Below, in pieces: positions 1 to 64,000 of a stretch of DNA of 64,000 bases. A model generated the notes under the pieces. That model did not search any database and was not told the origin of the DNA. It saw only the letters and a program-made list of their open reading frames with translations. Made by a program: the position numbers and the translations under genes. Every line of letters starts with the position of its first letter. Position 1 is the stretch's first letter. Source of the DNA: Halomonas salipaludis (GTDB taxonomy: Bacteria > Pseudomonadota > Gammaproteobacteria > Pseudomonadales > Halomonadaceae); the NCBI RefSeq assembly GCF_002286975.1, contig NZ_NSKB01000002.1, forward strand, positions 434,001 through 498,000. Reading direction: 5' to 3'.

Positions 1-1
1 G

Positions 2-559
2 CCGAGCCTCGGCGGCGTAGCCGGTGGGCTGGTGGCGCTGTGCGGGGTGGCGGTACTGCTCGGCCGCGGCGATCCGCTGTCGCTGCTGGCCCTCGACGTC
101 TCGCCGGGCGATGCACTGATGGTGGTGGCCGCCAGCTGCTACGCCACCTACGGCGTGATGCTCAAGCGCTGGCCGATGGACCTGCCGCCCTGGGTGATGC
201 TCTACGTGCAGGCGGTCTTCGCCACCCTGCTGCTGCTGCCCGGCTACCTGCTCGGGCCGATGACACCGGTGGACGGCAGCAACGTCTGGCTGATCGCCTA
301 TGCTGGCATCCCCGCCTCGATCGTCACCACCTTCCTGTGGATGCGCGCGGTACGCCAGATCGGCGCCAGCAAGGCCAGCATCTTCCTCAACCTGATGCCG
401 CTGTTCAGCGCCATCATCGCCATGCTGTTCCTCGGCGAGCGCCTGGCCAGCTGGCACCTGCTCGGCGGCGGCCTGACCCTGATCGGCGTGATCATGGCCC
501 AGACCCTCACCCAGCCGCTGCTGCGCGGCTCCCAGCGCAAACATTCGAGCCAGCCATGA
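2..559 (+). CDS. DMT-superfamily (EamA) transporter, 3' part only
   Basis: This is the C-terminal part of an inner-membrane drug/metabolite transporter. The reading frame is open from base 2, so the true start lies before the window; the GTG at 32 is only an internal codon. The visible part (about 185 residues) has hydrophobic segments separated by short loops and the typical second EamA repeat, including an ALKRW-like loop (MLKRWPMD) and a final helix pair ending in LTLIGVIMAQ, then a basic tail. Family members export or import small metabolites or amino acids. The substrate cannot be told. The stop overlaps the next gene's start (ATGA), so the two are translationally coupled. Confidence 0.85.
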   Translation, partial: PSLGGVAGGLVALCGVAVLLGRGDPLSLLALDVSPGDALMVVAASCYATYGVMLKRWPMDLPPWVMLYVQAVFATLLLLPGYLLGPMTPVDGSNVWLIAYAGIPASIVTTFLWMRAVRQIGASKASIFLNLMPLFSAIIAMLFLGERLASWHLLGGGLTLIGVIMAQTLTQPLLRGSQRKHSSQP

Positions 560-1122
560 GCCTCGACACCACCCTGATCAACCGCCAGCGCATGCCCGTC
601 GACGACGCCGCCGAGCTGTGGCTGTTCGGCTACGGCTCGCTGATCTGGAAGGCTGGGTTTGCCTACCTCGAGCGCCGTCCCGCACATATCGAGGGCTGGG
701 CGCGGCGCTTCTGGCAGGGCTCCCATGACCACCGCGGCACGCCTGAGGCGCCAGGCCGGGTGGCCACGCTGATCCGCCAGCCCGGCGCCCTCTGCCATGG
801 CATGGCCTATCGCATCGCTGGAGACGTCCTGCACGGCCTGGATATCCGCGAGAAGAACGGCTATCTGCGCGAGACCACCCTGATGCACTTCGCCGACGGC
901 AGCCACGCTGAAGGCCTGCTCTACCTCGCCACCGAGGACAACGCCGCCTTTCTCGGCGACGCTCCGCTCGAGTCCATGGCTCGCCAGATCGCCGCCGCCC
1001 ACGGCCCCAGCGGCGCCAACCGCGACTACCTGCTCAACCTCGCCACTGCACTGGAGGACTTGGGCGCCGAGGATGAACACGTCGCCGCGCTGGCGAAGCG
1101 AGTGCAACACATCAAGGCATGA
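556..1122 (+). CDS. ChaC-type gamma-glutamylcyclotransferase
   Basis: A 188-residue cytosolic enzyme expected to release 5-oxoproline from glutathione or another gamma-glutamyl peptide. The family substrate loop FGYGSLIW is at residues 24-31, and the catalytic glutamate is probably Glu99 in REKNGY. Length fits the family (about 180-230). The start is the ATG overlapping the upstream stop by four bases, which matches the position of the FGYGS motif; a much longer upstream reading in this frame is an antisense-style shadow. A ChaC enzyme fits glutathione turnover. No terminator is evident in the 40 bases before the convergent tctA. Confidence 0.9.
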   Translation: MSLDTTLINRQRMPVDDAAELWLFGYGSLIWKAGFAYLERRPAHIEGWARRFWQGSHDHRGTPEAPGRVATLIRQPGALCHGMAYRIAGDVLHGLDIREKNGYLRETTLMHFADGSHAEGLLYLATEDNAAFLGDAPLESMARQIAAAHGPSGANRDYLLNLATALEDLGAEDEHVAALAKRVQHIKA

Positions 1123-1162
1123 AAGGTTAGATATCGCCTACCCATTTTCCCCAACCAAGTCA

Positions 1163-2665
1163 TCACTTCACAAACTCCTCCCGTGCTACCCGACTGCGGT
1201 ATTGACGATATAGCGGCAGCGCAATCGCCAGCACGGAAAGCAGCACGAAGGCCAGGCTGATTGGACGGGTGAAGAAGACACTCCAGTCACCATCATGCAT
1301 GGTCATGCCGCGTCGGAAGTTGGACTCGACCATGTAGCCCAGGATCATCCCCAGCACCACCGGAGCGGCGCTGAAGCCGTGGCGGTTGAGGAAGTAGCCG
1401 AAGATGCCAAAGATCAGCAGCACCCAGGCCGAGGTCAGGCTGCCGGTGATGCCATAGGCACCCAGGATGCACATCACCATGATGAACGGCAGCAGGTAGG
1501 TGCGCGGTATCTGCAGCACCCGGACGAACAGCTTGATGCCCACCGACTGGAAGCTGAACATGAAGACGTTGGCGATCAGAAAGGCGATGATGATGCCGTA
1601 GGCGATATTGGCCTGCTCGTCGAACAGCATCGGCCCCGGCTGTAGCCCATGTATCAGTAGCCCACCCATCAGGATCGCCGCCGAGGCATCCCCGGGAATC
1701 CCCAGCGTCATCATCGGGATCAGGGCGCCACCGGTCATGCCGTTATTGGCCGATTCGCAGGCGATAATGCCCTCATCATGCCCTTTGCCGAACTTCTCCG
1801 GCGTGCGTGAGATGCGCTTGGCCTGGTCGTAGGCCAGGAAGGAGGCGATGCTGCCACCGGCACCGGGGATCGCCCCGACCAGCGAGCCGATCAGCGAACT
1901 GCTCGACCAGATCTTCCAGCGTCGGAAGGTCTCGCGAAAGCGTGGATAGGCGTTGTTGACACGTACCCGCCCCTCGCTCGCTTGATCGGAGCGCGACGTG
2001 GTGGTGTCGGTGATGATCTGCGACAGGGCAAACAGTCCGATCAACGCCGCCATGAAATCGACTCCACCTATCAGAGCGGGAATACCGGCGGTCAGGCGCA
2101 CCACACCGGTCAGCGAGTCGATGCCGATCAGTGATATCAACACCCCGATCAGGCCTGCCACGATCCCCTTGATCAACGACTTGTCAGACACCGAGGCGAT
2201 GATGGTCAAACCGAACAGTCCCAGCGTGGCGTATTCGATGGCACTGAAGCGCAGCGCCGCCTCGGCGATCAGCGGCGACATGAAGGCGAAGATCAACACG
2301 CTGATCATGCCGCCGATCATGGAGGCCACGATGCACAACCCCAGTGCACGCCCCGGCTCGCCGTTGCGCGCCATGGGAAAGGCATCCAAGGTGGTCGCCA
2401 CCGACGAGGGGGTGCCGGGGATATTGAGCAGGGCAGCGGGAATCGAGCCCCCGGAGATGGCGCCGCAGTAGACCCCGAGCAACATGCCCATGCCGGTAAC
2501 CGGCTCCATGCCGAAGGTCAGCGGCAGCAGCAGGGCGATCCCCATGGTGGCGGTCAGCCCCGGTAGTGAGCCGAATATCAGGCCGAGTACCGTACCGGCG
2601 GCAATCGCCAGGAAGATGTAGCCGTTGGCGAACAGCGTCGCCGCCTCGGCGAAATGGGCAAACAT
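1163..2665 (-). CDS. tctA: TctA-family large permease of a tripartite tricarboxylate transporter
   Basis: A 500-residue inner-membrane protein with about 12 hydrophobic segments. The family hallmarks are two glycine/proline-rich conserved stretches: FGSLPGLTATMGIALLLPLT near residue 31 and GAIPGAGGSIASFLAY near residue 260, plus TLGIPGDASAAILMGGLLIHG around 320. TctA forms the channel of TTT systems, driven by ion gradients and fed by the periplasmic TctC protein. It is the last gene of a six-gene minus-strand operon beginning with the GarD-like dehydratase; tctB ends 12 bases upstream. The substrate is inferred to be an aldarate or related carboxylate from that context. Confidence 0.95.
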   Translation of the reverse strand: MFAHFAEAATLFANGYIFLAIAAGTVLGLIFGSLPGLTATMGIALLLPLTFGMEPVTGMGMLLGVYCGAISGGSIPAALLNIPGTPSSVATTLDAFPMARNGEPGRALGLCIVASMIGGMISVLIFAFMSPLIAEAALRFSAIEYATLGLFGLTIIASVSDKSLIKGIVAGLIGVLISLIGIDSLTGVVRLTAGIPALIGGVDFMAALIGLFALSQIITDTTTSRSDQASEGRVRVNNAYPRFRETFRRWKIWSSSSLIGSLVGAIPGAGGSIASFLAYDQAKRISRTPEKFGKGHDEGIIACESANNGMTGGALIPMMTLGIPGDASAAILMGGLLIHGLQPGPMLFDEQANIAYGIIIAFLIANVFMFSFQSVGIKLFVRVLQIPRTYLLPFIMVMCILGAYGITGSLTSAWVLLIFGIFGYFLNRHGFSAAPVVLGMILGYMVESNFRRGMTMHDGDWSVFFTRPISLAFVLLSVLAIALPLYRQYRSRVAREEFVK

Positions 2666-2677
2666 GACGACTCCCCC

Positions 2678-3154
2678 TCAGGGCATGGATAGTCCGAAAA
2701 GCACGGAAAACACCACATAGATGGCACTGGTCGCGATCACTGCGAACAACCCGGAGGCCAGCAGCGAACGACGTGTGGGCCAGGCATCGTTGAGAAACCT
2801 GTCGACGAGCAGGCGAAAGACGCCTAGGAACACCAGGGTGCTGACAAAGAAGCCGATAAACGTCAGCATGATCAGGTAGAGCACGATCGCTGCCAGTGTC
2901 ACCAACAGCGTGACGGCTTCACGGCGCTCGAGCCGAACACCGCCATCGGGCTCCCGCTTGATCAGGGTTTCCACGACCAGCAGGTAGCCCACCAGCAACA
3001 TGATGATGGCGCTGACCCAAAAAGGCAGGAATCCCGGCCCCGGGTCGCCGACCACTCGCATCATCGTCGGGATCGAACTTGCCAGGTGGAGAAAGTAGCC
3101 GGCCCCCAGGATCAGTAAGAGATAGAAGAGCTGCTTCTCGGTCACTCGCGTCAT
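2678..3154 (-). CDS. tctB: TctB-family small permease of a TTT transporter
   Basis: A 158-residue membrane protein with four predicted hydrophobic helices (about residues 8-26, 43-62, 82-115 and 135-157), the layout of TctB, the poorly conserved small subunit of TTT transporters. Identification depends mainly on size, topology and position between tctC and tctA. It is cotranscribed with both, with 62 bases separating it from tctC and 12 from tctA. Confidence 0.9.
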   Translation of the reverse strand: MTRVTEKQLFYLLLILGAGYFLHLASSIPTMMRVVGDPGPGFLPFWVSAIIMLLVGYLLVVETLIKREPDGGVRLERREAVTLLVTLAAIVLYLIMLTFIGFFVSTLVFLGVFRLLVDRFLNDAWPTRRSLLASGLFAVIATSAIYVVFSVLFGLSMP

Positions 3155-3216
3155 GGCGGACTCCCATTGTCAGCAACGAGTCAGGCCCCACGCCAGGGGC
3201 CTGACCGTGGTCATCA

Positions 3217-4164
3217 CTACTTGAGTCGCTGGGCGGTGCGGATGAAGGACTCCGCCAGCTCCGCCATGCGTGCGTCCAACGTCTCGCCGGGGGGCATGTA
3301 ATCCACCTCACCGCCCTGGTTGGAGATCGCCTCCTGCACCTTGGCATCGCTGGTAGCGGCTTCCAGTGCCTCTGCCCAGGCGGCCTTGACCTCGTCATCC
3401 ACGCCAGCCGGTGCCGCGATACCGCGCCAGTTGGTCAGGCTCAGCTCGTGGCCGAGTTCGCTAAGGGTGGGCACGTCCGGGTAGTCTTCCAGCCGATCAT
3501 CGCCGAGGCTGACCAGCGGTATCAGCCGGCCTGAGCGCAGGCCGGAAGCGAGGTCGGCCAGGTTGAGCATCAGCGCATCGATGTGGCCACCCATGGCCGC
3601 GGCGACTGCATCGGAAGAGCCATCATGGGGAATCTGGCGAGCCCGGTAACCCACCATATCGGCCAGGATCTCGCTGGCGACGTGGGTCGACCCCCCGGCC
3701 CCGGAGAAGCCGAAGCTCACCGTGCCGGGATTGGCCTGCATGTCGTCGACCAGCGCTTCCCAGCTATCCCAGGGGCCATCGGCACGCACCGCCACGACAT
3801 AGTCCTCGCTCATGATATTGCCGAGGTAGTCGAAGTCCGAGTAGGTATAGGTGGCATTGCCCATCCCCTCGGTGGCGAAGATCACGTTGTTGGGAATGGT
3901 CACGGTATAGCCGTCGGGCTTGGCGTTGGCCACCTGGGTAAAGCCGAGAATACCGCCGCCCCCCGGCACGTTGGAGACCACGATGGTTTGCCCCAGTGCC
4001 TCTTCGAGAGCCGGTTGCAGCGTTCTTGCCAGCACGTCGGTACCGCCGCCGGCGCCATAGGGGATCACCATGGTGATGGTCTTGGTGGGATAATCCGCGG
4101 CAGCGATGCCTGCGGCCATCACACCGGCGAGAAGAACCGAGAGTTTAGTCGTATTGTGAATCAT
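3217..4164 (-). CDS. tctC: TctC-family periplasmic solute-binding protein
   Basis: A 315-residue binding protein of the Bug/TctC family. A Sec signal peptide (about 22 residues, ending AAGIAAA) precedes the mature start ADYPTKTITMVIPYGAGGGTD; the IPYGAGGGTD loop is the family ligand-binding signature. A second signature, LGFTQVANAKPDGYT, follows near residue 72. An AAGGAG Shine-Dalgarno sequence lies about 9 bases before the ATG. It delivers a carboxylate to TctAB. The operon carries galactarate-type catabolic genes, so galactarate or glucarate is the likely ligand (inference). Confidence 0.95.
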   Translation of the reverse strand: MIHNTTKLSVLLAGVMAAGIAAADYPTKTITMVIPYGAGGGTDVLARTLQPALEEALGQTIVVSNVPGGGGILGFTQVANAKPDGYTVTIPNNVIFATEGMGNATYTYSDFDYLGNIMSEDYVVAVRADGPWDSWEALVDDMQANPGTVSFGFSGAGGSTHVASEILADMVGYRARQIPHDGSSDAVAAAMGGHIDALMLNLADLASGLRSGRLIPLVSLGDDRLEDYPDVPTLSELGHELSLTNWRGIAAPAGVDDEVKAAWAEALEAATSDAKVQEAISNQGGEVDYMPPGETLDARMAELAESFIRTAQRLK

Positions 4165-4492
4165 GGCGTTTGCTCCTTTGCATTATTTTAATCATCTAAT
4201 CAAGCCATAGCCGCCCTGTCGCAGGTAACCAGCATCGCTCGGGACTGATCCGTCGACAGGCCTGCGAGGAGGCGCTGTAAACCATCCCTGGGCGCTACCG
4301 ATGCCCTGCTGCACTCTCGCATCCTGCTCCGTTTGCAGGGCCAGTGCTGGCCATCCATGGCCAGCCCGTTCGGAGCAATGCTCCTCACCCATGGCATCGA
4401 CACCTCCTCTACGGCCTGTCCCCGGCGTCCTTCGCTTAGGGGCAACTGCGATCGTCGTAGTAGGCGGTCAGGTTTTTGCTATTCCCATCGGG
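4165..4492. other. 328-base gap holding a dispersed repeat
   Basis: There is no convincing gene between hpaI and tctC. Small open frames here have no recognisable product. The left 30 bases carry the tctC ribosome binding site. Most of the rest is occupied by the intergenic repeat described separately. The gap splits the catabolic genes from the transporter genes, so the repeat could act as a processing, termination or attenuation point inside the operon (inference). Confidence 0.6.
4251..4433. repeat. Dispersed intergenic repeat, copy 1
   Basis: About 180 bases bounded by an inverted pair: CGACAGGCC at the left and GGCCTGTCCCCGGCG near 4413-4427 at the right. The left part reads GGCGCTGTAAACC followed by TCCCTGGGCGCTAC. 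The same ordered blocks recur at 61190-61287 (GGCGCTGTGAATC, TCCCTGGACGCTAC, GCCCTGTCCCCGGCG). The shared ends and variable middle suggest a REP/MITE-like family. I recall similar sequences between genes in Halomonas genomes, but this cannot be verified here. Confidence 0.7.
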
Positions 4493-5314
4493 TCAGTAAG
4501 GCCCTCCTGTCGATTGCGCTCCCGTGTGCAGGTCGAAGTCCGCGGCACGCTGGCGAACCGCCTGGGCCAGCAGCGTGACGTCCAGCCCCACCGCTACGAA
4601 GGTCGCGCCCAGTGCGAGGAAACGCCGGGCCTGGCCAACCTCGCCGGTCAAGGTACCGGCGGCCTTGCCGCACGCCACGATGGTGTGAATCGCCGCCTCG
4701 ATGGCCGCCTGTACCTCGGGATGGCCGGGGTTGCCGAGGTGCCCCATCGAAGCCGCCAGGTCGGCCGGGCCGATGAAGACGCCATCCACGCCCTCCACCG
4801 CGCAGATCGCCTCGAGATTATCGAGTGCGATGGTCGTCTCGGCCTGCACCAGCAGGCAGACTTCATCGTTGGCGTGCTGCACGTAGTCAGGACGGCCATT
4901 CCAGCGCGACACCCTTGCGACCCCGGCACCGACGCCGCGAATGCCCTCGGGGGGATAACGCGTCGCGGCGACCATGGCGGCAGCCTGCTCGGGGGTATCG
5001 ACCATCGGTATCAGCAGGGTCTGGGCGCCGATATCGAGCAGTTGCTTGATCGCCGCCGCCTCACCCTGCAGCGCGCGCACCACGGGGTGTCCGCCATAGG
5101 GCGCAACCGCCTGCAGCTGGGCAAGCGTGCTGCGCACGTCGTTGGGAGCGTGTTCGTTGTCGATCAGCAGCCAATCGAAACCCGCCGTGGCGCAGAGCTC
5201 GGCACTGTAGGCATCGCCCATCGATAGCCATAGCCCGACCTGGGGTCTGCCCTGGGCCAGGGCCTGCTTGAACGGATTGCCCGCTACCGGGCCGGTATTG
5301 CTGGATGCGTTCAT
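4493..5314 (-). CDS. HpaI/GarL-type class II aldolase (HpcH/HpaI family)
   Basis: A 273-residue metal-dependent aldolase. The sequence follows HpaI closely: [16 protein letters not shown] (near residue 48; the usual Gly after Asp is Asn), [13 protein letters not shown], the metal-ligand segment LVQAETT and [16 protein letters not shown], which supply the Glu and Asp ligands. Family members split 4-hydroxy-2-oxo acids to pyruvate plus an aldehyde: HpaI acts on 4-hydroxy-2-oxoheptanedioate, GarL on 5-keto-4-deoxy-glucarate. The neighbouring GarD-like dehydratase favours the GarL-type substrate, giving pyruvate and tartronate semialdehyde (inference). It lies 33 bases after the aldehyde dehydrogenase. 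Confidence 0.85.
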
Positions 5315-5347
5315 GGCGGCTCCTATCGTTGTTCTATTGGCCCCGGC

Positions 5348-6823
5348 TCAGCGCAGATTGCCCTGGCAGAGGTACTTGATATGCTGATAGTCGTCGAGGC
5401 CATGGACCGAGCCTTCACGTCCATAGCCCGACTCCTTGATGCCGCCAAAAGGCGCCGCCTCGGACGCCACGGCTCCCTCGTTGATGCCGACGATGCCGGC
5501 CTCCAGCGCATCGGCAACGCGGTGGATGCGACGGACGTTCTCCGAGTAGAAGTAACTGGCGAGCCCGAACGGCGTGGCATTGGCGGCCGCCACCGCGTCT
5601 TCTTCCGTGGCGAAGCGCAGCAGCGGCACCACTGGCCCGAAGGTCTCCTCGTGGCACAGCTGCGCGTCGGGCGTGACGTCGGCAAGTAGCGTCGGTGCCA
5701 CGTAATTCGGGCCCAGGTCGGGCCGCACCCGCTCGCCCCCCACCAGCAGCCTTGCGCCCCGGGTCACGGCATCGTCGATATGCGCCAGGATCTTGTCGAC
5801 GGCTCGAGCGTTGATCATCGGCCCGATCTGACTGGCCGGATCGCTGGCCGGCCCCACCTGCAAGGCGGCGACACGTGCGGCCAGCTTGTCGGCAAAGGCC
5901 TCGAACACCGCCTCCTGCACATAGACGCGATTGGGGCAGACGCAGGTCTGGCCACCATTGCGGAACTTGGCGGCCATCAGGCCCTCCACCGCGGCGTCTA
6001 GGTCGGCATCCTCGAAGACGATGAAGGGCGCATTACCGCCCAGCTCCAAGGAGAGTTTCTTGAGGGTATCGGCCGACGCCCGGGCCAGGTGCTTGCCCAC
6101 CGGGGTGGAGCCGGTGAAGCTGATCTTGCGCACCCGGGCATCCTCGAGCCAGGCGTCGACCACCTCGGGTGTGCGCCCACGCGAGGCACAGACGATATTG
6201 AGCACGCCAGGAGGAATGCCCGCCTCCTCGGTCAGGCGCACCAGCGCCAGCGAGGTCAGCGGCGTATCCTCGGCGGGCTTGGCCACCACCGTGCAGCCTG
6301 CCGCCAAGGCCGGCGCGATCTTGCGCGCGATCATCGCCGCCGGGAAATTCCAGGGCGTGATGACCGCCACCACGCCCACCGGCTCCTTGACGGCCAGCAT
6401 GCGTCGCCCGGCAACCGACGGCGCAATCACCTCCCCGGCAATGCGTGGCGCCTCCTCGGCGAACCACTCGATATAGCTGGCCGCATAGCCCACCTCACCC
6501 TGGCCTTCGGCGAGGGGCTTGCCCTGCTCCAGTGATATGAGCCGCCCCAGATCCTGCTGATGGGCCATCACCAGGGCGTGCCAGCGCTTGAGCAGCTCGC
6601 CACGCCGCTTGGCCGGCGTCGCACGCCAGTCGGCAAAGGCGTGGTGGGCGGCATCGGCCGCTGCCCGTGCCTCTTTGGCACCGCTGTCCGGCACCTCGGC
6701 GATGGGCTGCATATCGGCCGGATTCGAGATCGCCAAGCGCGCCCCATCGGCGGCGTCGCTCCAGTGCCCGGCAATGTAGTTACGGGACTGAATCAGGTCA
6801 CCACGTTCCAGCGTCAGGGTCAT
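5348..6823 (-). CDS. NAD(P)-dependent semialdehyde dehydrogenase (GabD/2,5-dioxovalerate type)
   Basis: A 491-residue aldehyde dehydrogenase. Visible motifs are the cofactor region TPWNFPAAMIARKIAPALAA, KISFTGSTPVGKHLA, the general-base segment LSLELGGNAPFIVFED and the catalytic cysteine in NGGQTCVCPNRVYV, followed by ETFGPVVPLL. Overall it resembles succinate-semialdehyde dehydrogenases. In an aldarate operon it may oxidise 2,5-dioxovalerate to 2-oxoglutarate, or tartronate/succinate semialdehyde. The chosen ATG (MTLTLERG) gives a normal N-terminus; the frame stays open into garD, but that extension has no homology-like content. It is 50 bases downstream of garD. Confidence 0.88.
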   Translation of the reverse strand: MTLTLERGDLIQSRNYIAGHWSDAADGARLAISNPADMQPIAEVPDSGAKEARAAADAAHHAFADWRATPAKRRGELLKRWHALVMAHQQDLGRLISLEQGKPLAEGQGEVGYAASYIEWFAEEAPRIAGEVIAPSVAGRRMLAVKEPVGVVAVITPWNFPAAMIARKIAPALAAGCTVVAKPAEDTPLTSLALVRLTEEAGIPPGVLNIVCASRGRTPEVVDAWLEDARVRKISFTGSTPVGKHLARASADTLKKLSLELGGNAPFIVFEDADLDAAVEGLMAAKFRNGGQTCVCPNRVYVQEAVFEAFADKLAARVAALQVGPASDPASQIGPMINARAVDKILAHIDDAVTRGARLLVGGERVRPDLGPNYVAPTLLADVTPDAQLCHEETFGPVVPLLRFATEEDAVAAANATPFGLASYFYSENVRRIHRVADALEAGIVGINEGAVASEAAPFGGIKESGYGREGSVHGLDDYQHIKYLCQGNLR

Positions 6824-6873
6824 TGTCACGCCCTCCTCTCTGTTAGCTAACGCTCTGTTGGCCGACGTTGCCA

Positions 6874-8403
6874 TCAGCTGACGATGCCGACGTGCCACGG
6901 CACGAATTCGTGATCCCCAAGCCCGAGCCGCTCGCTGCAGCTGCGCTCCCCGGAGGCCACACGCAGGATATGCGCGAAGATCTGCTCGCCCATGGCCTCG
7001 ATAGTGGCGCTGCCGTCGATGACCTGGCCGCAGTTGATGTCCATGTCTTCGCGCAGGCGCTCGAACATGGCGGTGTTGGAAGCCAGCTTGATGGTGGGGG
7101 CCGGTTTGGAGCCGAACATCGAACCACGTCCGGTGGTAAAGCAGATCAGATTGGCGCCACTGGCGATCTGTCCGGTCGCCGACACCGGGTCGTAGCCCGG
7201 GGAGTCCATGAACACGAAGCCCTTGGCATCGATCGGCTCGGCGTACTCGTATACCGCCTGCAGCGGCGTAGTGCCGCCCTTCATCGCCGAGCCCAGGGAT
7301 TTTTCGATGATGTTGGCCAGGCCGCCGGCCTGGTTGCCAGGCCCCACCACGCCGTTGAACTGACCACTGTGGCCACGGGTATACTCCTTCCACCACTCCA
7401 GACGATCGAGCAGCTTCTGGCCCACCGCTGGCGACACCGCGCGACGCGTCAGCATGAACTCGACACCATGGATCTCCGGCGTTTCCGACAGGATGGCGGT
7501 ACCGCCCTGGCGCACCAGGATATCCATGGCCGCCCCCAACGCCGGGTTGGCCGAGATCCCCGAGAAGCCGTCCGAGCCGCCACACTGCAGCCCGATGCTG
7601 AGGTGGCTGGCACTCACCGGCTGGCGCTCGATCCGGTTGGCCTCGGGCAGCATCGCCTCGATGGCGGCGATGCCAGCGGCGATGGATTCACGGGTACCGC
7701 CACTCTCCTGCATCACCAGGGTGCGCACGTTCGCCCCCACCTCGAGCCCCTGGGACTCGACCAGGCCCGACACCTGGTTGCGCTCGCAGCCCAGCCCCAC
7801 AATCAGCACCCCGGCGAAGTTGGGGTGCCGGGCATAGCCGGCCAAGGTGCGCCGCAGCAGGTCGAAGTGGTAACTGGGCGAGGACATCCCGCAACCGCTG
7901 GTCTGGGCGAAAGCCACCACGCCATCGACGTTGGGGTAGTCGGCCAGCCGCTCCGCGGTGAAATGGTCGGCGATATGCTTGATCACCGTGGCCGAGCAGT
8001 TCACCGAGGAGAGAATACCGATGAAGTTGCGCGTACCGACCCGGCCGTCCGGGCGCACAATACCCTGAAAGGTGGCCCGCTCGGCCTCCGGCACGTACTC
8101 CACCGGAAGCACGTCCTGGCAAAAGGCGGGATCGCGGTCGATCTCGGTCAGGGTGACGTTATGGGTATGTACATGCTCCCCGGGAGCAATGTCGCGGCCT
8201 GCCGCGCCAATCACCGTGTCGTACTTCTTCACCGACTCGCCGGCAGCGATCCGGCGGGCAGCGATCTTGTGCCCTGCCGGCACCTGGGCGCGGGATTTCA
8301 CCTCCAGCTCGGGCAGCCACTGACCGAGACCGACGCCATCGCGAGCGATCAGGACGTTGTCGTTGGCGTGCAACCGAATAAGCGTACGGGGGGGCATTTC
8401 CAT
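6874..8403 (-). CDS. garD: GarD/UxaA-family dehydratase (galactarate dehydratase-like)
   Basis: A 509-residue protein with an N-terminal SAF-like domain (about 1-100) followed by the UxaA/GarD catalytic region. Supporting segments are RPDGRVGTRNFIGILSSVNC near residue 128, AFAQTSGCGM near 178, GLGCERNQ near 215, QCGGSDGFSGISANPALG near 287 and FTTGRGSMFGSKPAPTIK near 430. Family members dehydrate galactarate or altronate, using an iron or other divalent metal bound by conserved cysteines. The two-domain single-chain form and length (about 520 in E. coli) favour GarD over UxaA. It is the first gene of the operon with ALDH, aldolase and tctCBA, divergent from a LysR gene. Confidence 0.85.
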   Translation of the reverse strand: MEMPPRTLIRLHANDNVLIARDGVGLGQWLPELEVKSRAQVPAGHKIAARRIAAGESVKKYDTVIGAAGRDIAPGEHVHTHNVTLTEIDRDPAFCQDVLPVEYVPEAERATFQGIVRPDGRVGTRNFIGILSSVNCSATVIKHIADHFTAERLADYPNVDGVVAFAQTSGCGMSSPSYHFDLLRRTLAGYARHPNFAGVLIVGLGCERNQVSGLVESQGLEVGANVRTLVMQESGGTRESIAAGIAAIEAMLPEANRIERQPVSASHLSIGLQCGGSDGFSGISANPALGAAMDILVRQGGTAILSETPEIHGVEFMLTRRAVSPAVGQKLLDRLEWWKEYTRGHSGQFNGVVGPGNQAGGLANIIEKSLGSAMKGGTTPLQAVYEYAEPIDAKGFVFMDSPGYDPVSATGQIASGANLICFTTGRGSMFGSKPAPTIKLASNTAMFERLREDMDINCGQVIDGSATIEAMGEQIFAHILRVASGERSCSERLGLGDHEFVPWHVGIVS

Positions 8404-8538
8404 GTCGGCGGCCTGGCTCCATCATCGGGCGTTGTAATAATCGTTGCGCTGAGTATGGGCCGCCTCTTCATGACGATAAAATAAAACAATAGACTCTCTT
8501 CATAACCATAACGGAATGAAGAGAGGGAGAGCGCCACC
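8404..8538. promoter_or_regulatory. Divergent garD / lysR regulatory region with ATGAAGAG repeats
   Basis: A 135-base intergenic region. A perfect 10-base inverted repeat, CTCTCTTCAT at 8494-8503 and ATGAAGAGAG at 8516-8525, is separated by 12 bases. A third half-site, CTCTTCAT, occurs at 8464-8471 in the same orientation as the first. Such spaced dyads next to a lysR gene are the usual form of a LysR-type operator. The right arm overlaps the region just before the lysR start, compatible with autoregulation. Confidence 0.6.
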
Positions 8539-9510
8539 ATGAGCGATATCGATCGCGTACTACGCTCGAACCTGAAGCTGCGCCACCTGCAGCTGCTGGT
8601 CGCACTGGATGAGTTCCGCCATATCGGCCGGGTGGCCGACTTTCTGTCGCTGACCCAGCCCGCGGTGTCGAAAATGCTGGCCGAGATAGAGCGCATGTTC
8701 GGCCTCAAGCTGTTCCTGCGCTCCACCCGCGGTACCGAACCCACGGCCTATGGCGATACGGTGGTGCGCTTCGCCCGCTCGGTACTGGCCGACTACGGCC
8801 GTACCCAGGACGAGATCGCCGCGGTGGAGAGCGGTGCCGCCGGTCGTGTCAGCATCGGCGCCATGGTGGTGGCAACGCCTGGCCTGCTGGCTCACGCCAT
8901 GCAGCTGCTCAAGACGCGCTCACCGCACAGCACCGCACTGATCGAAGAGGGCGACCTCAAGCGCCTGCTACCCCGCCTGCGCGTGGGTGAGCTCGACCTA
9001 CTGGTCGGCCGCCTCGAACCCGGCTACGCGGCACCGGACCTGGAAGCGCAAGCCCTTTACGACGAAGCGATGTGCGTGGTCGCCGCCCCGACGCATCCCG
9101 TATGCAGCATGCCCTCACCACAGTGGGCCGATCTCGCCGAGCTGGCGTGGGTCGTTCCTCCCCCTTGGGCGTCGTCGCGGATCAAGCTCAACCAGATGTT
9201 CTACAAGCATGGCCTCAACCCGCCCGCAGACCTGATCGAAACGGCCTCATTCCTCGCCACCCTGACCTTCGTGCAGCAGCGCCCGGCCCTGGGCTACCTG
9301 GCCCACGGCGTGGCGCGCCACTTCGAAGCACAGGGTTTACTCAAGGTCTTGCCGCTCGAGATTCCCATCGAGCTGCCACCGGTGGGGATCATCACCCTGC
9401 GTGGCAGAATCAAGACGCCGACCTGCCAGCAAGCGATCGAGTGCCTGTGGCAGGTGGCGAAGGAAAAGCAGGATGGCACTTGGACGTCTTGGCCTGACAT
9501 CGACTCATAG
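8539..9510 (+). CDS. LysR-family regulator (GbpR/TdcA-like), probable regulator of the aldarate operon
   Basis: A 323-residue LysR-type regulator. The winged HTH covers about residues 10-70 (LKLRHLQLLVALDEF, SLTQPAVSKMLAEIE), and the effector-binding domain fills the rest (GRVSIGAMVVATPGLL; LDLLVGRLEPGY). The combination NLKLRHLQLLVALDE with LTQPAVSKMLAEIE is typical of the GbpR-like subgroup that controls sugar and sugar-acid genes. It is divergent from garD with a shared operator-like region, so it most likely controls garD-tctA. An AGGGAGAG ribosome site precedes the ATG. Confidence 0.9.
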   Translation: MSDIDRVLRSNLKLRHLQLLVALDEFRHIGRVADFLSLTQPAVSKMLAEIERMFGLKLFLRSTRGTEPTAYGDTVVRFARSVLADYGRTQDEIAAVESGAAGRVSIGAMVVATPGLLAHAMQLLKTRSPHSTALIEEGDLKRLLPRLRVGELDLLVGRLEPGYAAPDLEAQALYDEAMCVVAAPTHPVCSMPSPQWADLAELAWVVPPPWASSRIKLNQMFYKHGLNPPADLIETASFLATLTFVQQRPALGYLAHGVARHFEAQGLLKVLPLEIPIELPPVGIITLRGRIKTPTCQQAIECLWQVAKEKQDGTWTSWPDIDS

Positions 9511-9514
9511 AGCG

Positions 9515-10522
9515 CTAGGAGATCTTCTTCACGAAATCCGGCATAGCAGGTTCCGGAAACACCGACAGCGACTTGAGGCGTTCGAGCGTCCGGTCGCGTG
9601 CGCGCACCAGGTGAGTACGCAGGGCCTCGACGGCGGCATCGCGTTGATCACGCACCAGCAAGTCCAGCACCAGTCGGTGCTCCGCCAAGCCTGGCAGGTG
9701 AACGCCTCGACCGATGGCCGAATAGAACAGTCGGTTGATGGTCAGGGGCATCTGCACCTGGCGCAAGGTGCTGGTCATGCGTCGATTGTCACAAGACGCG
9801 AGACAGCGAAGGTGCAGGTCGTCCTCGATACGATCGAGGACAACCAGATCGACGGCAGCATCGGCATACATCGAATCGATGCGCGCGATCATCTCACGCA
9901 GATCACCCAACGCCAGACTCGCGGCCGACTTGTGCAGAGCACGGGGCTCCAGCAGCCAGCGCATCTCGTAGTCGTCACGCACCTCCTGAGCCGTTACGGG
10001 TCCCGTCACCCACTGCGAGTAAGGCGCCTTCTCCACCAACCCCCGGTCACGCAGGCGCAGCAGCGCCTCGCGAATCACGCTGCGGCTTACATCGAAATGC
10101 TCGCTGGCTCGGCCCTCATCGACCTGGTAGTGCCCGAAGATCATGCAGGTGGAAAGCAGCTCGAAGAGCTCGTCATAGAGCTTCTCTCCCGCTGAGCGAG
10201 TGTCGAGCAACGGCGCACTAGGCGCCAGCCCCAGGGTTTCCGCGGTCAGCGTCCTACGCTTGGGTTCGGGAACATCGCCATGCCGGGCAACCACGTAGCC
10301 GCGTCCACTAAAACGCGCGATCAGGCCTGCGTCGCAGAGCAGATCCAGCGCCCTGCGCACCGGCGCCCGACTGGTGCCAAACAGCTCGGCCAGGGGCCTC
10401 TCGAGAAGTACCAGCCCCGGTTCGGCGGCCCCCGACTCGATGGCTTGCCCCAACACCTTGCGAATCACCGCATAGCGTGCTCCACGGTACTCCTCTTCGG
10501 GAGCCTGCGGGTGCGAACTCAT
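9515..10522 (-). CDS. GntR-family regulator with two winged-HTH segments and an FCD domain
   Basis: A 335-residue regulator. Residues about 15-90 look like a first GntR winged helix (LAELFGTSRAPVRRALDLLCDAGLI, then FSGRGYVV). A second follows at about 115-185 (EHFDVSRSVIREALLRLRDRGLV), then an FCD-type helical domain (AHKS/LRLRCLASCDNRR, residues about 190-325). Tandem winged helices before one FCD domain are uncommon. The ATG at MSSHPQ was chosen because the 33 upstream codons are low-complexity and poorly conserved in character. Its divergent position makes it the likely repressor of the amidase-CobW operon, presumably responding to a carboxylate or imide-derived ligand. Confidence 0.85.
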   Translation of the reverse strand: MSSHPQAPEEEYRGARYAVIRKVLGQAIESGAAEPGLVLLERPLAELFGTSRAPVRRALDLLCDAGLIARFSGRGYVVARHGDVPEPKRRTLTAETLGLAPSAPLLDTRSAGEKLYDELFELLSTCMIFGHYQVDEGRASEHFDVSRSVIREALLRLRDRGLVEKAPYSQWVTGPVTAQEVRDDYEMRWLLEPRALHKSAASLALGDLREMIARIDSMYADAAVDLVVLDRIEDDLHLRCLASCDNRRMTSTLRQVQMPLTINRLFYSAIGRGVHLPGLAEHRLVLDLLVRDQRDAAVEALRTHLVRARDRTLERLKSLSVFPEPAMPDFVKKIS

Positions 10523-10918
10523 TGCCTCTCTCACTCCTTGCTCATTCGCGTTCTGGCGTATGGGGCCGATTGTTGCACAGCCGCCCCTCGATGACCGTAG
10601 CAAGACGTAAGCCAGCACCACCTCAGTGTCTTTTTAAATACAAAATACCTTTATTTGTGCAGTGAACGAAAAATAAAGCAAGTGACATACGGCCACAAGA
10701 CAGAAATTTTCGAAAAACTCAGTCCTAATTCTCAATATTTACCTAAATTGCAGAAAATAAACCCAAGAAAGCAGCAAACATCCAGAACTTGGCATTTTTT
10801 AAAAAATGACTATTTTCAAAAAAGACCACAAAGTGCTAGCGTAAATGACAGCCAAACCATGCCGCCTCCGCCCCGGCGCAGCAGCAGGCAGACAACAAAG
10901 ACAACGACGGGATCTGTG
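10523..10918. promoter_or_regulatory. AT-rich divergent promoter region between gntR and the amidase operon
   Basis: About 400 bases separating two divergent starts. The stretch from about 10630 to 10860 is markedly AT-rich against high-GC neighbours. It contains a perfect 16-base palindrome, CATTTTTTAAAAAATG, at 10793-10808. No ORF with coding character is present; the amidase frame is open through it, but the translation is not amidase-like. This is the place to look for the GntR operator and the operon promoter. Confidence 0.55.
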
Positions 10919-12274
10919 ATGCACGACAACGCGACGCCTGACGCCCAGTGCCTGGCCGACGCCTTTCGACGCGGCAGCCTGACACCCTCAGCTTGGTTGC
11001 AGCAGCTCTGGCCACGCATCCATGCGACCCGTCATGTATTCACCCACCTGACGCCGACACGGGCCGAGCAGGAAGCGGCCGCCGCAACCCAGCGTTGGCG
11101 CGAGGGGCGCCCCATGAGCCCTTTCGATGGCGTGCCGATGGCCTGGAAGGACCTGTTCGATGTCGCCGGCACCGTCACTACCGCCGGGGCCGAGGTGCAT
11201 CGCCAAGCAGCCCCTGCTCCGCGCGATGCCACGCTGGTGGCCCAAGCCGCGCGTGCCGGCCTGGTATGCGTGGGCAAGACCAACCTCAGCGAACTGGCCT
11301 ACTCGGGGCTTGGCCTCAATCCCCATTTCGGCACCCCGACACTGCCGTGCGGCAACCGGCCGGCAAGGGTGCCCGGTGGCTCCTCCTCGGGTTCGGCAAT
11401 CGCCGTAGCACAGGGCCTCGTGCCCATCGCCATGGGCACCGACACCGCCGGCTCGATTCGCGTGCCTGCGGCATTCAATGGGCTAGTGGGCTTTCGGCCC
11501 AGTCAAGGGCGCTACGCCGGGGCAGGTGTCTTCCCCCTGGCCCACAGTTTCGACTGCCCAGGCCCGCTGGCGAGTAGTGTCGCCGACGTCGTCACCTTGG
11601 ACGCCCTGCTCTCGGGACGGCGCCGGGCGCTCCCTACTACCCCACTGACGCAACTGCATCTGGTAGTCGATCAGTCGCTACTCGATGACCTCGCCGTTAG
11701 CACAGTGGTACGCGATCACCTGGAGCGCGCCCTGAGCCAACTGACGGCAGCCGGCGCCAAGCTAGAGCGACGCCCCACCACCACTTTCAAGCGCGCCGTC
11801 GAGCACATTACCGAAGCGGGGTGGCTGGGTGGCGTCGAGGCATTTGCCCTGCATCGCACGCTCCTTGACTCAGTCAACGCCAAACGCCTGGACCCAAGGA
11901 TTCGCCAGCGCCTCGAAGGGGCGCGAGAGTTCGACGCCGAGCGAATCGAGTCTCTGCAGCGCCAACGCCAGCGGCTGACCGACGCCTTATGCGACGAGCT
12001 GGGCGGTGTGCTACTGGTGACGCCGACAGTAGGCCATGTAGCGCCGCCACTGGCTCCTCTCGAATGCGATGACAACCTCTTCTTTGCCACCAATGCCGCC
12101 ACCCTGCGCCTGACCATGCCCGGCAGCCTGATGGGCATGCCGGGCATCAGCCTGCCCTGCGGCCGAGACGCCCAGGGGCTGGCGAGCGGGCTGCTGCTAT
12201 CGGGACCCAGCGGCAGCGATGAGCGCGTGCTCAGCGCCGCGACTAGTATCGCCAAGCTGCTCTGTACCACCTGA
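10919..12274 (+). CDS. Amidase-signature family hydrolase
   Basis: A 451-residue amidase with the Ser-cisSer-Lys triad visible: Lys77 in [10 protein letters not shown], cis-Ser155 in [15 protein letters not shown] and nucleophile Ser179 in [11 protein letters not shown]. The family hydrolyses carboxamides to acid plus ammonia. It is the first gene of the 10.9-18.8 kb operon. Next to a cyclic-imidase-like protein, a half-amidase role (monoamidated dicarboxylate to dicarboxylate) is plausible but inferred. The ATG at 10919 is preferred; the longer frame from 10655 reads AT-rich non-protein-like sequence. MPPPPRR at 10859 is a second alternative. Confidence 0.88.
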
Positions 12275-12351
12275 CCTGGAGCGGGGAGGCGACGCCCGGC
12301 ACTTCCCCGCCGATTCACATGCAACGCCGGGCACCTGACAGGAGAATGACA

Positions 12352-13236
12352 ATGTCCAAGAAAGAGATCTTCGTTTCGATCGGTGTCGACGTGGATGCCG
12401 TGGCAGGCTGGCTGGGATCCTACGGCGGTGAGGACTCCCCCGACGACATCTCACGCGGGCTGTTTGCCGGCGAGGTAGGCGTCCCCCGATTGCTCAAGCT
12501 GTTCGAGCGCTATGACATCACCACCTCCTGGTTCGTACCAGGCCATTCGGTAGAGACATTCCCCGAGCAGATCAAGGCAGTGGCCAACGCCGGTCATGAG
12601 CTGGGGGTTCATGGCTACAGCCACGAGAACCCCATCGCCATGACACCCGAACAGGAGGAAGCGGTGCTCGACCGGGGTATCGAGCTGATCACCGAGATTT
12701 CCGGCAAGGCGCCTACCGGCTATGTCGCCCCCTGGTGGGAGTTCAGCCCGATCACCAACGAGCTGCTGCTCAAGAAAGGCATCAAGTACGACCACAGCCT
12801 GATGCATAACGACTTCACGCCCTACTACGTCCGGGTCGGCGACAAGTGGACCAAGATCGACTACAGCCAACACCCGTCGGCGTGGATGAAGCCGCTGGTG
12901 CGCGGCCAGGAAACCGATCTGGTGGAGATTCCCGCCAACTGGTACCTCGACGACCTGCCACCGATGATGTTCATCAAGAAGGCCCCCAACAGCCATGGCT
13001 TCGTCAGTCCGCGGCATCTGGAAGAGACCTGGCGCGACCAGTTCGACTGGGTCTATCGCGAAATGGACTATGCGGTCTTCCCCATCACCATCCACCCCGA
13101 TGTCTCCGGCCGGCCCCAGGTGCTGCTGATGCTCGAGCGGCTGATCGAGCACATGCGCAGCCACGATGGCGTGCGTTTCATGACCATGGACGCCATCGCC
13201 GACGACTTTCTCCAGCGCTTTCCACGTCAACGCTGA
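12352..13236 (+). CDS. Polysaccharide-deacetylase-fold hydrolase (HP0310 PgdA / cyclic imide hydrolase type)
   Basis: A 294-residue metal hydrolase of the NodB fold. Visible motifs are the Asp pair in [11 protein letters not shown] (about 8-18), the metal histidines in [10 protein letters not shown] (about 85-94), GYVAPWWEF and the closing [13 protein letters not shown] motif near 250. [20 protein letters not shown] is characteristic of the subgroup that includes Helicobacter HP0310 and, as I recall, bacterial cyclic imide hydrolases and PuuE-like allantoinases. It is probably cytosolic, as no signal peptide is present. A GGAGA site lies just upstream of the chosen ATG. Beside an amidase, ring-opening of a cyclic imide or ureide is the favoured inference; cell-wall deacetylation is less likely. 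Confidence 0.85.
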
Positions 13237-13257
13237 TAACGCAACAGGACCCTGATC

Positions 13258-14601
13258 ATGAACAACAACAATCCGGCCTACGCCGGGGCACCCTATGTGC
13301 CTGAAACCCCCAAGGCGAAGTCGATACGCTTCGCGACCTGGATCGCTTTCCTGGCCTGGGTCTCGGCGGTCTATGACTTCATCCTCTTCGGTACTCTGCT
13401 GCCCGAGCTGGGGCGGCACTACGGCTGGAGTGAGGCAGAGCAGGCCGGACTCGCCACCTGGGTCGCCGTAGGGACGGCGGTGGTGGCGATTTCCATCGGT
13501 CCGCTGGTCGACCGCCTGGGCCGCCGTGCGGGGATCATCTTCACCGTCACTGGGGCAGGCATCTGCTCGCTGCTGACCGCATTTGGCGGCGCCCTGGGCA
13601 AGGGGCCGCTGGTGCTGATTCGCTCGGCGGCGGGACTGGGCTACGCCGAGCAGACCGTCAACGCCACCTACCTGAGCGAGCTGTATGCGTCATCCGACGA
13701 TGAGGCCTTCAAGAAAAAACGCGGCTTCATCTATAGCCTGGTGCAGAGTGGCTGGCCGGTGGGGGCGCTGCTGGCGGCGGCGAGTTCGGCACTGCTGCTG
13801 CCGATCATCGGCTGGCAGGGGGTGTTCATCTTCGCCGTCGTGCCATCGCTGGTCATCGCCTTCATGGCCCGCAAATTGCCGGAGACCCCGCAGTTCGAGA
13901 TCCATCGCGAACTGACCCGGCTGAAAAAAGCCGGCGAGCATCAGCGGGTCGAAGCCTTGGCGGCGCATCACGACGTCAACCTGGAAGAGCATGCCAATAC
14001 CGGCCTGCGCGGCGCTTTCCACCGCAACTCGATTCGCGCCACCCTGGTGCTGGGCGGAGCCATCCTGCTCAACTGGTTCGCCATCCAGGTGTTCAGCGTC
14101 CTCGGTACCTCGGTGCTCATCAGCGTTCACCAGGTCACCTTCGAGAACTCACTGATCATCCTGATCCTCTCCAACTTCGCTGGCTTCTGCGGCTATCTCA
14201 CCCATGGCTGGCTGGGCGACCGCATCGGGCGTCGCAACGCCATCGGCTGTGGCTGGATGATGGGCGGCGTGGCCTTTGCCGCCATGCTGTTCGCCCCCAG
14301 CGCCTTCTGGCCGGTGGTACTGCTTTACAGCCTGGGCCTGTTCTTCCTGATCGGCCCCTATGCCGCGGCACTGTTCTTCATCAGCGAGAGCTTCCCCACC
14401 AGCACGCGTGCCTCGGCGGGCGCACTGATCAATGCCATGGGGCCGATCGGCGCCATCCTCTCAGGCGTCGGCGCCACGGCCATTCTCAGCGGCGGAGGCA
14501 ACTGGCAGTGGGCGGCACTGCTATTCGGCGCCCTGCCATGCCTGCTTTCCGGGCTGCTGATGTTCGCCGCTCGTCACGTCGACCCCGAGAGTGTGCGCTG
14601 A
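13258..14601 (+). CDS. MFS metabolite transporter
   Basis: A 447-residue, 12-helix major facilitator. The loop 2-3 motif appears as [12 protein letters not shown] (about 81-92), and its repeat as [14 protein letters not shown] in the second half, with [13 protein letters not shown] in the central loop. The metabolite:H+ symporter branch (sugar acids, aromatic acids) fits best. It lies 21 bases after the deacetylase gene and before two SDR genes, so it probably imports the substrate of this operon. The ligand cannot be read from sequence. Confidence 0.9.
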
Positions 14602-14638
14602 TGATGCTGCTCCCCGAATCGCTACCCGGAGACATATC

Positions 14639-15406
14639 ATGAACATGGAGACTCCCCCCACTGCGTTGATCACCGGTGCCGCCAGCGGCATCGGGCTGGC
14701 CCTGGCCATCGCCTGGGCGCGGCAAGGGGTGCAGGTGGTGGGCGGCTACTACACCGCCGACCCCCACGACCCTGCGGCCGCTCAGCAAGCACTCGATGAG
14801 GCCGGCAACGGCCTCATGGTTCCGCTGGATGTCGCCGACAGCACCTCCACTAGGGCCTTCGCCCAGGCGGCCATCGAACGCTACGGGCGCATCGATTACG
14901 TGGTGGCCAATGCCGGCATCCTGCGCCGTGCCGCTTTGGCCGAGATGAGCGATGCACGCTGGAACGCCATGCTCGACGTCGACCTGAGCGGGGTGATGCG
15001 CACCTTTCGAGATGCCGCACCCCATATGCATGAGGGCGGCAGCCTGGTGGCGATCTCATCGATCGCTGGCGGCGTCTACGGTTGGCAGGAGCATGCCCAC
15101 TATGCCGCGGCCAAGGCCGCGGTACCCGGCCTGTGTCGCTCGCTGGCGGTAGAGCTGGCGCCGCGGGGCATTCGCTGCAATGCAGTGATTCCGGGCCTGA
15201 TCGAGACGCCCCAGTCGCTGGATGCGGACAACTCGCTGGGCCCCGAAGGGCTGGCCGCCGCGGCGCGCAAGATACCGCTGGGACGGGTGGGACGTCCCGA
15301 TGAGGTGGCCTCGCTTGTGCGCTTCCTGTGCAGCGACGAGGCCAGCTACCTGACCGGCCAAAGCCTAGTGATCGATGGTGGCCTGACCGTGCGCTGGCCG
15401 GATTGA
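14639..15406 (+). CDS. Short-chain dehydrogenase/reductase, first of a pair
   Basis: A 255-residue classical SDR. The nucleotide loop is [12 protein letters not shown] near residue 10, NAG is in [10 protein letters not shown] (about 90), Ser is in VAISSIAGG, and YxxxK is YAAAKAAV (about 155). The C-terminal LVIDGGLTV is typical. It would oxidise an alcohol or reduce a ketone with NAD(P)H. The ATG at 14639 gives the normal SDR N-terminus and follows the MFS gene by 37 bases. The following gene is a second SDR, so the substrate probably carries at least one hydroxyl to be oxidised. Confidence 0.9.
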
Positions 15407-15426
15407 GAACGACGAGGAGAAACATT

Positions 15427-16179
15427 ATGAACAGACGACTCGCAGGACGCCGCTGCGTGATAAGCGGGGCCGCCAGCGGGATCGGCGCGGCCATCGCCGA
15501 GGCCTATGCCGCCGAGGGAGCTCGGCTGCTGCTTACCGACCGCGCTGCACCTCGCCTTGAGGAGGTGGCCGGGCGCTGCCGCGAGCTAGGCGCGGAAGTG
15601 GCCACCCAACTGGGCGATGTCGGCAGCATCGAAGGTGCTAGAGGCGGCGTAGAGGCCTGCGTCGAGAAGTTCGGCAGCATCGATGTATTGGTCAACAATG
15701 CCGGAATGCTGACCCAGGCGCCCTGCCAGGCGCTGAGCGTCGAAATGTGGGACGAGATGATGCGGGTCGATCTGCGCTCGGTGTTCATCGCCTCTCGCGA
15801 GGCGCTGCCGCATATGCTTGAGCAAAGCTGGGGGCGGATCATCAATATCGCCTCGCAGCTGGGCATAAAGGGTGGCGCCGAACTGTGTCATTACGCCGCC
15901 GCCAAGGCCGGGGTGATCGGCTTCACCAAGTCGCTGGCACTGGAGGTCAGCCAGCGGGGCGTGCTGGTCAACGCCATCGCCCCAGGTCCCATCGAAACCC
16001 CGCTGGTGGATGGCATCAGCACGGAGTGGAAAGCCGCCAAGGCGGCCGAGTTGCCTCTCGGACGCTTCGGCCGTGCCCACGAGGTAGCGCCCACGGCGGT
16101 GCTGCTGGCCAGCGAACCGGATGGCAATTTGTTCGTCGGCCAGACCTTGCATCCCAATTCCGGCGATGTGATGTCCTAA
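15427..16179 (+). CDS. Short-chain dehydrogenase/reductase, second of a pair
   Basis: A 250-residue classical SDR with SGAASGIGAAIAEAYAAEG near the N-terminus, NNAG in VLVNNAGMLT (about 86), catalytic Ser in INIASQLGIKG and YAAAKAGVIG (about 156). It ends with LHPNSGDVMS rather than the usual VDGG-type end, a departure that may change cofactor-end packing. A GAGGAG ribosome site precedes the ATG. It is cotranscribed 20 bases after the first SDR; the two are diverged paralogues rather than a recent duplication. Confidence 0.88.
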   Translation: MNRRLAGRRCVISGAASGIGAAIAEAYAAEGARLLLTDRAAPRLEEVAGRCRELGAEVATQLGDVGSIEGARGGVEACVEKFGSIDVLVNNAGMLTQAPCQALSVEMWDEMMRVDLRSVFIASREALPHMLEQSWGRIINIASQLGIKGGAELCHYAAAKAGVIGFTKSLALEVSQRGVLVNAIAPGPIETPLVDGISTEWKAAKAAELPLGRFGRAHEVAPTAVLLASEPDGNLFVGQTLHPNSGDVMS

Positions 16180-16195
16180 CCCAGGGGAGCGCTTC

Positions 16196-16507
16196 ATGTG
16201 TGGACTCTGCGGCCTGCTCGATGATGGCGGACACTGGGGCGATCCACTGGCCAGTGATGCTGGACGGCCGGCTCGCCAACAGCGCCTGCTGCGGCTCAAG
16301 GCCCTCAACCGGGTGTTGGGGTACTACCGACTGACGCTCAGCGACTTTCATGGTAGTGGCTCGCTACTGACGACACCCACTGGCAAACAAGCGATGGTGG
16401 CCAACCTCGACGACCTGTGGCGCCAGGTCGAAGCTCTGGGCGGCCGCCGCCTCGATCCTTTGGACCCTAACCTGCTGGAACACTTGGCGCGGGAGGCAAC
16501 GGCATGA
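16196..16507 (+). CDS. Small MCGLCG protein, partner of a CobW GTPase
   Basis: A 103-residue soluble protein beginning MCGLCGLLDDGGHWGDPL. It has a CxxC pair right at the N-terminus, nearby Asp/His residues, a basic arginine-rich helix (RPARQQRLLRLKALNRVL) and a C-terminal acidic end. No enzyme motif is recognised. The CxxC-His-Asp arrangement could bind a metal. The stop overlaps the CobW start (ATGA), so the two proteins are made coupled, suggesting a client, cofactor carrier or subunit for the GTPase. I recall similar small proteins beside CobW genes in other proteobacteria, but cannot name a function. Confidence 0.7.
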   Translation: MCGLCGLLDDGGHWGDPLASDAGRPARQQRLLRLKALNRVLGYYRLTLSDFHGSGSLLTTPTGKQAMVANLDDLWRQVEALGGRRLDPLDPNLLEHLAREATA

Positions 16508-17550
16508 GTACGCCCACCCCAACGGTCGACTACGGACGCATCCCCGTCGTGGTACTGACCGGCTTTCTGGGCAGCGGCAAGACCACGCTGCTGCAACGGC
16601 TGCTGGCCGACCAGCCAAGTGGCGAAACTGCGCTGCTGATCAACGAAGTCGGCGCGGTGGGTATCGATCATCGGCTGGTCACCGAGGTCGCCCCGGAGGC
16701 CAGGCTTCTGCCCAGCGGCTGCGTATGCTGCTCGATCCGTGGCGAGCTCAAGGAGGCGCTGCTGGAGCTGTTCGACATGCGCCAGACCGGCAAGCTGCCG
16801 CCTTTCTCGCGCATCGTGCTGGAAACCACTGGACTGGCCGATCCCGCCCCGGTGCTCGCCACCTTGAGTCATGATCCACAGTTGCGCCATCACTTCGACT
16901 TGGCGCGCATCGTGACCCTGGTGGATGCCCTCAACGCCGAGCAGCAGGAGCAGTCGCAGCCGGAGTGGTTGGCTCAGGTGGCGGCCGCCGACCTGCTGCT
17001 GGTCAGCAAGGCCGACCTGGTGGAAGACGCCCGCTGCGCGGCGCTGATGGAGCGGTTGACGGCGCTCACCCCCAGTGCCGAGCGCGCCTTGGCCGCTTCG
17101 GTGGGGGCGGGCGACACCCGACTCCTGGTCGCGCCTGGTGCAGAGGCATCCGGCACGCCAGGCGATGGCCGCGGCTGGCAGCTCTCACTGCAACGAGCGG
17201 CCAGCGATCTTGCCACCTTTCCCCAGGTCTCTCGCCACGCGCAAGCCACCAGCTTCGTCCTCGAGCTGGACACGGAACTCGACTGGGGGCACTTCGCGCT
17301 GTGGCTGTCGCTGCTGCTCAACGCCCACGGCGACCGGGTGTTGCGCGTCAAGGGACTGCTCGACCTGGGGCCACAAGACCCGCCGGTAGTGCTGCACGGC
17401 GTGCAGCATGTACTCTATCCACCCCAACATCTGGCCGCGTGGCCCGACGGTGAGCGGCGTTCGCTACTGGTCTTCATCACCCGCGGACTGACCAGAGGCG
17501 AGGTCGAGGGCTCGCTACACACCTTCATGGCGGCACTCGCCAGGCGCTGA
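16504..17550 (+). CDS. CobW/P47K-family GTPase (COG0523), putative metallochaperone
   Basis: A 348-residue G3E GTPase. Walker A is GFLGSGKTT at residues 20-28, the metal-binding CxCC motif is GCVCC at 72-76 within LPSGCVCCSIRGEL, the switch region is ETTGLADPAP and the guanine-specificity motif is SKADLV. A C-terminal CobW_C domain follows (about 235-345). COG0523 proteins insert Zn, Co or other metals into client enzymes. It lies in an operon with a NodB-fold metal hydrolase and a CxxC miniprotein, so one of these may be the client (inference). No Zur-like box was recognised upstream. Confidence 0.88.
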   Translation: MSTPTPTVDYGRIPVVVLTGFLGSGKTTLLQRLLADQPSGETALLINEVGAVGIDHRLVTEVAPEARLLPSGCVCCSIRGELKEALLELFDMRQTGKLPPFSRIVLETTGLADPAPVLATLSHDPQLRHHFDLARIVTLVDALNAEQQEQSQPEWLAQVAAADLLLVSKADLVEDARCAALMERLTALTPSAERALAASVGAGDTRLLVAPGAEASGTPGDGRGWQLSLQRAASDLATFPQVSRHAQATSFVLELDTELDWGHFALWLSLLLNAHGDRVLRVKGLLDLGPQDPPVVLHGVQHVLYPPQHLAAWPDGERRSLLVFITRGLTRGEVEGSLHTFMAALARR

Positions 17551-17569
17551 AATGGGAGCACAGTACAGC

Positions 17570-18751
17570 ATGGCCTCAAGCACCTCGTCCCCGGTGACAC
17601 TGCGCGTCCTCGGCACCTCGGTCACCCTGCTGGAGCAGATTCGCGAGCGCGCCGAAGCCGAGCTTGGCATTCGCCTGGAATATATCGTGCGCAATGCCGC
17701 CGAGGCTCAGCGTATGGCCGTGCTGCAGCCCCAGGACTACGATATTTACGACCAGTGGTTTCACGATATCGACTTCGTATGGCCCGCGCGGGCGGTACAG
17801 CCCATCGATGTGCGTCGCATTCCGCTGTGGGACGAGGTCACTCCCCTGGCCACCAACGGCCACCTCCATCATGGCCTGCTCGGACGCGGCAGTGTCCCGG
17901 CTCGGCGGCTGTTCGTACAAGCGGACGGCACGCTGAGCGACACACCTAGCGATGCCATCAGCATGTTGCCCCTGACCCATAACGTCGATAGCTTCGTCTA
18001 TTGCGATGAGCCCCTGCCAGACGGCTTGCGCCCCGACGACGCCAGCTGGGGGTGGCTGCTCGACCCACGCTTCGCCGGCAAGGTCGCCCTGCAGGGCGAA
18101 CCGACCATCGGCGTACTCGATGCGGCCCTGGCCGCGACCGCCCAGGGCGAACGCTTTGCTGATCTCAGCAACCTGAGTCTGGCCGAAATCGACCGACTCA
18201 CCGACCTGCTGGCCGAAAAGCGCCGCCAGGGCCACTTCGCCGCCTTATGGGCCAACGAAGAAGAAGCCATGCACCTGATGGCAGATCACAAGGTATGCCT
18301 ACAGAGCTTATGGTCTCCGGCGCTGATGCGCCTGCATGACTCACCGCGCCGCTACCGCCTGGCCACGCCCAAGGAGGGCTACCGCGCCTGGTTCGGTGGC
18401 ATGAGCCTGTCGTGCAACCTCGACGGTCGGGCCCTGGATGCCGCCTACGACTATCTCAACTGGTGGCTGTCCGGCTGGCCTGGCGCGGTGATGGCCCGCC
18501 AGGGCTACTACATCTCCACTCCGCAGCGTACCCGCGCCCACCTCAGCGACGACGAGTGGGGCTACTGGTATGCCGGCGAGCCCGCGGAGAATACCCTGGT
18601 AGGCGCCGATGGCTACCCGCTGATAGCGCCGGGCACCCTCCGCGACGGCGGCGACTACCACGCGCGCATGAACCACGTCGGGGTGTGGAACACCGTCATG
18701 GACGAACATAACTACCTGGTTCGCAAGTGGACCCAGGCGCTGTTTCGGTAA
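17570..18751 (+). CDS. Extracellular-solute-binding-protein fold protein without signal peptide
   Basis: A 393-residue protein with the layout of PotD/Fe-type periplasmic binding proteins: SPVTLRVLGTSVTLLEQI at the N-terminus, DIYDQWFHDIDFVWP, PLTHNVDSFVYC, a hinge near GWLLDPRFAGKVALQGEP and YLNWWLSGWPGAVMARQGYY near the C-terminus. No Sec, Tat or lipoprotein signal precedes the mature-like start, so it should stay in the cytosol. The ATG at 17570 has GGGAG 11 bases upstream; the ATG at 17552 adds only MGAQYS, also no signal. It is the last gene of the operon, and no ABC permease accompanies it, so it may be a sensor or enzyme-associated ligand binder. Confidence 0.75.
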   Translation: MASSTSSPVTLRVLGTSVTLLEQIRERAEAELGIRLEYIVRNAAEAQRMAVLQPQDYDIYDQWFHDIDFVWPARAVQPIDVRRIPLWDEVTPLATNGHLHHGLLGRGSVPARRLFVQADGTLSDTPSDAISMLPLTHNVDSFVYCDEPLPDGLRPDDASWGWLLDPRFAGKVALQGEPTIGVLDAALAATAQGERFADLSNLSLAEIDRLTDLLAEKRRQGHFAALWANEEEAMHLMADHKVCLQSLWSPALMRLHDSPRRYRLATPKEGYRAWFGGMSLSCNLDGRALDAAYDYLNWWLSGWPGAVMARQGYYISTPQRTRAHLSDDEWGYWYAGEPAENTLVGADGYPLIAPGTLRDGGDYHARMNHVGVWNTVMDEHNYLVRKWTQALFR

Positions 18752-18776
18752 CCCCGCACCAGTCACGTCTGGCGTT

Positions 18777-18811
18777 TCAGCGTATCCCCGCCCTCAAGAA
18801 CCACTGCACGC
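18777..18811 (-). pseudogene. Possible vestige of a sugar ABC permease C-terminus
   Basis: Read on the minus strand, this gives VQWFLRAGIR followed by a stop. It aligns with 32 of 35 bases of the end of the Ugp-type permease gene at 23984-24018, which ends VQSFLRAGIR. An in-frame stop lies just upstream. The match is short, so it may be the scar of a deleted or duplicated transporter gene or coincidence. Confidence 0.35.
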
Positions 18812-19067
18812 ATTAGTCTTATTGAATGTCGTCTCGCACTGGTTGGCCGCTGAGCCCTGCAGCAACCGAGGTGCGAGACTGAATCATCGAGGAAGCTCGC
18901 AGAGACGTGGCCAAGGCGGCCGAGCGTTGCCCCGAACTGGGGCTGGAATCGTGGATGCCCCCCTCGCGTCAATGACCACCACGCCACAGGGCATAGTCCA
19001 CCGCCTGTACGACTCCCGCGCAGTCATAGCTCCAATCAACTGAAATAAAGCGAGACAGGCCAACGCC

Positions 19068-19107
19068 AAAAAAACCACCGGCTCACAGCATGAACTGTGA
19101 GCCGGTG
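19068..19107 (-). terminator. Rho-independent terminator of gltP
   Basis: A perfect 13-base stem (CACCGGCTCACAG at 19076-19088 with CTGTGAGCCGGTG at 19095-19107) and a 6-base loop. On the minus strand it is followed by two bases and a run of seven U (the A-run at 19068-19074). It lies 46 bases after the gltP stop. Confidence 0.92.
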
Positions 19108-19152
19108 CGCGCGATGGTGGGAGATGCAGAAATGCCTTCCCCTTCGGGGAGA

Positions 19153-20433
19153 TCAGGCCGCGCGGGTTTGCGCAGCAGTACGCTCGCGATTGTAGGTGCG
19201 TTCGTCGAGTTCGTGCTCGCTCTTGCCGACCAGGACCGACACCATCAGGTCACCGCAGACATTGACGGTGGTACGGGCCATGTCCAGGATGCGGTCGATA
19301 CCAGCAATGATCGCCAGCCCCTCCAAGGGCAGGCCAACGGTGGTCAGCACCAGCGACAGCATGATCAGCCCCGCCCCCGGCACGCCGGCGGTACCAATCG
19401 ATGCCAGGGTGGAAGTCATGATGATCAGCAGGTAGTCGGACAGCGCCAAGTCGATGCCGAAGGCCTGGGCGATGAACAGGGCACAGACGCCCTGATAGAG
19501 GGCGGTGCCGTCCATATTGATGGTCGCGCCCAGCGGCAGCACAAAGCTGGAAACCCCTTTGGAGACACCGAACTCTTCCCGCGCGGCCTTGATGGAGGCC
19601 GGCAGGGTTCCGGCGCTGCTGGTGGTGGTGAAGGCTACCGCCGCGGGGCTGATCACCCCCTTGAGATAGCGCACCGGATTGAGACGGCCCAGGCTGCTGA
19701 TCAAGCCGGAATAGAACACCACCACGTGAATGAGACTGCCGATGTAGACCACGGCGATGACCTTGATCAACGGCAGCAAGATGTCGATGCCATAGGTGCC
19801 GGCCACCCAGGCCATCAGGCCGAACACGCCGTAGGGTGCCAGCTTCATCACCAGCTCGGTCAGCTTGTACATGCCTTCCGCCAGGCTCTCGATTACCTGC
19901 ACCGCCGGCTTGGCCCTATCGCCACACAGGTTCAGGGCGATACCCAGCCCCAGGGCGAAGACGATGATCTGCAGGATGTTGCCGGAGGCCAGGGCAGCGA
20001 CCGGATTGGTCGGCACCATGTTGAGCAGCGTCTCGACCAGGGTCGGCGCCTCACCGGCGGTGGGCGCACTGCTGGCAGCCGTCATGTTGACGCCCTCGCC
20101 CGGGGCGAAGAGCGTGCCCATGCCCAGACCGATGCTGATCGCAATCGCCGTGGTGCCGAGGTAGAGCGCCAGTGACTTCAAGCCGATGCGTCCCAGCTTG
20201 CGGGTGTCCTGCATCGAGGTAACACCGGCCACCAACGAGCAGAACACCAGCGGCACGATCAGCATCTGGATGGCGTTGAGGAAGAGTGTTCCGATCGGTT
20301 TCAGCAGCTCGGCGTCGGGGCCCAGAATCGCCCCCGCCAGCATGCCGAGAGCCATGCCGATCAGAATCTTCTTCCACAGCGCCAGCCTGCCCCAGAAACC
20401 GGCAGGACGGGTCTCAGTGATAGTGGAATCCAT
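19153..20433 (-). CDS. gltP: Dicarboxylate/amino acid:cation symporter (DAACS family)
   Basis: A 426-residue inner-membrane symporter. The serine-rich re-entrant loop TTTSSAGTLPAS is near residue 280 and the substrate/cation signature LGATINMDGTALYQ near 310; AGVPGAGLIML and GIDRILDMARTTVNV follow, with eight or so membrane helices overall. Members carry glutamate/aspartate (GltP) or C4-dicarboxylates (DctA) with H+ or Na+. The partner sensor has an amino-acid-type binding domain, so glutamate/aspartate is favoured (inference). GGAG lies 6 bases before the ATG. Transcription is probably sigma-54 dependent from a promoter about 85 bases upstream. Confidence 0.92.
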   Translation of the reverse strand: MDSTITETRPAGFWGRLALWKKILIGMALGMLAGAILGPDAELLKPIGTLFLNAIQMLIVPLVFCSLVAGVTSMQDTRKLGRIGLKSLALYLGTTAIAISIGLGMGTLFAPGEGVNMTAASSAPTAGEAPTLVETLLNMVPTNPVAALASGNILQIIVFALGLGIALNLCGDRAKPAVQVIESLAEGMYKLTELVMKLAPYGVFGLMAWVAGTYGIDILLPLIKVIAVVYIGSLIHVVVFYSGLISSLGRLNPVRYLKGVISPAAVAFTTTSSAGTLPASIKAAREEFGVSKGVSSFVLPLGATINMDGTALYQGVCALFIAQAFGIDLALSDYLLIIMTSTLASIGTAGVPGAGLIMLSLVLTTVGLPLEGLAIIAGIDRILDMARTTVNVCGDLMVSVLVGKSEHELDERTYNRERTAAQTRAA

Positions 20434-20514
20434 GTCTACTCCTTTGTCGTTGTGATTCGTCAGGGTGTCGAGCGAGTCGGCAGCGATCCGTCTTGGCTCA
20501 ATCCGTTGGTTACA

Positions 20515-20530
20515 AGCAAGAAAGCTGCCA
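20515..20530 (-). promoter_or_regulatory. Sigma-54 (-24/-12) promoter of gltP
   Basis: On the minus strand the sequence is TGGCAG-CTTTC-TTGCT, matching the TGGCAC-N5-TTGCW consensus at 10 of 11 specified positions with exact spacing. The predicted start is near 20504, leaving a leader of about 70 bases. The gene immediately upstream encodes a sigma-54 activator. Confidence 0.82.
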
Positions 20531-20609
20531 ACCCAGTAAAATCAAAGGCAACCATTTGTTTTTACTTGAGTATTAAGAAGAGACCAGCGACGGGAGAAGG
20601 CGTCGGAAG

Positions 20610-20713
20610 GGTTATAACGAAATTCATGGAAAGGCCGTCACCCCTCCACTTTAATTCTTTAGTTTTCAGCTACTTGAAAGAGAGGAACCAAGGTTATAGC
20701 CATAACCTTGGTT
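20610..20713. promoter_or_regulatory. Candidate upstream activator sites for the sigma-54 regulator
   Basis: Two GGTTATA-containing dyads lie 90-200 bases upstream of the -24/-12 element. One is GGTTATAAC at 20610-20618; the other is a perfect 12-base inverted repeat AACCAAGGTTAT (20686-20697) and ATAACCTTGGTT (20702-20713) with a 4-base spacer. The shared core and distance are as expected for enhancer sites of an NtrC-family protein. The larger dyad could alternatively be a hairpin ending the upstream regulator mRNA, but no U-run follows it. Confidence 0.6.
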
Positions 20714-20716
20714 ATA

Positions 20717-20729
20717 GGGGGGGGGGGGG
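20717..20729. repeat. Homopolymer of 13 G directly after the regulator stop codon
   Basis: Thirteen consecutive G (13 C on the coding strand) abut the TGA of the response regulator. Tracts this long are slippage-prone. It lies between the regulator stop and the candidate enhancer dyad. Confidence 0.9.
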
Positions 20730-22142
20730 TCACGACGACTGGGATTTCTTCAGTCGCTTGCTCAATGCCGGCTGGGAGATACCCAGCAGGCGCGACGCCA
20801 GGGATTGGTTCCCTTGGGCACGCTTCATCGCTTCGGCGACCAGTAGGTCGGCCACCTCCTGCAGAGAGGGCAATGGCCGATCAGCAGCAAATAGAGGGGC
20901 GTCACTCTCCGCAGTGGGGTCCGTCGTGGCCGTGTCCCGCCCGATCACCCGGCGGAATACCTCCATCGACAGCACGCCCCCCTGGTGGCGGCTGAGGGCA
21001 TCGAAACAGAGGGCGCGTAGCTCCCTGATGTTGCCGGGGAAAGTGTAATGGCGCAGCAGTGTCGGCAGCTCCTTGGGCACCGTCGGCTTGTTGCGTCCGA
21101 GCTCCTCGGCGGCCTCGGCGAGGAAATAATCCAACAGCAGAGGAAGGTCCCCTTGTCGCTGGCGCAGCGGCGGAAGCTCTACCTGGTGAGTACACAAGCG
21201 GTAATAGAGATCCTTGCGGAAACTTCCGTCACGCTGTTTGCGCTCCAGATTGTGGTGGGTCGCTACCAGGACCCGAGCATGAATCCGCTTGGGCCGGTCG
21301 CTGCCTAGCGGGTAATACTCGCCCTCCTGCAGCAAACGCAGCAGCTTGATCTGGGATGCCAGGCTGAGATCACCGATCTCGTCCAGCAGCAGGGTTCCAC
21401 CGCTGGCCTGGTCGATCATTCCCGCACGAGCCTTGTCTGCGCCGGTGAAAGCACCGCGCTTATGGCCGAACAGCGTATCAGCGAAGATGCCATCGTCGAG
21501 GCCGGCAACATTGACGCTAACCATCGGCCCACTGCGCCCACTCAACGCATGGATGGCACGGGCGATCGCCTCCTTGCCGGTGCCGCTCTCGCCGCTGATC
21601 AGTACCGGCTGGCTGCTTGCCGAGATCACCTCGAGGTACTGGAACACCGAGCGCATGCCCTTGTCCTGTGTCACGATATCGGCAAATATCTCCGGCCGAT
21701 CGAGCGTGTCGCTGAGAAACCTGCGACGCATCTCCAGGTTTTCCAGGCGCATTTCCTGCATCCGGATCGCCCGCTGAATGCCATCGAGCAGGCGGCTCTC
21801 CTCGGTGGTTTTGATGAAGTAGTCATGCGCGCCAAGGCGCATGCAATGCACGGCTGTTTCCAACTGGTTCAGGCCGCTGACGACGATCACCCCGATCTCC
21901 GGGTGCTGTTCGACGATCTGGCGCAGCAGTGCCTCACCGGAGAGATGGGGCATGGTCAGGTCGAGCAGCACCAGTCCGATCGGCTCACGGGCGATAGTCT
22001 GCATGACATCGCGGCTGTCCTGGCACTGATATAAATGGTTGATGCCTGCCTGACTCTCCAGCATCAGGCTGAAGCTACGCAGGAAGGAGGCTTCGTCGTC
22101 GACCAGCAGTATGCCGAAGGAGGGGTAGAGGTTACTGCTCAT
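20730..22142 (-). CDS. Sigma-54-dependent response regulator (DctD/NtrC type)
   Basis: A 470-residue three-domain regulator. The receiver domain is about residues 8-125 with phospho-acceptor Asp61 in LLDLTMPH and the acidic pair Asp15-Asp16. The AAA+ sigma-54 domain is about 155-390 with Walker A GESGTGKE (184-191), GAFTGA (230-235) and Walker B LLLDEIGD (251-258). The Fis-type HTH (QGNQSLASRLLGISQPALSKRL) is at the C-terminus. It overlaps the sensor kinase gene by 11 bases and sits upstream of gltP, the arrangement of dctB-dctD-dctA. It is expected to activate the sigma-54 promoter at 20515-20530. Confidence 0.93.
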   Translation of the reverse strand: MSSNLYPSFGILLVDDEASFLRSFSLMLESQAGINHLYQCQDSRDVMQTIAREPIGLVLLDLTMPHLSGEALLRQIVEQHPEIGVIVVSGLNQLETAVHCMRLGAHDYFIKTTEESRLLDGIQRAIRMQEMRLENLEMRRRFLSDTLDRPEIFADIVTQDKGMRSVFQYLEVISASSQPVLISGESGTGKEAIARAIHALSGRSGPMVSVNVAGLDDGIFADTLFGHKRGAFTGADKARAGMIDQASGGTLLLDEIGDLSLASQIKLLRLLQEGEYYPLGSDRPKRIHARVLVATHHNLERKQRDGSFRKDLYYRLCTHQVELPPLRQRQGDLPLLLDYFLAEAAEELGRNKPTVPKELPTLLRHYTFPGNIRELRALCFDALSRHQGGVLSMEVFRRVIGRDTATTDPTAESDAPLFAADRPLPSLQEVADLLVAEAMKRAQGNQSLASRLLGISQPALSKRLKKSQSS

Positions 22143-23886
22143 TGGTTGATGCTCCCCGCTTGATCGGTAACGCCAGCACCGCGCAGGTCCCTTTGCCGGG
22201 TGCAGAGTGATGGCTCAAGGTGCCCCCGTGCTCCTGAACGATGCTCAGGGATACCGACAGGCCAAGCCCCATCCCGCCCTGGTCCCGCTTGGTGGTGAAG
22301 AAAGGATCGCTGAGCCGCGAGAGGTTTTCCGGTTCGATGCCCCGTCCCTCATCGCGGACTTCGAGACATATCAGGTGATTGTCGGCATCGTGTTGAATTG
22401 CCACGCAGACGGATTGGTTGCGTGAATCCAGCGCCTGACAGGCATTGACGATCAAATTGATCACCACCTGCTCGATCTTCTGGGCGTTGCCCCGGAAGCG
22501 GGCCGCCGATGGGCTGTAGCGGACCTCGAAGCGATCGGTGGACTTGCGGATGGTGTTGTCGACCAGACGAATGGCCGTGGCCACCACCTCGTTGAGGTCT
22601 ACCGACTCGCTCAGCTCGACTGGCCCCTGCCGAGCAAAATCACGCAAATCGTCGACAATCCGGCGAATTCGCTGGGCACCGCTGGAGATGTCCTCCAGCA
22701 TGCGCGGTATCTCCTTGCTCATGCGGGTGTAGGGCAAGTGGCCCAGCAGAAAGTCACCATGCTGCTCGTAGTACGCTTCATACGCTTCCTCGCTATCGCG
22801 CAGCACTTCTTTGAGCATCGCCAGGTTCATCGTCACCAGACTGCAGGGATTGTTGATCTCATGCGCCACGCCCGAGACCAGCACCCCCAGCGATGTCATC
22901 TTGTCGGTCTGGATCAGCTTCTGTTGCTGAATCTGCAGCTCCTGCGTGCGCCGAGCCACCTCGCGAGTGAGCATCCGGTTCCAGATCACGATGCCGCCCA
23001 GGACCACCAGCAATAGCGCTGATACCACCGCGGCTCCCTGGCCGATTTTCTTCCAGGGCATGGCCTGGTGTTCCAGCGGGCCCAACCATCGTTCGTAGAT
23101 CTCCTGCTGCCGCCCGGTGTTCATGAGGATCGCCAAGCCTTCACTGAACTGCGCCAGCAGCTCCTCGTTGCCTTTGAGGACACTGTAACCGTAGCGCTGC
23201 GCGGCAAAGGTCTTGCCTACCGGCTCGATATTCGAGAGTTCCAGTTCACGGCCGAGATAGAGCCCCGGCAGGTTCGCGACCAGCGCATAGTCATGCTTAC
23301 CCGAGGCCAGCATGCGCAGTGCATCGGCATGGGCCTCGGCCGGAAACAGGCGGGCACCGATGTCGTGCTGGAGCATCAGGTCGTGCATGACACCACGCTC
23401 CTGCACGATCACTTCCTTGCCCCTAAGCTCCTCCAGGTCGTTGATCGCCGCCTGTCCCTTGCGGGCGAAGACCGACTGGTGAACGATGGCATGCGGAGGA
23501 GCGAAGTCGTACAACTCGGCCCGTTCGGGCGAATGGGCCATCCCCTGCAGCACATCGACCTCCCCCTCGGCCAGGAGCTGGCGCATCTCGGCCCAGTTAC
23601 CCAGCCTGATCTCGACCTCGAACCCCATTACTTCAGCAATTGCCCGGGTCAGGTCGGTGTTGTAGCCAGCCGGCTGCCCCTCCTCGTCGAGGAATTCGTA
23701 GGGCGGATAGTTGTAGTCACCGCCAACCACGACCACGCTGTCGCGGTCAGCCCCCTGTTGCTGGGCAACCGCATCGGCCGTCCCCACGAACAGGGCGAGC
23801 CCAAGCAGGCAGCTCTGCACAGAGCGCAGCACGAGAGTTGAGGGGATCGCCACCGCCCCGAGAGCCGATATGCCACCTTGAGCCAA
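22132..23886 (-). CDS. Sensor histidine kinase with periplasmic SBP_bac_3 domain
   Basis: A 584-residue membrane kinase. A signal/anchor segment (about 20-40) is followed by an amino-acid-type binding domain (about 50-270; VVVGGDYNYPPYEFLDEEGQ, GYNTDLTRAIAEVMG, DVLQGMAHSPER), one membrane helix (about 282-305), a HisKA domain with phospho-His in SGVAHEINNP and an HATPase domain (NLIVNACQAL, DEGRGI, GGMGLGLS). Sensing by a binding-protein-like domain suits amino acid or dicarboxylate detection. The start is uncertain: the TTG at 23886 has AGGA upstream; the GTG at 23853 is an alternative. It forms a pair with the downstream sigma-54 regulator. Confidence 0.9.
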   Translation of the reverse strand: MAQGGISALGAVAIPSTLVLRSVQSCLLGLALFVGTADAVAQQQGADRDSVVVVGGDYNYPPYEFLDEEGQPAGYNTDLTRAIAEVMGFEVEIRLGNWAEMRQLLAEGEVDVLQGMAHSPERAELYDFAPPHAIVHQSVFARKGQAAINDLEELRGKEVIVQERGVMHDLMLQHDIGARLFPAEAHADALRMLASGKHDYALVANLPGLYLGRELELSNIEPVGKTFAAQRYGYSVLKGNEELLAQFSEGLAILMNTGRQQEIYERWLGPLEHQAMPWKKIGQGAAVVSALLLVVLGGIVIWNRMLTREVARRTQELQIQQQKLIQTDKMTSLGVLVSGVAHEINNPCSLVTMNLAMLKEVLRDSEEAYEAYYEQHGDFLLGHLPYTRMSKEIPRMLEDISSGAQRIRRIVDDLRDFARQGPVELSESVDLNEVVATAIRLVDNTIRKSTDRFEVRYSPSAARFRGNAQKIEQVVINLIVNACQALDSRNQSVCVAIQHDADNHLICLEVRDEGRGIEPENLSRLSDPFFTTKRDQGGMGLGLSVSLSIVQEHGGTLSHHSAPGKGTCAVLALPIKRGASTNEQ

Positions 23887-23983
23887 GTCACCGAGTCCTC
23901 GAATCCTGAAGGTCGCTTACCTTGCCATGGGCGACACATGCGTTCCAGCCCAGGAAGCGCTGAGGCAATCGTTAGTGTTTCCC

Positions 23984-24826
23984 TCAGCGTATCCCCGCCC
24001 TGAGGAACGACTGCACGAACTGGCGCTGGAAGAGCAGGAAGGCGATCAACAGCGGGGCGATGCTGAGCAGGGTGGCGGCGCTGACGGTGGCCCAGTTGAC
24101 GCCGGTTTCCGGCGCCGAGAACACGCCCAGGCCCACGGTCAGCGGGCGGCTCTCCACTGAGTTGGTGACCACCAGCGGCCACAGGAAGTTGTTCCAGTGG
24201 TGGCTGATCGAGACCAGGCCGTAGGCCAGGTAGGTGGGCTTGGCCAGCGGCACATAGACCTTGAGCAGGATCGCCATCCAGCCGCAGCCCTCGATACGGG
24301 CGGCGTCCTCCAGCTCGCGGGGAATGGTCTTGAAGGTCTGGCGCAGCAGGAAGATACCAAAGGCGCTGGCCACGTAGGGCAGCCCGATGCCGGTGATGGT
24401 ATCGACCAGCCCCAATGAACTGGCGATGCGGTAGTTCTCGACGATCAGCACCTCGGGGAACACGAACAGCTGGATCAGCACCAGCATGAACAGCAGGTCC
24501 TTGCCGGGAATCGGGAAGCGCGCGAAGGCGAAGCCAGCCAGGGTACAGACCACGAACTGTGCCAGCACCACCCCGCTGACCAGCAGGAAGGTGTTGAGGT
24601 AGTAGCGGGCGAACGGCGCCTGAGACCAGGCGTTGGCGAAGTTGTCCAGGGTCAGCGGCGCGAACAGGTCGAAGCGCACCATGAACGCCGGCGGATGAAA
24701 GGCCGCCCACACCGCGTAGAGCAGCGGAAAGATCCAGATGATCGCCAGCAGCCAGGCGGCGGTGGTCTCGAGGCTCGGCACGCGCAGCGCCAGTCCCCTG
24801 GCAACAGAGAGAGTGGCTTGGCTCAT
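23984..24826 (-). CDS. Sugar-phosphate-type ABC permease, UgpE-like
   Basis: A 280-residue MalG/UgpE-family inner-membrane permease with six hydrophobic segments. The EAA loop reads PRELEDAARIEGCGWMAI (about 160-178), with LRQTFKTIP just before it. The N-terminal loop AFHPPAFMVRFDLFAPLTLDNF is typical of CUT1 systems. It is the last gene of a four-gene operon (ATPase, binding protein, two permeases), 28 bases after its partner. Glycerol-3-phosphate or a glycerophosphodiester is the closest-family guess. Confidence 0.9.
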   Translation of the reverse strand: MSQATLSVARGLALRVPSLETTAAWLLAIIWIFPLLYAVWAAFHPPAFMVRFDLFAPLTLDNFANAWSQAPFARYYLNTFLLVSGVVLAQFVVCTLAGFAFARFPIPGKDLLFMLVLIQLFVFPEVLIVENYRIASSLGLVDTITGIGLPYVASAFGIFLLRQTFKTIPRELEDAARIEGCGWMAILLKVYVPLAKPTYLAYGLVSISHHWNNFLWPLVVTNSVESRPLTVGLGVFSAPETGVNWATVSAATLLSIAPLLIAFLLFQRQFVQSFLRAGIR

Positions 24827-24854
24827 GATCTCGCCCCTTGCAGTGGTGATGCGC

Positions 24855-25742
24855 TCATTGGTAGTGCGTCCGGCGGTCGAGAATGGCGAACTTGACGGTG
24901 GCCACCACCGCCAGCACCAGCAGGATCACCACCGTGATGGTGGCGGCGTAGGTGCGGTCGAAGAACGAGAAGGCGTTCTCGTAGACGTAGTAGAGCAGCA
25001 GATTGGTGGCGTTATTGGGGCCGCCCTTGGTGAGGATGAACAGGTGATCGACCACGCGTACGGCGTTGATCAGCGCATTGATCAGCACGAACAGCGTGGT
25101 CGGCATCAGCAGCGGGAAGGTCACCCGCCAGAAGAAGCTCCAGCGGCTGGTGCCCTCCAGGTCCGAGGCCTCCTTGAGCTCCGGCGGAATGCTCTGCAGC
25201 GCCGCCAGGTAGAAGATCATGAAGAACCCGGCCTCCTTCCAGACGGTCATCACGATCACCGAGGTCAGTGCCACGCTGGGGTCGCCCAGCCAGTTGACGC
25301 CAGAGATGCCCAGCGCCCCGAGCAGCTTGTTGAACAGGCCGATCTGCGGCGCGTAGAAGAACATCCAGATATTGGCCGCAGCGATCATCGGCAGGATGGT
25401 CGGCGTGAAATAGGCCATACGCACGAAGCCGCGCCCCGGCAGCCGGGCGTTGACGAACAGCGCCATGCCCAGGGCAATGGCAATCGAGGTGGGTATGGTG
25501 CCCAGCGCATAGATCAGGTTGTTGCGCGCCACCCGCCAGAAGGTGCTGTCCTCGATCAGCAGCTGGTAGTTCTCGAGGCCGACGAACTGCGTCGGCTCGC
25601 CGCGAAAGCCGGGCAGGAACAGGCTGTTGATTAGCGTGGCAATCGTCGGCAGGTAGGCGAAGGTCGCCAGCAGCACCGCGGCGGGCAACAGCAGCAGGGC
25701 GCCGTAGAGCTGCATGCGTCGATACGAAGTCATCGCCGCCAT
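24855..25742 (-). CDS. Sugar-phosphate-type ABC permease, UgpA-like
   Basis: A 295-residue MalF/UgpA-family permease with six membrane helices. The N-terminal segment LLLPAAVLLATFAYLPTIAT is followed by the FVGLENYQLLIED loop, and the EAA loop reads PPELKEASDLEGTSRWSFFW near residue 195. It forms the heterodimeric channel with the UgpE-like subunit. It lies 81 bases downstream of the binding-protein gene in the same operon. Confidence 0.9.
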   Translation of the reverse strand: MAAMTSYRRMQLYGALLLLPAAVLLATFAYLPTIATLINSLFLPGFRGEPTQFVGLENYQLLIEDSTFWRVARNNLIYALGTIPTSIAIALGMALFVNARLPGRGFVRMAYFTPTILPMIAAANIWMFFYAPQIGLFNKLLGALGISGVNWLGDPSVALTSVIVMTVWKEAGFFMIFYLAALQSIPPELKEASDLEGTSRWSFFWRVTFPLLMPTTLFVLINALINAVRVVDHLFILTKGGPNNATNLLLYYVYENAFSFFDRTYAATITVVILLVLAVVATVKFAILDRRTHYQ

Positions 25743-25823
25743 GGGCCTTCCTTGTCGATGATGGATCTACACCAAGTCGCCTGGGCCAGACAGGATCGAC
25801 TGGCCCAGGCGTCGCGAGAGGGG

Positions 25824-27107
25824 CTAGCGGGCGTAGCGCCTCAGCGCGCCATCGGCTTCGCGCTGGGCCTGGGCCAGCGCTTCAGCGGGTGTCATCTGCC
25901 CGGTCAGCGCCGCCTGGACGGCGTTGTCCAGCGCACGGCGCACGCGTCCGCCCTGGTAGGTGGAGAGTTCCGCAGTACCGTGCTCGAGCTGGTCGCGAGC
26001 CACCGCCGCCGGGGCAAAGGTCTCGACGTAGTCGCGCAGCAGCTCGGTCTCGTAGGCGGCCGGGCTGACGCCCATATAGCCGGTCTCGATCGACCAGGCC
26101 GCGGCACGCTCGGGGTCGGTCATCCAGCGGATGAAGGTCATCGCGGCGCGCTGCTCCTCCTGCGTGGTGTCGTTGAAGATGTAGAAGTTGCCACCGCCGG
26201 TGGGGCTGCCGCGCTGGGTCTTCATCGGCAGCATGGCCACGCCGAAGTTGAAGTCGGCCTCATTGCGCACCGCAGTGAGGTTGCCGGTGGTGTGCCACAT
26301 CATCGCCGTGGACTGCTCGATGAAGTTCTGGCGCAGGGTGCCCCACTCGATGGCGCCGTCGGGCATCGCCTGGTGCTCCTGGGACAGCGACACCCAGTAC
26401 TCCAGCGCCTCGACGGCGGCGGGATCGTCGAAATAGACCTCGGTGCCGTCGTCGCTCATCAGCCGGTGACCGTTCTGGAAGGCGAAGGCCTGGAACATCC
26501 AGTAAGGGTAGCCGGTGGAGGGCACCATTACGCCCCACTGGTCGCCGCCAGAGGCCTCGCGCACCGCAGCGGCCATCTCGGCCATCTCATCCCAGGTCTC
26601 CGGCGGCGTCTCGGGGTCGAGCCCGGCGGCCTCGAAGGCGTCCTTGTTCCAGTAGAGCACGATGGTCGAGCGCTGGAAGGGGATGCCGTAGGTCTGGCCG
26701 TCGAGCTGGCCGTTCTCCATCAGGCCCGGGTAGAAGCTGTCGAGCCACTCGCGCTCCTCATCGGTCTCGAGCAGGTCGTCGAAGGCAACGATGGCGTCCT
26801 GCTCAATCAGCTCGTAGAGGTCGATGGAGAACAGCACCGAGAGCTGCGGCGCATCGCCGGCCTCGATGGCCGACATGGCGCGCACCCGGGTGTCATCATA
26901 GTTGCCGGCGTAGATCGCCTCGACGCTGATCTCGGGATGCTCGGCCTGGAAGTCGTCGACCAGCTCGTCGATGACGTCGGTCAGCGATCCGCCTACCGCG
27001 ATGGGGTAGTACATGGTCAGCTCGACGGGATCGTCGGCCAGCACCGGGCTGGCGCCCAGCACGGCGGCGGCCAGCGCCGTCAAGGGGAAAGAGAGACGTG
27101 CACGCAT
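25824..27107 (-). CDS. UgpB-like periplasmic solute-binding protein
   Basis: A 427-residue family-1 binding protein. A Sec signal peptide (LTALAAAVLGASPVLA) is followed by DDPVELTMYYPIAVGG; later segments such as YGIPFQRSTIVLYWNKDAF, MMWHTTGNLTAV and NFYIFNDTT match the UgpB/MalE fold. The ATG at 27107 is preferred because GGAG lies 8 bases upstream; the ATG at 27128 would overlap the ATPase gene end. The substrate is unproven: the family suggests glycerol-3-phosphate, but no glpQ or ugpQ gene accompanies it here. Confidence 0.88.
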   Translation of the reverse strand: MRARLSFPLTALAAAVLGASPVLADDPVELTMYYPIAVGGSLTDVIDELVDDFQAEHPEISVEAIYAGNYDDTRVRAMSAIEAGDAPQLSVLFSIDLYELIEQDAIVAFDDLLETDEEREWLDSFYPGLMENGQLDGQTYGIPFQRSTIVLYWNKDAFEAAGLDPETPPETWDEMAEMAAAVREASGGDQWGVMVPSTGYPYWMFQAFAFQNGHRLMSDDGTEVYFDDPAAVEALEYWVSLSQEHQAMPDGAIEWGTLRQNFIEQSTAMMWHTTGNLTAVRNEADFNFGVAMLPMKTQRGSPTGGGNFYIFNDTTQEEQRAAMTFIRWMTDPERAAAWSIETGYMGVSPAAYETELLRDYVETFAPAAVARDQLEHGTAELSTYQGGRVRRALDNAVQAALTGQMTPAEALAQAQREADGALRRYAR

Positions 27108-27124
27108 GGGATGGCTCCTGTAGT

Positions 27125-28267
27125 TCACAGATGAGACGCTCGCGAATGAGTGGTTATCGGGTCAGTCGTGCCGGGATTCGCGGCAAATGCCACGGGGGTG
27201 AGATCGTCGCGACGCAGCCCATCGGCATCGAACAGATGCGCGGCACTCGGCACCCAGGCCAGCCGGCAGCGGGTGCCGGGGGGCATTGGCCGCTTGCCGG
27301 GCAGCCGCGCACGCAGCCGCTGGCTGCCTACGCTGAGCTGGAGGATGGTGTCGGCGCCGAGATACTCCTCGTCGATCACCTCGGCGGGCACGCCGCTGGC
27401 GTCGCTGGAAAGCACCTCGATATCCTCGGGGCGAATGCCGAGCTGGCCGCCCGCGGCGGCGGCAGGCGCCACCGCCACCTCGCGTTCAGCATCGATGACT
27501 GCGGCGCCATCGTGGGCGGCCAACTGCACCAGATTCATTGCCGGGCTGCCGATAAAGCTCGCCGCGAAGGCGCTGGCCGGGCGGTTATAGAGCTCGGCGG
27601 GTGAGCCGTCCTGCACGATGCGGCCGTTCTGCATCAGAATCACCCGGTCACCCATGCTCATCGCCTCGACCTGGTCGTGGGTGACGTAGATCACCGTCAT
27701 GCCGAGGCGCGCCTGGAGCGACGTGATCTCGCGGCGCATCTCGCCACGCAGGCGGGCATCGAGGTTGGAGAGCGGCTCATCCATCAGGCAGATCGGATGT
27801 TCAGAGATGATCGAGCGCGCCAGCGCCACACGCTGGCGCTGGCCGCCAGAGAGCTGGGCCGGCTTGCGCTCGAGATAGGCCTCGAGATCGACAAGCTCGG
27901 CGACTCTCGCCAGGCGCTCGCGGCGCTCGGCCTTGGGCACCTTGCGACTACGCAAGCCGAACACGATGTTGTCGGCCACGCTGAGGTGGGGGAACAGCGC
28001 GTAGGACTGGAACACCATGCTCAGCCCGCGGTCCCCCGGGGGCAGGAAAGTGACGTCGCGCTCGCCGATGGCGATGCGCCCTTCCGTGGCCTGCTCGAGG
28101 CCGGCGATCATGCGCAGCGTAGTGGACTTACCGCAGCCCGAAGGGCCGAGCAGGATGACGAACTGGCCCGGTGTGACGTCGAATGAGATGGCGTCCACCG
28201 CAGTGATATCGTCCCAGCGTTTGGTCACCGCCTCCAGGCGGATGCGCTGGTGATTGTTATGGGTCAT
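27125..28267 (-). CDS. ABC transporter ATPase, UgpC/MalK type
   Basis: A 380-residue ATPase. Walker A is GPSGCGKST (about 40-48), followed by Q-loop [12 protein letters not shown], signature [14 protein letters not shown], Walker [14 protein letters not shown] and the switch histidine in [12 protein letters not shown]-terminal TOBE/OB regulatory part (about 240-355) is the CUT1 hallmark. It energises the UgpAE-like permease pair. As first gene of the operon, it is preceded by a 205-base region shared with the divergent GNAT-nitrilase gene. The C-terminal tail [16 protein letters not shown] is unusual but short. Confidence 0.92.
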
Positions 28268-28472
28268 GGCGTGCCCGCGGTCAGATGGCGGCGAAGGGAC
28301 ATAACGGCTCCCATGAAAATTAGCGTAGTCGCTGACATCGACTTGTCATCCACGCATTGTCCGCATGCCGGGTTACCGTTGTCTGACACTGCGATGACCG
28401 CGACGTGACCGACGCTGGCGCCAGCGCATGCTAGAATTCAGGCTCTTTTTTTCGTTCAGGAATTCGCTGCCC

Positions 28473-30044
28473 ATGTCCCTCGACGATCTGCACCTCAACC
28501 TGCGCAACCTGACCGCGGACGACTACCCCCAGCTCAAGGCGCTGATGGACAAGGTCTACGACGACATCGGCGGTGCCTGGCCCAAGCTGACCATCGACAA
28601 GCTGGTCAGCGAGTTTCCCGACGGCCAGATCGTCATCGAGGACGACCAGACCATCGTCGGCGTGGCGCTTACCGCACTGGTGGACTACGACGAGTTCTCC
28701 AACCCGCACCAGTACGACGACCTGATCGGCCACCGCGAGGTCATCCTCAACCAGCCCAACGGCGACGCCATGTACGGTCTCGACGTGCTGATCGATCCGG
28801 ACTACCGCGGCTACCGCCTCGGCCGGCGCCTGTATGAAGCGCGCAAGGAGCTATGCCGCTCGATGAACCTGCGCGCCATCCTCGCCGGCGGTCGTATTCC
28901 CGAGTACCACCAGCACGCCGACGAGCTCTCGCCGGCCGAGTATATCGAGAAGGTGTCGCGCAAGGAGATCCACGACCCGATCCTCTCCTTCCAGCTGGCC
29001 AACGACTTCCTGGTCAAGCGCCTGCTGCGCAAGTACCTGCCGGAGGATGAGAAGTCCCAGGGCTTCGCCACCCTGCTGGAGTGGAACAATATCCTTTATG
29101 AGCCCGCCGAGCGGGTGCTGGAGAGCCGCAAGACCCAGGTGCGCGTCGGTGCGGTGCAGTGGCAGATGCGTGAGTTCGACTCGGTGGAGACGGTGCTCCA
29201 GCAGATCGAATACTTCGTCGATGCGCTATCGGGTTACCAGAGCGACTTCGCGGTCTTTCCGGAGCTGTTCAACGCGCCGCTGATGGGCCTCCAGGATCGT
29301 GCCGCCCAGCAGGACCAACTGGCCGCGATCCGCTTCCTGTCGGGTTTCACCGAGCGTTTCAAGACCGAGCTGTCGCGCATGGCGGTGTCCTACAACATCA
29401 ATATCGTGGCCGGCTCGATGATCGAGGAGGCCGATGACGGCAAGCTCTACAACATCGCCTATCTGTGCCACCGCGACGGTACCCTGGAGCGCCAGGCCAA
29501 GCTGCATATCACCCCCCAGGAACGCCGCGACTGGGTGATCGAGGGCGGCGATGACCTGCGCGTGTTCGACACCGATGCCGGCCGCGTCGGCATCCAGATC
29601 TGCTACGACGTCGAGTTTCCCGAGCTTTCGCGCCTGCTCGCCGAGCAGGACATGGACATCCTGTTCGTGCCGTTCTGGACCGACACCAAGAACGGCTACC
29701 TGCGGGTGCGCCACTGCGCTCAAGCGCGCGCCATCGAAAACGAGTGCTACGTGGTGCTGTGCGGCAGCGTCGGCAACGTGCCGTCGATCGAGAACCTCGA
29801 CATTCAATACGCCCAGTCGTCGGTGTTCTCGCCCTCGGACTTCGCCTTCCCCCACGATGCGGTGCTCGCCGAGACCACCCCCAACACCGAGATGATCATG
29901 TTCTCGGACCTCGACCTGACCCGCCTCACGGTAGTACGCAGCGAAGGCTCGGTGACCAACCTCAAGGACCGCCGCAAGGATCTCTTCGACCTGCGCTGGC
30001 GCGACTGGTCGTGGAAGTCCGGCGCCAACCTCGAGGACAACTGA
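28473..30044 (+). CDS. GNAT acetyltransferase-nitrilase fusion protein
   Basis: A 523-residue two-domain enzyme. An N-terminal GNAT domain (about 8-200) shows YGLDVLIDPDYRGYRLGRRLYE as the acetyl-CoA loop. A C-terminal carbon-nitrogen hydrolase domain (about 225-515) carries a full Glu-Lys-Cys triad: Glu in FAVFPELFNAPL, Lys in ERQAKLHITPQERR and Cys in VGIQICYDVEFPEL. It is cytosolic. The fusion family is widespread but its substrate is not established to my knowledge; an amide made and then cleaved, or a repair role, are both conceivable. A TAGAAT -10-like hexamer is at 28432-28437. mtfA and threonine aldolase follow closely. Confidence 0.9.
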   Translation: MSLDDLHLNLRNLTADDYPQLKALMDKVYDDIGGAWPKLTIDKLVSEFPDGQIVIEDDQTIVGVALTALVDYDEFSNPHQYDDLIGHREVILNQPNGDAMYGLDVLIDPDYRGYRLGRRLYEARKELCRSMNLRAILAGGRIPEYHQHADELSPAEYIEKVSRKEIHDPILSFQLANDFLVKRLLRKYLPEDEKSQGFATLLEWNNILYEPAERVLESRKTQVRVGAVQWQMREFDSVETVLQQIEYFVDALSGYQSDFAVFPELFNAPLMGLQDRAAQQDQLAAIRFLSGFTERFKTELSRMAVSYNINIVAGSMIEEADDGKLYNIAYLCHRDGTLERQAKLHITPQERRDWVIEGGDDLRVFDTDAGRVGIQICYDVEFPELSRLLAEQDMDILFVPFWTDTKNGYLRVRHCAQARAIENECYVVLCGSVGNVPSIENLDIQYAQSSVFSPSDFAFPHDAVLAETTPNTEMIMFSDLDLTRLTVVRSEGSVTNLKDRRKDLFDLRWRDWSWKSGANLEDN

Positions 30045-30048
30045 GGCC

Positions 30049-30915
30049 ATGCTGGGGCGGCTCAAGCGCTGGCGCAGCAGGCAGTTCGAGCAGCGCCATC
30101 CGTTCCCCGATGACGCCTGGGCCGAGGCCCGGGCACGTATCCCGCTGCTCGATGCACTGACTGACGACGAGGCGGAGCGTCTCGGCCAGCGCGCCTGGCG
30201 TTTTGCCCATGCCAAGCGCCTGACCCTGCACCCCGAGCTCGCCGCCACCACCGACTTCGACCTGCCGGCGCGGCTGGCGCTGGCCGCCCAGGCCTGCCTG
30301 CTGACCCTGGGCTGGCACGACGACGAGCACGCCGAGGCCTTCGCCAACGTCCACGAGGTGCTGGTGCTGCCCGAGGCCTTCCAGCGCCAGGTCGAGGAGA
30401 TGGACGAGTTCGGCGTGATGCACGAGTACGTCGACGAGCGCGCCGGCGAGACCTCCTACCAGGGTCCGGTGGTGGTCGCCTTCCCCGACCTGATGGAGAG
30501 TGGCGAGTGGAGCGGTTTCAACGTGCTGATCCACGAGTTCGCCCACAAACTCGACATGGGCAACGCCAGCGATATCGACGGCTTCCCGCCGCTGCCCCGC
30601 GACATGGATCCGCGCGAGTGGCACCGCCTGTTCAGCGCGGTGTGGGACGACCTGCAGGCGCGCCTCGAACGCGGCGAAGAGACGCCCATCGACGACTATG
30701 CGGCGAGTCACCCCGGCGAGTGCTATGCGGTATGCTGCGAATACTTCTTCAGCGCCCCTGACGTGCTCGACCAGGCCTACCCCTCGCTGTATGCGCTGCT
30801 GGCCCGCTACTTCCGTCAGGATCCGCTGGCCCGCCAGCCATCCGAGATCCGCGGCGCTGCCTATGACACCAACCGACACCGCCACGAGGACACCGATGAT
30901 CGATCTGCGCAGTGA
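30049..30915 (+). CDS. mtfA: MtfA-type zinc metallopeptidase
   Basis: A 288-residue cytosolic gluzincin-like peptidase. The zinc site HEFAH is in LIHEFAHKLDMGN (about residue 163), with the third ligand expected in the downstream CYAVCCEYFFSAP segment. In E. coli MtfA binds the Mlc repressor and has aminopeptidase activity. Length fits (265 in E. coli). It starts five bases after the GNAT-nitrilase stop, and its 3' end overlaps the threonine aldolase start by 20 bases. Confidence 0.92.
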   Translation: MLGRLKRWRSRQFEQRHPFPDDAWAEARARIPLLDALTDDEAERLGQRAWRFAHAKRLTLHPELAATTDFDLPARLALAAQACLLTLGWHDDEHAEAFANVHEVLVLPEAFQRQVEEMDEFGVMHEYVDERAGETSYQGPVVVAFPDLMESGEWSGFNVLIHEFAHKLDMGNASDIDGFPPLPRDMDPREWHRLFSAVWDDLQARLERGEETPIDDYAASHPGECYAVCCEYFFSAPDVLDQAYPSLYALLARYFRQDPLARQPSEIRGAAYDTNRHRHEDTDDRSAQ

Positions 30916-31903
30916 TACCGTGACCCGCCCCACCCCAGCCATGCTCGACGCCATGGCCGAGGCCCCGGTGGGCGACGACGTGTGGGGCGACGACCCCAGC
31001 GTGCAGCGCTTCCAGGACGCCGTCGCCGAGCGCGCCGGCAAGGCCGCGGCGCTGTTCTTTCCCTCCGGCACCCAGAGCAACCTGGCCGCGCTGCTGGCCC
31101 ACTGCCAGCGCGGCGACGAATACATTGCCGGCCAGCAGGCCCACACCTACAAGTACGAAGGCGGCGGTGCCGCCGTGCTCGGCAGCATCCAACCCCAGCC
31201 GCTGGAGAACGCCGCCGACGGCTCGCTGCCGCTGGACAAAATCCGCGCCGCCATCAAGCCCCGCGACTTTCACTTCGCCCGCACCCGACTGCTGGCGCTG
31301 GAGAACACCATTGGCGGCAAGGTGCTCGCCCCCGACTACGTGCAGGCGGCCACCGACCTGGCCCGCGAGCACGGCCTGGCCACCCACCTCGACGGCGCGC
31401 GGCTGTTCAACGCCGCGGTGGCCAGCGACACGCCGCTGGCCACGCTATGTGCGCCCTTCGACAGCGTCTCGCTGTGCTTCTCCAAGGGGCTAGGCGCGCC
31501 GGTGGGCTCGGCGCTGGTGGGCTCGCAGCAGTTGATCGACGAGGCGCGCCACTGGCGCAAGGTGCTGGGGGGCGGTATGCGCCAGTCGGGCCTGCTGGCC
31601 GCCGCATGCCACCACGCCCTCGACCATCATGTCGATGACCTCGCCCTCGACCACGCCAAAGTAGCCCGCCTGGCCGACGCCATCGCCGCCCTGCCCGGTG
31701 TGGAGGTAAGCTCAGTTGCCACCAATATGCTCTTTGCGCACTTCCCCGAGGCCCATCGCGAGCCGCTGGTCGCCCACCTCAAGGCGCACGGCATCCTCGC
31801 CGAGCTGCTCTACGCCACCCGCTTCGTGGTCCATCGCGACATCAGCGACACCGATATCGACGCGGTGATCGAGGCCTTCCGCGACTATTTCGCTAGTCAC
31901 TGA
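30896..31903 (+). CDS. ltaE: Low-specificity L-threonine aldolase
   Basis: A 335-residue PLP enzyme that cleaves L-threonine/allo-threonine to glycine and acetaldehyde. It begins with the family signature MIDLRSDTVTRPTPAML; GDDVWGDDPSV follows, and the PLP lysine is in CFSKGLGAPVGS near residue 200. The chosen ATG matches this universal N-terminus; the longer open frame lies inside mtfA. It is the last gene of the 28.5-31.9 kb operon and converges on a lysR gene, overlapping its end by 11 bases. Confidence 0.93.
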   Translation: MIDLRSDTVTRPTPAMLDAMAEAPVGDDVWGDDPSVQRFQDAVAERAGKAAALFFPSGTQSNLAALLAHCQRGDEYIAGQQAHTYKYEGGGAAVLGSIQPQPLENAADGSLPLDKIRAAIKPRDFHFARTRLLALENTIGGKVLAPDYVQAATDLAREHGLATHLDGARLFNAAVASDTPLATLCAPFDSVSLCFSKGLGAPVGSALVGSQQLIDEARHWRKVLGGGMRQSGLLAAACHHALDHHVDDLALDHAKVARLADAIAALPGVEVSSVATNMLFAHFPEAHREPLVAHLKAHGILAELLYATRFVVHRDISDTDIDAVIEAFRDYFASH

Positions 31904-32768
31904 CATCGCGTTCAGCAGCCAGCCAGTGCCATAGCCGTGCGGCATCCTCGCCGACGTCACGGCGGCTGGACCTGACCAGCCAGAAGCTCTCCTCGGAGGC
32001 GATGTCGAGGGTAAAGGGGGCGACCAGGTCGTCGCGCTGCTGGATGAGACGCCGATGGGCCAGCGCTACTCCCGCCCCCTGACTGGCCAGTGCCAGGGTC
32101 ATCACCTGGTTGTCGCAGGTCAGCGCCGGGCAGTCGCGCTCCAGCGCGGCAACCCCAGCCTGCTCCAGCCAGGTCGCCCAGCCCACCGCGAATCCCAGCG
32201 CATGCAGCAGGGTGTTGCCGCTCAGGTCCGCGGGTGACGCCAGGTTGGCGGCCACGCCGGGGGCACACACCGGCAGCAGCGTCTCGGCACCCAGTGACAG
32301 CGCCTCGACCCCCTGCCACTCACCGCGACCATAGCGAATTTCGATATCCGCGCCCTCGGGGCCGAAGTCGTCTTGCCAGATGGCACTCACCAGGCGTATC
32401 GCAATACTGGGGTGGCGGCGATGAAACCGCGTCAGCCTCGGCGCCAGCCAGTTCTGCTGGATCACCGGCGTGGTGCGCACCGTTACCGGGTTGTCGGGCG
32501 AGGTGCCAAACACCTCCGAGGTGCCTTCGCTGATCCGCGTAAAGGCGTCGTGGATGCTCGGCAACCACGCCTGCCCTGCGGGTGTCAGCGACAGGCTGCG
32601 CGGGTAGCGCACGAACAGCTTCTGGCCCAGGCGATCCTCGAGCAGCCGAATGCGCTGGCTGATCGCCGCCTGGGTAACGCCCAGCTCGCGGCCTGCGGCG
32701 GTAAAGCTCAGCGTGCGGGCTGCCGCCTCGAAGGCCTGCAGCCACAGCAGGGGGGGTAAATCGCTCAT
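31893..32768 (-). CDS. LysR-family regulator (GcvA-like)
   Basis: A 291-residue regulator. The winged HTH (about 5-65) shows LLWLQAFEAAARTLSFTAAG and LGVTQAAISQRIRLLEDRLG, the GcvA/AmpR-type pattern; the ligand domain ends with LWHWLAAERD. It diverges from the gamma-butyrobetaine-hydroxylase-like gene with about 120 bases between the starts, so it is the likely local regulator of that gene and the following binding protein. Confidence 0.9.
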   Translation of the reverse strand: MSDLPPLLWLQAFEAAARTLSFTAAGRELGVTQAAISQRIRLLEDRLGQKLFVRYPRSLSLTPAGQAWLPSIHDAFTRISEGTSEVFGTSPDNPVTVRTTPVIQQNWLAPRLTRFHRRHPSIAIRLVSAIWQDDFGPEGADIEIRYGRGEWQGVEALSLGAETLLPVCAPGVAANLASPADLSGNTLLHALGFAVGWATWLEQAGVAALERDCPALTCDNQVMTLALASQGAGVALAHRRLIQQRDDLVAPFTLDIASEESFWLVRSSRRDVGEDAARLWHWLAAERDVSD

Positions 32769-32890
32769 GAGAAAGTCAGTTATAAGCTCAGCTTGGCCAA
32801 AGGGGTCAGATTAATCGTTTGTCAGTCCATCGGCCAGCCTCCATCCTGACCTTCGCCATCCACGCCAGGAACAGGAGAGCCATCATCACG

Positions 32891-34099
32891 ATGCATAGCA
32901 CCATCTCTCAAGCCGATACGCTGATCACGCCTACCGCCGCCGACCGCCCAGACCCTCAGGCCGCCCCGGCCATGGCTGAACTGAGGCCCTACCCCGCCAC
33001 GCCACTACTGCGTGGCGCGAGCGCTCGCGACGAGGAGATCGAGCTGGTCTGGGACGATGGCGAACGAGCTAGCATCCCGCTTATCTGGTTGCGCGATCAC
33101 TGCCCCTGCGAGGCGTGCCGCCACCACCAGACCCGCGAGCGACTGATCGTGCCTCTCGATGGGGTAGCCGAGACCGCCGAGGTGGGCCTCGAGGCCGGTC
33201 ACCTGCGGCTGCGCTGGGCCGATGGCCATCTCAGTCAGTTCGCTTCTGGCTGGCTCTATCAACGCCGCCCAGCGGCTACCGACGCGAGCGCACTCCCTGC
33301 GCGTCAGGCCTGGAGCGAGGCGTTCACGCCGACTCGCGTCGCCCACGCCGATATTTTCACCCCGGGTGGCGAAGCCACTTGGCTCGAGGCACTGCTGCGC
33401 GACGGCCTGGTACTGCTCGACGGCGGCCCGCTGGCCGACGAGGAGGTCAGCCGCATCGCCGAACGCATCGGCCCCCAGCGCCCCACCAATTTCGGCGCCC
33501 GCTTCGACGTGCGCTCCAAACCCAATCCCAACAACGCTGCCTATACCGCCATCGGCCTGGCGCTGCACACCGACCTGCCCAACTGGCGCCAACCACCGGA
33601 CATTCAGCTGCTCTACTGCCTGCAGAACGCGGCCCAGGGCGGTGAATCGCTGTTCGCCGACGGCTTCCAGGTCGCCGAAGCACTACGCGAACAGGCCCCC
33701 GAGCACTTCCGCCTGCTCAGCGAACTGGCCATCGATTTTCGTTTCCAGGACGCGACCCAGGACATCGCCACCCGCGCGCCGGTGATCGAGTGCGACGCCA
33801 GCGGCCGAGTGGTGGAGATCCGCTTCAACAACTGGATTCGTGACACCCTGCGCCTGCCCGCCGCGCAGATGACGGCCTGGTACCGCGCCTATCACCACTT
33901 CTGGACCCTGCTCCACTCGCCGCGCTACCAGCTCGACTTCGCGCTGGCGCCGGGGCAGATGGTGGCCTTCGACAACCGCCGCGTGCTGCACGGTCGTCGC
34001 GCCTTCGACCCCAACACCGGCGCCCGCCACCTGCAGGGCACCTACCTCGACCGCGACATGCTCGAATCGCGGCTGCGCGTACTGGCGCGCGATAGTTAA
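32891..34099 (+). CDS. Gamma-butyrobetaine hydroxylase-like Fe(II)/2-oxoglutarate dioxygenase
   Basis: A 402-residue two-domain enzyme. The N-terminal DUF971-like domain carries the structural zinc cluster CPCEACRH (Cys71, Cys73, Cys76, His78). The C-terminal TauD/TfdA domain has the iron-binding HTD in ALHTDLPNW and the distal His in RRVLHGRRAF, with the Arg of GARHLQGTYLDRD for 2-oxoglutarate. It would hydroxylate gamma-butyrobetaine to carnitine or a related betaine. The ATG at 32891 is chosen; a GGAG stretch lies about 14 bases upstream. The next gene encodes a betaine-type binding protein, supporting quaternary-amine metabolism. Confidence 0.88.
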   Translation: MHSTISQADTLITPTAADRPDPQAAPAMAELRPYPATPLLRGASARDEEIELVWDDGERASIPLIWLRDHCPCEACRHHQTRERLIVPLDGVAETAEVGLEAGHLRLRWADGHLSQFASGWLYQRRPAATDASALPARQAWSEAFTPTRVAHADIFTPGGEATWLEALLRDGLVLLDGGPLADEEVSRIAERIGPQRPTNFGARFDVRSKPNPNNAAYTAIGLALHTDLPNWRQPPDIQLLYCLQNAAQGGESLFADGFQVAEALREQAPEHFRLLSELAIDFRFQDATQDIATRAPVIECDASGRVVEIRFNNWIRDTLRLPAAQMTAWYRAYHHFWTLLHSPRYQLDFALAPGQMVAFDNRRVLHGRRAFDPNTGARHLQGTYLDRDMLESRLRVLARDS

Positions 34100-34180
34100 C
34101 GCCGCTCACCCGTGATGCCACCGGCCACTACAACGCCATAACCGGCGGCGTCGCCCCACCATCACAACAGGAGATACTCC

Positions 34181-35122
34181 ATGACTGCACCCCTGACCTC
34201 GTCGCGCATGCTGCTTGCCGGTGGCCTGCTGGCCGGCCTGGCGCTGCCCGCTCACGCCGATGATGCCACCCTCGACTTCGGTGTGCCGGCCTGGCCCGGC
34301 ATCACCGTCAAGACCGAGATCGCCGAGCAGCTGCTGGCGCCGCTGGGCTATGAGACCCGCACCCATGAGCTGGGTCTGCAGGTGGTCTACCAGGGTATGG
34401 ACAGCACCGACATCGACGTCTTCCTGGGCGGCTGGATGCCCGCCCAGAACGCGATGTTCAGACCGCGCGAGGAGAGCGGCAGCATCGTCTCCCTGGCCAA
34501 TAACGTCGACGGTGCCCAGATGACGCTGGCAGTGCCCGAGTACCTCTACGAACAAGGCATCCAGAGCTTCGCCGACCTCGACGCCAACCGCGAGATGTTC
34601 GACAGCGAGATCTACGGCTTCGGTGCCGGCTCGGCGGCCAGCGAGATCCTCGAGGCGGCGATCGCCGACGACGTCTGGGGGCTCGGCGGCTGGCGCCTGA
34701 TCGATACCAGCGAGGTCGCCATGCTCAGCGCCGCGCGCGATGCCATCTCCCGCGAGGAGCCCATCGTCTGGGTCGGCTGGACGCCGCACTGGATGAATCT
34801 CGAGCTGCCGATGCGCTACCTCGATGACCCCCAGGACCTGTTCGGCGAGAACAACGGCGAGAGCGACGTGCTGACCGTGATGCGCAGCGACTACGCCGAG
34901 GCCAACCCCGAGCTGGTCAGTTTCTTCGAAGCCTTCACCTTCAGTGCCGAAGAGCAGAGCTGGATGATCCAGGAGTATGGTCAGCAGGAGCGCGACCTCA
35001 GCGAGGTGGCCGCCGAGTGGATTCGCGACAACGCCGAGCGCGTCGAGGCGATGCTTGCCGACGTCAACGACCGCGACGGCGAGCCGGCCTGGCCGCAGGT
35101 AGCGGCCGCCCTCGAGCTCTGA
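34181..35122 (+). CDS. Choline/betaine/carnitine-type ABC substrate-binding protein
   Basis: A 313-residue OpuAC-family periplasmic protein. The signal peptide (MLLAGGLLAGLALPAHA) is followed by DDATLDFGVPAWPGITVKTE. VVYQGMDSTDIDVFLGGWMP and VGWTPHWMNLELPMRYL contain the aromatic residues that cage quaternary ammonium groups in this family. It has no permease or ATPase neighbours, so it must share a transporter encoded elsewhere. An AGGAG site precedes the ATG. Position after the BBOX-like gene suggests carnitine or butyrobetaine uptake (inference). Confidence 0.88.
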   Translation: MTAPLTSSRMLLAGGLLAGLALPAHADDATLDFGVPAWPGITVKTEIAEQLLAPLGYETRTHELGLQVVYQGMDSTDIDVFLGGWMPAQNAMFRPREESGSIVSLANNVDGAQMTLAVPEYLYEQGIQSFADLDANREMFDSEIYGFGAGSAASEILEAAIADDVWGLGGWRLIDTSEVAMLSAARDAISREEPIVWVGWTPHWMNLELPMRYLDDPQDLFGENNGESDVLTVMRSDYAEANPELVSFFEAFTFSAEEQSWMIQEYGQQERDLSEVAAEWIRDNAERVEAMLADVNDRDGEPAWPQVAAALEL

Positions 35123-35890
35123 TCAGAGTACGGTCACACTCACGCCACCGATGCCATCGAATTGTGCCGTGGCCTCCAGAGGGTGACTGACCGGCAGCTT
35201 ACCGGTGCAGGAACCGCAGGTGATGACCTCGCCGGCTCTCAGCCACTGGCCTTGTATGGGCAAATAGTTGGCCAACCACACCAGCAGGGCCAGTGGGTCG
35301 CCGGCGGGGTTGCCGCCCACGGCGGTGATCCCTGACTCACCGTCCAGTGCCAGGCTCACTGCCACCTCATCGAGGGCCACCTCTCGCCAGCGCGTGGTGC
35401 CCTCGCCGACCACCAGGCAGCCAAAGTTCTGAAGGTCCGCCAGCTGACTGAATGCGTCGACCCCGTCGGGCCAGTCGCGGTAGCGTGAATCGACGATCTC
35501 GATGACAGCATGCAGTGATGCCACCGCCGCCACTACCTCGCGGCTCGTGTAAGGGGCATCCTTGGGCGGCAGGTCGTCGGCCAGCATGAACGCCAACTCC
35601 GCCTCCAGCACTACTCTGGAGAAGTCCGACAGCCGGCATCTACTCGCCTGGCGGTGCAGAGCACGCGCTGGCAAGGGCGCATAGTGCGGCGCTGCGTGGG
35701 GCGCCGGCGCGCCCACCTTCCACCCGCCGGTGGGCCCTAGCCGCTCAGCCAGCGCCTGCTGAATGCGATACGCCTGGGCCCGATCCTTGGGCCGACAGGT
35801 GTTCGGCAGCGCAGCCAGCCGCTCGCCACTCAGCCAAGCCCTCTCGAGCAGGTTCGCCGCCTGCTCAATCGCATCGTTATGCAGTGCCAT
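35123..35890 (-). CDS. 2-keto-4-pentenoate hydratase/FAH-superfamily protein (MhpD-like)
   Basis: A 255-residue protein of the MhpD branch. The N-terminal helix region with AYRIQQALAERLG, TGGWKVGAP and the metal/catalytic segment VVLEAELAFMLADDLPP (about 88-104) are recognisable. Later come AVIEIVDSRY and the end GEVITCGSCTGKLPV. Family members hydrate 2-oxo-4-enoates or decarboxylate/tautomerise 2-oxo acids. It is the last gene of a TRAP operon, starting three bases after the racemase-like gene. With no aromatic ring-cleavage genes nearby, it probably acts on a non-aromatic oxo acid. Confidence 0.8.
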   Translation of the reverse strand: MALHNDAIEQAANLLERAWLSGERLAALPNTCRPKDRAQAYRIQQALAERLGPTGGWKVGAPAPHAAPHYAPLPARALHRQASRCRLSDFSRVVLEAELAFMLADDLPPKDAPYTSREVVAAVASLHAVIEIVDSRYRDWPDGVDAFSQLADLQNFGCLVVGEGTTRWREVALDEVAVSLALDGESGITAVGGNPAGDPLALLVWLANYLPIQGQWLRAGEVITCGSCTGKLPVSHPLEATAQFDGIGGVSVTVL

Positions 35891-35893
35891 GCG

Positions 35894-36613
35894 TCAGTGC
35901 GTCCCGTTAGTCGATAGCGGCCTGTTCTGCCAATCAGAGGCCTGCTGTGCGGGGCCACCGCCGCGGCTGAACTGCAGGCTTCGCTGCAACTGCACCGCGG
36001 CCACGGTGGCATCGATCACCGGCAGCGGCAGCGAAGGTGCCAGGCGCAACGCCAGCCCCGCCAGCGGTCCGCCGCCAAGGATAATGCTGCGGCATTCGTT
36101 CCGTGCCGCCACCTCCCTGCAGCGTTCCCGTAGCGGCCCCGCCAGCGCCGACTGGATCTCACCGGGGTCCTCGGGCAGCGGCAAATCGACCACATGGATA
36201 CCGCTGAGCCCCCCCTGCATGCCATAGCTCTCCACCAACTGCTGCATGGCGGGCACCACCGCGGTGGCGAAGGAGACCACCGCGAAGGGGCCACCCAGAG
36301 CGCTGGCGGTGAGCAAGGAGGCGTGGCCAATGCCCACTACCGGACAGTCGACGACCCGTCGCAGTGCCGCTGCCCCGGTGTCACCAAAGGAGGCCACGAT
36401 GATGCCGTCGAACCCGTTCCCCATGGCCAGCACCGTGTCCACCACGGCCTGCTCGGCCAGCCGTGCATCGCCGTCATCGACAATCAGCGGCGGCGCGCCA
36501 TCGGCTTGAGTGACGACGATCTCATCCCCCGGCAGCGCAGCAAGCCTGGCGGCCCCACCGATATGCCGGGTCACGCCGGACGAGGAGTTGGGGTTGATGA
36601 CCAGTAGTCGCAT
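35894..36613 (-). CDS. Asp/Glu/hydantoin racemase-family protein lacking both catalytic cysteines
   Basis: A 239-residue protein of the hydantoin/allantoin racemase fold, starting with the signature VINPNSSSG. The first half-site reads VASFGDTG (Ser75 where the family has Cys in ACFGDPG), and the second reads ILGGGPLAG (Gly181 where the family has LGCxGM). Both acid/base cysteines are thus replaced, so a two-base racemase mechanism is impossible as normally understood. It could be an isomerase, decarboxylase or ligand-binding relative. It sits between a TRAP transporter and an MhpD-like hydratase, presumably acting on the imported acid. Confidence 0.82.
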   Translation of the reverse strand: MRLLVINPNSSSGVTRHIGGAARLAALPGDEIVVTQADGAPPLIVDDGDARLAEQAVVDTVLAMGNGFDGIIVASFGDTGAAALRRVVDCPVVGIGHASLLTASALGGPFAVVSFATAVVPAMQQLVESYGMQGGLSGIHVVDLPLPEDPGEIQSALAGPLRERCREVAARNECRSIILGGGPLAGLALRLAPSLPLPVIDATVAAVQLQRSLQFSRGGGPAQQASDWQNRPLSTNGTH

Positions 36614-36631
36614 AGACGTATCCCTGTCTGG

Positions 36632-37918
36632 TTAAAGAATGATCGACGGCAGCCACAGCGACAGCGCCGGGAACACGTTGATCAGCGCCAGTACCACCAG
36701 CATGGCGAGCAGAAACCAGGCCAGCGACGGGATGATCGCGCCGATGCTGATGCGCGCAATCGAGCAGGTGACGAGCACCACCGAGGCCACCGGCGGCGTC
36801 TGCTGGCCAATGCCCAGATTGATGGTCACGATCAACCCAAAGTGCACCCGGTCGATACCCAGCTGGTCGGCGAGCGGCAGGAAAATCGGCACCAGCATCA
36901 GAATCGCCGGCGTACCGTGGACAATGGTGCCCGCCAGCAGGAAGAAGATATTGATCGCCAGCAGCACGACCCAGTAGTTGTCGGAGATACCCAGAATCCC
37001 CTGGGCAATGTCCTGGGGAATGCCCTTGTTGGTCAGGTACCAGCCCAGCAGCGTCGAGGTGGCAACGATGAACATCAGCATGGCGCTACGTTTGCCGGCA
37101 ATACGCAGGGTATCGAGTAGCGCGCGGAAGGTCAGCGAGCGGTAGTAGAGGGTCGCCAGGATGATCGCCCACAGGGCCGCCACCGCCCCCGCCTCGGTGG
37201 GCGTGAAGATGCCGCCCAGAATACCGCCCAGGATCAGGATCGGCAGGGTGATGGGGATGATCGCCTCGCGCCCGGTATCGATCATGTTCTTGAACACGAA
37301 CTTGCCCTCGATGGGGTAACCCTGACGCACCGAGATCACGTAGGCAGTGAACATCAGTGCAAAGCAGACCACGAAGCCAGGCACGATACCCGCCGCGAAG
37401 AGCTGGGCAATGGAGGTGTCGGAGACATAAGCGTAGAGGATCAGATTGAGGCTCGGCGGCACGATGATCGCCATGGTCGCCGAGGTCGCGGTGACTGCCG
37501 CTGCGAAGGCCACGGAGTAGCCGCGCTTTTTCATCTGCGGGATCATCACCGAGCCAATCGCCGCAGCGTCCGATGTCGCGGTGCCGGAAATCTCGGAGAA
37601 GAACAGCGAAGTAAGAATATTGACGTGGGCCAGCCCGCCGCGAATATGCCCAACCAGGGAGCTCGCGAAGTTGATCAGGCGCTCGGCGATGCGCCCCTGA
37701 TTCATCACCTCGCCGGCGACCATGAACAGCAGCGCCGCCACCAGCAGATAGTTGTTGGCCCCACCGAAGGGCACCATACCCATGATCTGGGGCATCACGT
37801 TGGGGTCGAGCAGGATCATGACCATCGCGGTCACGCCCAGCACGAAGGCGATGGGCATGCCGGTGAGCAGGAAGATCACCAGCATCATCAGAATCAGGTA
37901 GCCAGGGTCCAGAGGCAT
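36632..37918 (-). CDS. TRAP transporter large permease (DctM)
   Basis: A 428-residue membrane protein with about 12 helices. DctM features include FLLTGMPIAFVLGVTAMVM, the conserved loop SEISGTATSDAAAIGSVMIP near residue 113, GIFTPTEAGAVAALWA near 215 and TPPVASVVLVTCSI near the C-terminus. It translocates a carboxylate with Na+. Its start overlaps the end of the DctQ gene by one base. The racemase-like gene begins 18 bases downstream. Confidence 0.95.
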   Translation of the reverse strand: MPLDPGYLILMMLVIFLLTGMPIAFVLGVTAMVMILLDPNVMPQIMGMVPFGGANNYLLVAALLFMVAGEVMNQGRIAERLINFASSLVGHIRGGLAHVNILTSLFFSEISGTATSDAAAIGSVMIPQMKKRGYSVAFAAAVTATSATMAIIVPPSLNLILYAYVSDTSIAQLFAAGIVPGFVVCFALMFTAYVISVRQGYPIEGKFVFKNMIDTGREAIIPITLPILILGGILGGIFTPTEAGAVAALWAIILATLYYRSLTFRALLDTLRIAGKRSAMLMFIVATSTLLGWYLTNKGIPQDIAQGILGISDNYWVVLLAINIFFLLAGTIVHGTPAILMLVPIFLPLADQLGIDRVHFGLIVTINLGIGQQTPPVASVVLVTCSIARISIGAIIPSLAWFLLAMLVVLALINVFPALSLWLPSIIL

Positions 37919-38430
37919 CAGTCGGTCTCCGGGTAGAGTTCATTGGGGGCAATCTTGCCGGTGGCCAGTCCGAACAGCCGGGTCGCGCAGATGATGGCGA
38001 TCAGGCCGCAGCCGAGCGGCATCGCCCAGCGGAACAATGCCATGGGTAGGTCGATGGAGATCAGCGAGCGTCCGTGGAAGCCCAGACTGGCGTGCATGCC
38101 GTAGTAAGCGACCACCAGGGCAAAGACCAGCATCAAGGCCTGATTGATGCACAACAGTACCCGCTGCACGGCCAGTGGCATGATCCGCAGCACACTGTCG
38201 AAGCCGAGATGTTCGTTGATCTTGGTCAGGTAGGCAGCACCGATGAAGGTGAGAACTGCCAGCAGGTTGGCCGGCAGTTCCTCCCCCCATGACACCGAGG
38301 CGTTCAGTACGAAACGCGAGAACACCGCGTAGTTGAGCAGTACCAGCAGCAGGCCGGCCAACGCGACCACCATGCTGTCGAGAAGGCGCACGGTAGCGCG
38401 CTCAATTCCCTGAAACACGTTCGGTGTCAT
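37918..38430 (-). CDS. TRAP transporter small permease (DctQ)
   Basis: A 170-residue membrane protein with four helices (about 15-35, 50-65, 87-110, 130-150) and the DctQ family motif NASVSWGEELPANLLAVL near residue 40. It forms the membrane complex with DctM. It overlaps dctM by one base and follows dctP by 10 bases. Confidence 0.93.
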   Translation of the reverse strand: MTPNVFQGIERATVRLLDSMVVALAGLLLVLLNYAVFSRFVLNASVSWGEELPANLLAVLTFIGAAYLTKINEHLGFDSVLRIMPLAVQRVLLCINQALMLVFALVVAYYGMHASLGFHGRSLISIDLPMALFRWAMPLGCGLIAIICATRLFGLATGKIAPNELYPETD

Positions 38431-38440
38431 AAGACTTCTC

Positions 38441-39451
38441 CTAGCGCTGGCTCATGACATCGAGCGTGACATCGATCATGTCCTGGCCGATGGCTTCGAC
38501 GAAGATGGGGTCCTCGTAGAGGCCGGCAGCGGCTTCTTGAAACGCGGCGAAATCGATCTGGCTGATCTCGATGCTGTCTTCCAGCTCGGCCAACACCGAC
38601 GCATCGGTCTCTTCGCCCCACGTAAAGGTCCAGGACGCCATCTCCTGGGCTACCTGCTCGAGAATCTCGACGTCCTCATCATCCAGGCGGTTGAGGAAGG
38701 GCTCGCCGAACAGCAGGAAAGTGGGCAGGTAGACGTGGTTGGAAACCGAGAGATAGTCCTGTACCTCGTCGAGGCGCGCCGTCTGCACCACGTGGGCAGG
38801 ATTTTCCTGGCCATCGATCACGCCCTGATCCAGGGCCGAGTAGACCTCGCCGAAGGCCAGCGGCGTGGCGTTGGCACCCAGATGGTTGAACATGGTCACC
38901 CGCTGGCGATTGTTAGGGGTGCGGATACGCAGGCCGTCGAGGTCCTCAGGCACCACGACTGGCCTGACGTTGTTGGTGATATTGCGAAAGCCGTTGTCCC
39001 ACATCGCCAGCAGACGCATGCCGGTACCTTCGAAGCCCTCGCGCAGCATGTCACCCGCTTCGCTGTCGACGAAATAGGCCACGTCGTCGCGATCCTCGAA
39101 CAGGTAGGGCAGATCGAAGATGCCGGTTCTGGCATTGAACTGCGACGTCGCCGAGGCCGCCAGGGAGGCATGGTGAGTGCCCATCCCCAGCCCTTGCAGT
39201 ACATCATCCTCGCCACCCAGCGTACCGCCCATGAACAGACGCACGTTGAAGCGTCCCGGTGCCTCTTCCTCCAGCCGCTCGCTGAACTCCTCCAGGAAGG
39301 TGTGGGCAAAGGAACCCGACGAGTGTGTGCTGTTGATCTGGATCTCGATGGGACTGGCAAAGGCCGCCGGCACGGCGGCAAGCGCTGCCAGAGAGGTAGC
39401 AGCCGCCAGGAGTGTCGGACTGAAACGCGGGAAATGCAGACGAGTGATCAT
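38441..39451 (-). CDS. TRAP transporter substrate-binding protein (DctP)
   Basis: A 336-residue periplasmic protein. The signal peptide ends near AAVPAAFA, followed by SPIEIQINSTHSSGSF. Family segments include FMGGTLGGEDDVLQGLGMGT, the conserved LDGLRIRTPNNR carrying the carboxylate-binding arginine, and GEVYSALDQGVIDGQENPAH. Its ligand is therefore a carboxylate, unidentified. The ATG at 39451 is chosen over 39517 because it gives a normal signal peptide and has AGAGG upstream. A probable RpiR operator is at 39531-39544. Confidence 0.92.
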   Translation of the reverse strand: MITRLHFPRFSPTLLAAATSLAALAAVPAAFASPIEIQINSTHSSGSFAHTFLEEFSERLEEEAPGRFNVRLFMGGTLGGEDDVLQGLGMGTHHASLAASATSQFNARTGIFDLPYLFEDRDDVAYFVDSEAGDMLREGFEGTGMRLLAMWDNGFRNITNNVRPVVVPEDLDGLRIRTPNNRQRVTMFNHLGANATPLAFGEVYSALDQGVIDGQENPAHVVQTARLDEVQDYLSVSNHVYLPTFLLFGEPFLNRLDDEDVEILEQVAQEMASWTFTWGEETDASVLAELEDSIEISQIDFAAFQEAAAGLYEDPIFVEAIGQDMIDVTLDVMSQR

Positions 39452-39530
39452 GGTAGAACCTCTGGTGTTGTCGTTAGGGATAGCAGCAACGGACACCAAA
39501 GGAAATCCAATTTTCATACCAAGATTTGCA

Positions 39531-39544
39531 GAAAATTTATTTTC
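39531..39544. promoter_or_regulatory. Palindromic candidate operator for the RpiR regulator
   Basis: GAAAAT-TT-ATTTTC is a perfect 6+6 dyad, flanked by further TTTTCAT copies at 39511-39517 and 39540-39546. It lies about 85 bases before dctP, downstream of the rpiR gene. RpiR-family regulators commonly bind AT-rich dyads of this kind. Confidence 0.5.
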
Positions 39545-39615
39545 ATGTTGATCGGCAATTAGTTATGCCGGAAAAGCGCCTGAACAGGGTCGATGAAAAT
39601 GCCGCCACGGGTGGT

Positions 39616-39641
39616 AAAAATGCACAACAGGCGTGCATTTT
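39616..39641 (-). terminator. Hairpin after rpiR
   Basis: A 9-base stem (AAAATGCAC at 39617-39625 with GTGCATTTT at 39633-39641) and a 7-base loop, ending in a five-U run on the minus strand, 24 bases after the rpiR stop. It should separate rpiR transcription from the TRAP operon, or attenuate read-through. Confidence 0.6.
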
Positions 39642-39665
39642 CGCCACAGTGTGCACCGGCCTGGC

Positions 39666-40514
39666 TCACTGCAACTCGTCGAGCGCCTCGTGAATTGCCT
39701 CGATCTCGCTCATTCGCTGGCGTCCTGCGGCGCCAGAGAGCTCGAGAACCCGAGTGGCCAGGTAGTGACTGAGGGCCAGCACTGATACGTGGTTGAACAG
39801 CGGCCCTGGCGCGGCCGTGCGGCAACGGAAGTGCCAGGTGAAATGAGGCTCTCGAGAGGCGCTCTCGTCGGTGATATAGAGCACGCGAGCCCCGCTGCGC
39901 ACCAGCTGCTCGGCGACGCCGCTCAACTGGGCCGCACGCCGCTTCATGCCATACAGCACCACGCAGTCCTCTGCGGTAATGCTGACCAGGCTCTCGGCCA
40001 GGGTCTCTGCGGCCTTGGGCAGTAGTGCGGTGTGCTCGAGCACCTGAAGGATCTGCCAGTTGAGGTATTCGGCGAAGGCGTGGCTGCTGCGAAAGCCGAT
40101 GATCCACACCCGCCTTGCCGCCAGCATGGCCTGTGCCACCTCATCCACCTCTCGCTGGCAGACACTCGCCCCGACCTGCTGCAGGTTGGCAATGGCCTGG
40201 CCGACGTGCTGCAGAAACCGGCTGTTCTCGGAGTCGACCTGCTTGCCTTCCACCAGCAGCAGCGCTGCGCCCTCTTCACGATTAGCCCGCACGTGCTGAC
40301 GCGCCTCTTCATACGACCGGTAGCCCAGCTTCTTGATGAAGCGGGTCACGGTGGCATTAGAGACCTTGGCGAGTCCCGCCAGCTCCGAGGCATTGTAGCT
40401 GGCCAGCTCGCCGGGGAAGTCGAGGATGAACTCGGCCAGGCGGCGCTCCGTCGGGTGCAGGGTGGGCAGGGCCGACCGGATCAGAGTGACGAAGGAAGGT
40501 TTCTTGGTGGTCAT
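39666..40514 (-). CDS. RpiR/MurR-family transcriptional regulator
   Basis: A 282-residue regulator with an N-terminal HTH_6 domain (about 1-80; LPTLHPTERRLAEFILDFP and LAGLAKVSNATVTRFIKKLG) and a C-terminal SIS domain (about 125-250; RRVWIIGFRSSHAFAEYL, CVVLYGMKRRA, VLYITDESAS). SIS domains usually bind phosphosugars, but RpiR members also regulate amino acid and carboxylate uptake. It lies immediately upstream and in the same orientation as the TRAP operon, which it presumably controls. Confidence 0.9.
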   Translation of the reverse strand: MTTKKPSFVTLIRSALPTLHPTERRLAEFILDFPGELASYNASELAGLAKVSNATVTRFIKKLGYRSYEEARQHVRANREEGAALLLVEGKQVDSENSRFLQHVGQAIANLQQVGASVCQREVDEVAQAMLAARRVWIIGFRSSHAFAEYLNWQILQVLEHTALLPKAAETLAESLVSITAEDCVVLYGMKRRAAQLSGVAEQLVRSGARVLYITDESASREPHFTWHFRCRTAAPGPLFNHVSVLALSHYLATRVLELSGAAGRQRMSEIEAIHEALDELQ

Positions 40515-40588
40515 GCAGGAGGCATCCTCGCATTAGGCTTTTTACGAAAAGTCGGCGAGCGAAAGCGTCACTTACCATAGCAGAAATG

Positions 40589-41524
40589 CTACTCATCGGG
40601 CGGCGCCGGCACCCTGCCGGCCATCTCGCCTTCGAGATGCTTGATGAAGGCGCGAATGCGCGCCGGCACCTGCCGGCGCTGCTCGTACACCGCGTAGAAG
40701 TCCGCGCGCACGCCGCGCCACCCCGGCAGCAGCGCCACCAGCGCGCCGCTGGTCAGGTGGTCGTGGACGTCCCACCATGAGCGCAGCATCACCCCGTGAC
40801 CGTCCAGCGCCAGCCGGGTGATCACCTCGCCATCATTGCTCGCCAGCCGCCCGCTGACCTTTACCGACTGTACGGCCTGGGGGTCGTCGTCGCGCTCGAA
40901 GCGCCATAGCGGAAAGTCGCTGTCGTTCTCGCGAATCACCAGGCAGGGGTGGCGCACCAGGTCGGCGGGGGAGTCGAGTGCCGGCATACTGGCCGCATAG
41001 CCTGGGGCGGCACACAGCACCCGGCGGTTGGCGAGGATACGCCGCGCCACCAGCCGCGAATCGGGAGGCTCGCCGACGCGAATGCCGACATCGAAGCCGT
41101 GGTCGCCGAGGTTGAGCGGGAAGTTGGTCAGCTCCAGCCAGCCATCGAGCCGCGGGTGGCTGGCGCAGAAACTCGATAGCAGCGGCGCCACATGGCGGCG
41201 CCCGAAGCCGAAGGTGGCATTGACCCGCAGCCGGCCCGAGAGCTGGCCCTGGCTGTTTCCGCCACGCGTCTCGAGCAGCGCACCCTCGAGGGCCTCCAGC
41301 TCGTCGAGGATCAGCGCGCCGCGGGACAGGTAGAGTTCACCCTCGGCGGTCAACGTCAGGCGTCGGGTGGTGCGGTGGGCAAGCGGTACACCGAGGCGCG
41401 CCTCGAGCAGCTTGAGCCGTTTGCTCACCGCCGACAGCGACAGCCCCAGGTCGCGCGCGGTGGCGCTGAGGCTGCCAGCCCGGGCCAGCTGCTGGAAGAA
41501 GGCGAGATCATCGAGCTGGGCCAC
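40589..41524 (-). CDS. LysR-family regulator
   Basis: A 311-residue LysR protein. The HTH (about 3-62) contains ARAGSLSATARDLGLSLSAVSKRLKLLEARLG, written here in two motifs: FFQQLARAGSLSATA and LSLSAVSKRLKLLE. The ligand domain includes GRLRVNATFGFGRRHVAPLL and ends with a proline-rich tail. It resembles the DmlR/TtuA group that controls malate or tartrate dehydrogenase genes. It diverges from the dehalogenase-tartrate dehydrogenase pair, 103 bases away, which it probably regulates. Confidence 0.9.
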   Translation of the reverse strand: MAQLDDLAFFQQLARAGSLSATARDLGLSLSAVSKRLKLLEARLGVPLAHRTTRRLTLTAEGELYLSRGALILDELEALEGALLETRGGNSQGQLSGRLRVNATFGFGRRHVAPLLSSFCASHPRLDGWLELTNFPLNLGDHGFDVGIRVGEPPDSRLVARRILANRRVLCAAPGYAASMPALDSPADLVRHPCLVIRENDSDFPLWRFERDDDPQAVQSVKVSGRLASNDGEVITRLALDGHGVMLRSWWDVHDHLTSGALVALLPGWRGVRADFYAVYEQRRQVPARIRAFIKHLEGEMAGRVPAPPDE

Positions 41525-41627
41525 GACACCCTCTACTTTAATTCAATAATGGTTTTCCATTTAGCCCGATTATCTCCATGAAGCCAAGGACTAGACTGGG
41601 GGCATTCAAGATCGGGAGGCAGTATCC

Positions 41628-42512
41628 ATGTTCGAGGGATTCCGCTCATTCGACATCGCCCATGGCGACGTCGACATCCATGGCCGCGTCGGCGGCTCAG
41701 GCCCACCCCTGCTGCTGCTCCACGGCCATCCCCAGACGCATGTGATCTGGCATCGTCTGGCCGCGACGCTGGCCAACCACTTCACCGTGGTGGTCACCGA
41801 CCTGCGCGGCTACGGCGACTCGTCGAAGCCGGCCGGCGAGCCGGACCACGCCAACTACAGCAAGCGCGCCATGGCCGACGATCAGCTCGCGGTGATGCGC
41901 GAGCTTGGCTTCGAACGCTTCTTCCTGTGCGGCCACGACCGTGGCGGCCGCGTCGCCCACCGCCTGGTGATGGATCACCCGGAGGCAGTGGAAAAGCTGA
42001 TGCTGCTCGATATCGCCCCCACCCTGGCCATGTACGAACAGACCGACCGCACCTTCGCCACGGCCTACTTCCACTGGTTCTTCCTGATCCAGCCCGCCCC
42101 GCTGCCGGAGACCCTGATCGAGGCCTCACCTGCCGACTACATCACCCGCACCATGGGCGGGCGGCATGCCAGCCTGGAGGCCTTCGACCCCGCAGCCATC
42201 TCCGAGTACCAGCGCTGCCTGGCCCAGCCCGGCGCGGCCCACGCCCTGTGTGAGGACTACCGCGCCAGCAACGGCATCGACCTGGAGCACGATCGCGCCG
42301 ACCGAGAAGCGGGGCGGCGCATCAGCTGCCCCGTCAGCGTACTGTGGGGCAAGCACGGCATCATCGAGCGCTGCTTCGAGCCGCTGGCGGAGTGGCGCGC
42401 CGTGGCAGAGAGGGTCGAGGGCGAGGCCCTGCCCTGCGGCCACTACATCCCCGAGGAGGCGCCGCAAGCCCTGCTCGAGCGCCTGCTGCGTTTCATGACT
42501 CACCACCACTGA
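41628..42512 (+). CDS. Haloacetate (fluoroacetate) dehalogenase-like alpha/beta hydrolase
   Basis: A 294-residue alpha/beta hydrolase. The residues known in fluoroacetate dehalogenases can be placed: nucleophile Asp104 with Arg105 and Arg108 in GHDRGGRVAH, His149-Trp150 in YFHWFF, Tyr211 in CEDYRAS and His272 in CGHYIPEE, with Asp128 as acid partner. The oxyanion loop is LHGHPQTH. Together these favour hydrolytic C-halogen cleavage of a haloacid to a hydroxyacid rather than ester hydrolysis. It lies 15 bases before a tartrate/malate-type dehydrogenase, so the natural product may be a hydroxy-diacid. Confidence 0.85.
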   Translation: MFEGFRSFDIAHGDVDIHGRVGGSGPPLLLLHGHPQTHVIWHRLAATLANHFTVVVTDLRGYGDSSKPAGEPDHANYSKRAMADDQLAVMRELGFERFFLCGHDRGGRVAHRLVMDHPEAVEKLMLLDIAPTLAMYEQTDRTFATAYFHWFFLIQPAPLPETLIEASPADYITRTMGGRHASLEAFDPAAISEYQRCLAQPGAAHALCEDYRASNGIDLEHDRADREAGRRISCPVSVLWGKHGIIERCFEPLAEWRAVAERVEGEALPCGHYIPEEAPQALLERLLRFMTHHH

Positions 42513-42527
42513 CCCGAGGACCCGACC

Positions 42528-43601
42528 ATGACCCATCGTATCGCCGTGATCGCCGGCGACGGCATCGGCACCGAAGTGATTCCCGAGGGCCTGCGCGCCC
42601 TGGAGGCCGCCGCCAAGCGCTTCAATATCGACCTCGACTGCCAGACCTTCGAATTCGGCAGCTGCGACTACTACCTCGAGCACGGCAAGATGCTGCCCGA
42701 CGACTGGTTCGAGCAGCTCAAGGACTTCGATGCGCTGTTCTACGGCGCGGTGGGCTGGCCGGAGAAGGTGCCCGACCATATTTCGCTGTGGGGCTCGCTG
42801 CTGCAGTTCCGCCGCCGCTTCGACCAGTACATCAACCTGCGCCCGTGCAAGCTGATGCCCGGCATCAAGAGCCCGCTGGCCGGCCGCCAACCCGGCGACA
42901 TCGACTTCTACGTGGTGCGCGAAAACACCGAGGGCGAGTACTCCAGCGTCGGCGGCAAGATGTTCGAGGGTACCGACCGCGAGGTGGTGATCCAGGACAC
43001 CGTCATGACCCGCACCGGCATCGACCGGGTGCTCAAGTACGCCTTCGACCTGGCCCAGACCCGGCCACGTAAGAAGCTCACCTCGGCCACCAAGTCCAAC
43101 GGCATCTCGATCACCATGCCCTACTGGGACGAGCGCGTGGAGGCCATGGCCAAGGGCTACCCGGAGATCGCCGTGGACAAGTTCCACATCGATATCCTCA
43201 CCGCCAACTTCGTGCTCCACCCGGACTGGTTCGACGTGGTGGTGGGCAGCAACCTGTTCGGCGACATCCTCTCCGACCTCGGCCCGGCCTGCACCGGTAC
43301 CATCGGCATCGCCCCCTCGGCCAACATCAACCCAGAGGGCAAGTTCCCCAGCCTGTTCGAGCCGGTCCACGGCAGCGCCCCGGATATCGCCGGGCGCGGC
43401 ATCGCCAACCCCATCGGCCAGATCTGGTCAGGCGCCATGATGCTCGAGCACCTCGGCTACCAGGACGCCGGCGACGCCATGCTCAAGGCCATCGAAGACG
43501 TGCTCGCCAGCGGTGACCAGGGCGTGCTGACACCGGACGTCGGTGGCCAGGGCACCACCGAGAGCCTGGGGCGCGCCATCGCCGAGAAGATCGCCGGCTA
43601 A
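42528..43601 (+). CDS. Tartrate/D-malate dehydrogenase-type beta-decarboxylating dehydrogenase
   Basis: A 357-residue isocitrate/isopropylmalate-fold enzyme. It begins RIAVIAGDGIGTEVIPEG; PDHISLWGSLLQFRRRFDQY, VVRENTEGEYSSVGG, the metal/substrate aspartates in VVVGSNLFGDILSDLGP and the cofactor loop EPVHGSAPDIAGRGIANP are all present. The loop with SLWG, lacking leucine-specific features, is typical of TtuC/DmlA, which oxidise tartrate or D-malate. It is coupled to the dehalogenase gene and probably oxidises its product. Confidence 0.9.
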   Translation: MTHRIAVIAGDGIGTEVIPEGLRALEAAAKRFNIDLDCQTFEFGSCDYYLEHGKMLPDDWFEQLKDFDALFYGAVGWPEKVPDHISLWGSLLQFRRRFDQYINLRPCKLMPGIKSPLAGRQPGDIDFYVVRENTEGEYSSVGGKMFEGTDREVVIQDTVMTRTGIDRVLKYAFDLAQTRPRKKLTSATKSNGISITMPYWDERVEAMAKGYPEIAVDKFHIDILTANFVLHPDWFDVVVGSNLFGDILSDLGPACTGTIGIAPSANINPEGKFPSLFEPVHGSAPDIAGRGIANPIGQIWSGAMMLEHLGYQDAGDAMLKAIEDVLASGDQGVLTPDVGGQGTTESLGRAIAEKIAG

Positions 43602-43632
43602 GGCAGCACGCCAACGCTGGGCTCAGAACCTG

Positions 43633-43666
43633 ACAGCCCCCACCGGCTCACGCCGGTGGGGGCTGT
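43633..43666. terminator. Strong hairpin between convergent genes
   Basis: A perfect 15-base GC-rich stem (43633-43647 with 43652-43666) and a TCAC loop, between the dehydrogenase stop and the convergent wrbA stop. No U-run follows on either strand, but stem strength and position fit a bidirectional terminator. Confidence 0.75.
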
Positions 43667-43704
43667 ACGTCTGCGCCTTTCAGGTTCGCTGCGGCGGGCC
43701 TGGA

Positions 43705-44304
43705 TCAGCCCTTGAGCTTGGCGGCGATGCCGGCCACGTGCTCACCCTGGAAGCGGGCGATCTTCAGCTCGCGCTCATCGGGCTGGCGCGAGCCGTCGCC
43801 GCCGGCCAGCGTGGCGGCACCGTAGGGCGTACCGCCACTGACCTTGGAAATATCGAACTGCTCTTCGATACCGTAGCCGATCGGCACGATGACCATGCCG
43901 TGGTGGGCCAGGGTGGTCCAGGTCGAGGTAATGGTCATTTCGTCGCCGCCGCCGGTACCGGTAGAGGTGAACACGCTGGCCACCTTGCCACGCAGCGCGC
44001 CCTTGGCCCACAGGCCGCCGGTCTGGTCGAGGAAGGTACGCAGCTGGCCAGCCATGTTGCCGAAGCGCGTCGGCGTGCCGAAGATCACCGCATCATAGTC
44101 GGCAAGCTCGGCGGGAGACGCTTCCGGGGTGTCGTAGTCCTGCTTACCACCGGCGTTGGCCAGCGCCTCGGCGCTCATGGTTTCCGGCACGCGCTTGACG
44201 GTTACCTCGACGCCCGCCACCTTGGCAGCGCCTTCGGCAACGGCCTTGGCCATGGCGTCGATGTGGCCATACATGGAGTAGTAAAGTACCAGTACCTTGG
44301 TCAT
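43705..44304 (-). CDS. wrbA: NAD(P)H:quinone oxidoreductase, WrbA type
   Basis: A 199-residue flavodoxin-like enzyme. The FMN phosphate loop is [14 protein letters not shown] (about 5-18), followed by [20 protein letters not shown] and [14 protein letters not shown]; the end carries the usual [16 protein letters not shown]. It reduces quinones by two electrons and protects against redox cycling. The ATG at 44304 gives the standard WrbA N-terminus. A 12-base palindrome at 44333-44344, centred 34 bases before the start, may be an operator. Confidence 0.95.
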
Positions 44305-44635
44305 CGCGGTAAACCTCGCATCGTCGGTTGATGTATGGCCATACGATAGCGCAGCCGTGAATGAGAAAAAGCGAATGATTTCGACAGCTCGGTGCGATTT
44401 TATCGACACGTCCCACCCCGGGCCTCCGCCTGACCGCCGCTGTCCTTGGCAGGCGGCACGAGGAGCACTCAGGAAGGAGCCCAGCGACGCCCACGGCGCT
44501 GCAAGACTCGCCCCACCCATGCCAGGTTTTCATTCTGGCACCCGGCTTTTTCATCAGCTCGACGTGAACGCTTGCCGCCGCAGGCGGCGACTCGGATGGT
44601 GGGGCACACTCTGACCATCCACACGAGATCACCGC
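44305..44635. other. 331-base divergent region between wrbA and astE
   Basis: No gene is recognised. It contains the perfect palindrome GTATGGCCATAC (44333-44344) near wrbA, a small hairpin GCCGCC-GCA-GGCGGC (44574-44588) near astE and otherwise featureless sequence. Both flanking promoters must lie here. Confidence 0.5.
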
Positions 44636-45637
44636 ATGCTGAGCGACTGGCTCGACCTGACCCTGGGCGGCAACGCAGGCGCCATCCGCACCGGGCGTCT
44701 CACGACCGGCAGCTTCGATTGCCAAGGCCCCGGCATCCTCGAGCTGACGCCCGAGGCGCCGGTCAGCGGCGCCCACGCCTGCGTGATCTCCGCCGGCATT
44801 CACGGTAACGAGACAGCCCCCATCGAGCTGGTCGGTGAACTACTGGCACGCCTCGAAGCCGGTCAACTGCGGCTCGGTGCGCCACTGCTGGTGCTGCTTG
44901 GCAATATCCCCGCAATCCGCCACTCGCAGCGCTTTATCACCACCAACCTCAACCGGCTGTTTCGCCATGACCTCAGCCTCGAAGGCGACGAGCCGGAACG
45001 CGCACGCGAGCTGATGGCCAGCGTCGATGACTTTTACCAGCGCCACGCCGATCTGCCACGGCTGCATTACGATATGCACACCGCGATCCGCGACAGCCGC
45101 TATCCGCGCTTCGTCGTCGAACCCTTTGCCGATTCGCCTAGCGCCCCCTTGCAGTGGCAGTGGCTGGCCGCTGCCGACATGCAGGCGGTGCTGCACCAGC
45201 ACCAGCATAGCTGGACCTTCTCGCACTACTCGAAGCACTACCACGGCGCCCAAGCCTTCACCCTGGAGCTGGGCCGGGTCGCTCCCTTCGGGCACAATGA
45301 CATGACCGCCCTGCGCCCGCTGCGCCACCTCCTCGAAACCCTGCTGGAGGGTCGCGAACCCCAGCGAGGCGACCCGGCACGCATGGCCTTCTTCCGCGTC
45401 GAGCAGGAGCTGATGCGCCACGCTGAAGATTTCCGTTTATGCTTCGCCGACGACGTGGCCAACTTCACAGAATTCCCGCCCGGCAGCTGCCTGGCCCGTG
45501 ACGCCGTGGCCGGCGACTGCGTGGTCGGAGAGCAACCGCTGGCGGTGGTTTTCCCCAACGCCGAGGTCGAACTCGGTGCCCGCGCGGCGCTGCTGGTCAG
45601 AGCCAGCGAAACACCGTCAGGAGAGACCCGCTGCTAG
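44636..45637 (+). CDS. astE: Succinylglutamate desuccinylase/aspartoacylase-family protein
   Basis: A 333-residue zinc carboxypeptidase-fold enzyme. The zinc ligands are His and Glu of the HGNET motif (SAGIHGNETAPIELV) and a later His in LHYDMHTAIRDS; LNRLFRHDLS and the C-terminal Glu in AFTLELGRVAPFG also fit AstE. AstE performs the last step of the arginine succinyltransferase pathway, giving glutamate and succinate. The rest of the ast operon is not in the window, but an arginine/ornithine-type ABC system follows directly, which supports the assignment. Confidence 0.88.
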   Translation: MLSDWLDLTLGGNAGAIRTGRLTTGSFDCQGPGILELTPEAPVSGAHACVISAGIHGNETAPIELVGELLARLEAGQLRLGAPLLVLLGNIPAIRHSQRFITTNLNRLFRHDLSLEGDEPERARELMASVDDFYQRHADLPRLHYDMHTAIRDSRYPRFVVEPFADSPSAPLQWQWLAAADMQAVLHQHQHSWTFSHYSKHYHGAQAFTLELGRVAPFGHNDMTALRPLRHLLETLLEGREPQRGDPARMAFFRVEQELMRHAEDFRLCFADDVANFTEFPPGSCLARDAVAGDCVVGEQPLAVVFPNAEVELGARAALLVRASETPSGETRC

Positions 45638-45872
45638 CGGATTCACGCGATAATTCACTCTTTGGCAAGACGATTTTCCACATTACAACAACAGCTTGGA
45701 GATTCATGATGATTCTACCCTCTCTCAACCTAGACCAAAGTCGAACGACCTTCCTCGTGATCGGCCCTGCCCAGGCTTAGCTGGCCTGTTAGAATCGCCC
45801 CCTTTTCGCGCCAGCCACGCTGACTCAGGGGCCGCCTCCCCAGCGGCATCCCATGTACTGGAGCTTACTCTA

Positions 45873-46643
45873 ATGGCCGCAACGCCAATGCCCCTCGAAG
45901 CGCGCAATATTAAGAAGCGCTTCGGCGACACCGAAGTACTCAAAGGCCTCTCGCTGCAAGCCCACAAGGGTGATGTCATCACGCTGATCGGCGCCTCCGG
46001 CTCCGGCAAGAGTACCTTCCTGCGCTGCATGAACCTGCTCGAGCAGCCCGACGAGGGCGACCTGCTGATGCACGGCGAAGAGATCCGCTTCAAGCAGACC
46101 CGGCGCGGCCGCGAACCGGCCGACTGGAAGCAGGTGGTACGCATGCGTGCCAAGCTGTCGATGGTCTTCCAGAGCTTCAACCTGTGGGCGCACATGACGC
46201 TGCTCGAGAACATCATCGAAGCGCCGATTCACGTGCTCGGCAAGCCCAAGAAGGAAGCCCTCGAACACGCCCATGCCCTGCTCGAGCGCGTCGGCCTGAC
46301 GGCGCGCGCCAACGCCTATCCGGCACAGATGTCGGGGGGCCAGCAGCAGCGCGGCGCGATTGCCCGGGCGCTGGCCATGGATCCGGAAGTGATGCTGTTC
46401 GACGAGCCCACCTCGGCACTCGACCCCGAACTGGTCGGCGACGTGCTAAAGGTGATGCACGGTCTAGCCGATGAAGGCCGCACCATGATCGTGGTGACCC
46501 ACGAAATGGGCTTCGCCCGGGATGTCTCCAGCCAGGTGATCTACCTGCACCAAGGCGTGATCGAGGAAGCCGGCCCGCCTCAGGAGATCCTGACCAACCC
46601 AAGTTCACCGCGCCTCCAGCAGTTCCTGGCGCCCAAGTACTGA
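45873..46643 (+). CDS. Polar amino acid ABC transporter ATPase (AotP/HisP type)
   Basis: A 256-residue ATPase. Walker A is GASGSGKST, with the Q-loop in [17 protein letters not shown]; the NLWAH form, rather than NLFPH, is typical of the HisP/AotP group. Signature [15 protein letters not shown], Walker [14 protein letters not shown] and [12 protein letters not shown] follow. The ATG at 45873 has GGAG nine bases upstream; the longer frame upstream is not conserved. It is first gene of the operon ATPase-permease-permease-SBP-SBP. Confidence 0.93.
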
Positions 46644-46658
46644 CCGCGGGAGACTCCC

Positions 46659-47360
46659 ATGCTTGACCTGCAAGGCTACGGCCCGCGGCTGATCGAAGGC
46701 GCCGGGGTCACTCTTTCGCTGGCGCTGCTGTCGCTACTCCTGGCCATCGTGCTGGGACTGCTGACCGCCAGTGCCAAGATGTCGCGCAGCTGGCTGCTGC
46801 ACAAGTTCGCCACCCTCTACACCACCGTGATCCGGGGCGTACCCGACCTGGTGCTGATGATGCTGCTGTTCTTCGGTGGCCAGATGGCACTCAATGTAGC
46901 GACCGACGCGCTCTACGACCGCTTCGGCGTCGACTGGTACGTCAACCTCAACGCCTTCGCCGCCGGAGTGATCACCATCGGTTTCATCTTCGGTGCCTAT
47001 ATGGGCGAGACCTTCCGCGGCGCCTTCCTGGCCGTCGACGAGGGCCAGATCGAGGCCGGCCGCGCCTACGGCATGAGCGACTGGCTGGTGTTCCGCCGCA
47101 TCCGCTTCCCGCTGATGATGCGCCACGCCCTACCCGGCCTCTCCAACAACTGGATGGTACTACTCAAGACCACCGCGCTGGTCTCGGTAATCGGCCTGTC
47201 GGACATGGTGCGGGTAGCGGCCGAGGCCTCCCGCGCCACCCACGAGCCGTTCGTGTTCCTGATCCCCGTGGCGCTGATCTACCTGGCTATCGCCAGCGTC
47301 TCGGAGTTGATCTTCGCGCGCCTGCAGAAGCGCTATAACGTCGGCTTCGGAGGACACTAA
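46659..47360 (+). CDS. Polar amino acid ABC permease (AotQ/HisQ type)
   Basis: A 233-residue inner-membrane permease with about five helices. The EAA loop is GQIEAGRAYGMSDWLVFRRI (about 125-145); TLYTTVIRGVPDLVLMMLLFFGG carries the HisQ-type RGVPDLV segment. It pairs with the next gene. It starts 15 bases after the ATPase. Confidence 0.92.
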   Translation: MLDLQGYGPRLIEGAGVTLSLALLSLLLAIVLGLLTASAKMSRSWLLHKFATLYTTVIRGVPDLVLMMLLFFGGQMALNVATDALYDRFGVDWYVNLNAFAAGVITIGFIFGAYMGETFRGAFLAVDEGQIEAGRAYGMSDWLVFRRIRFPLMMRHALPGLSNNWMVLLKTTALVSVIGLSDMVRVAAEASRATHEPFVFLIPVALIYLAIASVSELIFARLQKRYNVGFGGH

Positions 47361-47362
47361 AC

Positions 47363-48085
47363 ATGGAACTCACGACCTGGTTCACCGATCTGCTCGACGG
47401 CAACCTGATCTTCACTCCCCAGACCCTGGGCTACTATTGGGACGGCCTGGTGACCACCAGCCAGCTGGTGTTCCTGTCGCTACTCGCCGGGCTGGTGCTG
47501 GCGGTACCGCTGGCTATCGGCCGCAGCTCGCGGCACCGCTGGATCAGCCTGCCGATCTACGTCTACACCTACGTCTTCCGCGGCACGCCGCTGCTGATCC
47601 AGCTCTACATCATCTACTACGGAGTGGTGTTCGTGGACGGCATTCAGGAGTCGATTTTCTGGCCGCTGCTGCGCGAGGCCTTCTACCCGGCACTGATCGC
47701 CTTCACCCTCAACACCGCGGCCTATACCACCGAGATCTTTCGCGGTGCCATCAAGGCCACCTCCCGCGGCGAGATCGAGGCGGCCCGCGCCTATGGCATG
47801 TCCCAGTCGCTGATGATGCGTCGCATCATCCTGCCCAGCGCCTTTCGCCGCGCGCTGCCGGCCTACGGCAACGAGGTGATCTTCATGCTGCATGCCAGCG
47901 CGATTGCCAGCGTGGTCACGTTGATGGACCTGACCGGCGCGGCACGCTTCGTGTATGCGCGCTTCTACGCCCCTTTCGAGGCCTTCCTGTTCGTGGCGGC
48001 GATCTATCTGTGCCTGACCTTCGCCATCCTCTACTTCTTCCGCTTTCTCGAGAAGCGGCTGCTGGCGCATCTCAAGCCGGCATGA
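47363..48085 (+). CDS. Polar amino acid ABC permease (AotM/HisM type)
   Basis: A 240-residue permease. It carries TYVFRGTPLLIQLYIIYYG and the EAA loop GEIEAARAYGMSQSLMMRRI (about 134-153), and ends LRFLEKRLLAHLKPA-like (RFLEKRLLAHLKPA). It starts two bases after the previous permease stop and forms its heterodimer partner. Confidence 0.92.
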   Translation: MELTTWFTDLLDGNLIFTPQTLGYYWDGLVTTSQLVFLSLLAGLVLAVPLAIGRSSRHRWISLPIYVYTYVFRGTPLLIQLYIIYYGVVFVDGIQESIFWPLLREAFYPALIAFTLNTAAYTTEIFRGAIKATSRGEIEAARAYGMSQSLMMRRIILPSAFRRALPAYGNEVIFMLHASAIASVVTLMDLTGAARFVYARFYAPFEAFLFVAAIYLCLTFAILYFFRFLEKRLLAHLKPA

Positions 48086-48218
48086 CGACGGCCGTCAAAC
48101 GAGCGTTGGGAATTTGGCCCGACAAGGCCAACTTCCCTCTTCCGGCCAACCGCGAGCTGCGCTAATGTGGCCGAGTTCTCATCTTCGAGTGACCCCGACA
48201 ACAACAGGGAAATACATC

Positions 48219-48989
48219 ATGAAAAAACTGCTGACCGTCTCGATTCTCGGCGCCGCGCTGGTCGCCGGCAGCGCCCAGGCGCGCGACTACGACCACGTGC
48301 GTTTCGGCGTCGACGTGCCCTACGAGCCGATGGAATATCGCACCCCCGACGGTGAACTGACCGGCTTCGACATCGACCTCGGCAACGCCCTGTGCGAAGA
48401 GATCGGCATTACCTGCGAATGGATCGTGCAGGAGTGGGACGGCATCATCCCCGGCCTGATGTCGCGCAACTACGACGCCATCATGTCGTCGATGACCATC
48501 AACGACGAGCGCCGCCAGACAGTGCTGTTCTCCGACCCCTACTTCACTCCGCCCTCGGCCTGGTTCGCCCCCGCCGACAGCGAGCTCGACGACGCCACCG
48601 AGGAGAGCCTCGACGGCAAGACCATCGGCGTGCAGCGCGGCACTCTGCAGGACAACTTCGCCACCGACATGTTCGGCGATGTCGCCAGCGTCAGCCGCTA
48701 CTCCACCGCCGACGACATGGTGCTGGACATGCAGGCCGGCCGCCTGGATATCGTGTTCCTCGACTACCCGGTGGGCAAGTCGACCCTGCTCGACAGCGAG
48801 AGCCGCGACTACAAGGTAGTCGGCGAGATGATCACCGAGCCCAAGGAGTACTTCGGCGACGGCTTCGGCATCGCCTTCCGCCAGCGTGACGAGGCACTCG
48901 CCGAGCGCTTCAACGAGGCCCTGGCCACCCTTCAGGACGACGGCACCTACGACGAGATCTACCAGCGCTACTTCGCCGACGACGAGTAA
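48219..48989 (+). CDS. Arginine/ornithine-type periplasmic binding protein, copy 1
   Basis: A 256-residue SBP_bac_3 protein. The signal peptide MKKLLTVSILGAALVAGSAQA is followed by a mature start RDYDHVRFGVDVPYEPMEYR. GELTGFDIDLGNALCEEIG is the family alpha-carboxyl/amino pocket, and VGVQRGT-like IGVQRGTLQDNF the second lobe. It is closest in layout to AotJ/ArgT. A tandem paralogue follows. The 133-base gap after the permease suggests an own promoter or stronger translation signals. Confidence 0.92.
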   Translation: MKKLLTVSILGAALVAGSAQARDYDHVRFGVDVPYEPMEYRTPDGELTGFDIDLGNALCEEIGITCEWIVQEWDGIIPGLMSRNYDAIMSSMTINDERRQTVLFSDPYFTPPSAWFAPADSELDDATEESLDGKTIGVQRGTLQDNFATDMFGDVASVSRYSTADDMVLDMQAGRLDIVFLDYPVGKSTLLDSESRDYKVVGEMITEPKEYFGDGFGIAFRQRDEALAERFNEALATLQDDGTYDEIYQRYFADDE

Positions 48990-49106
48990 GCCCGATCTGC
49001 GCTCCCGGCCACGCCGGGGGCGTCCCTTCTCTCCTGATTCTCCGGTGCCTCGCCTTGTGCGAGACACGCCCTTATACCTACGCCTCACAATAACAAGGAC
49101 GTACTT

Positions 49107-49874
49107 ATGCAACGTTATCTCGGCATTGCCCTGCTCGGCACCGCCCTGGTGGCCGGCAGCGCCCAAGCTCGCGACAGCTACGACCACGTGCGCTTCGGCG
49201 TCGACGTGCCCTACGAGCCGATGGAGTACCGCACCCCCGATGGCGAGCTGACCGGCTTCGATATCGACCTGGGTAACGCCCTGTGCGAGCAGATGGGCAT
49301 CACCTGCGAGTGGGTCGAGCAGCAGTGGGACGGCATCATTCCCGGCCTGATGGCGCGCAACTACGACGCCATCATGTCGTCGATGACCATCAACGACGAG
49401 CGCCGCGCCCAGGTACTGTTCTCGGATGCCTACCTGACGGTGCCCTCGGCGTGGTTCGCCCCAGCGCAGAGCGAGATCGACACCCCCGACGAGCAGACCC
49501 TCGACGGCCTGACCCTGGGCGTACAGCGCGGCACCCTCCAAGACAGCTACGCCACCGACTTCTACGGCGACGTGGCCAATGTGCGCCGCTATGCCACCGC
49601 CGACGACATGCTGCTCGACATGCAGTCGGGGCGTCTCGATCTGGTGTTCGTCAACTACCCGGTGGGCAAGACCACCCTGCTCGACAGCGAGCGCGGCGAC
49701 TACCGCGTGGTCGGCGAGATGATTCGCGAGCCCTACGAGTATTTCGGTGACGGCATCGCCATCGCCTTCCGCCCCCGCGACGAGGCGCTCGCCGAGCGTT
49801 TCAACGCGGCACTCGCCGAGCTCCAGGAGAGTGGCGTCTACGACGAGATCCACGACCGCTACTTCAGCGAATAA
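49107..49874 (+). CDS. Arginine/ornithine-type periplasmic binding protein, copy 2
   Basis: A 255-residue close paralogue of the preceding gene, clearly a tandem duplication: signal LGTALVAGSAQA and the stretches YDHVRFGVDVPYEPMEYR, DGIIPGLM-RNYDAIMSSMT and ADDM-LDMQ-GRLD-VF are nearly identical. Differences cluster in the second lobe (FVNYPVGKTTLL against FLDYPVGKSTLL; YLTVPSAWF against YFTPPSAWF), near the ligand cleft, so specificity may have shifted, for example arginine versus ornithine. A GC-rich hairpin at about 49000-49021 separates the two genes. Confidence 0.92.
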   Translation: MQRYLGIALLGTALVAGSAQARDSYDHVRFGVDVPYEPMEYRTPDGELTGFDIDLGNALCEQMGITCEWVEQQWDGIIPGLMARNYDAIMSSMTINDERRAQVLFSDAYLTVPSAWFAPAQSEIDTPDEQTLDGLTLGVQRGTLQDSYATDFYGDVANVRRYATADDMLLDMQSGRLDLVFVNYPVGKTTLLDSERGDYRVVGEMIREPYEYFGDGIAIAFRPRDEALAERFNAALAELQESGVYDEIHDRYFSE

Positions 49875-49876
49875 GC

Positions 49877-50011
49877 CGCGTAAGCGCCGCTAACGCCCTG
49901 CTATTGCCGCACAAGGGCCGCCTGGCGGTGGGCGGTGACGCCGACTGGTTGGTGCTCGCCGATAGCGGTTGGGTCATCGACGAGGCGTGGGCGCTGGGAC
50001 GCCGGGTATAG
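49877..50011 (+). pseudogene. 3' remnant of an amidohydrolase (isoaspartyl dipeptidase-like)
   Basis: The plus strand just after the second binding protein reads LLLPHKGRLAVGGDADW, LVLADSGWVIDEAWALGRRV and a stop at 50009-50011. KGRLAVGGDADWLVL is the characteristic C-terminal strand of IadA/dihydroorotase-like amidohydrolases. No upstream part survives, and no start codon or catalytic region exists, so this is the tail of a deleted gene. Confidence 0.6.
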
Positions 50012-50031
50012 CGCAACCGCTGATGGCAACG

Positions 50032-50487
50032 CTAGTGGCCGCCATGCGGCCCCGCGACATGGCTCGACTCCCGCGGTTTCGCGGCGTTCTCAGAGACGGG
50101 CTGGGCCAGCTCTTGAAGAATGCCGCAGTGGCTGGCTTCGGCCTCGCCACTGCAGCGCAAGCGCAGGTTGGCCAACGCCTCGCGCAGCGCCATGAGCTGC
50201 TCGATGCGGGCATCGACATGGGCCAGGTGGTCGTCAATGAGCCCGTTCACCGCACTGCAGGGCTGGCGCGGACGGTCATGGTAGTCAAGCAGGGTGCGGA
50301 TCTCGTCGAGCGTCATGTCCAGCGCCCGGCAGTGGCGGATGAAGCTCAAGCGCTCGGCGTGAGGCTTGGCGTAGAGCCGATAGTTTCCACTGCTGCGAGC
50401 GGGCTCGGGCAACAGCCCCTCGCGCTCGTAGTAGCGAATGGTTTCCACCAGGCAGCCGGTACGGGCGGCCAATTCGCCGATCTTCAT
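50032..50487 (-). CDS. cadR: Cd(II)/Pb(II)-responsive MerR-family regulator
   Basis: A 151-residue MerR protein. The HTH is MKIGELAARTGCLVETIRYY with YEREGLLPEPARSSGNYRLY following. Metal-site cysteines are Cys77 (RQPCSAVN), Cys112 (LRCSGEA) and Cys121 (SHCGIL), the CadR/PbrR spacing. The tail ends in a His-rich GPHGGH, as in CadR proteins. It diverges from the P-type ATPase gene over an 81-base region carrying a MerR-type operator and should activate that gene on Cd, Pb or Zn excess. Confidence 0.93.
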   Translation of the reverse strand: MKIGELAARTGCLVETIRYYEREGLLPEPARSSGNYRLYAKPHAERLSFIRHCRALDMTLDEIRTLLDYHDRPRQPCSAVNGLIDDHLAHVDARIEQLMALREALANLRLRCSGEAEASHCGILQELAQPVSENAAKPRESSHVAGPHGGH

Positions 50488-50508
50488 GGCAGTTCTCCTC
50501 GATGCCGC

Positions 50509-50539
50509 TTGACTCTGTAGTGACTACAGGGTGTGTGAT
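50509..50539 (+). promoter_or_regulatory. MerR-type promoter/operator of the metal ATPase gene
   Basis: A -35 TTGACT (50509-50514) and a weak -10 TGTGAT (50534-50539) are held 19 bases apart, the over-long spacing typical of MerR-activated promoters. A dyad ACTCTGTAG / CTACAGGGT (8 of 9 pairs) occupies the spacer at 50512-50532. Confidence 0.75.
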
Positions 50540-50568
50540 CAGCATAGCCCATCACACGGAGCCTGACC

Positions 50569-52770
50569 ATGACCGAACATACCTGCTGTTCCAGCCACGG
50601 CGACACCACTCGCCCCAGCGCCAAGCCAAGACCGAGCGCCCCTCCCCCCGGTACGCAGCCGCTGCAACTGTATATCGAGGCAATGGACTGCCCCACCGAA
50701 GAGGGCTTGCTGCGCCGCGCGCTGGAGGACATGCCGGGTATCGAACGACTCGACTTCGACCTGATCGGGCGGGTACTGACCGTGCATCACCGCGAAGCGT
50801 CGGAGGACACCATTCATCACCGCATCGCCGCCACCGGCATGACGGCACAGCGCCACGACCCGACCCGGCGCGCGCCCACGGCCAACGACGATGAGCACTG
50901 GTGGAAGTTGGGCATAGCTGCCACTCTCGCCCTGGCCGCCGAGGCCAGCCACTGGCTGGGACTGGCCGAGCCCTGGCTGGCCGCCGCGCTGGCACTCACG
51001 GCCATCGCCCTGGTCGGCCTGCCGACCTGGAAGAAGGGCTTCATCGCCCTGCGCCATCGCACCCTCAACATCAATGCGCTGATGAGCGTGGCAGTGACGG
51101 GCGCCCTGCTGATCGGCCAGTGGGCCGAGGCGGCCATGGTACTGGTGCTGTTCACCCTGGCCGAGCGTATAGAGGCACGCTCGTTGGGTCGAGCACGCAA
51201 CGCCATCCGCGAGCTACTTTCACTGGCACCGGAGAGCGCCAGCGTGTGCCAGCCCGACGGTACCTTCCTCAGCACGCCGGCCAGCGACGTCGCCATCGAG
51301 AGCCTGGTACGCGTGCGCCCCGGTGAACGCCTGGCACTCGATGGCAAGGTGGCGGAGGGCCAGCCGGCGCTGGACGAGTCGCCCATCACCGGCGAGAGCC
51401 TGCCGGTCGACAAGACACCGGGGGATGACGTATTCGCCGGCAGCATCAACCAGGGCAGCGAGTTCCTCTATCGCACCAGCCGGGTGGCGAGCGACACGAC
51501 ACTGGCACGCATCATTCACACCGTCGAGCAGGCCCAGGCCAGCCGCGCCCCCACTCAGCGCTTCATCGATCGTTTTGCCGCCGTCTATACCCCCGCGATC
51601 TTCGCCATCGCACTACTGACGGCACTCCTCTTGCCACTGCTGTTTGGGGTAGCCTGGATGGAGGGCATCTACCGGGCTCTGGTATTGCTGGTGATCGCCT
51701 GCCCCTGCGCGCTGGTGATTTCCACCCCGGTAACCATCGTCAGCGGCCTGGCCGCCGCCGCACGCTCGGGGATCCTGATCAAGGGCGGCAACGTGCTCGA
51801 GCAGGGTCATCGGCTGGTCACGCTAGCCTTCGACAAGACCGGCACCCTGACCCAAGGCCGCCCCTCGCAGCGCAGTTGGCACCCCCTCGACCCGACACTG
51901 GGTGAGCCGGCGCGAGCCGGGCTACGTGCCCTGGCCGCGGGGCTCGCCGCTCGCTCCTCGCACCCGGTGTCGGCGGCATTGACGCGTGCTGCCGAGGCCG
52001 ATGGCATCACGCCGCTGGATGTGAGTGACGTGCAGGAACTGCCCGGCCACGGCGTGACCGCCGCACAGGACGGGCGCCGTATCTGGCTCGGCAACCGTCG
52101 GCTGATGCAGCAGTTCGCGGCGGTGGACGACGCCTTCGAGTCCCACCTGGCCGAGCATGAGGCGCGTGGCGAGACCCTGGTGATCCTCGGTGAGGAGAAC
52201 CGCCCACTGGCGCTGTTTGCCGTCGGCGACCCGCTGCGTGAGGAGAGCCGCGACGCCATCGAGGCACTCCATCGCCTGGGCGTGACCACGCTGATGCTGA
52301 GCGGCGACAACCCCGCCAGCGTGGCAGCCGTCGCCGCCCAGGTGGGTATCGACGAAGCGCATGGAGGGCTGCTGCCCGAGGATAAGCTGGTAGTGATCGA
52401 GACACGGGCCCAGCAAGGCCCGGTCGGCATGGTCGGCGACGGCATCAACGACGCCCCGGCACTGGCCCGTGCCGACATCGGCTTCGCCATGGGCGCGCTG
52501 GGCAGCGATGCCGCCATCGAGACCGCCGATGTGGCATTGATGGATGACGATCCGCGGCGGCTCGCCGACTTCCTGAGTCTATCGCGGCGTACACGCTCGG
52601 TACTGTTACAGAACATCGCCATCGCCCTGGGCCTCAAGGCGCTATTCATGACACTCGCCTTTACCGGGCATGCCACCCTGTGGATGGCGGTGTTCGCCGA
52701 CATGGGCGCCAGCCTGATCGTGGTGGCCAATGGCCTGCGTCTGCTGCGGATCAACCGAAACCCTCGCTAG
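50569..52770 (+). CDS. cadA: Cd/Zn/Pb-exporting P1B-type ATPase
   Basis: A 733-residue heavy-metal pump. An N-terminal segment with Cys6-Cys7 is followed by a heavy-metal-associated domain whose loop is MDCPTEE (39-45), the Zn/Cd variant lacking the usual CxxC. Then come DESPITGESLPVDK (actuator TGES), the ion-site IACPCALVISTP (about 376), phosphorylation site FDKTGTLTQG (about 420), SSHPVSAAL and hinge GDGINDAPALARADIG. CPC rather than SPC and the CadR neighbour support Zn/Cd/Pb rather than Cu. Its stop overlaps the convergent antiporter gene by four bases. Confidence 0.95.
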   Translation: MTEHTCCSSHGDTTRPSAKPRPSAPPPGTQPLQLYIEAMDCPTEEGLLRRALEDMPGIERLDFDLIGRVLTVHHREASEDTIHHRIAATGMTAQRHDPTRRAPTANDDEHWWKLGIAATLALAAEASHWLGLAEPWLAAALALTAIALVGLPTWKKGFIALRHRTLNINALMSVAVTGALLIGQWAEAAMVLVLFTLAERIEARSLGRARNAIRELLSLAPESASVCQPDGTFLSTPASDVAIESLVRVRPGERLALDGKVAEGQPALDESPITGESLPVDKTPGDDVFAGSINQGSEFLYRTSRVASDTTLARIIHTVEQAQASRAPTQRFIDRFAAVYTPAIFAIALLTALLLPLLFGVAWMEGIYRALVLLVIACPCALVISTPVTIVSGLAAAARSGILIKGGNVLEQGHRLVTLAFDKTGTLTQGRPSQRSWHPLDPTLGEPARAGLRALAAGLAARSSHPVSAALTRAAEADGITPLDVSDVQELPGHGVTAAQDGRRIWLGNRRLMQQFAAVDDAFESHLAEHEARGETLVILGEENRPLALFAVGDPLREESRDAIEALHRLGVTTLMLSGDNPASVAAVAAQVGIDEAHGGLLPEDKLVVIETRAQQGPVGMVGDGINDAPALARADIGFAMGALGSDAAIETADVALMDDDPRRLADFLSLSRRTRSVLLQNIAIALGLKALFMTLAFTGHATLWMAVFADMGASLIVVANGLRLLRINRNPR

Positions 52771-53966
52771 CGCAGCACGCGGCGGATCAGGAACGGGCCG
52801 ATCACTTCGAAGACCACAGTGGAGGCCACCACCGCCGAGAGCAGCAGTGAGCGGTACTCGGGAAAGCGCTCCACCACCAGCAGCGCCATGCCCATGGCGA
52901 TACCGGCCTGGGGCGTCAGCGCCAGGCCGATATCCCGCGGCAGATCGCCTCCCCGTCCGGCCAGCTGCACGCCCAGCGCCCCGCCCAGGAAACGCCCGGC
53001 CAGGCGCAGCGCGATATAGGCCAGGGTCAGCCACAGCGCCGCCCCCATATAGCTGAGGTCGACATGGGCCCCGGAGAGCACGAAGAAGAACACCAGGAAC
53101 GGCCACTCGATATGCTCGATCTGGCGGAACGAGCGGGTGTGGTGGTGGGAGAGATTGGCCACCAGCGCCCCGGCAAACATCGACGCCAGTAGCCCCGACA
53201 CCTCGAACCAGGTCGAGAAGCCGGTCAGCAGCAGGATCAGCGCAAACGCCTCGACCTGAGTCGGCTCCCCGGGCCGCAGGCGGCCGGTGAGCCAGGCCGC
53301 CGGCAGGCCGATGGCCAGCCCCAGCAACAGCGCGCCGCCCAGCTCCCAGCCGGCATAGGCCAACGCCAGGCTGCCATCGCCGGTCAGATGCCAGCCGAGC
53401 AGTGCCATGGCCACCCCAAACAGCAGAATGCCCCAGGCATCGTCGATGGCAACCATGCCCATCAGCAGTCGCGCGCGCAGCCGATCATCGCCGCGGGCGT
53501 AGACTTCGTCGCTGATCTCGGCAGGCTCGGTGGCCACCGAGATCGCCGCCAGGGCGACCACCACCACCAGCGGAAAGCCCAGCAGCCACAGCCCCACGCC
53601 GACCAGCAGGGCGCCGCTCAACACGATGAACAGCGAGATCACCACCAGCAGCCAGCCGTTACGGCGCAGCCGTGCCAGGGTCAGCTCGCCGCCGAGCAGG
53701 AAGGAGACCAGCACCAGCGCCAGGTGGATCAGCGGCTCACTCATCGCGCCCAGCGGCGCACTGCCGTCGCGGCCCAGCAGCAGCTGCTGGACCAGCGCCA
53801 GGCCCACGCCGACCAGCACCAGCAGCGAGATGCGCGGCAGACGCAGGCGCCTGGCCAGCGCGTCGACGCAGATGCTGACGCTCAGGATCACACCCAGCAG
53901 GATCAGGTTGGCCGTCGCCGGGCCGAGCTCGGCCATCGGCCACTGCCAGGATTCGCTCGCGGTCAT
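52767..53966 (-). CDS. CPA2-type cation:proton antiporter
   Basis: A 399-residue membrane protein with about 12 helices: LILLGVILSVSICVDALARR, HLALVLVSFLLGGELTLARL, AAISVATEPAEISDEVYARG and MVAIDDAWGILLFG. The latter two contain the conserved acidic residues of the ion site (Asp-Asp in AIDDAWG). LTPQAGIAMGMALLV matches the second half repeat. It has no C-terminal TrkA domain, unlike KefB/C. It likely exchanges Na+ or K+ for H+. It stands alone, convergent with cadA. Confidence 0.88.
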   Translation of the reverse strand: MTASESWQWPMAELGPATANLILLGVILSVSICVDALARRLRLPRISLLVLVGVGLALVQQLLLGRDGSAPLGAMSEPLIHLALVLVSFLLGGELTLARLRRNGWLLVVISLFIVLSGALLVGVGLWLLGFPLVVVVALAAISVATEPAEISDEVYARGDDRLRARLLMGMVAIDDAWGILLFGVAMALLGWHLTGDGSLALAYAGWELGGALLLGLAIGLPAAWLTGRLRPGEPTQVEAFALILLLTGFSTWFEVSGLLASMFAGALVANLSHHHTRSFRQIEHIEWPFLVFFFVLSGAHVDLSYMGAALWLTLAYIALRLAGRFLGGALGVQLAGRGGDLPRDIGLALTPQAGIAMGMALLVVERFPEYRSLLLSAVVASTVVFEVIGPFLIRRVLR

Positions 53967-53975
53967 GCCTCGACT

Positions 53976-54200
53976 CTAGCGAGCCTGCTGCATGAAGTTC
54001 AATATCCAGCGCACCGTCAGCTCGCGGATGCGCCCCAACTGCTTGACGCCGGTCCAGGCCAGCTCGGAGTCGAGATAGTCGCAGCAATTAGTGAACACTG
54101 CCGCGGTAAGGCCGAAGGCGCTATCGTTCATCATCACCACCGCCTCCTCGACCTGTCCCCTGACGAAACCCGCCGCCGGGCGCACCAAAGGGCCTCGCTA
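53976..54200 (-). pseudogene. Collapsed, in-frame mosaic of a second gamma-glutamyl cluster (ALDH/Fe-ADH/GATase pieces)
   Basis: The minus-strand reading joins pieces of three genes that are intact at 57.7-61.1 kb: VRPAAGFVRGQ-EEAV and MNDSAFGLTAAVFT and CDYLDSELAWTGVKQ from the ALDH, GRIREL from the Fe-ADH start and ELTVRWILNFM from the amidotransferase end. Order matches the intact cluster. Segments correspond to 60132-60195, 59905-59958, 59789-59849, 59624-59641 and 57772-57805. Joints fall at short shared words (CACCGC, the repeated VFT codons, GCGCCC, CAGCTCG), as expected for serial microhomology deletions. A 70-codon reading frame survives, but no domain could fold. Confidence 0.85.
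53991..54024. repeat. 34-base direct repeat, left copy
   Basis: Starts CATGAAGTTCAATATCCAGC and continues through CGCACCGTCAGCTCG. It matches 57772-57805 at 33 of 34 bases in the same orientation. Both are the 3' end of a glutamine amidotransferase gene. The pair brackets the low-GC patch of about 3.75 kb. Confidence 0.9.
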
Positions 54201-54321
54201 CCGATCAGGGCCCCTGGCAAGCCGAGAAGGAGATCATCGCGGCTGGCACCTGGTCGCGACCGCTGGTGCCGGGCGTTTTCGTCACTAGGCACCCCACCTG
54301 CTAATTCAACTCTCAAGAAAA
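54201..54321. other. Unassigned gap at the edge of the low-GC patch
   Basis: About 120 bases between the mosaic pseudogene and the AEC transporter stop. A short open plus-strand frame (GPWQAEKEIIAAGTW, PLVPGVFVTR) looks protein-like but has no start and no recognised relative. It may be another gene scrap. From about 54290 on, the base composition becomes AT-rich. Confidence 0.35.
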
Positions 54322-55191
54322 CTAGAGAAATGGAACTACCAGAAGAATCAGCGTTATAACCCCCAGCGAAATCAAAGTGCCGCTTGCTACGAGCCGTGCA
54401 GACTCGCCTGTTCCCCGGAAGTAAGTTTCCAGTACGACAATATTAGCTGCGGGAGGGAGCAACGGGAGAATGAACAGCACCAAGGCATTTTCAGTGACAA
54501 CATCTATCCCCAAGCGCCAGCTTATCCACAGAAACCCTGCAACTATCGCACCACCTGCCAGCGCACGAAGACATGCAACAGGAATCGATGCGCGAAGGTC
54601 GCCAAAAGTAACTTTGGAGTTGTACAACCACATCCCAAGCACAGCCATCCCAGCAATTGACATTAACTGTTTAGCCGCCTCATATCCCACGGCCATTATT
54701 TCCAGGCTGAAATCAAATGGCACTAGATGCAAAGACAGTCCGGCCAGAACAGCCAGCACGGGCGGGGCCATCAAAGCACGCACCATCGATATACCCCAGC
54801 GAGCTTCTGGCTGAAGCGCTGTAGAAGAGGCAATGTTCCCAAATACGGAACTACCAATATAAGCTGCGATGATGATTCGACTCGCCTCATCCCCGAAAAC
54901 TGCTATGGCCAGCGGCAGGCCAAGCCACCCAATATTAAGGTAACTAAAGGACAGAGCAGTGATACGATCACGCCAGATGAGACCTGCCAAAAAATATAAC
55001 AATATGCAGAAAACGAACCCAAATATCGCAACCTCTGCTGTACCAGGCTGGTACGTCAAAAGATTGTACACAATCACATACGGTATAAAAACTCTGATCA
55101 GCAGCTTTGAAATAAGCGCTTTAGCTTGTGGGAAAAAACGCCCTAACAGCATGCCGCCTAGCACGTAAAAAAATGGCTGTATTATGCTCAT
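54322..55191 (-). CDS. AEC-family (auxin efflux carrier-like) transporter
   Basis: A 289-residue membrane protein with about ten helices in the 5+5 AEC arrangement: YVLGGMLLGRFFPQAKALIS, RVFIPYVIVYNLLTY, LNIGWLGLPLAIAVFGDEA and the C-terminal LPPAANIVVLETYF. AEC proteins move organic anions (malate, malonate and others). The ATG at 55191 overlaps the flavoprotein stop (ATGA), with AGGAGG ten bases upstream; the TTG at 55212 is an alternative. Codon usage is visibly more AT-rich than in flanking genes, suggesting acquisition. It likely transports the substrate or product of the coupled flavoprotein. Confidence 0.85.
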   Translation of the reverse strand: MSIIQPFFYVLGGMLLGRFFPQAKALISKLLIRVFIPYVIVYNLLTYQPGTAEVAIFGFVFCILLYFLAGLIWRDRITALSFSYLNIGWLGLPLAIAVFGDEASRIIIAAYIGSSVFGNIASSTALQPEARWGISMVRALMAPPVLAVLAGLSLHLVPFDFSLEIMAVGYEAAKQLMSIAGMAVLGMWLYNSKVTFGDLRASIPVACLRALAGGAIVAGFLWISWRLGIDVVTENALVLFILPLLPPAANIVVLETYFRGTGESARLVASGTLISLGVITLILLVVPFL

Positions 55192-56645
55192 TGCCGACAA
55201 GCCTCCTCGCAAGAGGAAAGTCTAATTTCTATTGCCAAATAGTGGGCCAAGCTAGAGGCGCACAGTGAATTAAACCAGAATGCATTAGTAGAAAAAAGAG
55301 ACCCTTTAGCCAGCGGCCCCAAACAATAAATTCCTGAGTTACTCAACTTGCTTTTCAAGCCATAAGTCAATCCATCAACTTTCAGCCCACCGCATGGATG
55401 CGCCATAGCCAAACCTCGCACCAAGAGATTTCTTATTAAGGGTGACTTCACATCCCTCACATCACTCACCCCACCCGTCCCATCTATAAGCACATCAGCA
55501 CATATCTTCTGGCGAGAATTTTCAAGAATATATTTTCCGCCTTTGATTTTTATCGGCGCGACTGGTCGATGCAACTGCAGACGCCCTTCCTTAACATAGA
55601 CATTCAACTCTTCCACCACTTCCATAGGGATAGGATGACGCCAGCATGCCCAGAAAGCACCAAAGCTCTTCTGAAACTCTATGCACTCTTCCTCGCTTAG
55701 CTTCAGCCAAATTTTGTGGGCGAAATATCTTGTAGATGACAATGTGTCTTGAAACGGCAAATCTGACTTATCTGCACGCTCTATAAGATAATCCCAGTAG
55801 CCACTCAGATCGCCTTTCGTCCTCAATTCATCAGCTTTTAATATTTCTGGATTTCGCATATACGCCACTTCTCGGCGAAGCAGGCTAACAATTCGTGAAA
55901 GCCGCTCTCCACGCTCCCTCTTGTTCAACTCACTCTTAATTTTACCCCAAGTAAAAGCCACGGGCTCATATTTTACCTGTCGTGATATGACTGTAGGAAC
56001 ATAACCGCTTCTAGAGAACCAATGGATAGATTGGCAACCCTTTTTCACTAACGATCTCACACAGTCTACAGCCGTTAGTCCAGTACCGGCAACTAACGCA
56101 ACCTCAGGAGCAGAAATACTGCAAATAGAGGAGGGAAGTATGGGCTGCAGTCCTGTATTGGCAGAAAAAGTTGGCGAAGTTACTGTTCCCAGTGCCAAAA
56201 CCACACGTCGAGCATGCACCTCATCTCCACCATCAAGGATGACAACAGGACTGCCACTTGAAGTATCAATATCCACAGCAGTAGCACGACACTCTTTAAT
56301 ACACAACCTATCGCTTTTCCCAAGAGACATAGAGTCATAAACTTCTTTAAGGTACTGTGAATAGGTCAGCCTTGCGGGATAACGTTCTTCCTTTCCAGTC
56401 CGCTGCCGTAGCCATGAAGCAAATCCTTTTGGATCCTCGGGTTCAATCCCCATAAGTTCAGGAGGGGTATTAACTTTATGAAACGACTCAGCTTGACCAA
56501 AAGCAAGGCCGGAAGAAAAGCTATCGGCAGGAGAGATAAGGGCGACTGAAACCGGCCCCATATCCTGCTCATATATATGAGAGTGGAGCTGCCTCAAAAG
56601 ACTAACACCCGTAGCACCAAATCCTATGACAGCTAGATCGTACAT
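55188..56645 (-). CDS. FAD/NAD(P)-binding oxidoreductase of the YdhS/COG4529 type
   Basis: A 485-residue flavoprotein. The FAD loop is AVIGFGATGVSLLRQL (about 4-19), and a second dinucleotide loop is VALVAGTGLTAVDCVRSL (about 185); SGLAFGQAESFHKVNTPPELM is the typical COG4529 segment around residue 50. FGAFWACWRHPIP and VLIDGTGG also match. Function of this family is not established; it resembles N-hydroxylating monooxygenases in fold. The ATG at 56645 has GGAG eight bases upstream. AT-rich codon use marks it as part of the acquired patch. It is translationally coupled to the AEC transporter. Confidence 0.82.
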   Translation of the reverse strand: MYDLAVIGFGATGVSLLRQLHSHIYEQDMGPVSVALISPADSFSSGLAFGQAESFHKVNTPPELMGIEPEDPKGFASWLRQRTGKEERYPARLTYSQYLKEVYDSMSLGKSDRLCIKECRATAVDIDTSSGSPVVILDGGDEVHARRVVLALGTVTSPTFSANTGLQPILPSSICSISAPEVALVAGTGLTAVDCVRSLVKKGCQSIHWFSRSGYVPTVISRQVKYEPVAFTWGKIKSELNKRERGERLSRIVSLLRREVAYMRNPEILKADELRTKGDLSGYWDYLIERADKSDLPFQDTLSSTRYFAHKIWLKLSEEECIEFQKSFGAFWACWRHPIPMEVVEELNVYVKEGRLQLHRPVAPIKIKGGKYILENSRQKICADVLIDGTGGVSDVRDVKSPLIRNLLVRGLAMAHPCGGLKVDGLTYGLKSKLSNSGIYCLGPLAKGSLFSTNAFWFNSLCASSLAHYLAIEIRLSSCEEACRQ

Positions 56646-56760
56646 TCTGCCACTCCAAAGCATGCATGATGAAAAACAGGATGATACTGCTAAAAACGTG
56701 ACGCTGTCATGTCTTCATAGCCCCCTGACTTATAGTATATTTTAGAAATCTAATGTAATA

Positions 56761-56784
56761 AATAGCTTACAACTGTAAGCTATT
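56761..56784. other. 10-base perfect inverted repeat next to the IS30 left end
   Basis: AATAGCTTAC (56761-56770), spacer AACT, GTAAGCTATT (56775-56784). It lies 18 bases outside the IS30 remnant and about 120 bases upstream of the flavoprotein gene. It could be an operator of that gene. It could also relate to target choice, since IS30-family elements favour palindromic targets. Confidence 0.6.
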
Positions 56785-56802
56785 CACCACGTCAAAAACA
56801 TC

Positions 56803-57597
56803 GGCGGTCTCAATGGCCAAATGCAACACCCGACCCATTCGGTATGGTCTTGCCATGGCTCACTGCTACCGCCACCTTACTACTGAAGAACGAGCTGCCA
56901 TCATGTTGATGTGGGCGCACCACGCTATCCGAGCCATTATACAGCAATGGGGATGGTCACCCAGCACCATCTCACGGGAACGAGTGCGCCATACAGTCAG
57001 GCGTGACAAGCCCTATGACGTCAGTCTCGCCGGCCATCGAGCCAGACTGCCCCGCTGTCGACCTAGCCGTCGATCCAAGCTGCATCTCAATAGTGAGCTG
57101 TTCGAATTGGTGGTCCATCTGTTGCGCAAGTACTAGTCACCACAGCATATAGCCAGTGTTTCTCGATGACGCTGACCGCCGGGGCTCACACGAAGCGATC
57201 TATAATTCGCTCTACGGTATGCCTCGCGGCTCGCTCAAGAAGGAGCCGAGCACCTGTCCATGACGTACGACCAAGGCAGGAAAATGGTGAAGCATACCGA
57301 GATCACTCAGCAGACCGGCACCGCCATCTACTTCTCTGGCCCGCACAGCCCAGGGCAGCGCGAGTCCAAACGGATGGCCGCCCCCTCAACACCAGTGGGC
57401 TGTTGCGTCAGTACCTGCCAAAGGGCTCAGACCTGTCGGTCTACAGCAAGCAAGAACTCGACGAGATCGCCGAATCCCTGACCGCCCAAGGAACTGGACT
57501 GGCGAACGCTGTTGGAGGTCTACGCCGGGCTACTCAAGAAATCCGTATCCGATTCGAGCACCATTCAATAGCGTTGCGCTTGAAACTTGAGACCGCC
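56803..57597. mobile_element. Degenerate IS30-family insertion sequence
   Basis: About 795 bases bounded by recognisable terminal inverted repeats: the left end starts GGCGGTCTCAA (56803) and the right end is TTGAGACCGCC (ending 57597). About 19 of 25 end positions match in inverted orientation. An intact IS30-family element is usually about 1.0-1.2 kb, so some 300-400 bases are missing. No target duplication is evident next to the ends. Confidence 0.85.
56855..57597 (+). pseudogene. IS30 transposase, deleted and frameshifted
   Basis: The N-terminal part reads AHCYRHLTTEERAAIMLMW and SPSTISRERVRH, the IS30 helix-turn-helix, until a stop at 57134-57136. In another frame, GSHEAIYNSLYGMPRGSLKK (57183-57242) is the next conserved block. 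LTYDQGRKM and IYFSGPHSPGQR (from 57259) are catalytic-domain blocks after an internal deletion. GLLRQYLPKGSDLSVYSKQE, in yet another frame, is the conserved end. At least two frame changes and a loss in the DDE region make it inactive. Confidence 0.88.
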
Positions 57598-57744
57598 GTG
57601 GCATGAGGTCTTTTTGCTGACCTCTGGGATAGCACTTGAATACATCAACGGCCGTCCGGAGGCTGGCGTTATCCCCTTCTGCTCGCTTTATGAACGCATT
57701 GATCTTTAACCAGCTGTTGTATAACTATTGGTTACTCGAGCAGC
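57598..57744. other. Gap between the IS30 remnant and the amidotransferase gene
   Basis: No gene. A small hairpin (GAGGTC, T-rich loop, GACCTC at 57606-57625) lies just outside the IS end. The rest is unremarkable. Confidence 0.4.
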
Positions 57745-58464
57745 TTAGTCACTCGACCGTGACACACGCCGCATGAAATTCAATATCCAGCGCACCGTCA
57801 GCTCGGCATTCAGCGGGGCGTCCAGCGAATCGAGTCCCTCGGCGACCCGCGTCTCGCCGATCAGCTCACGGCGCAGCTGCATCAGGTCATGCGAATAGGG
57901 CTTGGCAAATTCCGGGTGCCCCTGCACGCCGAGAAAGTGCTCGCCGACCTGCATCAGGTAGTAGGGGCAGAAGTCGCTGCCGGCCAGCACCCGCGCCTCC
58001 GGCGGCAGGCGTTCGACCTGGTCCTGGTGGCTGACAAGCAGATCGAGATTGGGCTGCCACGGCTGCATCCACTCGGTGCGCGTGTTGACGCAGTTGAACG
58101 ACATGCCCACCCCCCAGCCCCGCGGGCTCTTGACCACCTCGCCGCCCAGCGCCTTGGCAATCAGCTGGTGGCCGAAGCACACCCCAACCAGCGGCTTGCC
58201 GGCGTCCCACAGCTCGCGCACGAACTCGCACAGCGCATCGACCCACGCCAGCCCATCGTTGACGCCGAACTTGGAGCCGGTGGTCAGCCAGGCATCGGCG
58301 GCCTCGACGTCGTCGGGGATCTCGCCGTCGAGGCAGCGCCACACGCGAAACTCGAGGCTCGGGTCGACGCGCTTGAACAGCGCCTCGAACATCGCCGGGT
58401 AGTTGCCGTGAGTCGCGATCAACTCCGGCGCCACATCGTCGCACTGCAGCAGCCCTATGCGCAT
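57745..58464 (-). CDS. Class I glutamine amidotransferase (GATase1), gamma-glutamyl hydrolase role likely
   Basis: A 239-residue class I GATase. The catalytic Cys is in LVGVCFGHQLIAKALGG (about residue 93) and the His/Glu pair in GVQGHPEFAKPYS (about 180). It stands alone without a synthetase domain. It lies with a PuuA-like ligase, an ALDH and an Fe-ADH, so it most likely hydrolyses a gamma-glutamyl amide, the job PuuD does in putrescine breakdown, although its sequence resembles the GMP-synthase-type COG0518 group rather than PuuD. AGGAGG precedes the ATG at 58464. It is the last gene of the cluster. Confidence 0.85.
   Translation of the reverse strand: MRIGLLQCDDVAPELIATHGNYPAMFEALFKRVDPSLEFRVWRCLDGEIPDDVEAADAWLTTGSKFGVNDGLAWVDALCEFVRELWDAGKPLVGVCFGHQLIAKALGGEVVKSPRGWGVGMSFNCVNTRTEWMQPWQPNLDLLVSHQDQVERLPPEARVLAGSDFCPYYLMQVGEHFLGVQGHPEFAKPYSHDLMQLRRELIGETRVAEGLDSLDAPLNAELTVRWILNFMRRVSRSSD
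57772..57805. repeat. 34-base direct repeat, right copy
   Basis: The intact partner of 53991-54024, lying at the 3' end of the functional amidotransferase gene; one mismatch. Together they delimit the acquired low-GC patch. Confidence 0.9.
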
Positions 58465-58525
58465 CGCCCGGCCTCCTCTTTGCCAGTCTGGCTCGACATT
58501 GTGTGCCACGCTTGGCAGCTATCGC

Positions 58526-59707
58526 TCAAAGACGCCCCTCCACCGCCGCGACGAAGATGTCGCGATACTGATTGGCGTCGAAGGCGATCGGGTTGGTGCC
58601 CGACGAGGGGTCGGCCACCGCCATCTGCCCGACCTTGTCGGCCTGCTGGGTATCGATCTTGAGCGCTGCCAGGGTATGCGGGATCGCCAGCCGCTCGCGC
58701 AGCTCCAGCACCCAGTCGATCACCGCCGCGGTACCCGGCTGGCGCAGGTCGAGATAGCGCCCCAAGCGCACCATCGGCTCGCCGATCGCTTGCTGATTGG
58801 CGCGCAGCACATAGGGCATCAGGATTGCATTGAGGGTGCCGTGGTGGGCGTCATACAGCGCCCCCAGCGGATGCGCCAGGGCATGCATCGCACCCAGGCC
58901 GCGCTGGAAGGCGGTGGCGCCCATGCTCGAGGCCACCAGCATGTTCATGCGTGCCTCGAGATCGCTACCATCGGCGTAGGCCCGCGGCAGGTACTCGCAC
59001 ACCCGGCGCATGCCCTCCACGGCGATGCCCTCGGCCATCGGATGGTAGAGCGGCGAGCACCACGCCTCGAGGCAGTGCGATAACGCATCCATGCCGGTAG
59101 CGGCGGTGATCGTGGGCGGCAGGCCCACCGTCAGTTCGGGGTCGAGGATCACCGTGGCCGGCACCATGCCGGGATGGAAGATGATGCGCTTGACGTGCTC
59201 GACCTCATCGGTGATCACCGAGGCGCGGCCCACCTCCGAGCCGGTACCCGCGGTGGTTGGCACCGCCACGATAGGGGCGATGGCGTCAGCGTCGGCGTTC
59301 TTCCAGTTGTCGCCGACGTCCTCCAGCGACCACAGCGACAGCCCGTCGCGCTGGTTGGCCATCAGCGCCACCGCCTTGGCGGCGTCGAGCCCCGAGCCAC
59401 CGCCGAAGGCGATCACCCCGTCGTGGCCGCCGTCGCGAAAGGCGGCCATGCCGTCGAGGACGTTCTTGCCGGTGGGGTTGCCCTTGATCTCGCTGAACAC
59501 GGCGATGCCCAGGCCGCTGTCGTGGCAGGCCAGCACGATGTCACGCACCATCGGCAGGTTGGCGAGCCCGGGGTCGGTGATCAGCAGTGGTGCCTGCATC
59601 CCCAGCGCCTGGCATTCCGCAGGCAGCTCGCGAATGCGCCCGACGCCGGTAAGAATATTGGCGGGGTAGTTCCAGCCCATGCTGAACTGGCTCATGTCCT
59701 GGCTCAT
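58526..59707 (-). CDS. Iron-containing (group III) alcohol dehydrogenase
   Basis: A 393-residue Fe-ADH. The cofactor loop is AFGGGSGLDAAKAVAL (near 100); PTTAGTGSEVGRASVI follows; the iron ligands lie in TGMDALSHCLEAW and ALAHPLGALYDAHHGTLNAI. It would oxidise a primary alcohol to the aldehyde. It sits directly between the GATase and the ALDH, so the pathway intermediate carries a hydroxyl, pointing to an amino alcohol rather than a diamine. MSQDMSQFSM has alternative starts four codons apart. Confidence 0.92.
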   Translation of the reverse strand: MSQDMSQFSMGWNYPANILTGVGRIRELPAECQALGMQAPLLITDPGLANLPMVRDIVLACHDSGLGIAVFSEIKGNPTGKNVLDGMAAFRDGGHDGVIAFGGGSGLDAAKAVALMANQRDGLSLWSLEDVGDNWKNADADAIAPIVAVPTTAGTGSEVGRASVITDEVEHVKRIIFHPGMVPATVILDPELTVGLPPTITAATGMDALSHCLEAWCSPLYHPMAEGIAVEGMRRVCEYLPRAYADGSDLEARMNMLVASSMGATAFQRGLGAMHALAHPLGALYDAHHGTLNAILMPYVLRANQQAIGEPMVRLGRYLDLRQPGTAAVIDWVLELRERLAIPHTLAALKIDTQQADKVGQMAVADPSSGTNPIAFDANQYRDIFVAAVEGRL

Positions 59708-59716
59708 TGGCGACTC

Positions 59717-61102
59717 CTAGGCGTGCTTGAGGTGGAAAGATTTGGGCCGGGTCAGGGTCTCGTAGCCTAGCCGCGACAGCGAGCAGCCGCGCCCCGACTG
59801 CTTGACGCCGGTCCAGGCCAGTTCGGGGTCGAGGTAGTCGCAGCGGTTGGTAAATACCGTCCCCGCCTCGAGGCGCTGGGCCAGCCGCTCGCCGGCCGCC
59901 ATGTCGCGGGTGAACACCGCGGCGGTGAGGCCAAAGGCGCTGTCGTTCATCAGCGCCACCGCTTCGTCGTCGCTGGCCACCGGCATGATACCCACCACCG
60001 GCCCAAAGCTCTCCTCGTGCATCACTCGCATCGAGTGATCGACCCCGGTGAGAAGCTGCGGCGCCAGGTAGGCGCTGCCCGGCACCGACAGTGGATAGTC
60101 GCCGGGATCGATCCACGCCTTGGCCCCGGCGCTCACCGCCTCCTCGATCTGGCCGCGTACGAAGTCCGCTGCTGCTGGGCGCACCAGCGGGCCGAGGGTG
60201 GTGGCCGGGTCGCTGGGGTTGCCCAGCCTGAGCTGCTTGACCCAGGCCACCGCGCGCTCGACGAAGGCGTCGAAGATCGCCTGGTCGACGTAGATGCGCT
60301 CGATGCCGCAGCAACTCTGCCCAGAGTTGAAGAAGGCGCCGTCCATTACCCCTTCCACCGCGGCATCGAGATCCACGTCGCCACGAATATAGGCCGGGTC
60401 CTTGCCGCCCAGTTCCAGGCCGCTGGCGATGAAGCGCCCCGCCGCGTTGCGCTCGACCATTTCGCCGCCGGCCACCGAGCCGGTGAAGGAGACGTGGTCG
60501 ATGCGCCGGTCGCGGATCAGCTGCTCGGTGGCGTCATGCGACAGGTGTAAGTGCTGGAACACGCCCTCGGGCAGGCCCGCGGCCTCGAAGGCCTGCTGGA
60601 TGCGCTCGGCGCACAGCGGGGTCTGAGCGGAGTGCTTGAGGATCACCGTATTGCCGGCCATGATCGCCGGCACGATGGCATTCACCGCGGTCATGAAGGG
60701 GAAATTCCACGGCGCGACGATAAACGACACGCCCAGCGGCTCGCGGGTGATATAGCGGGTAAAGCCCGGCTTGTCGGCGAGCTGGATCGGCGCCAGTGCC
60801 GTCTCGGCGAGGCCGATCATGCCCCTGGCGCGTTCCTCGAAGCCACCGATCTCGCCACCCGCGGCGCTAATCGGGCGGCCCATCTGCCAGGTCAACTCAG
60901 TGGCGAGCTCATCGCGCCGGGCGACGAAGGCATCGACCATCGCCGAGCACAGTCGCCCGCGCTCGGCGACAGGCACCTCGCGCCAGCTGCGCTGGGCGCT
61001 GGCCGCCCGCGACAGCGTGGCGTCGATCTGCGCCGGATCGGCCTGCTCCCGCTCGACGTAGACCGTGCCGTCGACGGGGGATATCGTTTTCTGTATGGCC
61101 AT
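59717..61102 (-). CDS. NAD-dependent aldehyde dehydrogenase of the gamma-glutamyl cluster
   Basis: A 461-residue ALDH. Motifs include VAPWNFPFMTAVNAIVPAIM, ISFTGS-type VSFTGSVAGGEMV, ASGLELGGKDPAYI and the catalytic Cys in FNSGQSCCGIERIYV (Cys-Cys, as in several SSADH-like enzymes), then EESFGPVVGIMPV. It should oxidise the aldehyde produced by the neighbouring Fe-ADH. The ATG at 61102 is preferred (MAIQKTISPVDG). It ends nine bases before the Fe-ADH start. Pieces of an ancient copy survive at 53976-54200. Confidence 0.9.
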   Translation of the reverse strand: MAIQKTISPVDGTVYVEREQADPAQIDATLSRAASAQRSWREVPVAERGRLCSAMVDAFVARRDELATELTWQMGRPISAAGGEIGGFEERARGMIGLAETALAPIQLADKPGFTRYITREPLGVSFIVAPWNFPFMTAVNAIVPAIMAGNTVILKHSAQTPLCAERIQQAFEAAGLPEGVFQHLHLSHDATEQLIRDRRIDHVSFTGSVAGGEMVERNAAGRFIASGLELGGKDPAYIRGDVDLDAAVEGVMDGAFFNSGQSCCGIERIYVDQAIFDAFVERAVAWVKQLRLGNPSDPATTLGPLVRPAAADFVRGQIEEAVSAGAKAWIDPGDYPLSVPGSAYLAPQLLTGVDHSMRVMHEESFGPVVGIMPVASDDEAVALMNDSAFGLTAAVFTRDMAAGERLAQRLEAGTVFTNRCDYLDPELAWTGVKQSGRGCSLSRLGYETLTRPKSFHLKHA

Positions 61103-61189
61103 ACGCTTCTCTTTCCTTCCAGTAACAAGTGACACGGCTCAGTTCGCTGTTTCCCGACGCCGCCAGCCACCCGGCTCGCGGCTAATCCG

Positions 61190-61287
61190 GCGACAGGCCA
61201 CCGCGGGGGCGCTGTGAATCCCTCCCTGGACGCTACTTCTTCCTTCCCTGGAAGAAGACCCCCGCTTTGCCCTGTCCCCGGCGCCGC
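61190..61287. repeat. Dispersed intergenic repeat, copy 2
   Basis: About 100 bases between the synthetase and ALDH genes, bounded by CGACAGGCC at the left and GCCCTGTCCCCGGCG at the right, with inner blocks GGCGCTGTGAATC and TCCCTGGACGCTAC. It also contains its own hairpin (TCTTCC...GGAAGA, about 61238-61256). It matches the ordered blocks of copy 1 at 4251-4433, but its middle is shorter and different. Confidence 0.7.
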
Positions 61288-61301
61288 TTGGCGCTTGGCG
61301 C

Positions 61302-62681
61302 TTAAATAATTTCAAAGTAACGATCCAACTCCCAATCAGTAATATGGCGGCGGAACTCGCGCTCCTCCCACTCGCGGGTCGCTGCGAAGTGCTCGACGAA
61401 GTCGTCGCCGAACAGCGCCCGCGCCGGCTGCGATGCCTTGAGCCGCTGAGCGGCCTCCCATAGCGTGCGCGGCAGCGCCTGGTGCTCGGGGTGGTCGAGT
61501 TCGTAGGCGTTGCCGCGCACCTGCTCGTCGGGTTCGAGGCGCTGCTGGATGCCGTACAGGCCCGCGCCGATGGCGGCCGCGAGGGCGAGATAGGGGTTGG
61601 CATCGGCGCTGCCCAGGCGGTACTCGACGCGCTGCGACTTGGCGCTGCCGGGAATCACGCGCAGCGCGGTGGTGCGATTCTCGACGCCCCAGGTGGCGTC
61701 GGTGGGCGCCCAGAAGCCAGGAATCAGCCGCGTATAGCTGTTGATGGTGGGCGCGAACATGGCCAGGAACTCGGGCATCAGCTGCTGCTGGCCGGCCACG
61801 AAGTGACGCTGGATATCGCTCATGCAGTAGGGCTTCTCGGCATCGAAGAAGGCCGACTCGCCGCTATCGGCATGGCACAGCGAGAGGTGGATATGGCCGC
61901 TCTGGCCCGGGTAGTCCGGCGACCACTTGGCCATGAAGGTGGCCATCAGGCCGCGACGCTGCGCCCACACCTTGGTGAAGGTCTTGAACAGCGCGCCCTT
62001 GTCGCCGGCGGCCAATGCGCCGTCGACGCCGATCGCCGCCTCGAGCACGCCGGGGCCGGTCTCGGTATGCAGCCCCTCGATGGGAAAATCCATGGCCTCG
62101 GAGAGCGCCAGCAGCTCATGGTAGAGCTCGGCGTGCACCGAGCTTCTCAGCATCGAGTAGCCCATCATGTCCGGGGTCAACGGCGTGAGGTTGCGGTAGC
62201 CTTTCTCGCGGATCGACTCCGGCGTCTCGCGGAACATGAAGAATTCGTACTCCAGCGAGCCGTGGGCGCTGAAGCCCATCTCAGCGGCCTGGTCGAGCAC
62301 CCGCCGCAGCAGCCCGCGCGGGCAGATCGCCTCGGCCTGGCCACTGAACTCGGCGAGAAACAGCAGCATGTCACCCTCCGCCGGCACCTCGCGGCAGCTC
62401 TCGGGGACGATGCGCAGCTGGGCATCCGGGTAGCCGGTGTGCCAGCCGGTGTATTTGACGTTGTCGTAGAGCTCGTCCTTGCTGTCCCAGCCCAGCACCA
62501 CGTCGCAGAACGCGAAGCCCTCCTCCAGCGCATGGAAGAACTTGTCGCGATGCATGTACTTGCCGAGCATCACGCCATCCATGTCGAACATGCCGACCTT
62601 GACGTGGGTCAGGCCGCGCTCCTCGACCAGGCGCCGCGCATCGTCAACGCTGGTGATATGTCGGGGTGATAATTGACTCAT
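61302..62681 (-). CDS. Glutamine synthetase-like gamma-glutamyl-amine ligase (PuuA/IpuC type)
   Basis: A 459-residue GS-fold ligase. It shows VKVGMFDMDGVMLGKYMHRD near the N-terminus, the metal-site glutamates in SLEYEFFMFRETPE and LHTETGPGVLEAAIG, and the ATP/glutamate segment GQSGHIHLSLCHADSGE, with ENRTTALRVIPGS and YRLGSADANPYLALAA later. These fit PuuA-like enzymes that attach glutamate to an amine in place of ammonia. It precedes ALDH, Fe-ADH and GATase, so it starts a gamma-glutamylated route. The ALDH lies 199 bases away, separated by the repeat. Confidence 0.9.
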   Translation of the reverse strand: MSQLSPRHITSVDDARRLVEERGLTHVKVGMFDMDGVMLGKYMHRDKFFHALEEGFAFCDVVLGWDSKDELYDNVKYTGWHTGYPDAQLRIVPESCREVPAEGDMLLFLAEFSGQAEAICPRGLLRRVLDQAAEMGFSAHGSLEYEFFMFRETPESIREKGYRNLTPLTPDMMGYSMLRSSVHAELYHELLALSEAMDFPIEGLHTETGPGVLEAAIGVDGALAAGDKGALFKTFTKVWAQRRGLMATFMAKWSPDYPGQSGHIHLSLCHADSGESAFFDAEKPYCMSDIQRHFVAGQQQLMPEFLAMFAPTINSYTRLIPGFWAPTDATWGVENRTTALRVIPGSAKSQRVEYRLGSADANPYLALAAAIGAGLYGIQQRLEPDEQVRGNAYELDHPEHQALPRTLWEAAQRLKASQPARALFGDDFVEHFAATREWEEREFRRHITDWELDRYFEII

Positions 62682-62734
62682 GGCAACATCCTAAATAGAC
62701 CAACGGTGTTACCCGCGGCGGCGGGCATGCCAGA

Positions 62735-62752
62735 GGCGGGCAACCGCCCGCC
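62735..62752. other. Intercistronic hairpin between the TRAP binding protein and the ligase
   Basis: A 7-base GC stem (GGCGGGC / GCCCGCC) with AACC loop in the 83-base gap. No U-run follows. Such structures often protect the upstream, highly needed binding-protein message. Confidence 0.5.
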
Positions 62753-62764
62753 CCCGGCCACTCC

Positions 62765-63826
62765 TCAGCTGTAGCGATAGGGAGGCCCAGCCTGCTGCAT
62801 GGTCTGGCGATAATCCTTGAGGATCTGCACGACCTTGGCACTACGCTCGCTCTGCTCGGCGATCTCGTCCCAGAACGCCAGCGCCTCGTCTTCCAGGGTC
62901 TGCCACTCCTCCTCGGGGATCGAAGTGAGCTCGAGCTTGCCGCCGGTGGTGCGGTAGTGGGCCTCGCCCCACCAATACCAGTGCTGGCGGTAGTAGTGCG
63001 AGTTGTCCATGCACAGCTTGAACAGCGTCTGCAGGTGCTCGGGCACCTCGTTCCAGCGGTCGGAGTTGGCGAAGTAGGAGCCTGCCCAGGCGCCGGAGAT
63101 GTTGTTGGTCAGGTAGTAGCTGCTGACATCGGCCCAGCCCACAGTATAGGCCTCGGTGATGCCGGCCCAGGCGATCCCGTCGAGCTCGCGGGTCTGCATG
63201 GCGACTTCGATGTCTTCCCACGGCAGGGTCACCGGGACCACGCCGAAGCGACTCAGGAAGCGCCCGGCGGTCGGGAAGGTGAAGACGCGCTTGCCGCGCA
63301 GGTCCTCGAGGCTGCGAATCGGCTCACGGGTCACGAAGTTGCAGGGATCCCAAGCGCCGGCCCCCAGCCAGGTCACGCCGTCGACCTCGCCGTAGGCCTC
63401 CTCCCAGATCTCCTTGAGGCCGTAGTGATGGAACAGCGCCGGCACGTCGAGGCTGTAGCGCGAGGCGAACGGGAAATAGCCGCCGAACACCGAGACATCC
63501 ACCGGGGCGTTGATCGAGTCGTCGTCGCTCTGCACCGCATCGATGGTGCCACGCTGCATGGCACGGAACAGCTCGCCGGTGGGCACCAGCTGGTCGGCGT
63601 AGTAGAGCTCGATCTCCATCTCGCCGTTGGCGGCCTTGTTGAAGGCGTCGATGGAGGGCTTGATGACGTGGGCCGCCAGCGCCGGGCCGGCGTAGGTCTG
63701 CATGCGCCAGCGGATCGGGCTCGACTGGGCATGCACATAGGGCGCGCCGACGGTCGCCGCGCCCACCGTGGCGGCGGTGGCCACCCCGGCCTTCTTGAGG
63801 AAATTGCGCCTATTGCTATCGGTCAT
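62765..63826 (-). CDS. TRAP transporter substrate-binding protein with Tat signal
   Basis: A 353-residue periplasmic protein. The N-terminus MTDSNRRNFLKKAGVATAAT carries an RRNFLKK twin-arginine motif, and cleavage is likely after VHA (GAPYVHA-QSS). Family segments include YYADQLVPTGELFRAMQRGT, SLEDLRGKRVFTFPTAGRFL (the ligand Arg) and VAMQTRELDGIAWAG. Export folded via Tat suggests a bound cofactor or dimer. The ATG at 63826 has GGAG eight bases upstream. It is followed by the gamma-glutamyl ligase cluster, so it may feed a compound into that route, though TRAP ligands are usually carboxylates. Confidence 0.92.
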   Translation of the reverse strand: MTDSNRRNFLKKAGVATAATVGAATVGAPYVHAQSSPIRWRMQTYAGPALAAHVIKPSIDAFNKAANGEMEIELYYADQLVPTGELFRAMQRGTIDAVQSDDDSINAPVDVSVFGGYFPFASRYSLDVPALFHHYGLKEIWEEAYGEVDGVTWLGAGAWDPCNFVTREPIRSLEDLRGKRVFTFPTAGRFLSRFGVVPVTLPWEDIEVAMQTRELDGIAWAGITEAYTVGWADVSSYYLTNNISGAWAGSYFANSDRWNEVPEHLQTLFKLCMDNSHYYRQHWYWWGEAHYRTTGGKLELTSIPEEEWQTLEDEALAFWDEIAEQSERSAKVVQILKDYRQTMQQAGPPYRYS

Positions 63827-63918
63827 GATGCTTCTCCCATGGATTGTTGTTGTTACCACTTCATCTCACCGCTTACACGCGGCTCTTATGCCTGCCCGTC
63901 GCCGGACATACTCGCGCC

Positions 63919-64000
63919 TTAGTTGTAGTAGAGCTCCGGCAACCAAAGCGCCAACTGCGGAAAGGCAGTGATCAAACCCAGCCCCAGCAGCATGATCATC
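63919..64000 (-). CDS. TRAP transporter large permease (DctM-like), C-terminal end only
   Basis: Only the last 26 codons are inside the window, reading MIMLLGLGLITAFPQLALWL and PELYYN before the stop. A hydrophobic final helix ending in FPQLALWLP is typical of DctM proteins. The rest lies beyond base 64000. It ends 92 bases before the Tat-dependent TRAP binding protein start, in the same orientation. Confidence 0.7.
   Translation of the reverse strand, partial: MIMLLGLGLITAFPQLALWLPELYYN

Follow-up and report, generated by a model that had tools for sequence, protein, structure and literature searches.

Blastobacter reportedly metabolizes cyclic imides by a half-amide route, and among cyclic-imide bacteria we know of no gene cluster that unites SDRs, a CobW GTPase, a cytosolic binding protein and the small MCGLCG protein here called MINI. 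Bacterial cyclic-imide metabolism has in common with the operon proposed below the chemistry of an imidase followed by a half-amidase. The imidase of Pseudomonas putida YZ-26 is cited in a study of the lower nicotinate (hxn) pathway of Aspergillus nidulans, which comprises HxnW, HxnM and HxnN and whose imidase, HxnM, comes after an SDR step and before an amidase step (PMC9304392). An SDR, an imidase-family hydrolase, an AS-type amidase and MFS importers are common to the hxn pathway and the bacterial operon described below, and the hxn sequence of hydroxylactam, imide, half-amide and acid is the one that we propose for the operon; the hxn pathway differs in being fungal, in having a single SDR and, as far as the available text of that study goes, in the absence of any mention of MINI, CobW or a binding protein (PMC9304392). 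The upstream pyridine enzymes named in the same text (HxnS, X, V and T) have no counterpart among the operon's eight genes, on which ground nicotinate itself is not supported as the substrate and we do not class the operon with nicotinate pathways. Helicobacter pylori offers a second comparison: HP0310 (HpPgdA) aligns without gaps with the hydrolase of the operon, HP0309 of the same gene run is annotated as an N-carbamoyl-D-amino acid amidohydrolase in the available part of one report (PMC3866246), and another, in its available part, counts HP0312 among the COG0523 proteins (PMC2770081); however, HP0310 is named a peptidoglycan deacetylase, and no SDR or importer is found among HP0309-HP0312. 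The latter report, again in its available part, also describes Fe-type nitrile hydratase and its COG0523 activator Nha3, a nitrogen-compound enzyme with a dedicated, adjacent CobW-family GTPase, although the target enzyme is unrelated and MINI is not mentioned there (PMC2770081).

The window, a stretch of 64,000 nucleotides from Halomonas salipaludis, holds eight genes, all on the + strand, at 10919-18751, with a divergent GntR gene beside them. Pfam and NCBIfam matches at the limits used back every gene name but that of MINI. The eight-gene operon outlined by an earlier, sequence-only reading stands, as does its placing of an HP0310- or imidase-type hydrolase (DEAC) next to an amidase, SDRs and an importer. 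The gene order was found again in dozens of loci and, together with the presence of MINI and DEAC in the same genomes (10 of 398 in a draw of Pseudomonadota), this makes the operon more than a product of chance.

DEAC, MINI and CobW form a fixed trio. Besides the 398-genome draw, a second one placed MINI and DEAC (at least 61% identical) in the same 3 of 274 genomes, a fourth genome lacking MINI and having a DEAC relative of only 41% identity. CobW lies on MINI's strand, overlapping it or at most 0.7 kb away, in 12 of the 12 distinct loci of both draws. Among 80 loci retrieved by DEAC similarity, MINI and CobW accompany DEAC wherever the contig is long enough (77/77); taking the start codon closest to the MINI stop, 61 of 75 loci have the MINI and CobW frames overlapping. 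Since the query was an alignment of 11 DEACs whose loci all possess MINI and CobW, and the loci are the best 80 of at least 580 relatives (E 1e-3), this set is biased to close relatives and the genome draws carry the co-occurrence argument. The host genome contains a second trio locus and six CobW_C matches. The co-occurrence of the deacetylase, the MCGLCG protein and CobW in other genomes, which the sequence-only reading had named as a check and whose absence it would have taken as refutation, is thus found; CobW is tied to the hydrolase as that reading had supposed, and MINI, for which the link to the hydrolase is just as tight, belongs to the proposed maturation set.

DEAC (12352-13236, + strand) carries a NodB homology domain (PF01522, 63.1 bits against a cut-off of 23.1). 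Its match to the HP0310 structure 3qbu reaches 530 bits over 291 residues and is followed in the PDB by 3rxz (128 bits) and PuuE (65 bits), whereas the named chitin and peptidoglycan deacetylases score 37-41 bits, which places DEAC nearer to HP0310 than to sugar deacetylases in this structure-sequence search. It is 77-82% identical to the DEACs of the other 10 aligned loci, and D13, D15, H87 and H91 are invariant in the 11 sequences and an outgroup of 29% identity; we take the Asp-His-His residues among these four to be the metal ligands. HP0310 has an obstructed active site and did not act on GlcNAc, chitotriose, acetyl-polyamines, N-acetyl dipeptides or allantoin (PMC3084791), and the available part of the hxn study gives it as the closest structural homologue of HxnM, so that the kinship of DEAC to HxnM is drawn through HP0310 alone (PMC9304392). 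Taken together, DEAC is probably a cyclic imidase, cyclic-imide hydrolysis being predicted from its homologies.

The remaining enzymes are an amidase-signature hydrolase (10919-12274, + strand; NF004766 above cut-off, PF01425), which may act as a half-amide amidase, and two NAD(P)-dependent dehydrogenases, SDR1 (14639-15406, + strand; PF13561) and SDR2 (15427-16179, + strand; PF00106); the importer is an MFS protein (13258-14601, + strand; PF07690 and PF00083). Related loci mostly keep the SDR pair and the amidase or an asparaginase and swap the importer, which may be of MFS, ABC, Mhp1-like NCS1 or TRAP type. By profile, the best 80 of at least 580 relatives include 67 with an amidase, five with an asparaginase and eight with neither. 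SDR1 is 47% identical to SDRb, and SDR2 50% identical to SDRa, of the ABC-type locus L021, the SDR pair being orthologous between MFS-type and ABC-type loci. Lactam-opening genes adjoin some loci. Genes for caprolactamase CapA/CapB, above NCBIfam cut-offs, are found in L090, and L070 has homologues of them at 73-78%; a 5-oxoprolinase-like carboxyltransferase is present in 15 of 17 ABC-type loci versus 1 of 56 MFS-type loci, and its place beside the ABC-type loci may simply reflect shared ancestry. The nearest PDB entry to the NCS1 importer of L024 is the hydantoin permease Mhp1.

The gene set, its conservation, the co-occurrence, the importer swapping and the homologies were established directly. 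On balance we favour the reading that the operon serves the uptake and breakdown of a small cyclic amide, likeliest a hydroxylated lactam or a cyclic imide, and that MINI and CobW mature the imidase. Its substrate, step order, metal delivery, binding-protein role and regulation are all inferred. The reading is favoured by the co-occurrence of MINI and DEAC, the MINI-CobW overlap and the importer swapping around an orthologous SDR pair; by the Mhp1-like importer, CapA/CapB and the carboxyltransferase; and by the precedent of HxnW, HxnM and HxnN, in the available text, together with the inactivity of HP0310 on sugars and the other compounds tried (PMC9304392, PMC3084791). The MFS protein would bring in the substrate, one SDR would turn a ring carbinol adjacent to the nitrogen into a carbonyl, yielding an imide, DEAC would open the imide to a half-amide, and the amidase would convert the half-amide to ammonia and a dicarboxylate, the second SDR oxidizing a further hydroxyl. 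The sequence-only reading had put SDR oxidation after deamidation; by the hxn precedent, in the part of the study available, ring opening is probably preceded by the step of at least one SDR, which forms the imide (PMC9304392). The eight loci without amidase or asparaginase, and five without the binding protein, count against this pathway.

The ring may instead be that of a hydantoin-type ureide, opened by the hydrolase in the manner of the allantoinase PuuE, with amidase-type enzymes taking the ureido or amide product. The appearance of PuuE among the matched structures of DEAC and the Mhp1-like importer are suggestive of such a route, as is L083, which encodes an arylmalonate decarboxylase/racemase-type protein (PF17645; its match to the Asp/Glu/hydantoin racemase model stayed below cut-off). 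The amidohydrolase annotation of HP0309 suits a ureide no less than an imide. Yet allantoin is not acted on by HP0310 (PMC3084791) and in 72 of the 80 loci the partner is an AS-type amidase or an asparaginase, enzymes appropriate to half-amides, and we regard a ureide as rather unlikely.

The CobW protein (16504-17550, + strand; PF02492, PF07683), whose gene shares 4 bases with that of MINI (16196-16507, + strand), has the features of COG0523 proteins, namely a Walker A motif at residues 20-27, CVCC at 73-76 and a CobW_C domain. Gene linkage predicts that it may deliver metal to an enzyme encoded next to it, and in the favoured pathway it and MINI would jointly mature the imidase by supplying metal. 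The COG0523 family has several targets and includes members tied to zinc homeostasis, according to the available part of the report cited above (PMC2770081). MINI and CobW might thus serve another metalloenzyme or act as a general reserve in zinc shortage, a possibility with which the six CobW_C matches of the host agree; we nevertheless find it unlikely, as DEAC stays linked to them in the 12 loci of the two draws and in 77/77 long loci while amidase, SDRs and importer vary.

MINI (103 residues) has no Pfam or NCBIfam match at the limits used, no sequence match in the PDB at E 1 and, for its structure model, no PDB fold match by Foldseek at E 0.001 or better. M1, C2, C5, G6, W14, R27, N38, T62, G63, W75 and D87 are invariant in 40 sequences, and M1, C2, C5, W14, G63, W75 and D87 also hold in a wider set of 20. 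Confidence in the model is low at the CxxC end, which leaves metal binding as a guess based on the two cysteines; MINI may be a metal-handling partner of CobW for DEAC. We know of no MINI in fungi and, HxnM being in DEAC's family, the enzyme type may work without it. MINI could otherwise be an N-terminal-cysteine enzyme or subunit, such as a small Ntn-type amidotransferase-like partner, rather than a metal protein, given some likeness to class II amidotransferases. In 75 of 76 MINI-labelled loci the residue after the start is a cysteine, a count that is partly circular as starts were chosen by the MCxxC motif, and the closer 40 MINIs have invariant N, T, G and D, not all of which hold in the wider 20. 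The MINI of L065 has a leucine codon at that place, which could be a TTG start. Cys2 is present, but an identification as a small class II amidotransferase (Ntn fold) was rejected, given the lack of fold and sequence matches at these limits; the N-terminus of the model is of low confidence. An Ntn domain of 103 residues would be short and MINI is linked to CobW, which makes a cysteine enzyme of any such kind quite improbable.

The last gene encodes cSBP (17552-18751, + strand; PF13343 barely above cut-off), a protein with the fold of PotF/PotD by Foldseek. It resembles a rhizobial periplasmic binding protein and is 28% identical to pSBP, the periplasmic binding protein of L021. Unlike the polyamine-type PotF/PotD, it occurs in MFS-type operons without an ABC importer and no signal peptide could be made out by eye, either in the window copy or in 29 aligned homologues. 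Lacking a visible export signal like that of ABC binding proteins, it is a predicted cytosolic relative of the periplasmic protein of ABC-type loci and would keep the substrate or an intermediate within the cell. It was not found in L048, L079, L096, L103 and L105 (about 20.9 kb per locus).

The GntR/FCD regulator (9515-10522, - strand, start picked by eye; PF00392 in two stretches, a GntR-type HTH, and PF07729, in a scan of 9515-10474) would sense the substrate or an intermediate. A homologue is present in 72 of the best 80 of at least 580 relatives. The sequence AAATGTACATTT occurs without mismatch 34 times in 83 loci (1.58 Mb); 33 of these copies lie 33-298 bases from a GntR frame and one is in a contig without such a frame. 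Some of the Pseudomonas and Enterobacterales loci have it in the gap that separates GntR from the first gene (26 of 45 divergent MFS-type loci, by a counting rule that misses a few); it was not found in the ABC-type loci tried. As a conserved operator in the window it was rejected, the only match (10804-10815), a weak candidate operator, having 3 mismatches and being not above chance.

That DEAC deacetylates peptidoglycan or polysaccharide, as its family name and the name of HP0310 imply, is very improbable: DEAC does belong to PF01522, and earlier H. pylori mutant and crude-extract work, as related in the available text, assigned HP0310 to peptidoglycan, but the operon also holds an importer, SDRs, an amidase and GntR, no signal peptide is seen in DEAC by eye, and HP0310 is inactive on GlcNAc, chitotriose and acetylated polyamines (PMC3084791).

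The sequence-only reading knew of no described pathway with the full gene set. Its enzymes do have a precedent in hxn, in the part of that study available (PMC9304392); a cluster in bacteria that joins MINI, CobW and a cytosolic binding protein to such enzymes was not found described in the open-access literature searched, and a search for the Rhizobium leguminosarum pRL12 tags returned nothing. The operon would be a bacterial counterpart of a known enzyme logic to which MINI, CobW and the cytosolic binding protein are added. More tentatively, MINI could represent a new family of metallochaperone partners, in which a free N-terminal cysteine and the CxxC take metal and the CobW GTPase drives loading of the NodB-fold hydrolase, and HP0310 could belong to a cytosolic imide/lactam salvage unit and be no peptidoglycan deacetylase. 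To our knowledge, no NodB-fold hydrolase with GTPase-dependent maturation was known before. The operon is widespread (at least 580 relatives of DEAC at E 1e-3), and the analysis proposes a testable function for it, points to a probable target of a subgroup of CobW GTPases and to a partner protein that has no family, and provides a concrete alternative to the peptidoglycan role assigned to HP0310 in H. pylori.

The eight genes and divergent GntR regulator of the operon (10919-18751, forward strand) described in the sequence-only reading were all located as described. Its first product is an amidase (NF004766; 584 bits against an NCBIfam cut-off of 559), and Pfam and NCBIfam models identified the NodB-domain hydrolase (DEAC), an MFS protein, two SDRs, a CobW GTPase carrying a CobW_C domain, and a signal-less binding protein of the SBP_bac_6 family (cSBP; 26.2 bits against a cut-off of 24.6). 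The 103-residue MCGLCG protein (MINI), whose gene overlaps that of CobW by four bases in the window, matched no family in Pfam or NCBIfam. Convergent with the operon end is a gene recognized by eye as dicarboxylate/amino-acid symporter-like (19153-20433), which would fit a dicarboxylate product. An altronate dehydratase-like gene (6874-8403, by eye) adjoins a LysR-like regulator gene (8539-9510).

The co-occurrence of DEAC, MINI and CobW in other genomes, proposed earlier as a check, was found in both genome draws and in every sufficiently long locus of a larger set. In 398 Pseudomonadota genomes, MINI (alignment A1, E 0.001) and DEAC (E 1e-60; 66-100% identity) were each detected in ten, the two sets being identical, and neither in the remaining 388. 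Four of the ten belong to one genus, and the probability of such agreement by chance, approximately 1 in 10^19, or 1 in 10^12 by genus, is too strong a figure given the relatedness of the genomes. A draw of 274 class members, which shares genomes with the first, including the window's own, yielded MINI in three genomes and DEAC of at least 61% identity in the same three; one of these also has a 43% DEAC relative, and a fourth genome has a 41% relative only, without MINI. CobW is encoded on the strand of MINI in all 12 distinct loci of both draws, its open frame overlapping that of MINI or beginning within 4 bases of it in ten and starting 236 and 636 bases after it in the others (L012 and L015, respectively). 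DEAC is on the opposite strand in one draw locus, L006.

Scanning genome contigs with a DEAC profile returned at least 580 relatives. By profile, the best 80 of these loci comprise DEAC in 80, CobW in 77, MINI in 76, GntR in 72, cSBP in 71, both SDRs in 70, an amidase in 67, an asparaginase in five, and neither amidase nor asparaginase in eight. Since L037 also has a MINI, overlooked by labelling, and the contigs of L047, L062 and L073 stop roughly 2 kb past DEAC, MINI and CobW are present in 77 of the 77 long-enough loci. Three Halomonas loci have DEAC on one strand and MINI with CobW on the other; the remaining 73 labelled MINI genes share DEAC's strand. This set is biased because it was found with DEACs from loci carrying the trio, a bias from which the genome draws are free.

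DEAC aligns without gaps over 291 residues with Helicobacter pylori HP0310 (3qbu) at 530 bits, on a scale where DEAC homologues of 73% and 80% identity score 526 and 565 bits. The HP0310 study reports a protein without signal peptide, related to the allantoinase PuuE, with an obstructed active site and inactive on GlcNAc, chitotriose, acetylated polyamines, N-acetyl dipeptides and allantoin; it mentions clusters in which genes for polyamine importers and D-Ala-D-Ala peptidases occur, and its authors still held a peptidoglycan role possible (PMC3084791). HP0312 is listed as a COG0523 protein in PMC2770081. PMC3866246 annotates HP0309 as an N-carbamoyl-D-amino acid amidohydrolase, HP0311 as hypothetical and HP0312 as ATP-binding, and lists all three as absent from H. 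cetorum. According to PMC9304392, the Aspergillus nidulans SDR HxnW yields 3-hydroxypiperidine-2,6-dione, the proposed substrate for ring opening by the imidase HxnM, and the amidase HxnN frees ammonia; among known structures HxnM has its nearest homologue in HP0310 (see also PMC8478523, a second paper on the hxn genes). HxnW, HxnM and HxnN provide a precedent for the order of steps proposed for the operon.

Among 91 loci of the tree, the importer is of MFS type in 57, ABC in 22, MFS plus NCS1 in three, NCS1 in one, TRAP in one and other in seven. SDR1 and SDR2 correspond to SDRb and SDRa of the rhizobial locus L021, the sole ABC-type locus compared (47% and 50% identity; crossed pairs, 34-36%). 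The nearest PDB match of the NCS1 protein of L024 is the hydantoin permease Mhp1 (E 1e-58), although the NCS1 and allantoin models of NCBIfam score the protein below their cut-offs. L090 encodes the caprolactamase subunits CapA and CapB above NCBIfam cut-offs (L090:12341-16208), beside an old-yellow-enzyme protein, a biotin carboxylase and carboxyltransferases of 5-oxoprolinase/urea-amidolyase type; L070 has homologues of 73% and 78%, respectively (L070:14023-17851, minus strand), and L089 and L098 weaker relatives (29-35%). The flanking sequence fetched with each locus includes the carboxyltransferase in 15 of 17 ABC-type loci versus 1 of 56 MFS-type loci. The caprolactamase and carboxyltransferase neighbours point to cyclic amides, but most loci have no neighbour of this kind. 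L083 encodes an arylmalonate decarboxylase/racemase-like protein, and L006 and L096 flavin monooxygenase-family proteins. About 4 kb past the main cluster of L024, a second, distant deacetylase (29% identical to the window's DEAC) is accompanied by a urea carboxylase-associated protein and an amidase (L024:14366-16201).

The GntR regulator (9515-10522, reverse strand) combines two GntR-type HTH stretches with an FCD domain, a layout that, to our knowledge, is not usual. The palindrome AAATGTACATTT occurs in 34 copies in 83 loci. On the side of the GntR frame that faces the first operon gene, 33 of the copies lie at a distance of 33-298 bases, and the last is on a contig without GntR; by the script's rule, it is present in 26 of 45 divergent MFS-type loci. 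Its best match in the window, at 10804, has 3 mismatches, which is chance level over the window.

The cSBP model (pLDDT 88.9) adopts a PotF/PotD fold, and the protein shares 28% identity with L021's periplasmic binding protein. By eye, no signal peptide was apparent in 30 aligned rows. Because cSBP is present in MFS-type operons without an ABC importer, it stands there outside any importer; five loci with the trio, each about 20.9 kb long, lack it. In MINI, M1, C2, C5, G6, W14, R27, N38, T62, G63, W75 and D87 are invariant among 40 aligned proteins, and M1, C2, C5, W14, L41, G63, W75, D87, P88 and L89 are kept among 20 more diverse sequences. Upon removal of the initiator Met, Cys2 should become the N-terminus. 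The AlphaFold2 model (mean pLDDT 83.5; residues 1-3 and 6-12 below 50) has a well-predicted body of a long helix, three strands and two helices. Foldseek found no PDB match at E 0.001 (best, 0.34), nor did the MINI profile match any PDB sequence at E 1. We infer that MINI binds metal.

H. salipaludis harbours a second trio on contig C8 (L003:2438-10223), where one strand carries an asparaginase gene, a frame judged GAF-like by eye, genes for a TRAP importer and an epimerase-type dehydrogenase, and those for DEAC, MINI and CobW. Its DEAC, 80% identical to that of the window, clusters in the DEAC tree with three Halomonas loci (L084, L086 and L087; 100/98), and the window's DEAC occupies a separate, weakly supported branch whose nearest rows by path are from Pseudomonas. 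A resolvase and transposase-like frames (by eye) sit beside this second locus at L003:40-1889. The distribution is patchy, as neither DEAC nor MINI had a match in eight same-family genomes listed from the 398-genome draw. Plasmid-borne copies of the operon occur in Klebsiella (L018; all eight genes) and Pantoea (L019; no amidase annotated), and in Halomonas litopenaei SDR2 is followed by a 262-residue frame that matched no Pfam family at E 1e-5 (L084:13951-14739).

Altogether, the operon most likely serves a cyclic amide and couples the imidase to a maturation set; the substrate, the metal and the maturation itself are all proposed. The enzyme logic has a precedent in the fungal pathway; what is new is the MINI-containing trio, the conservation of that trio and the link to HP0310.
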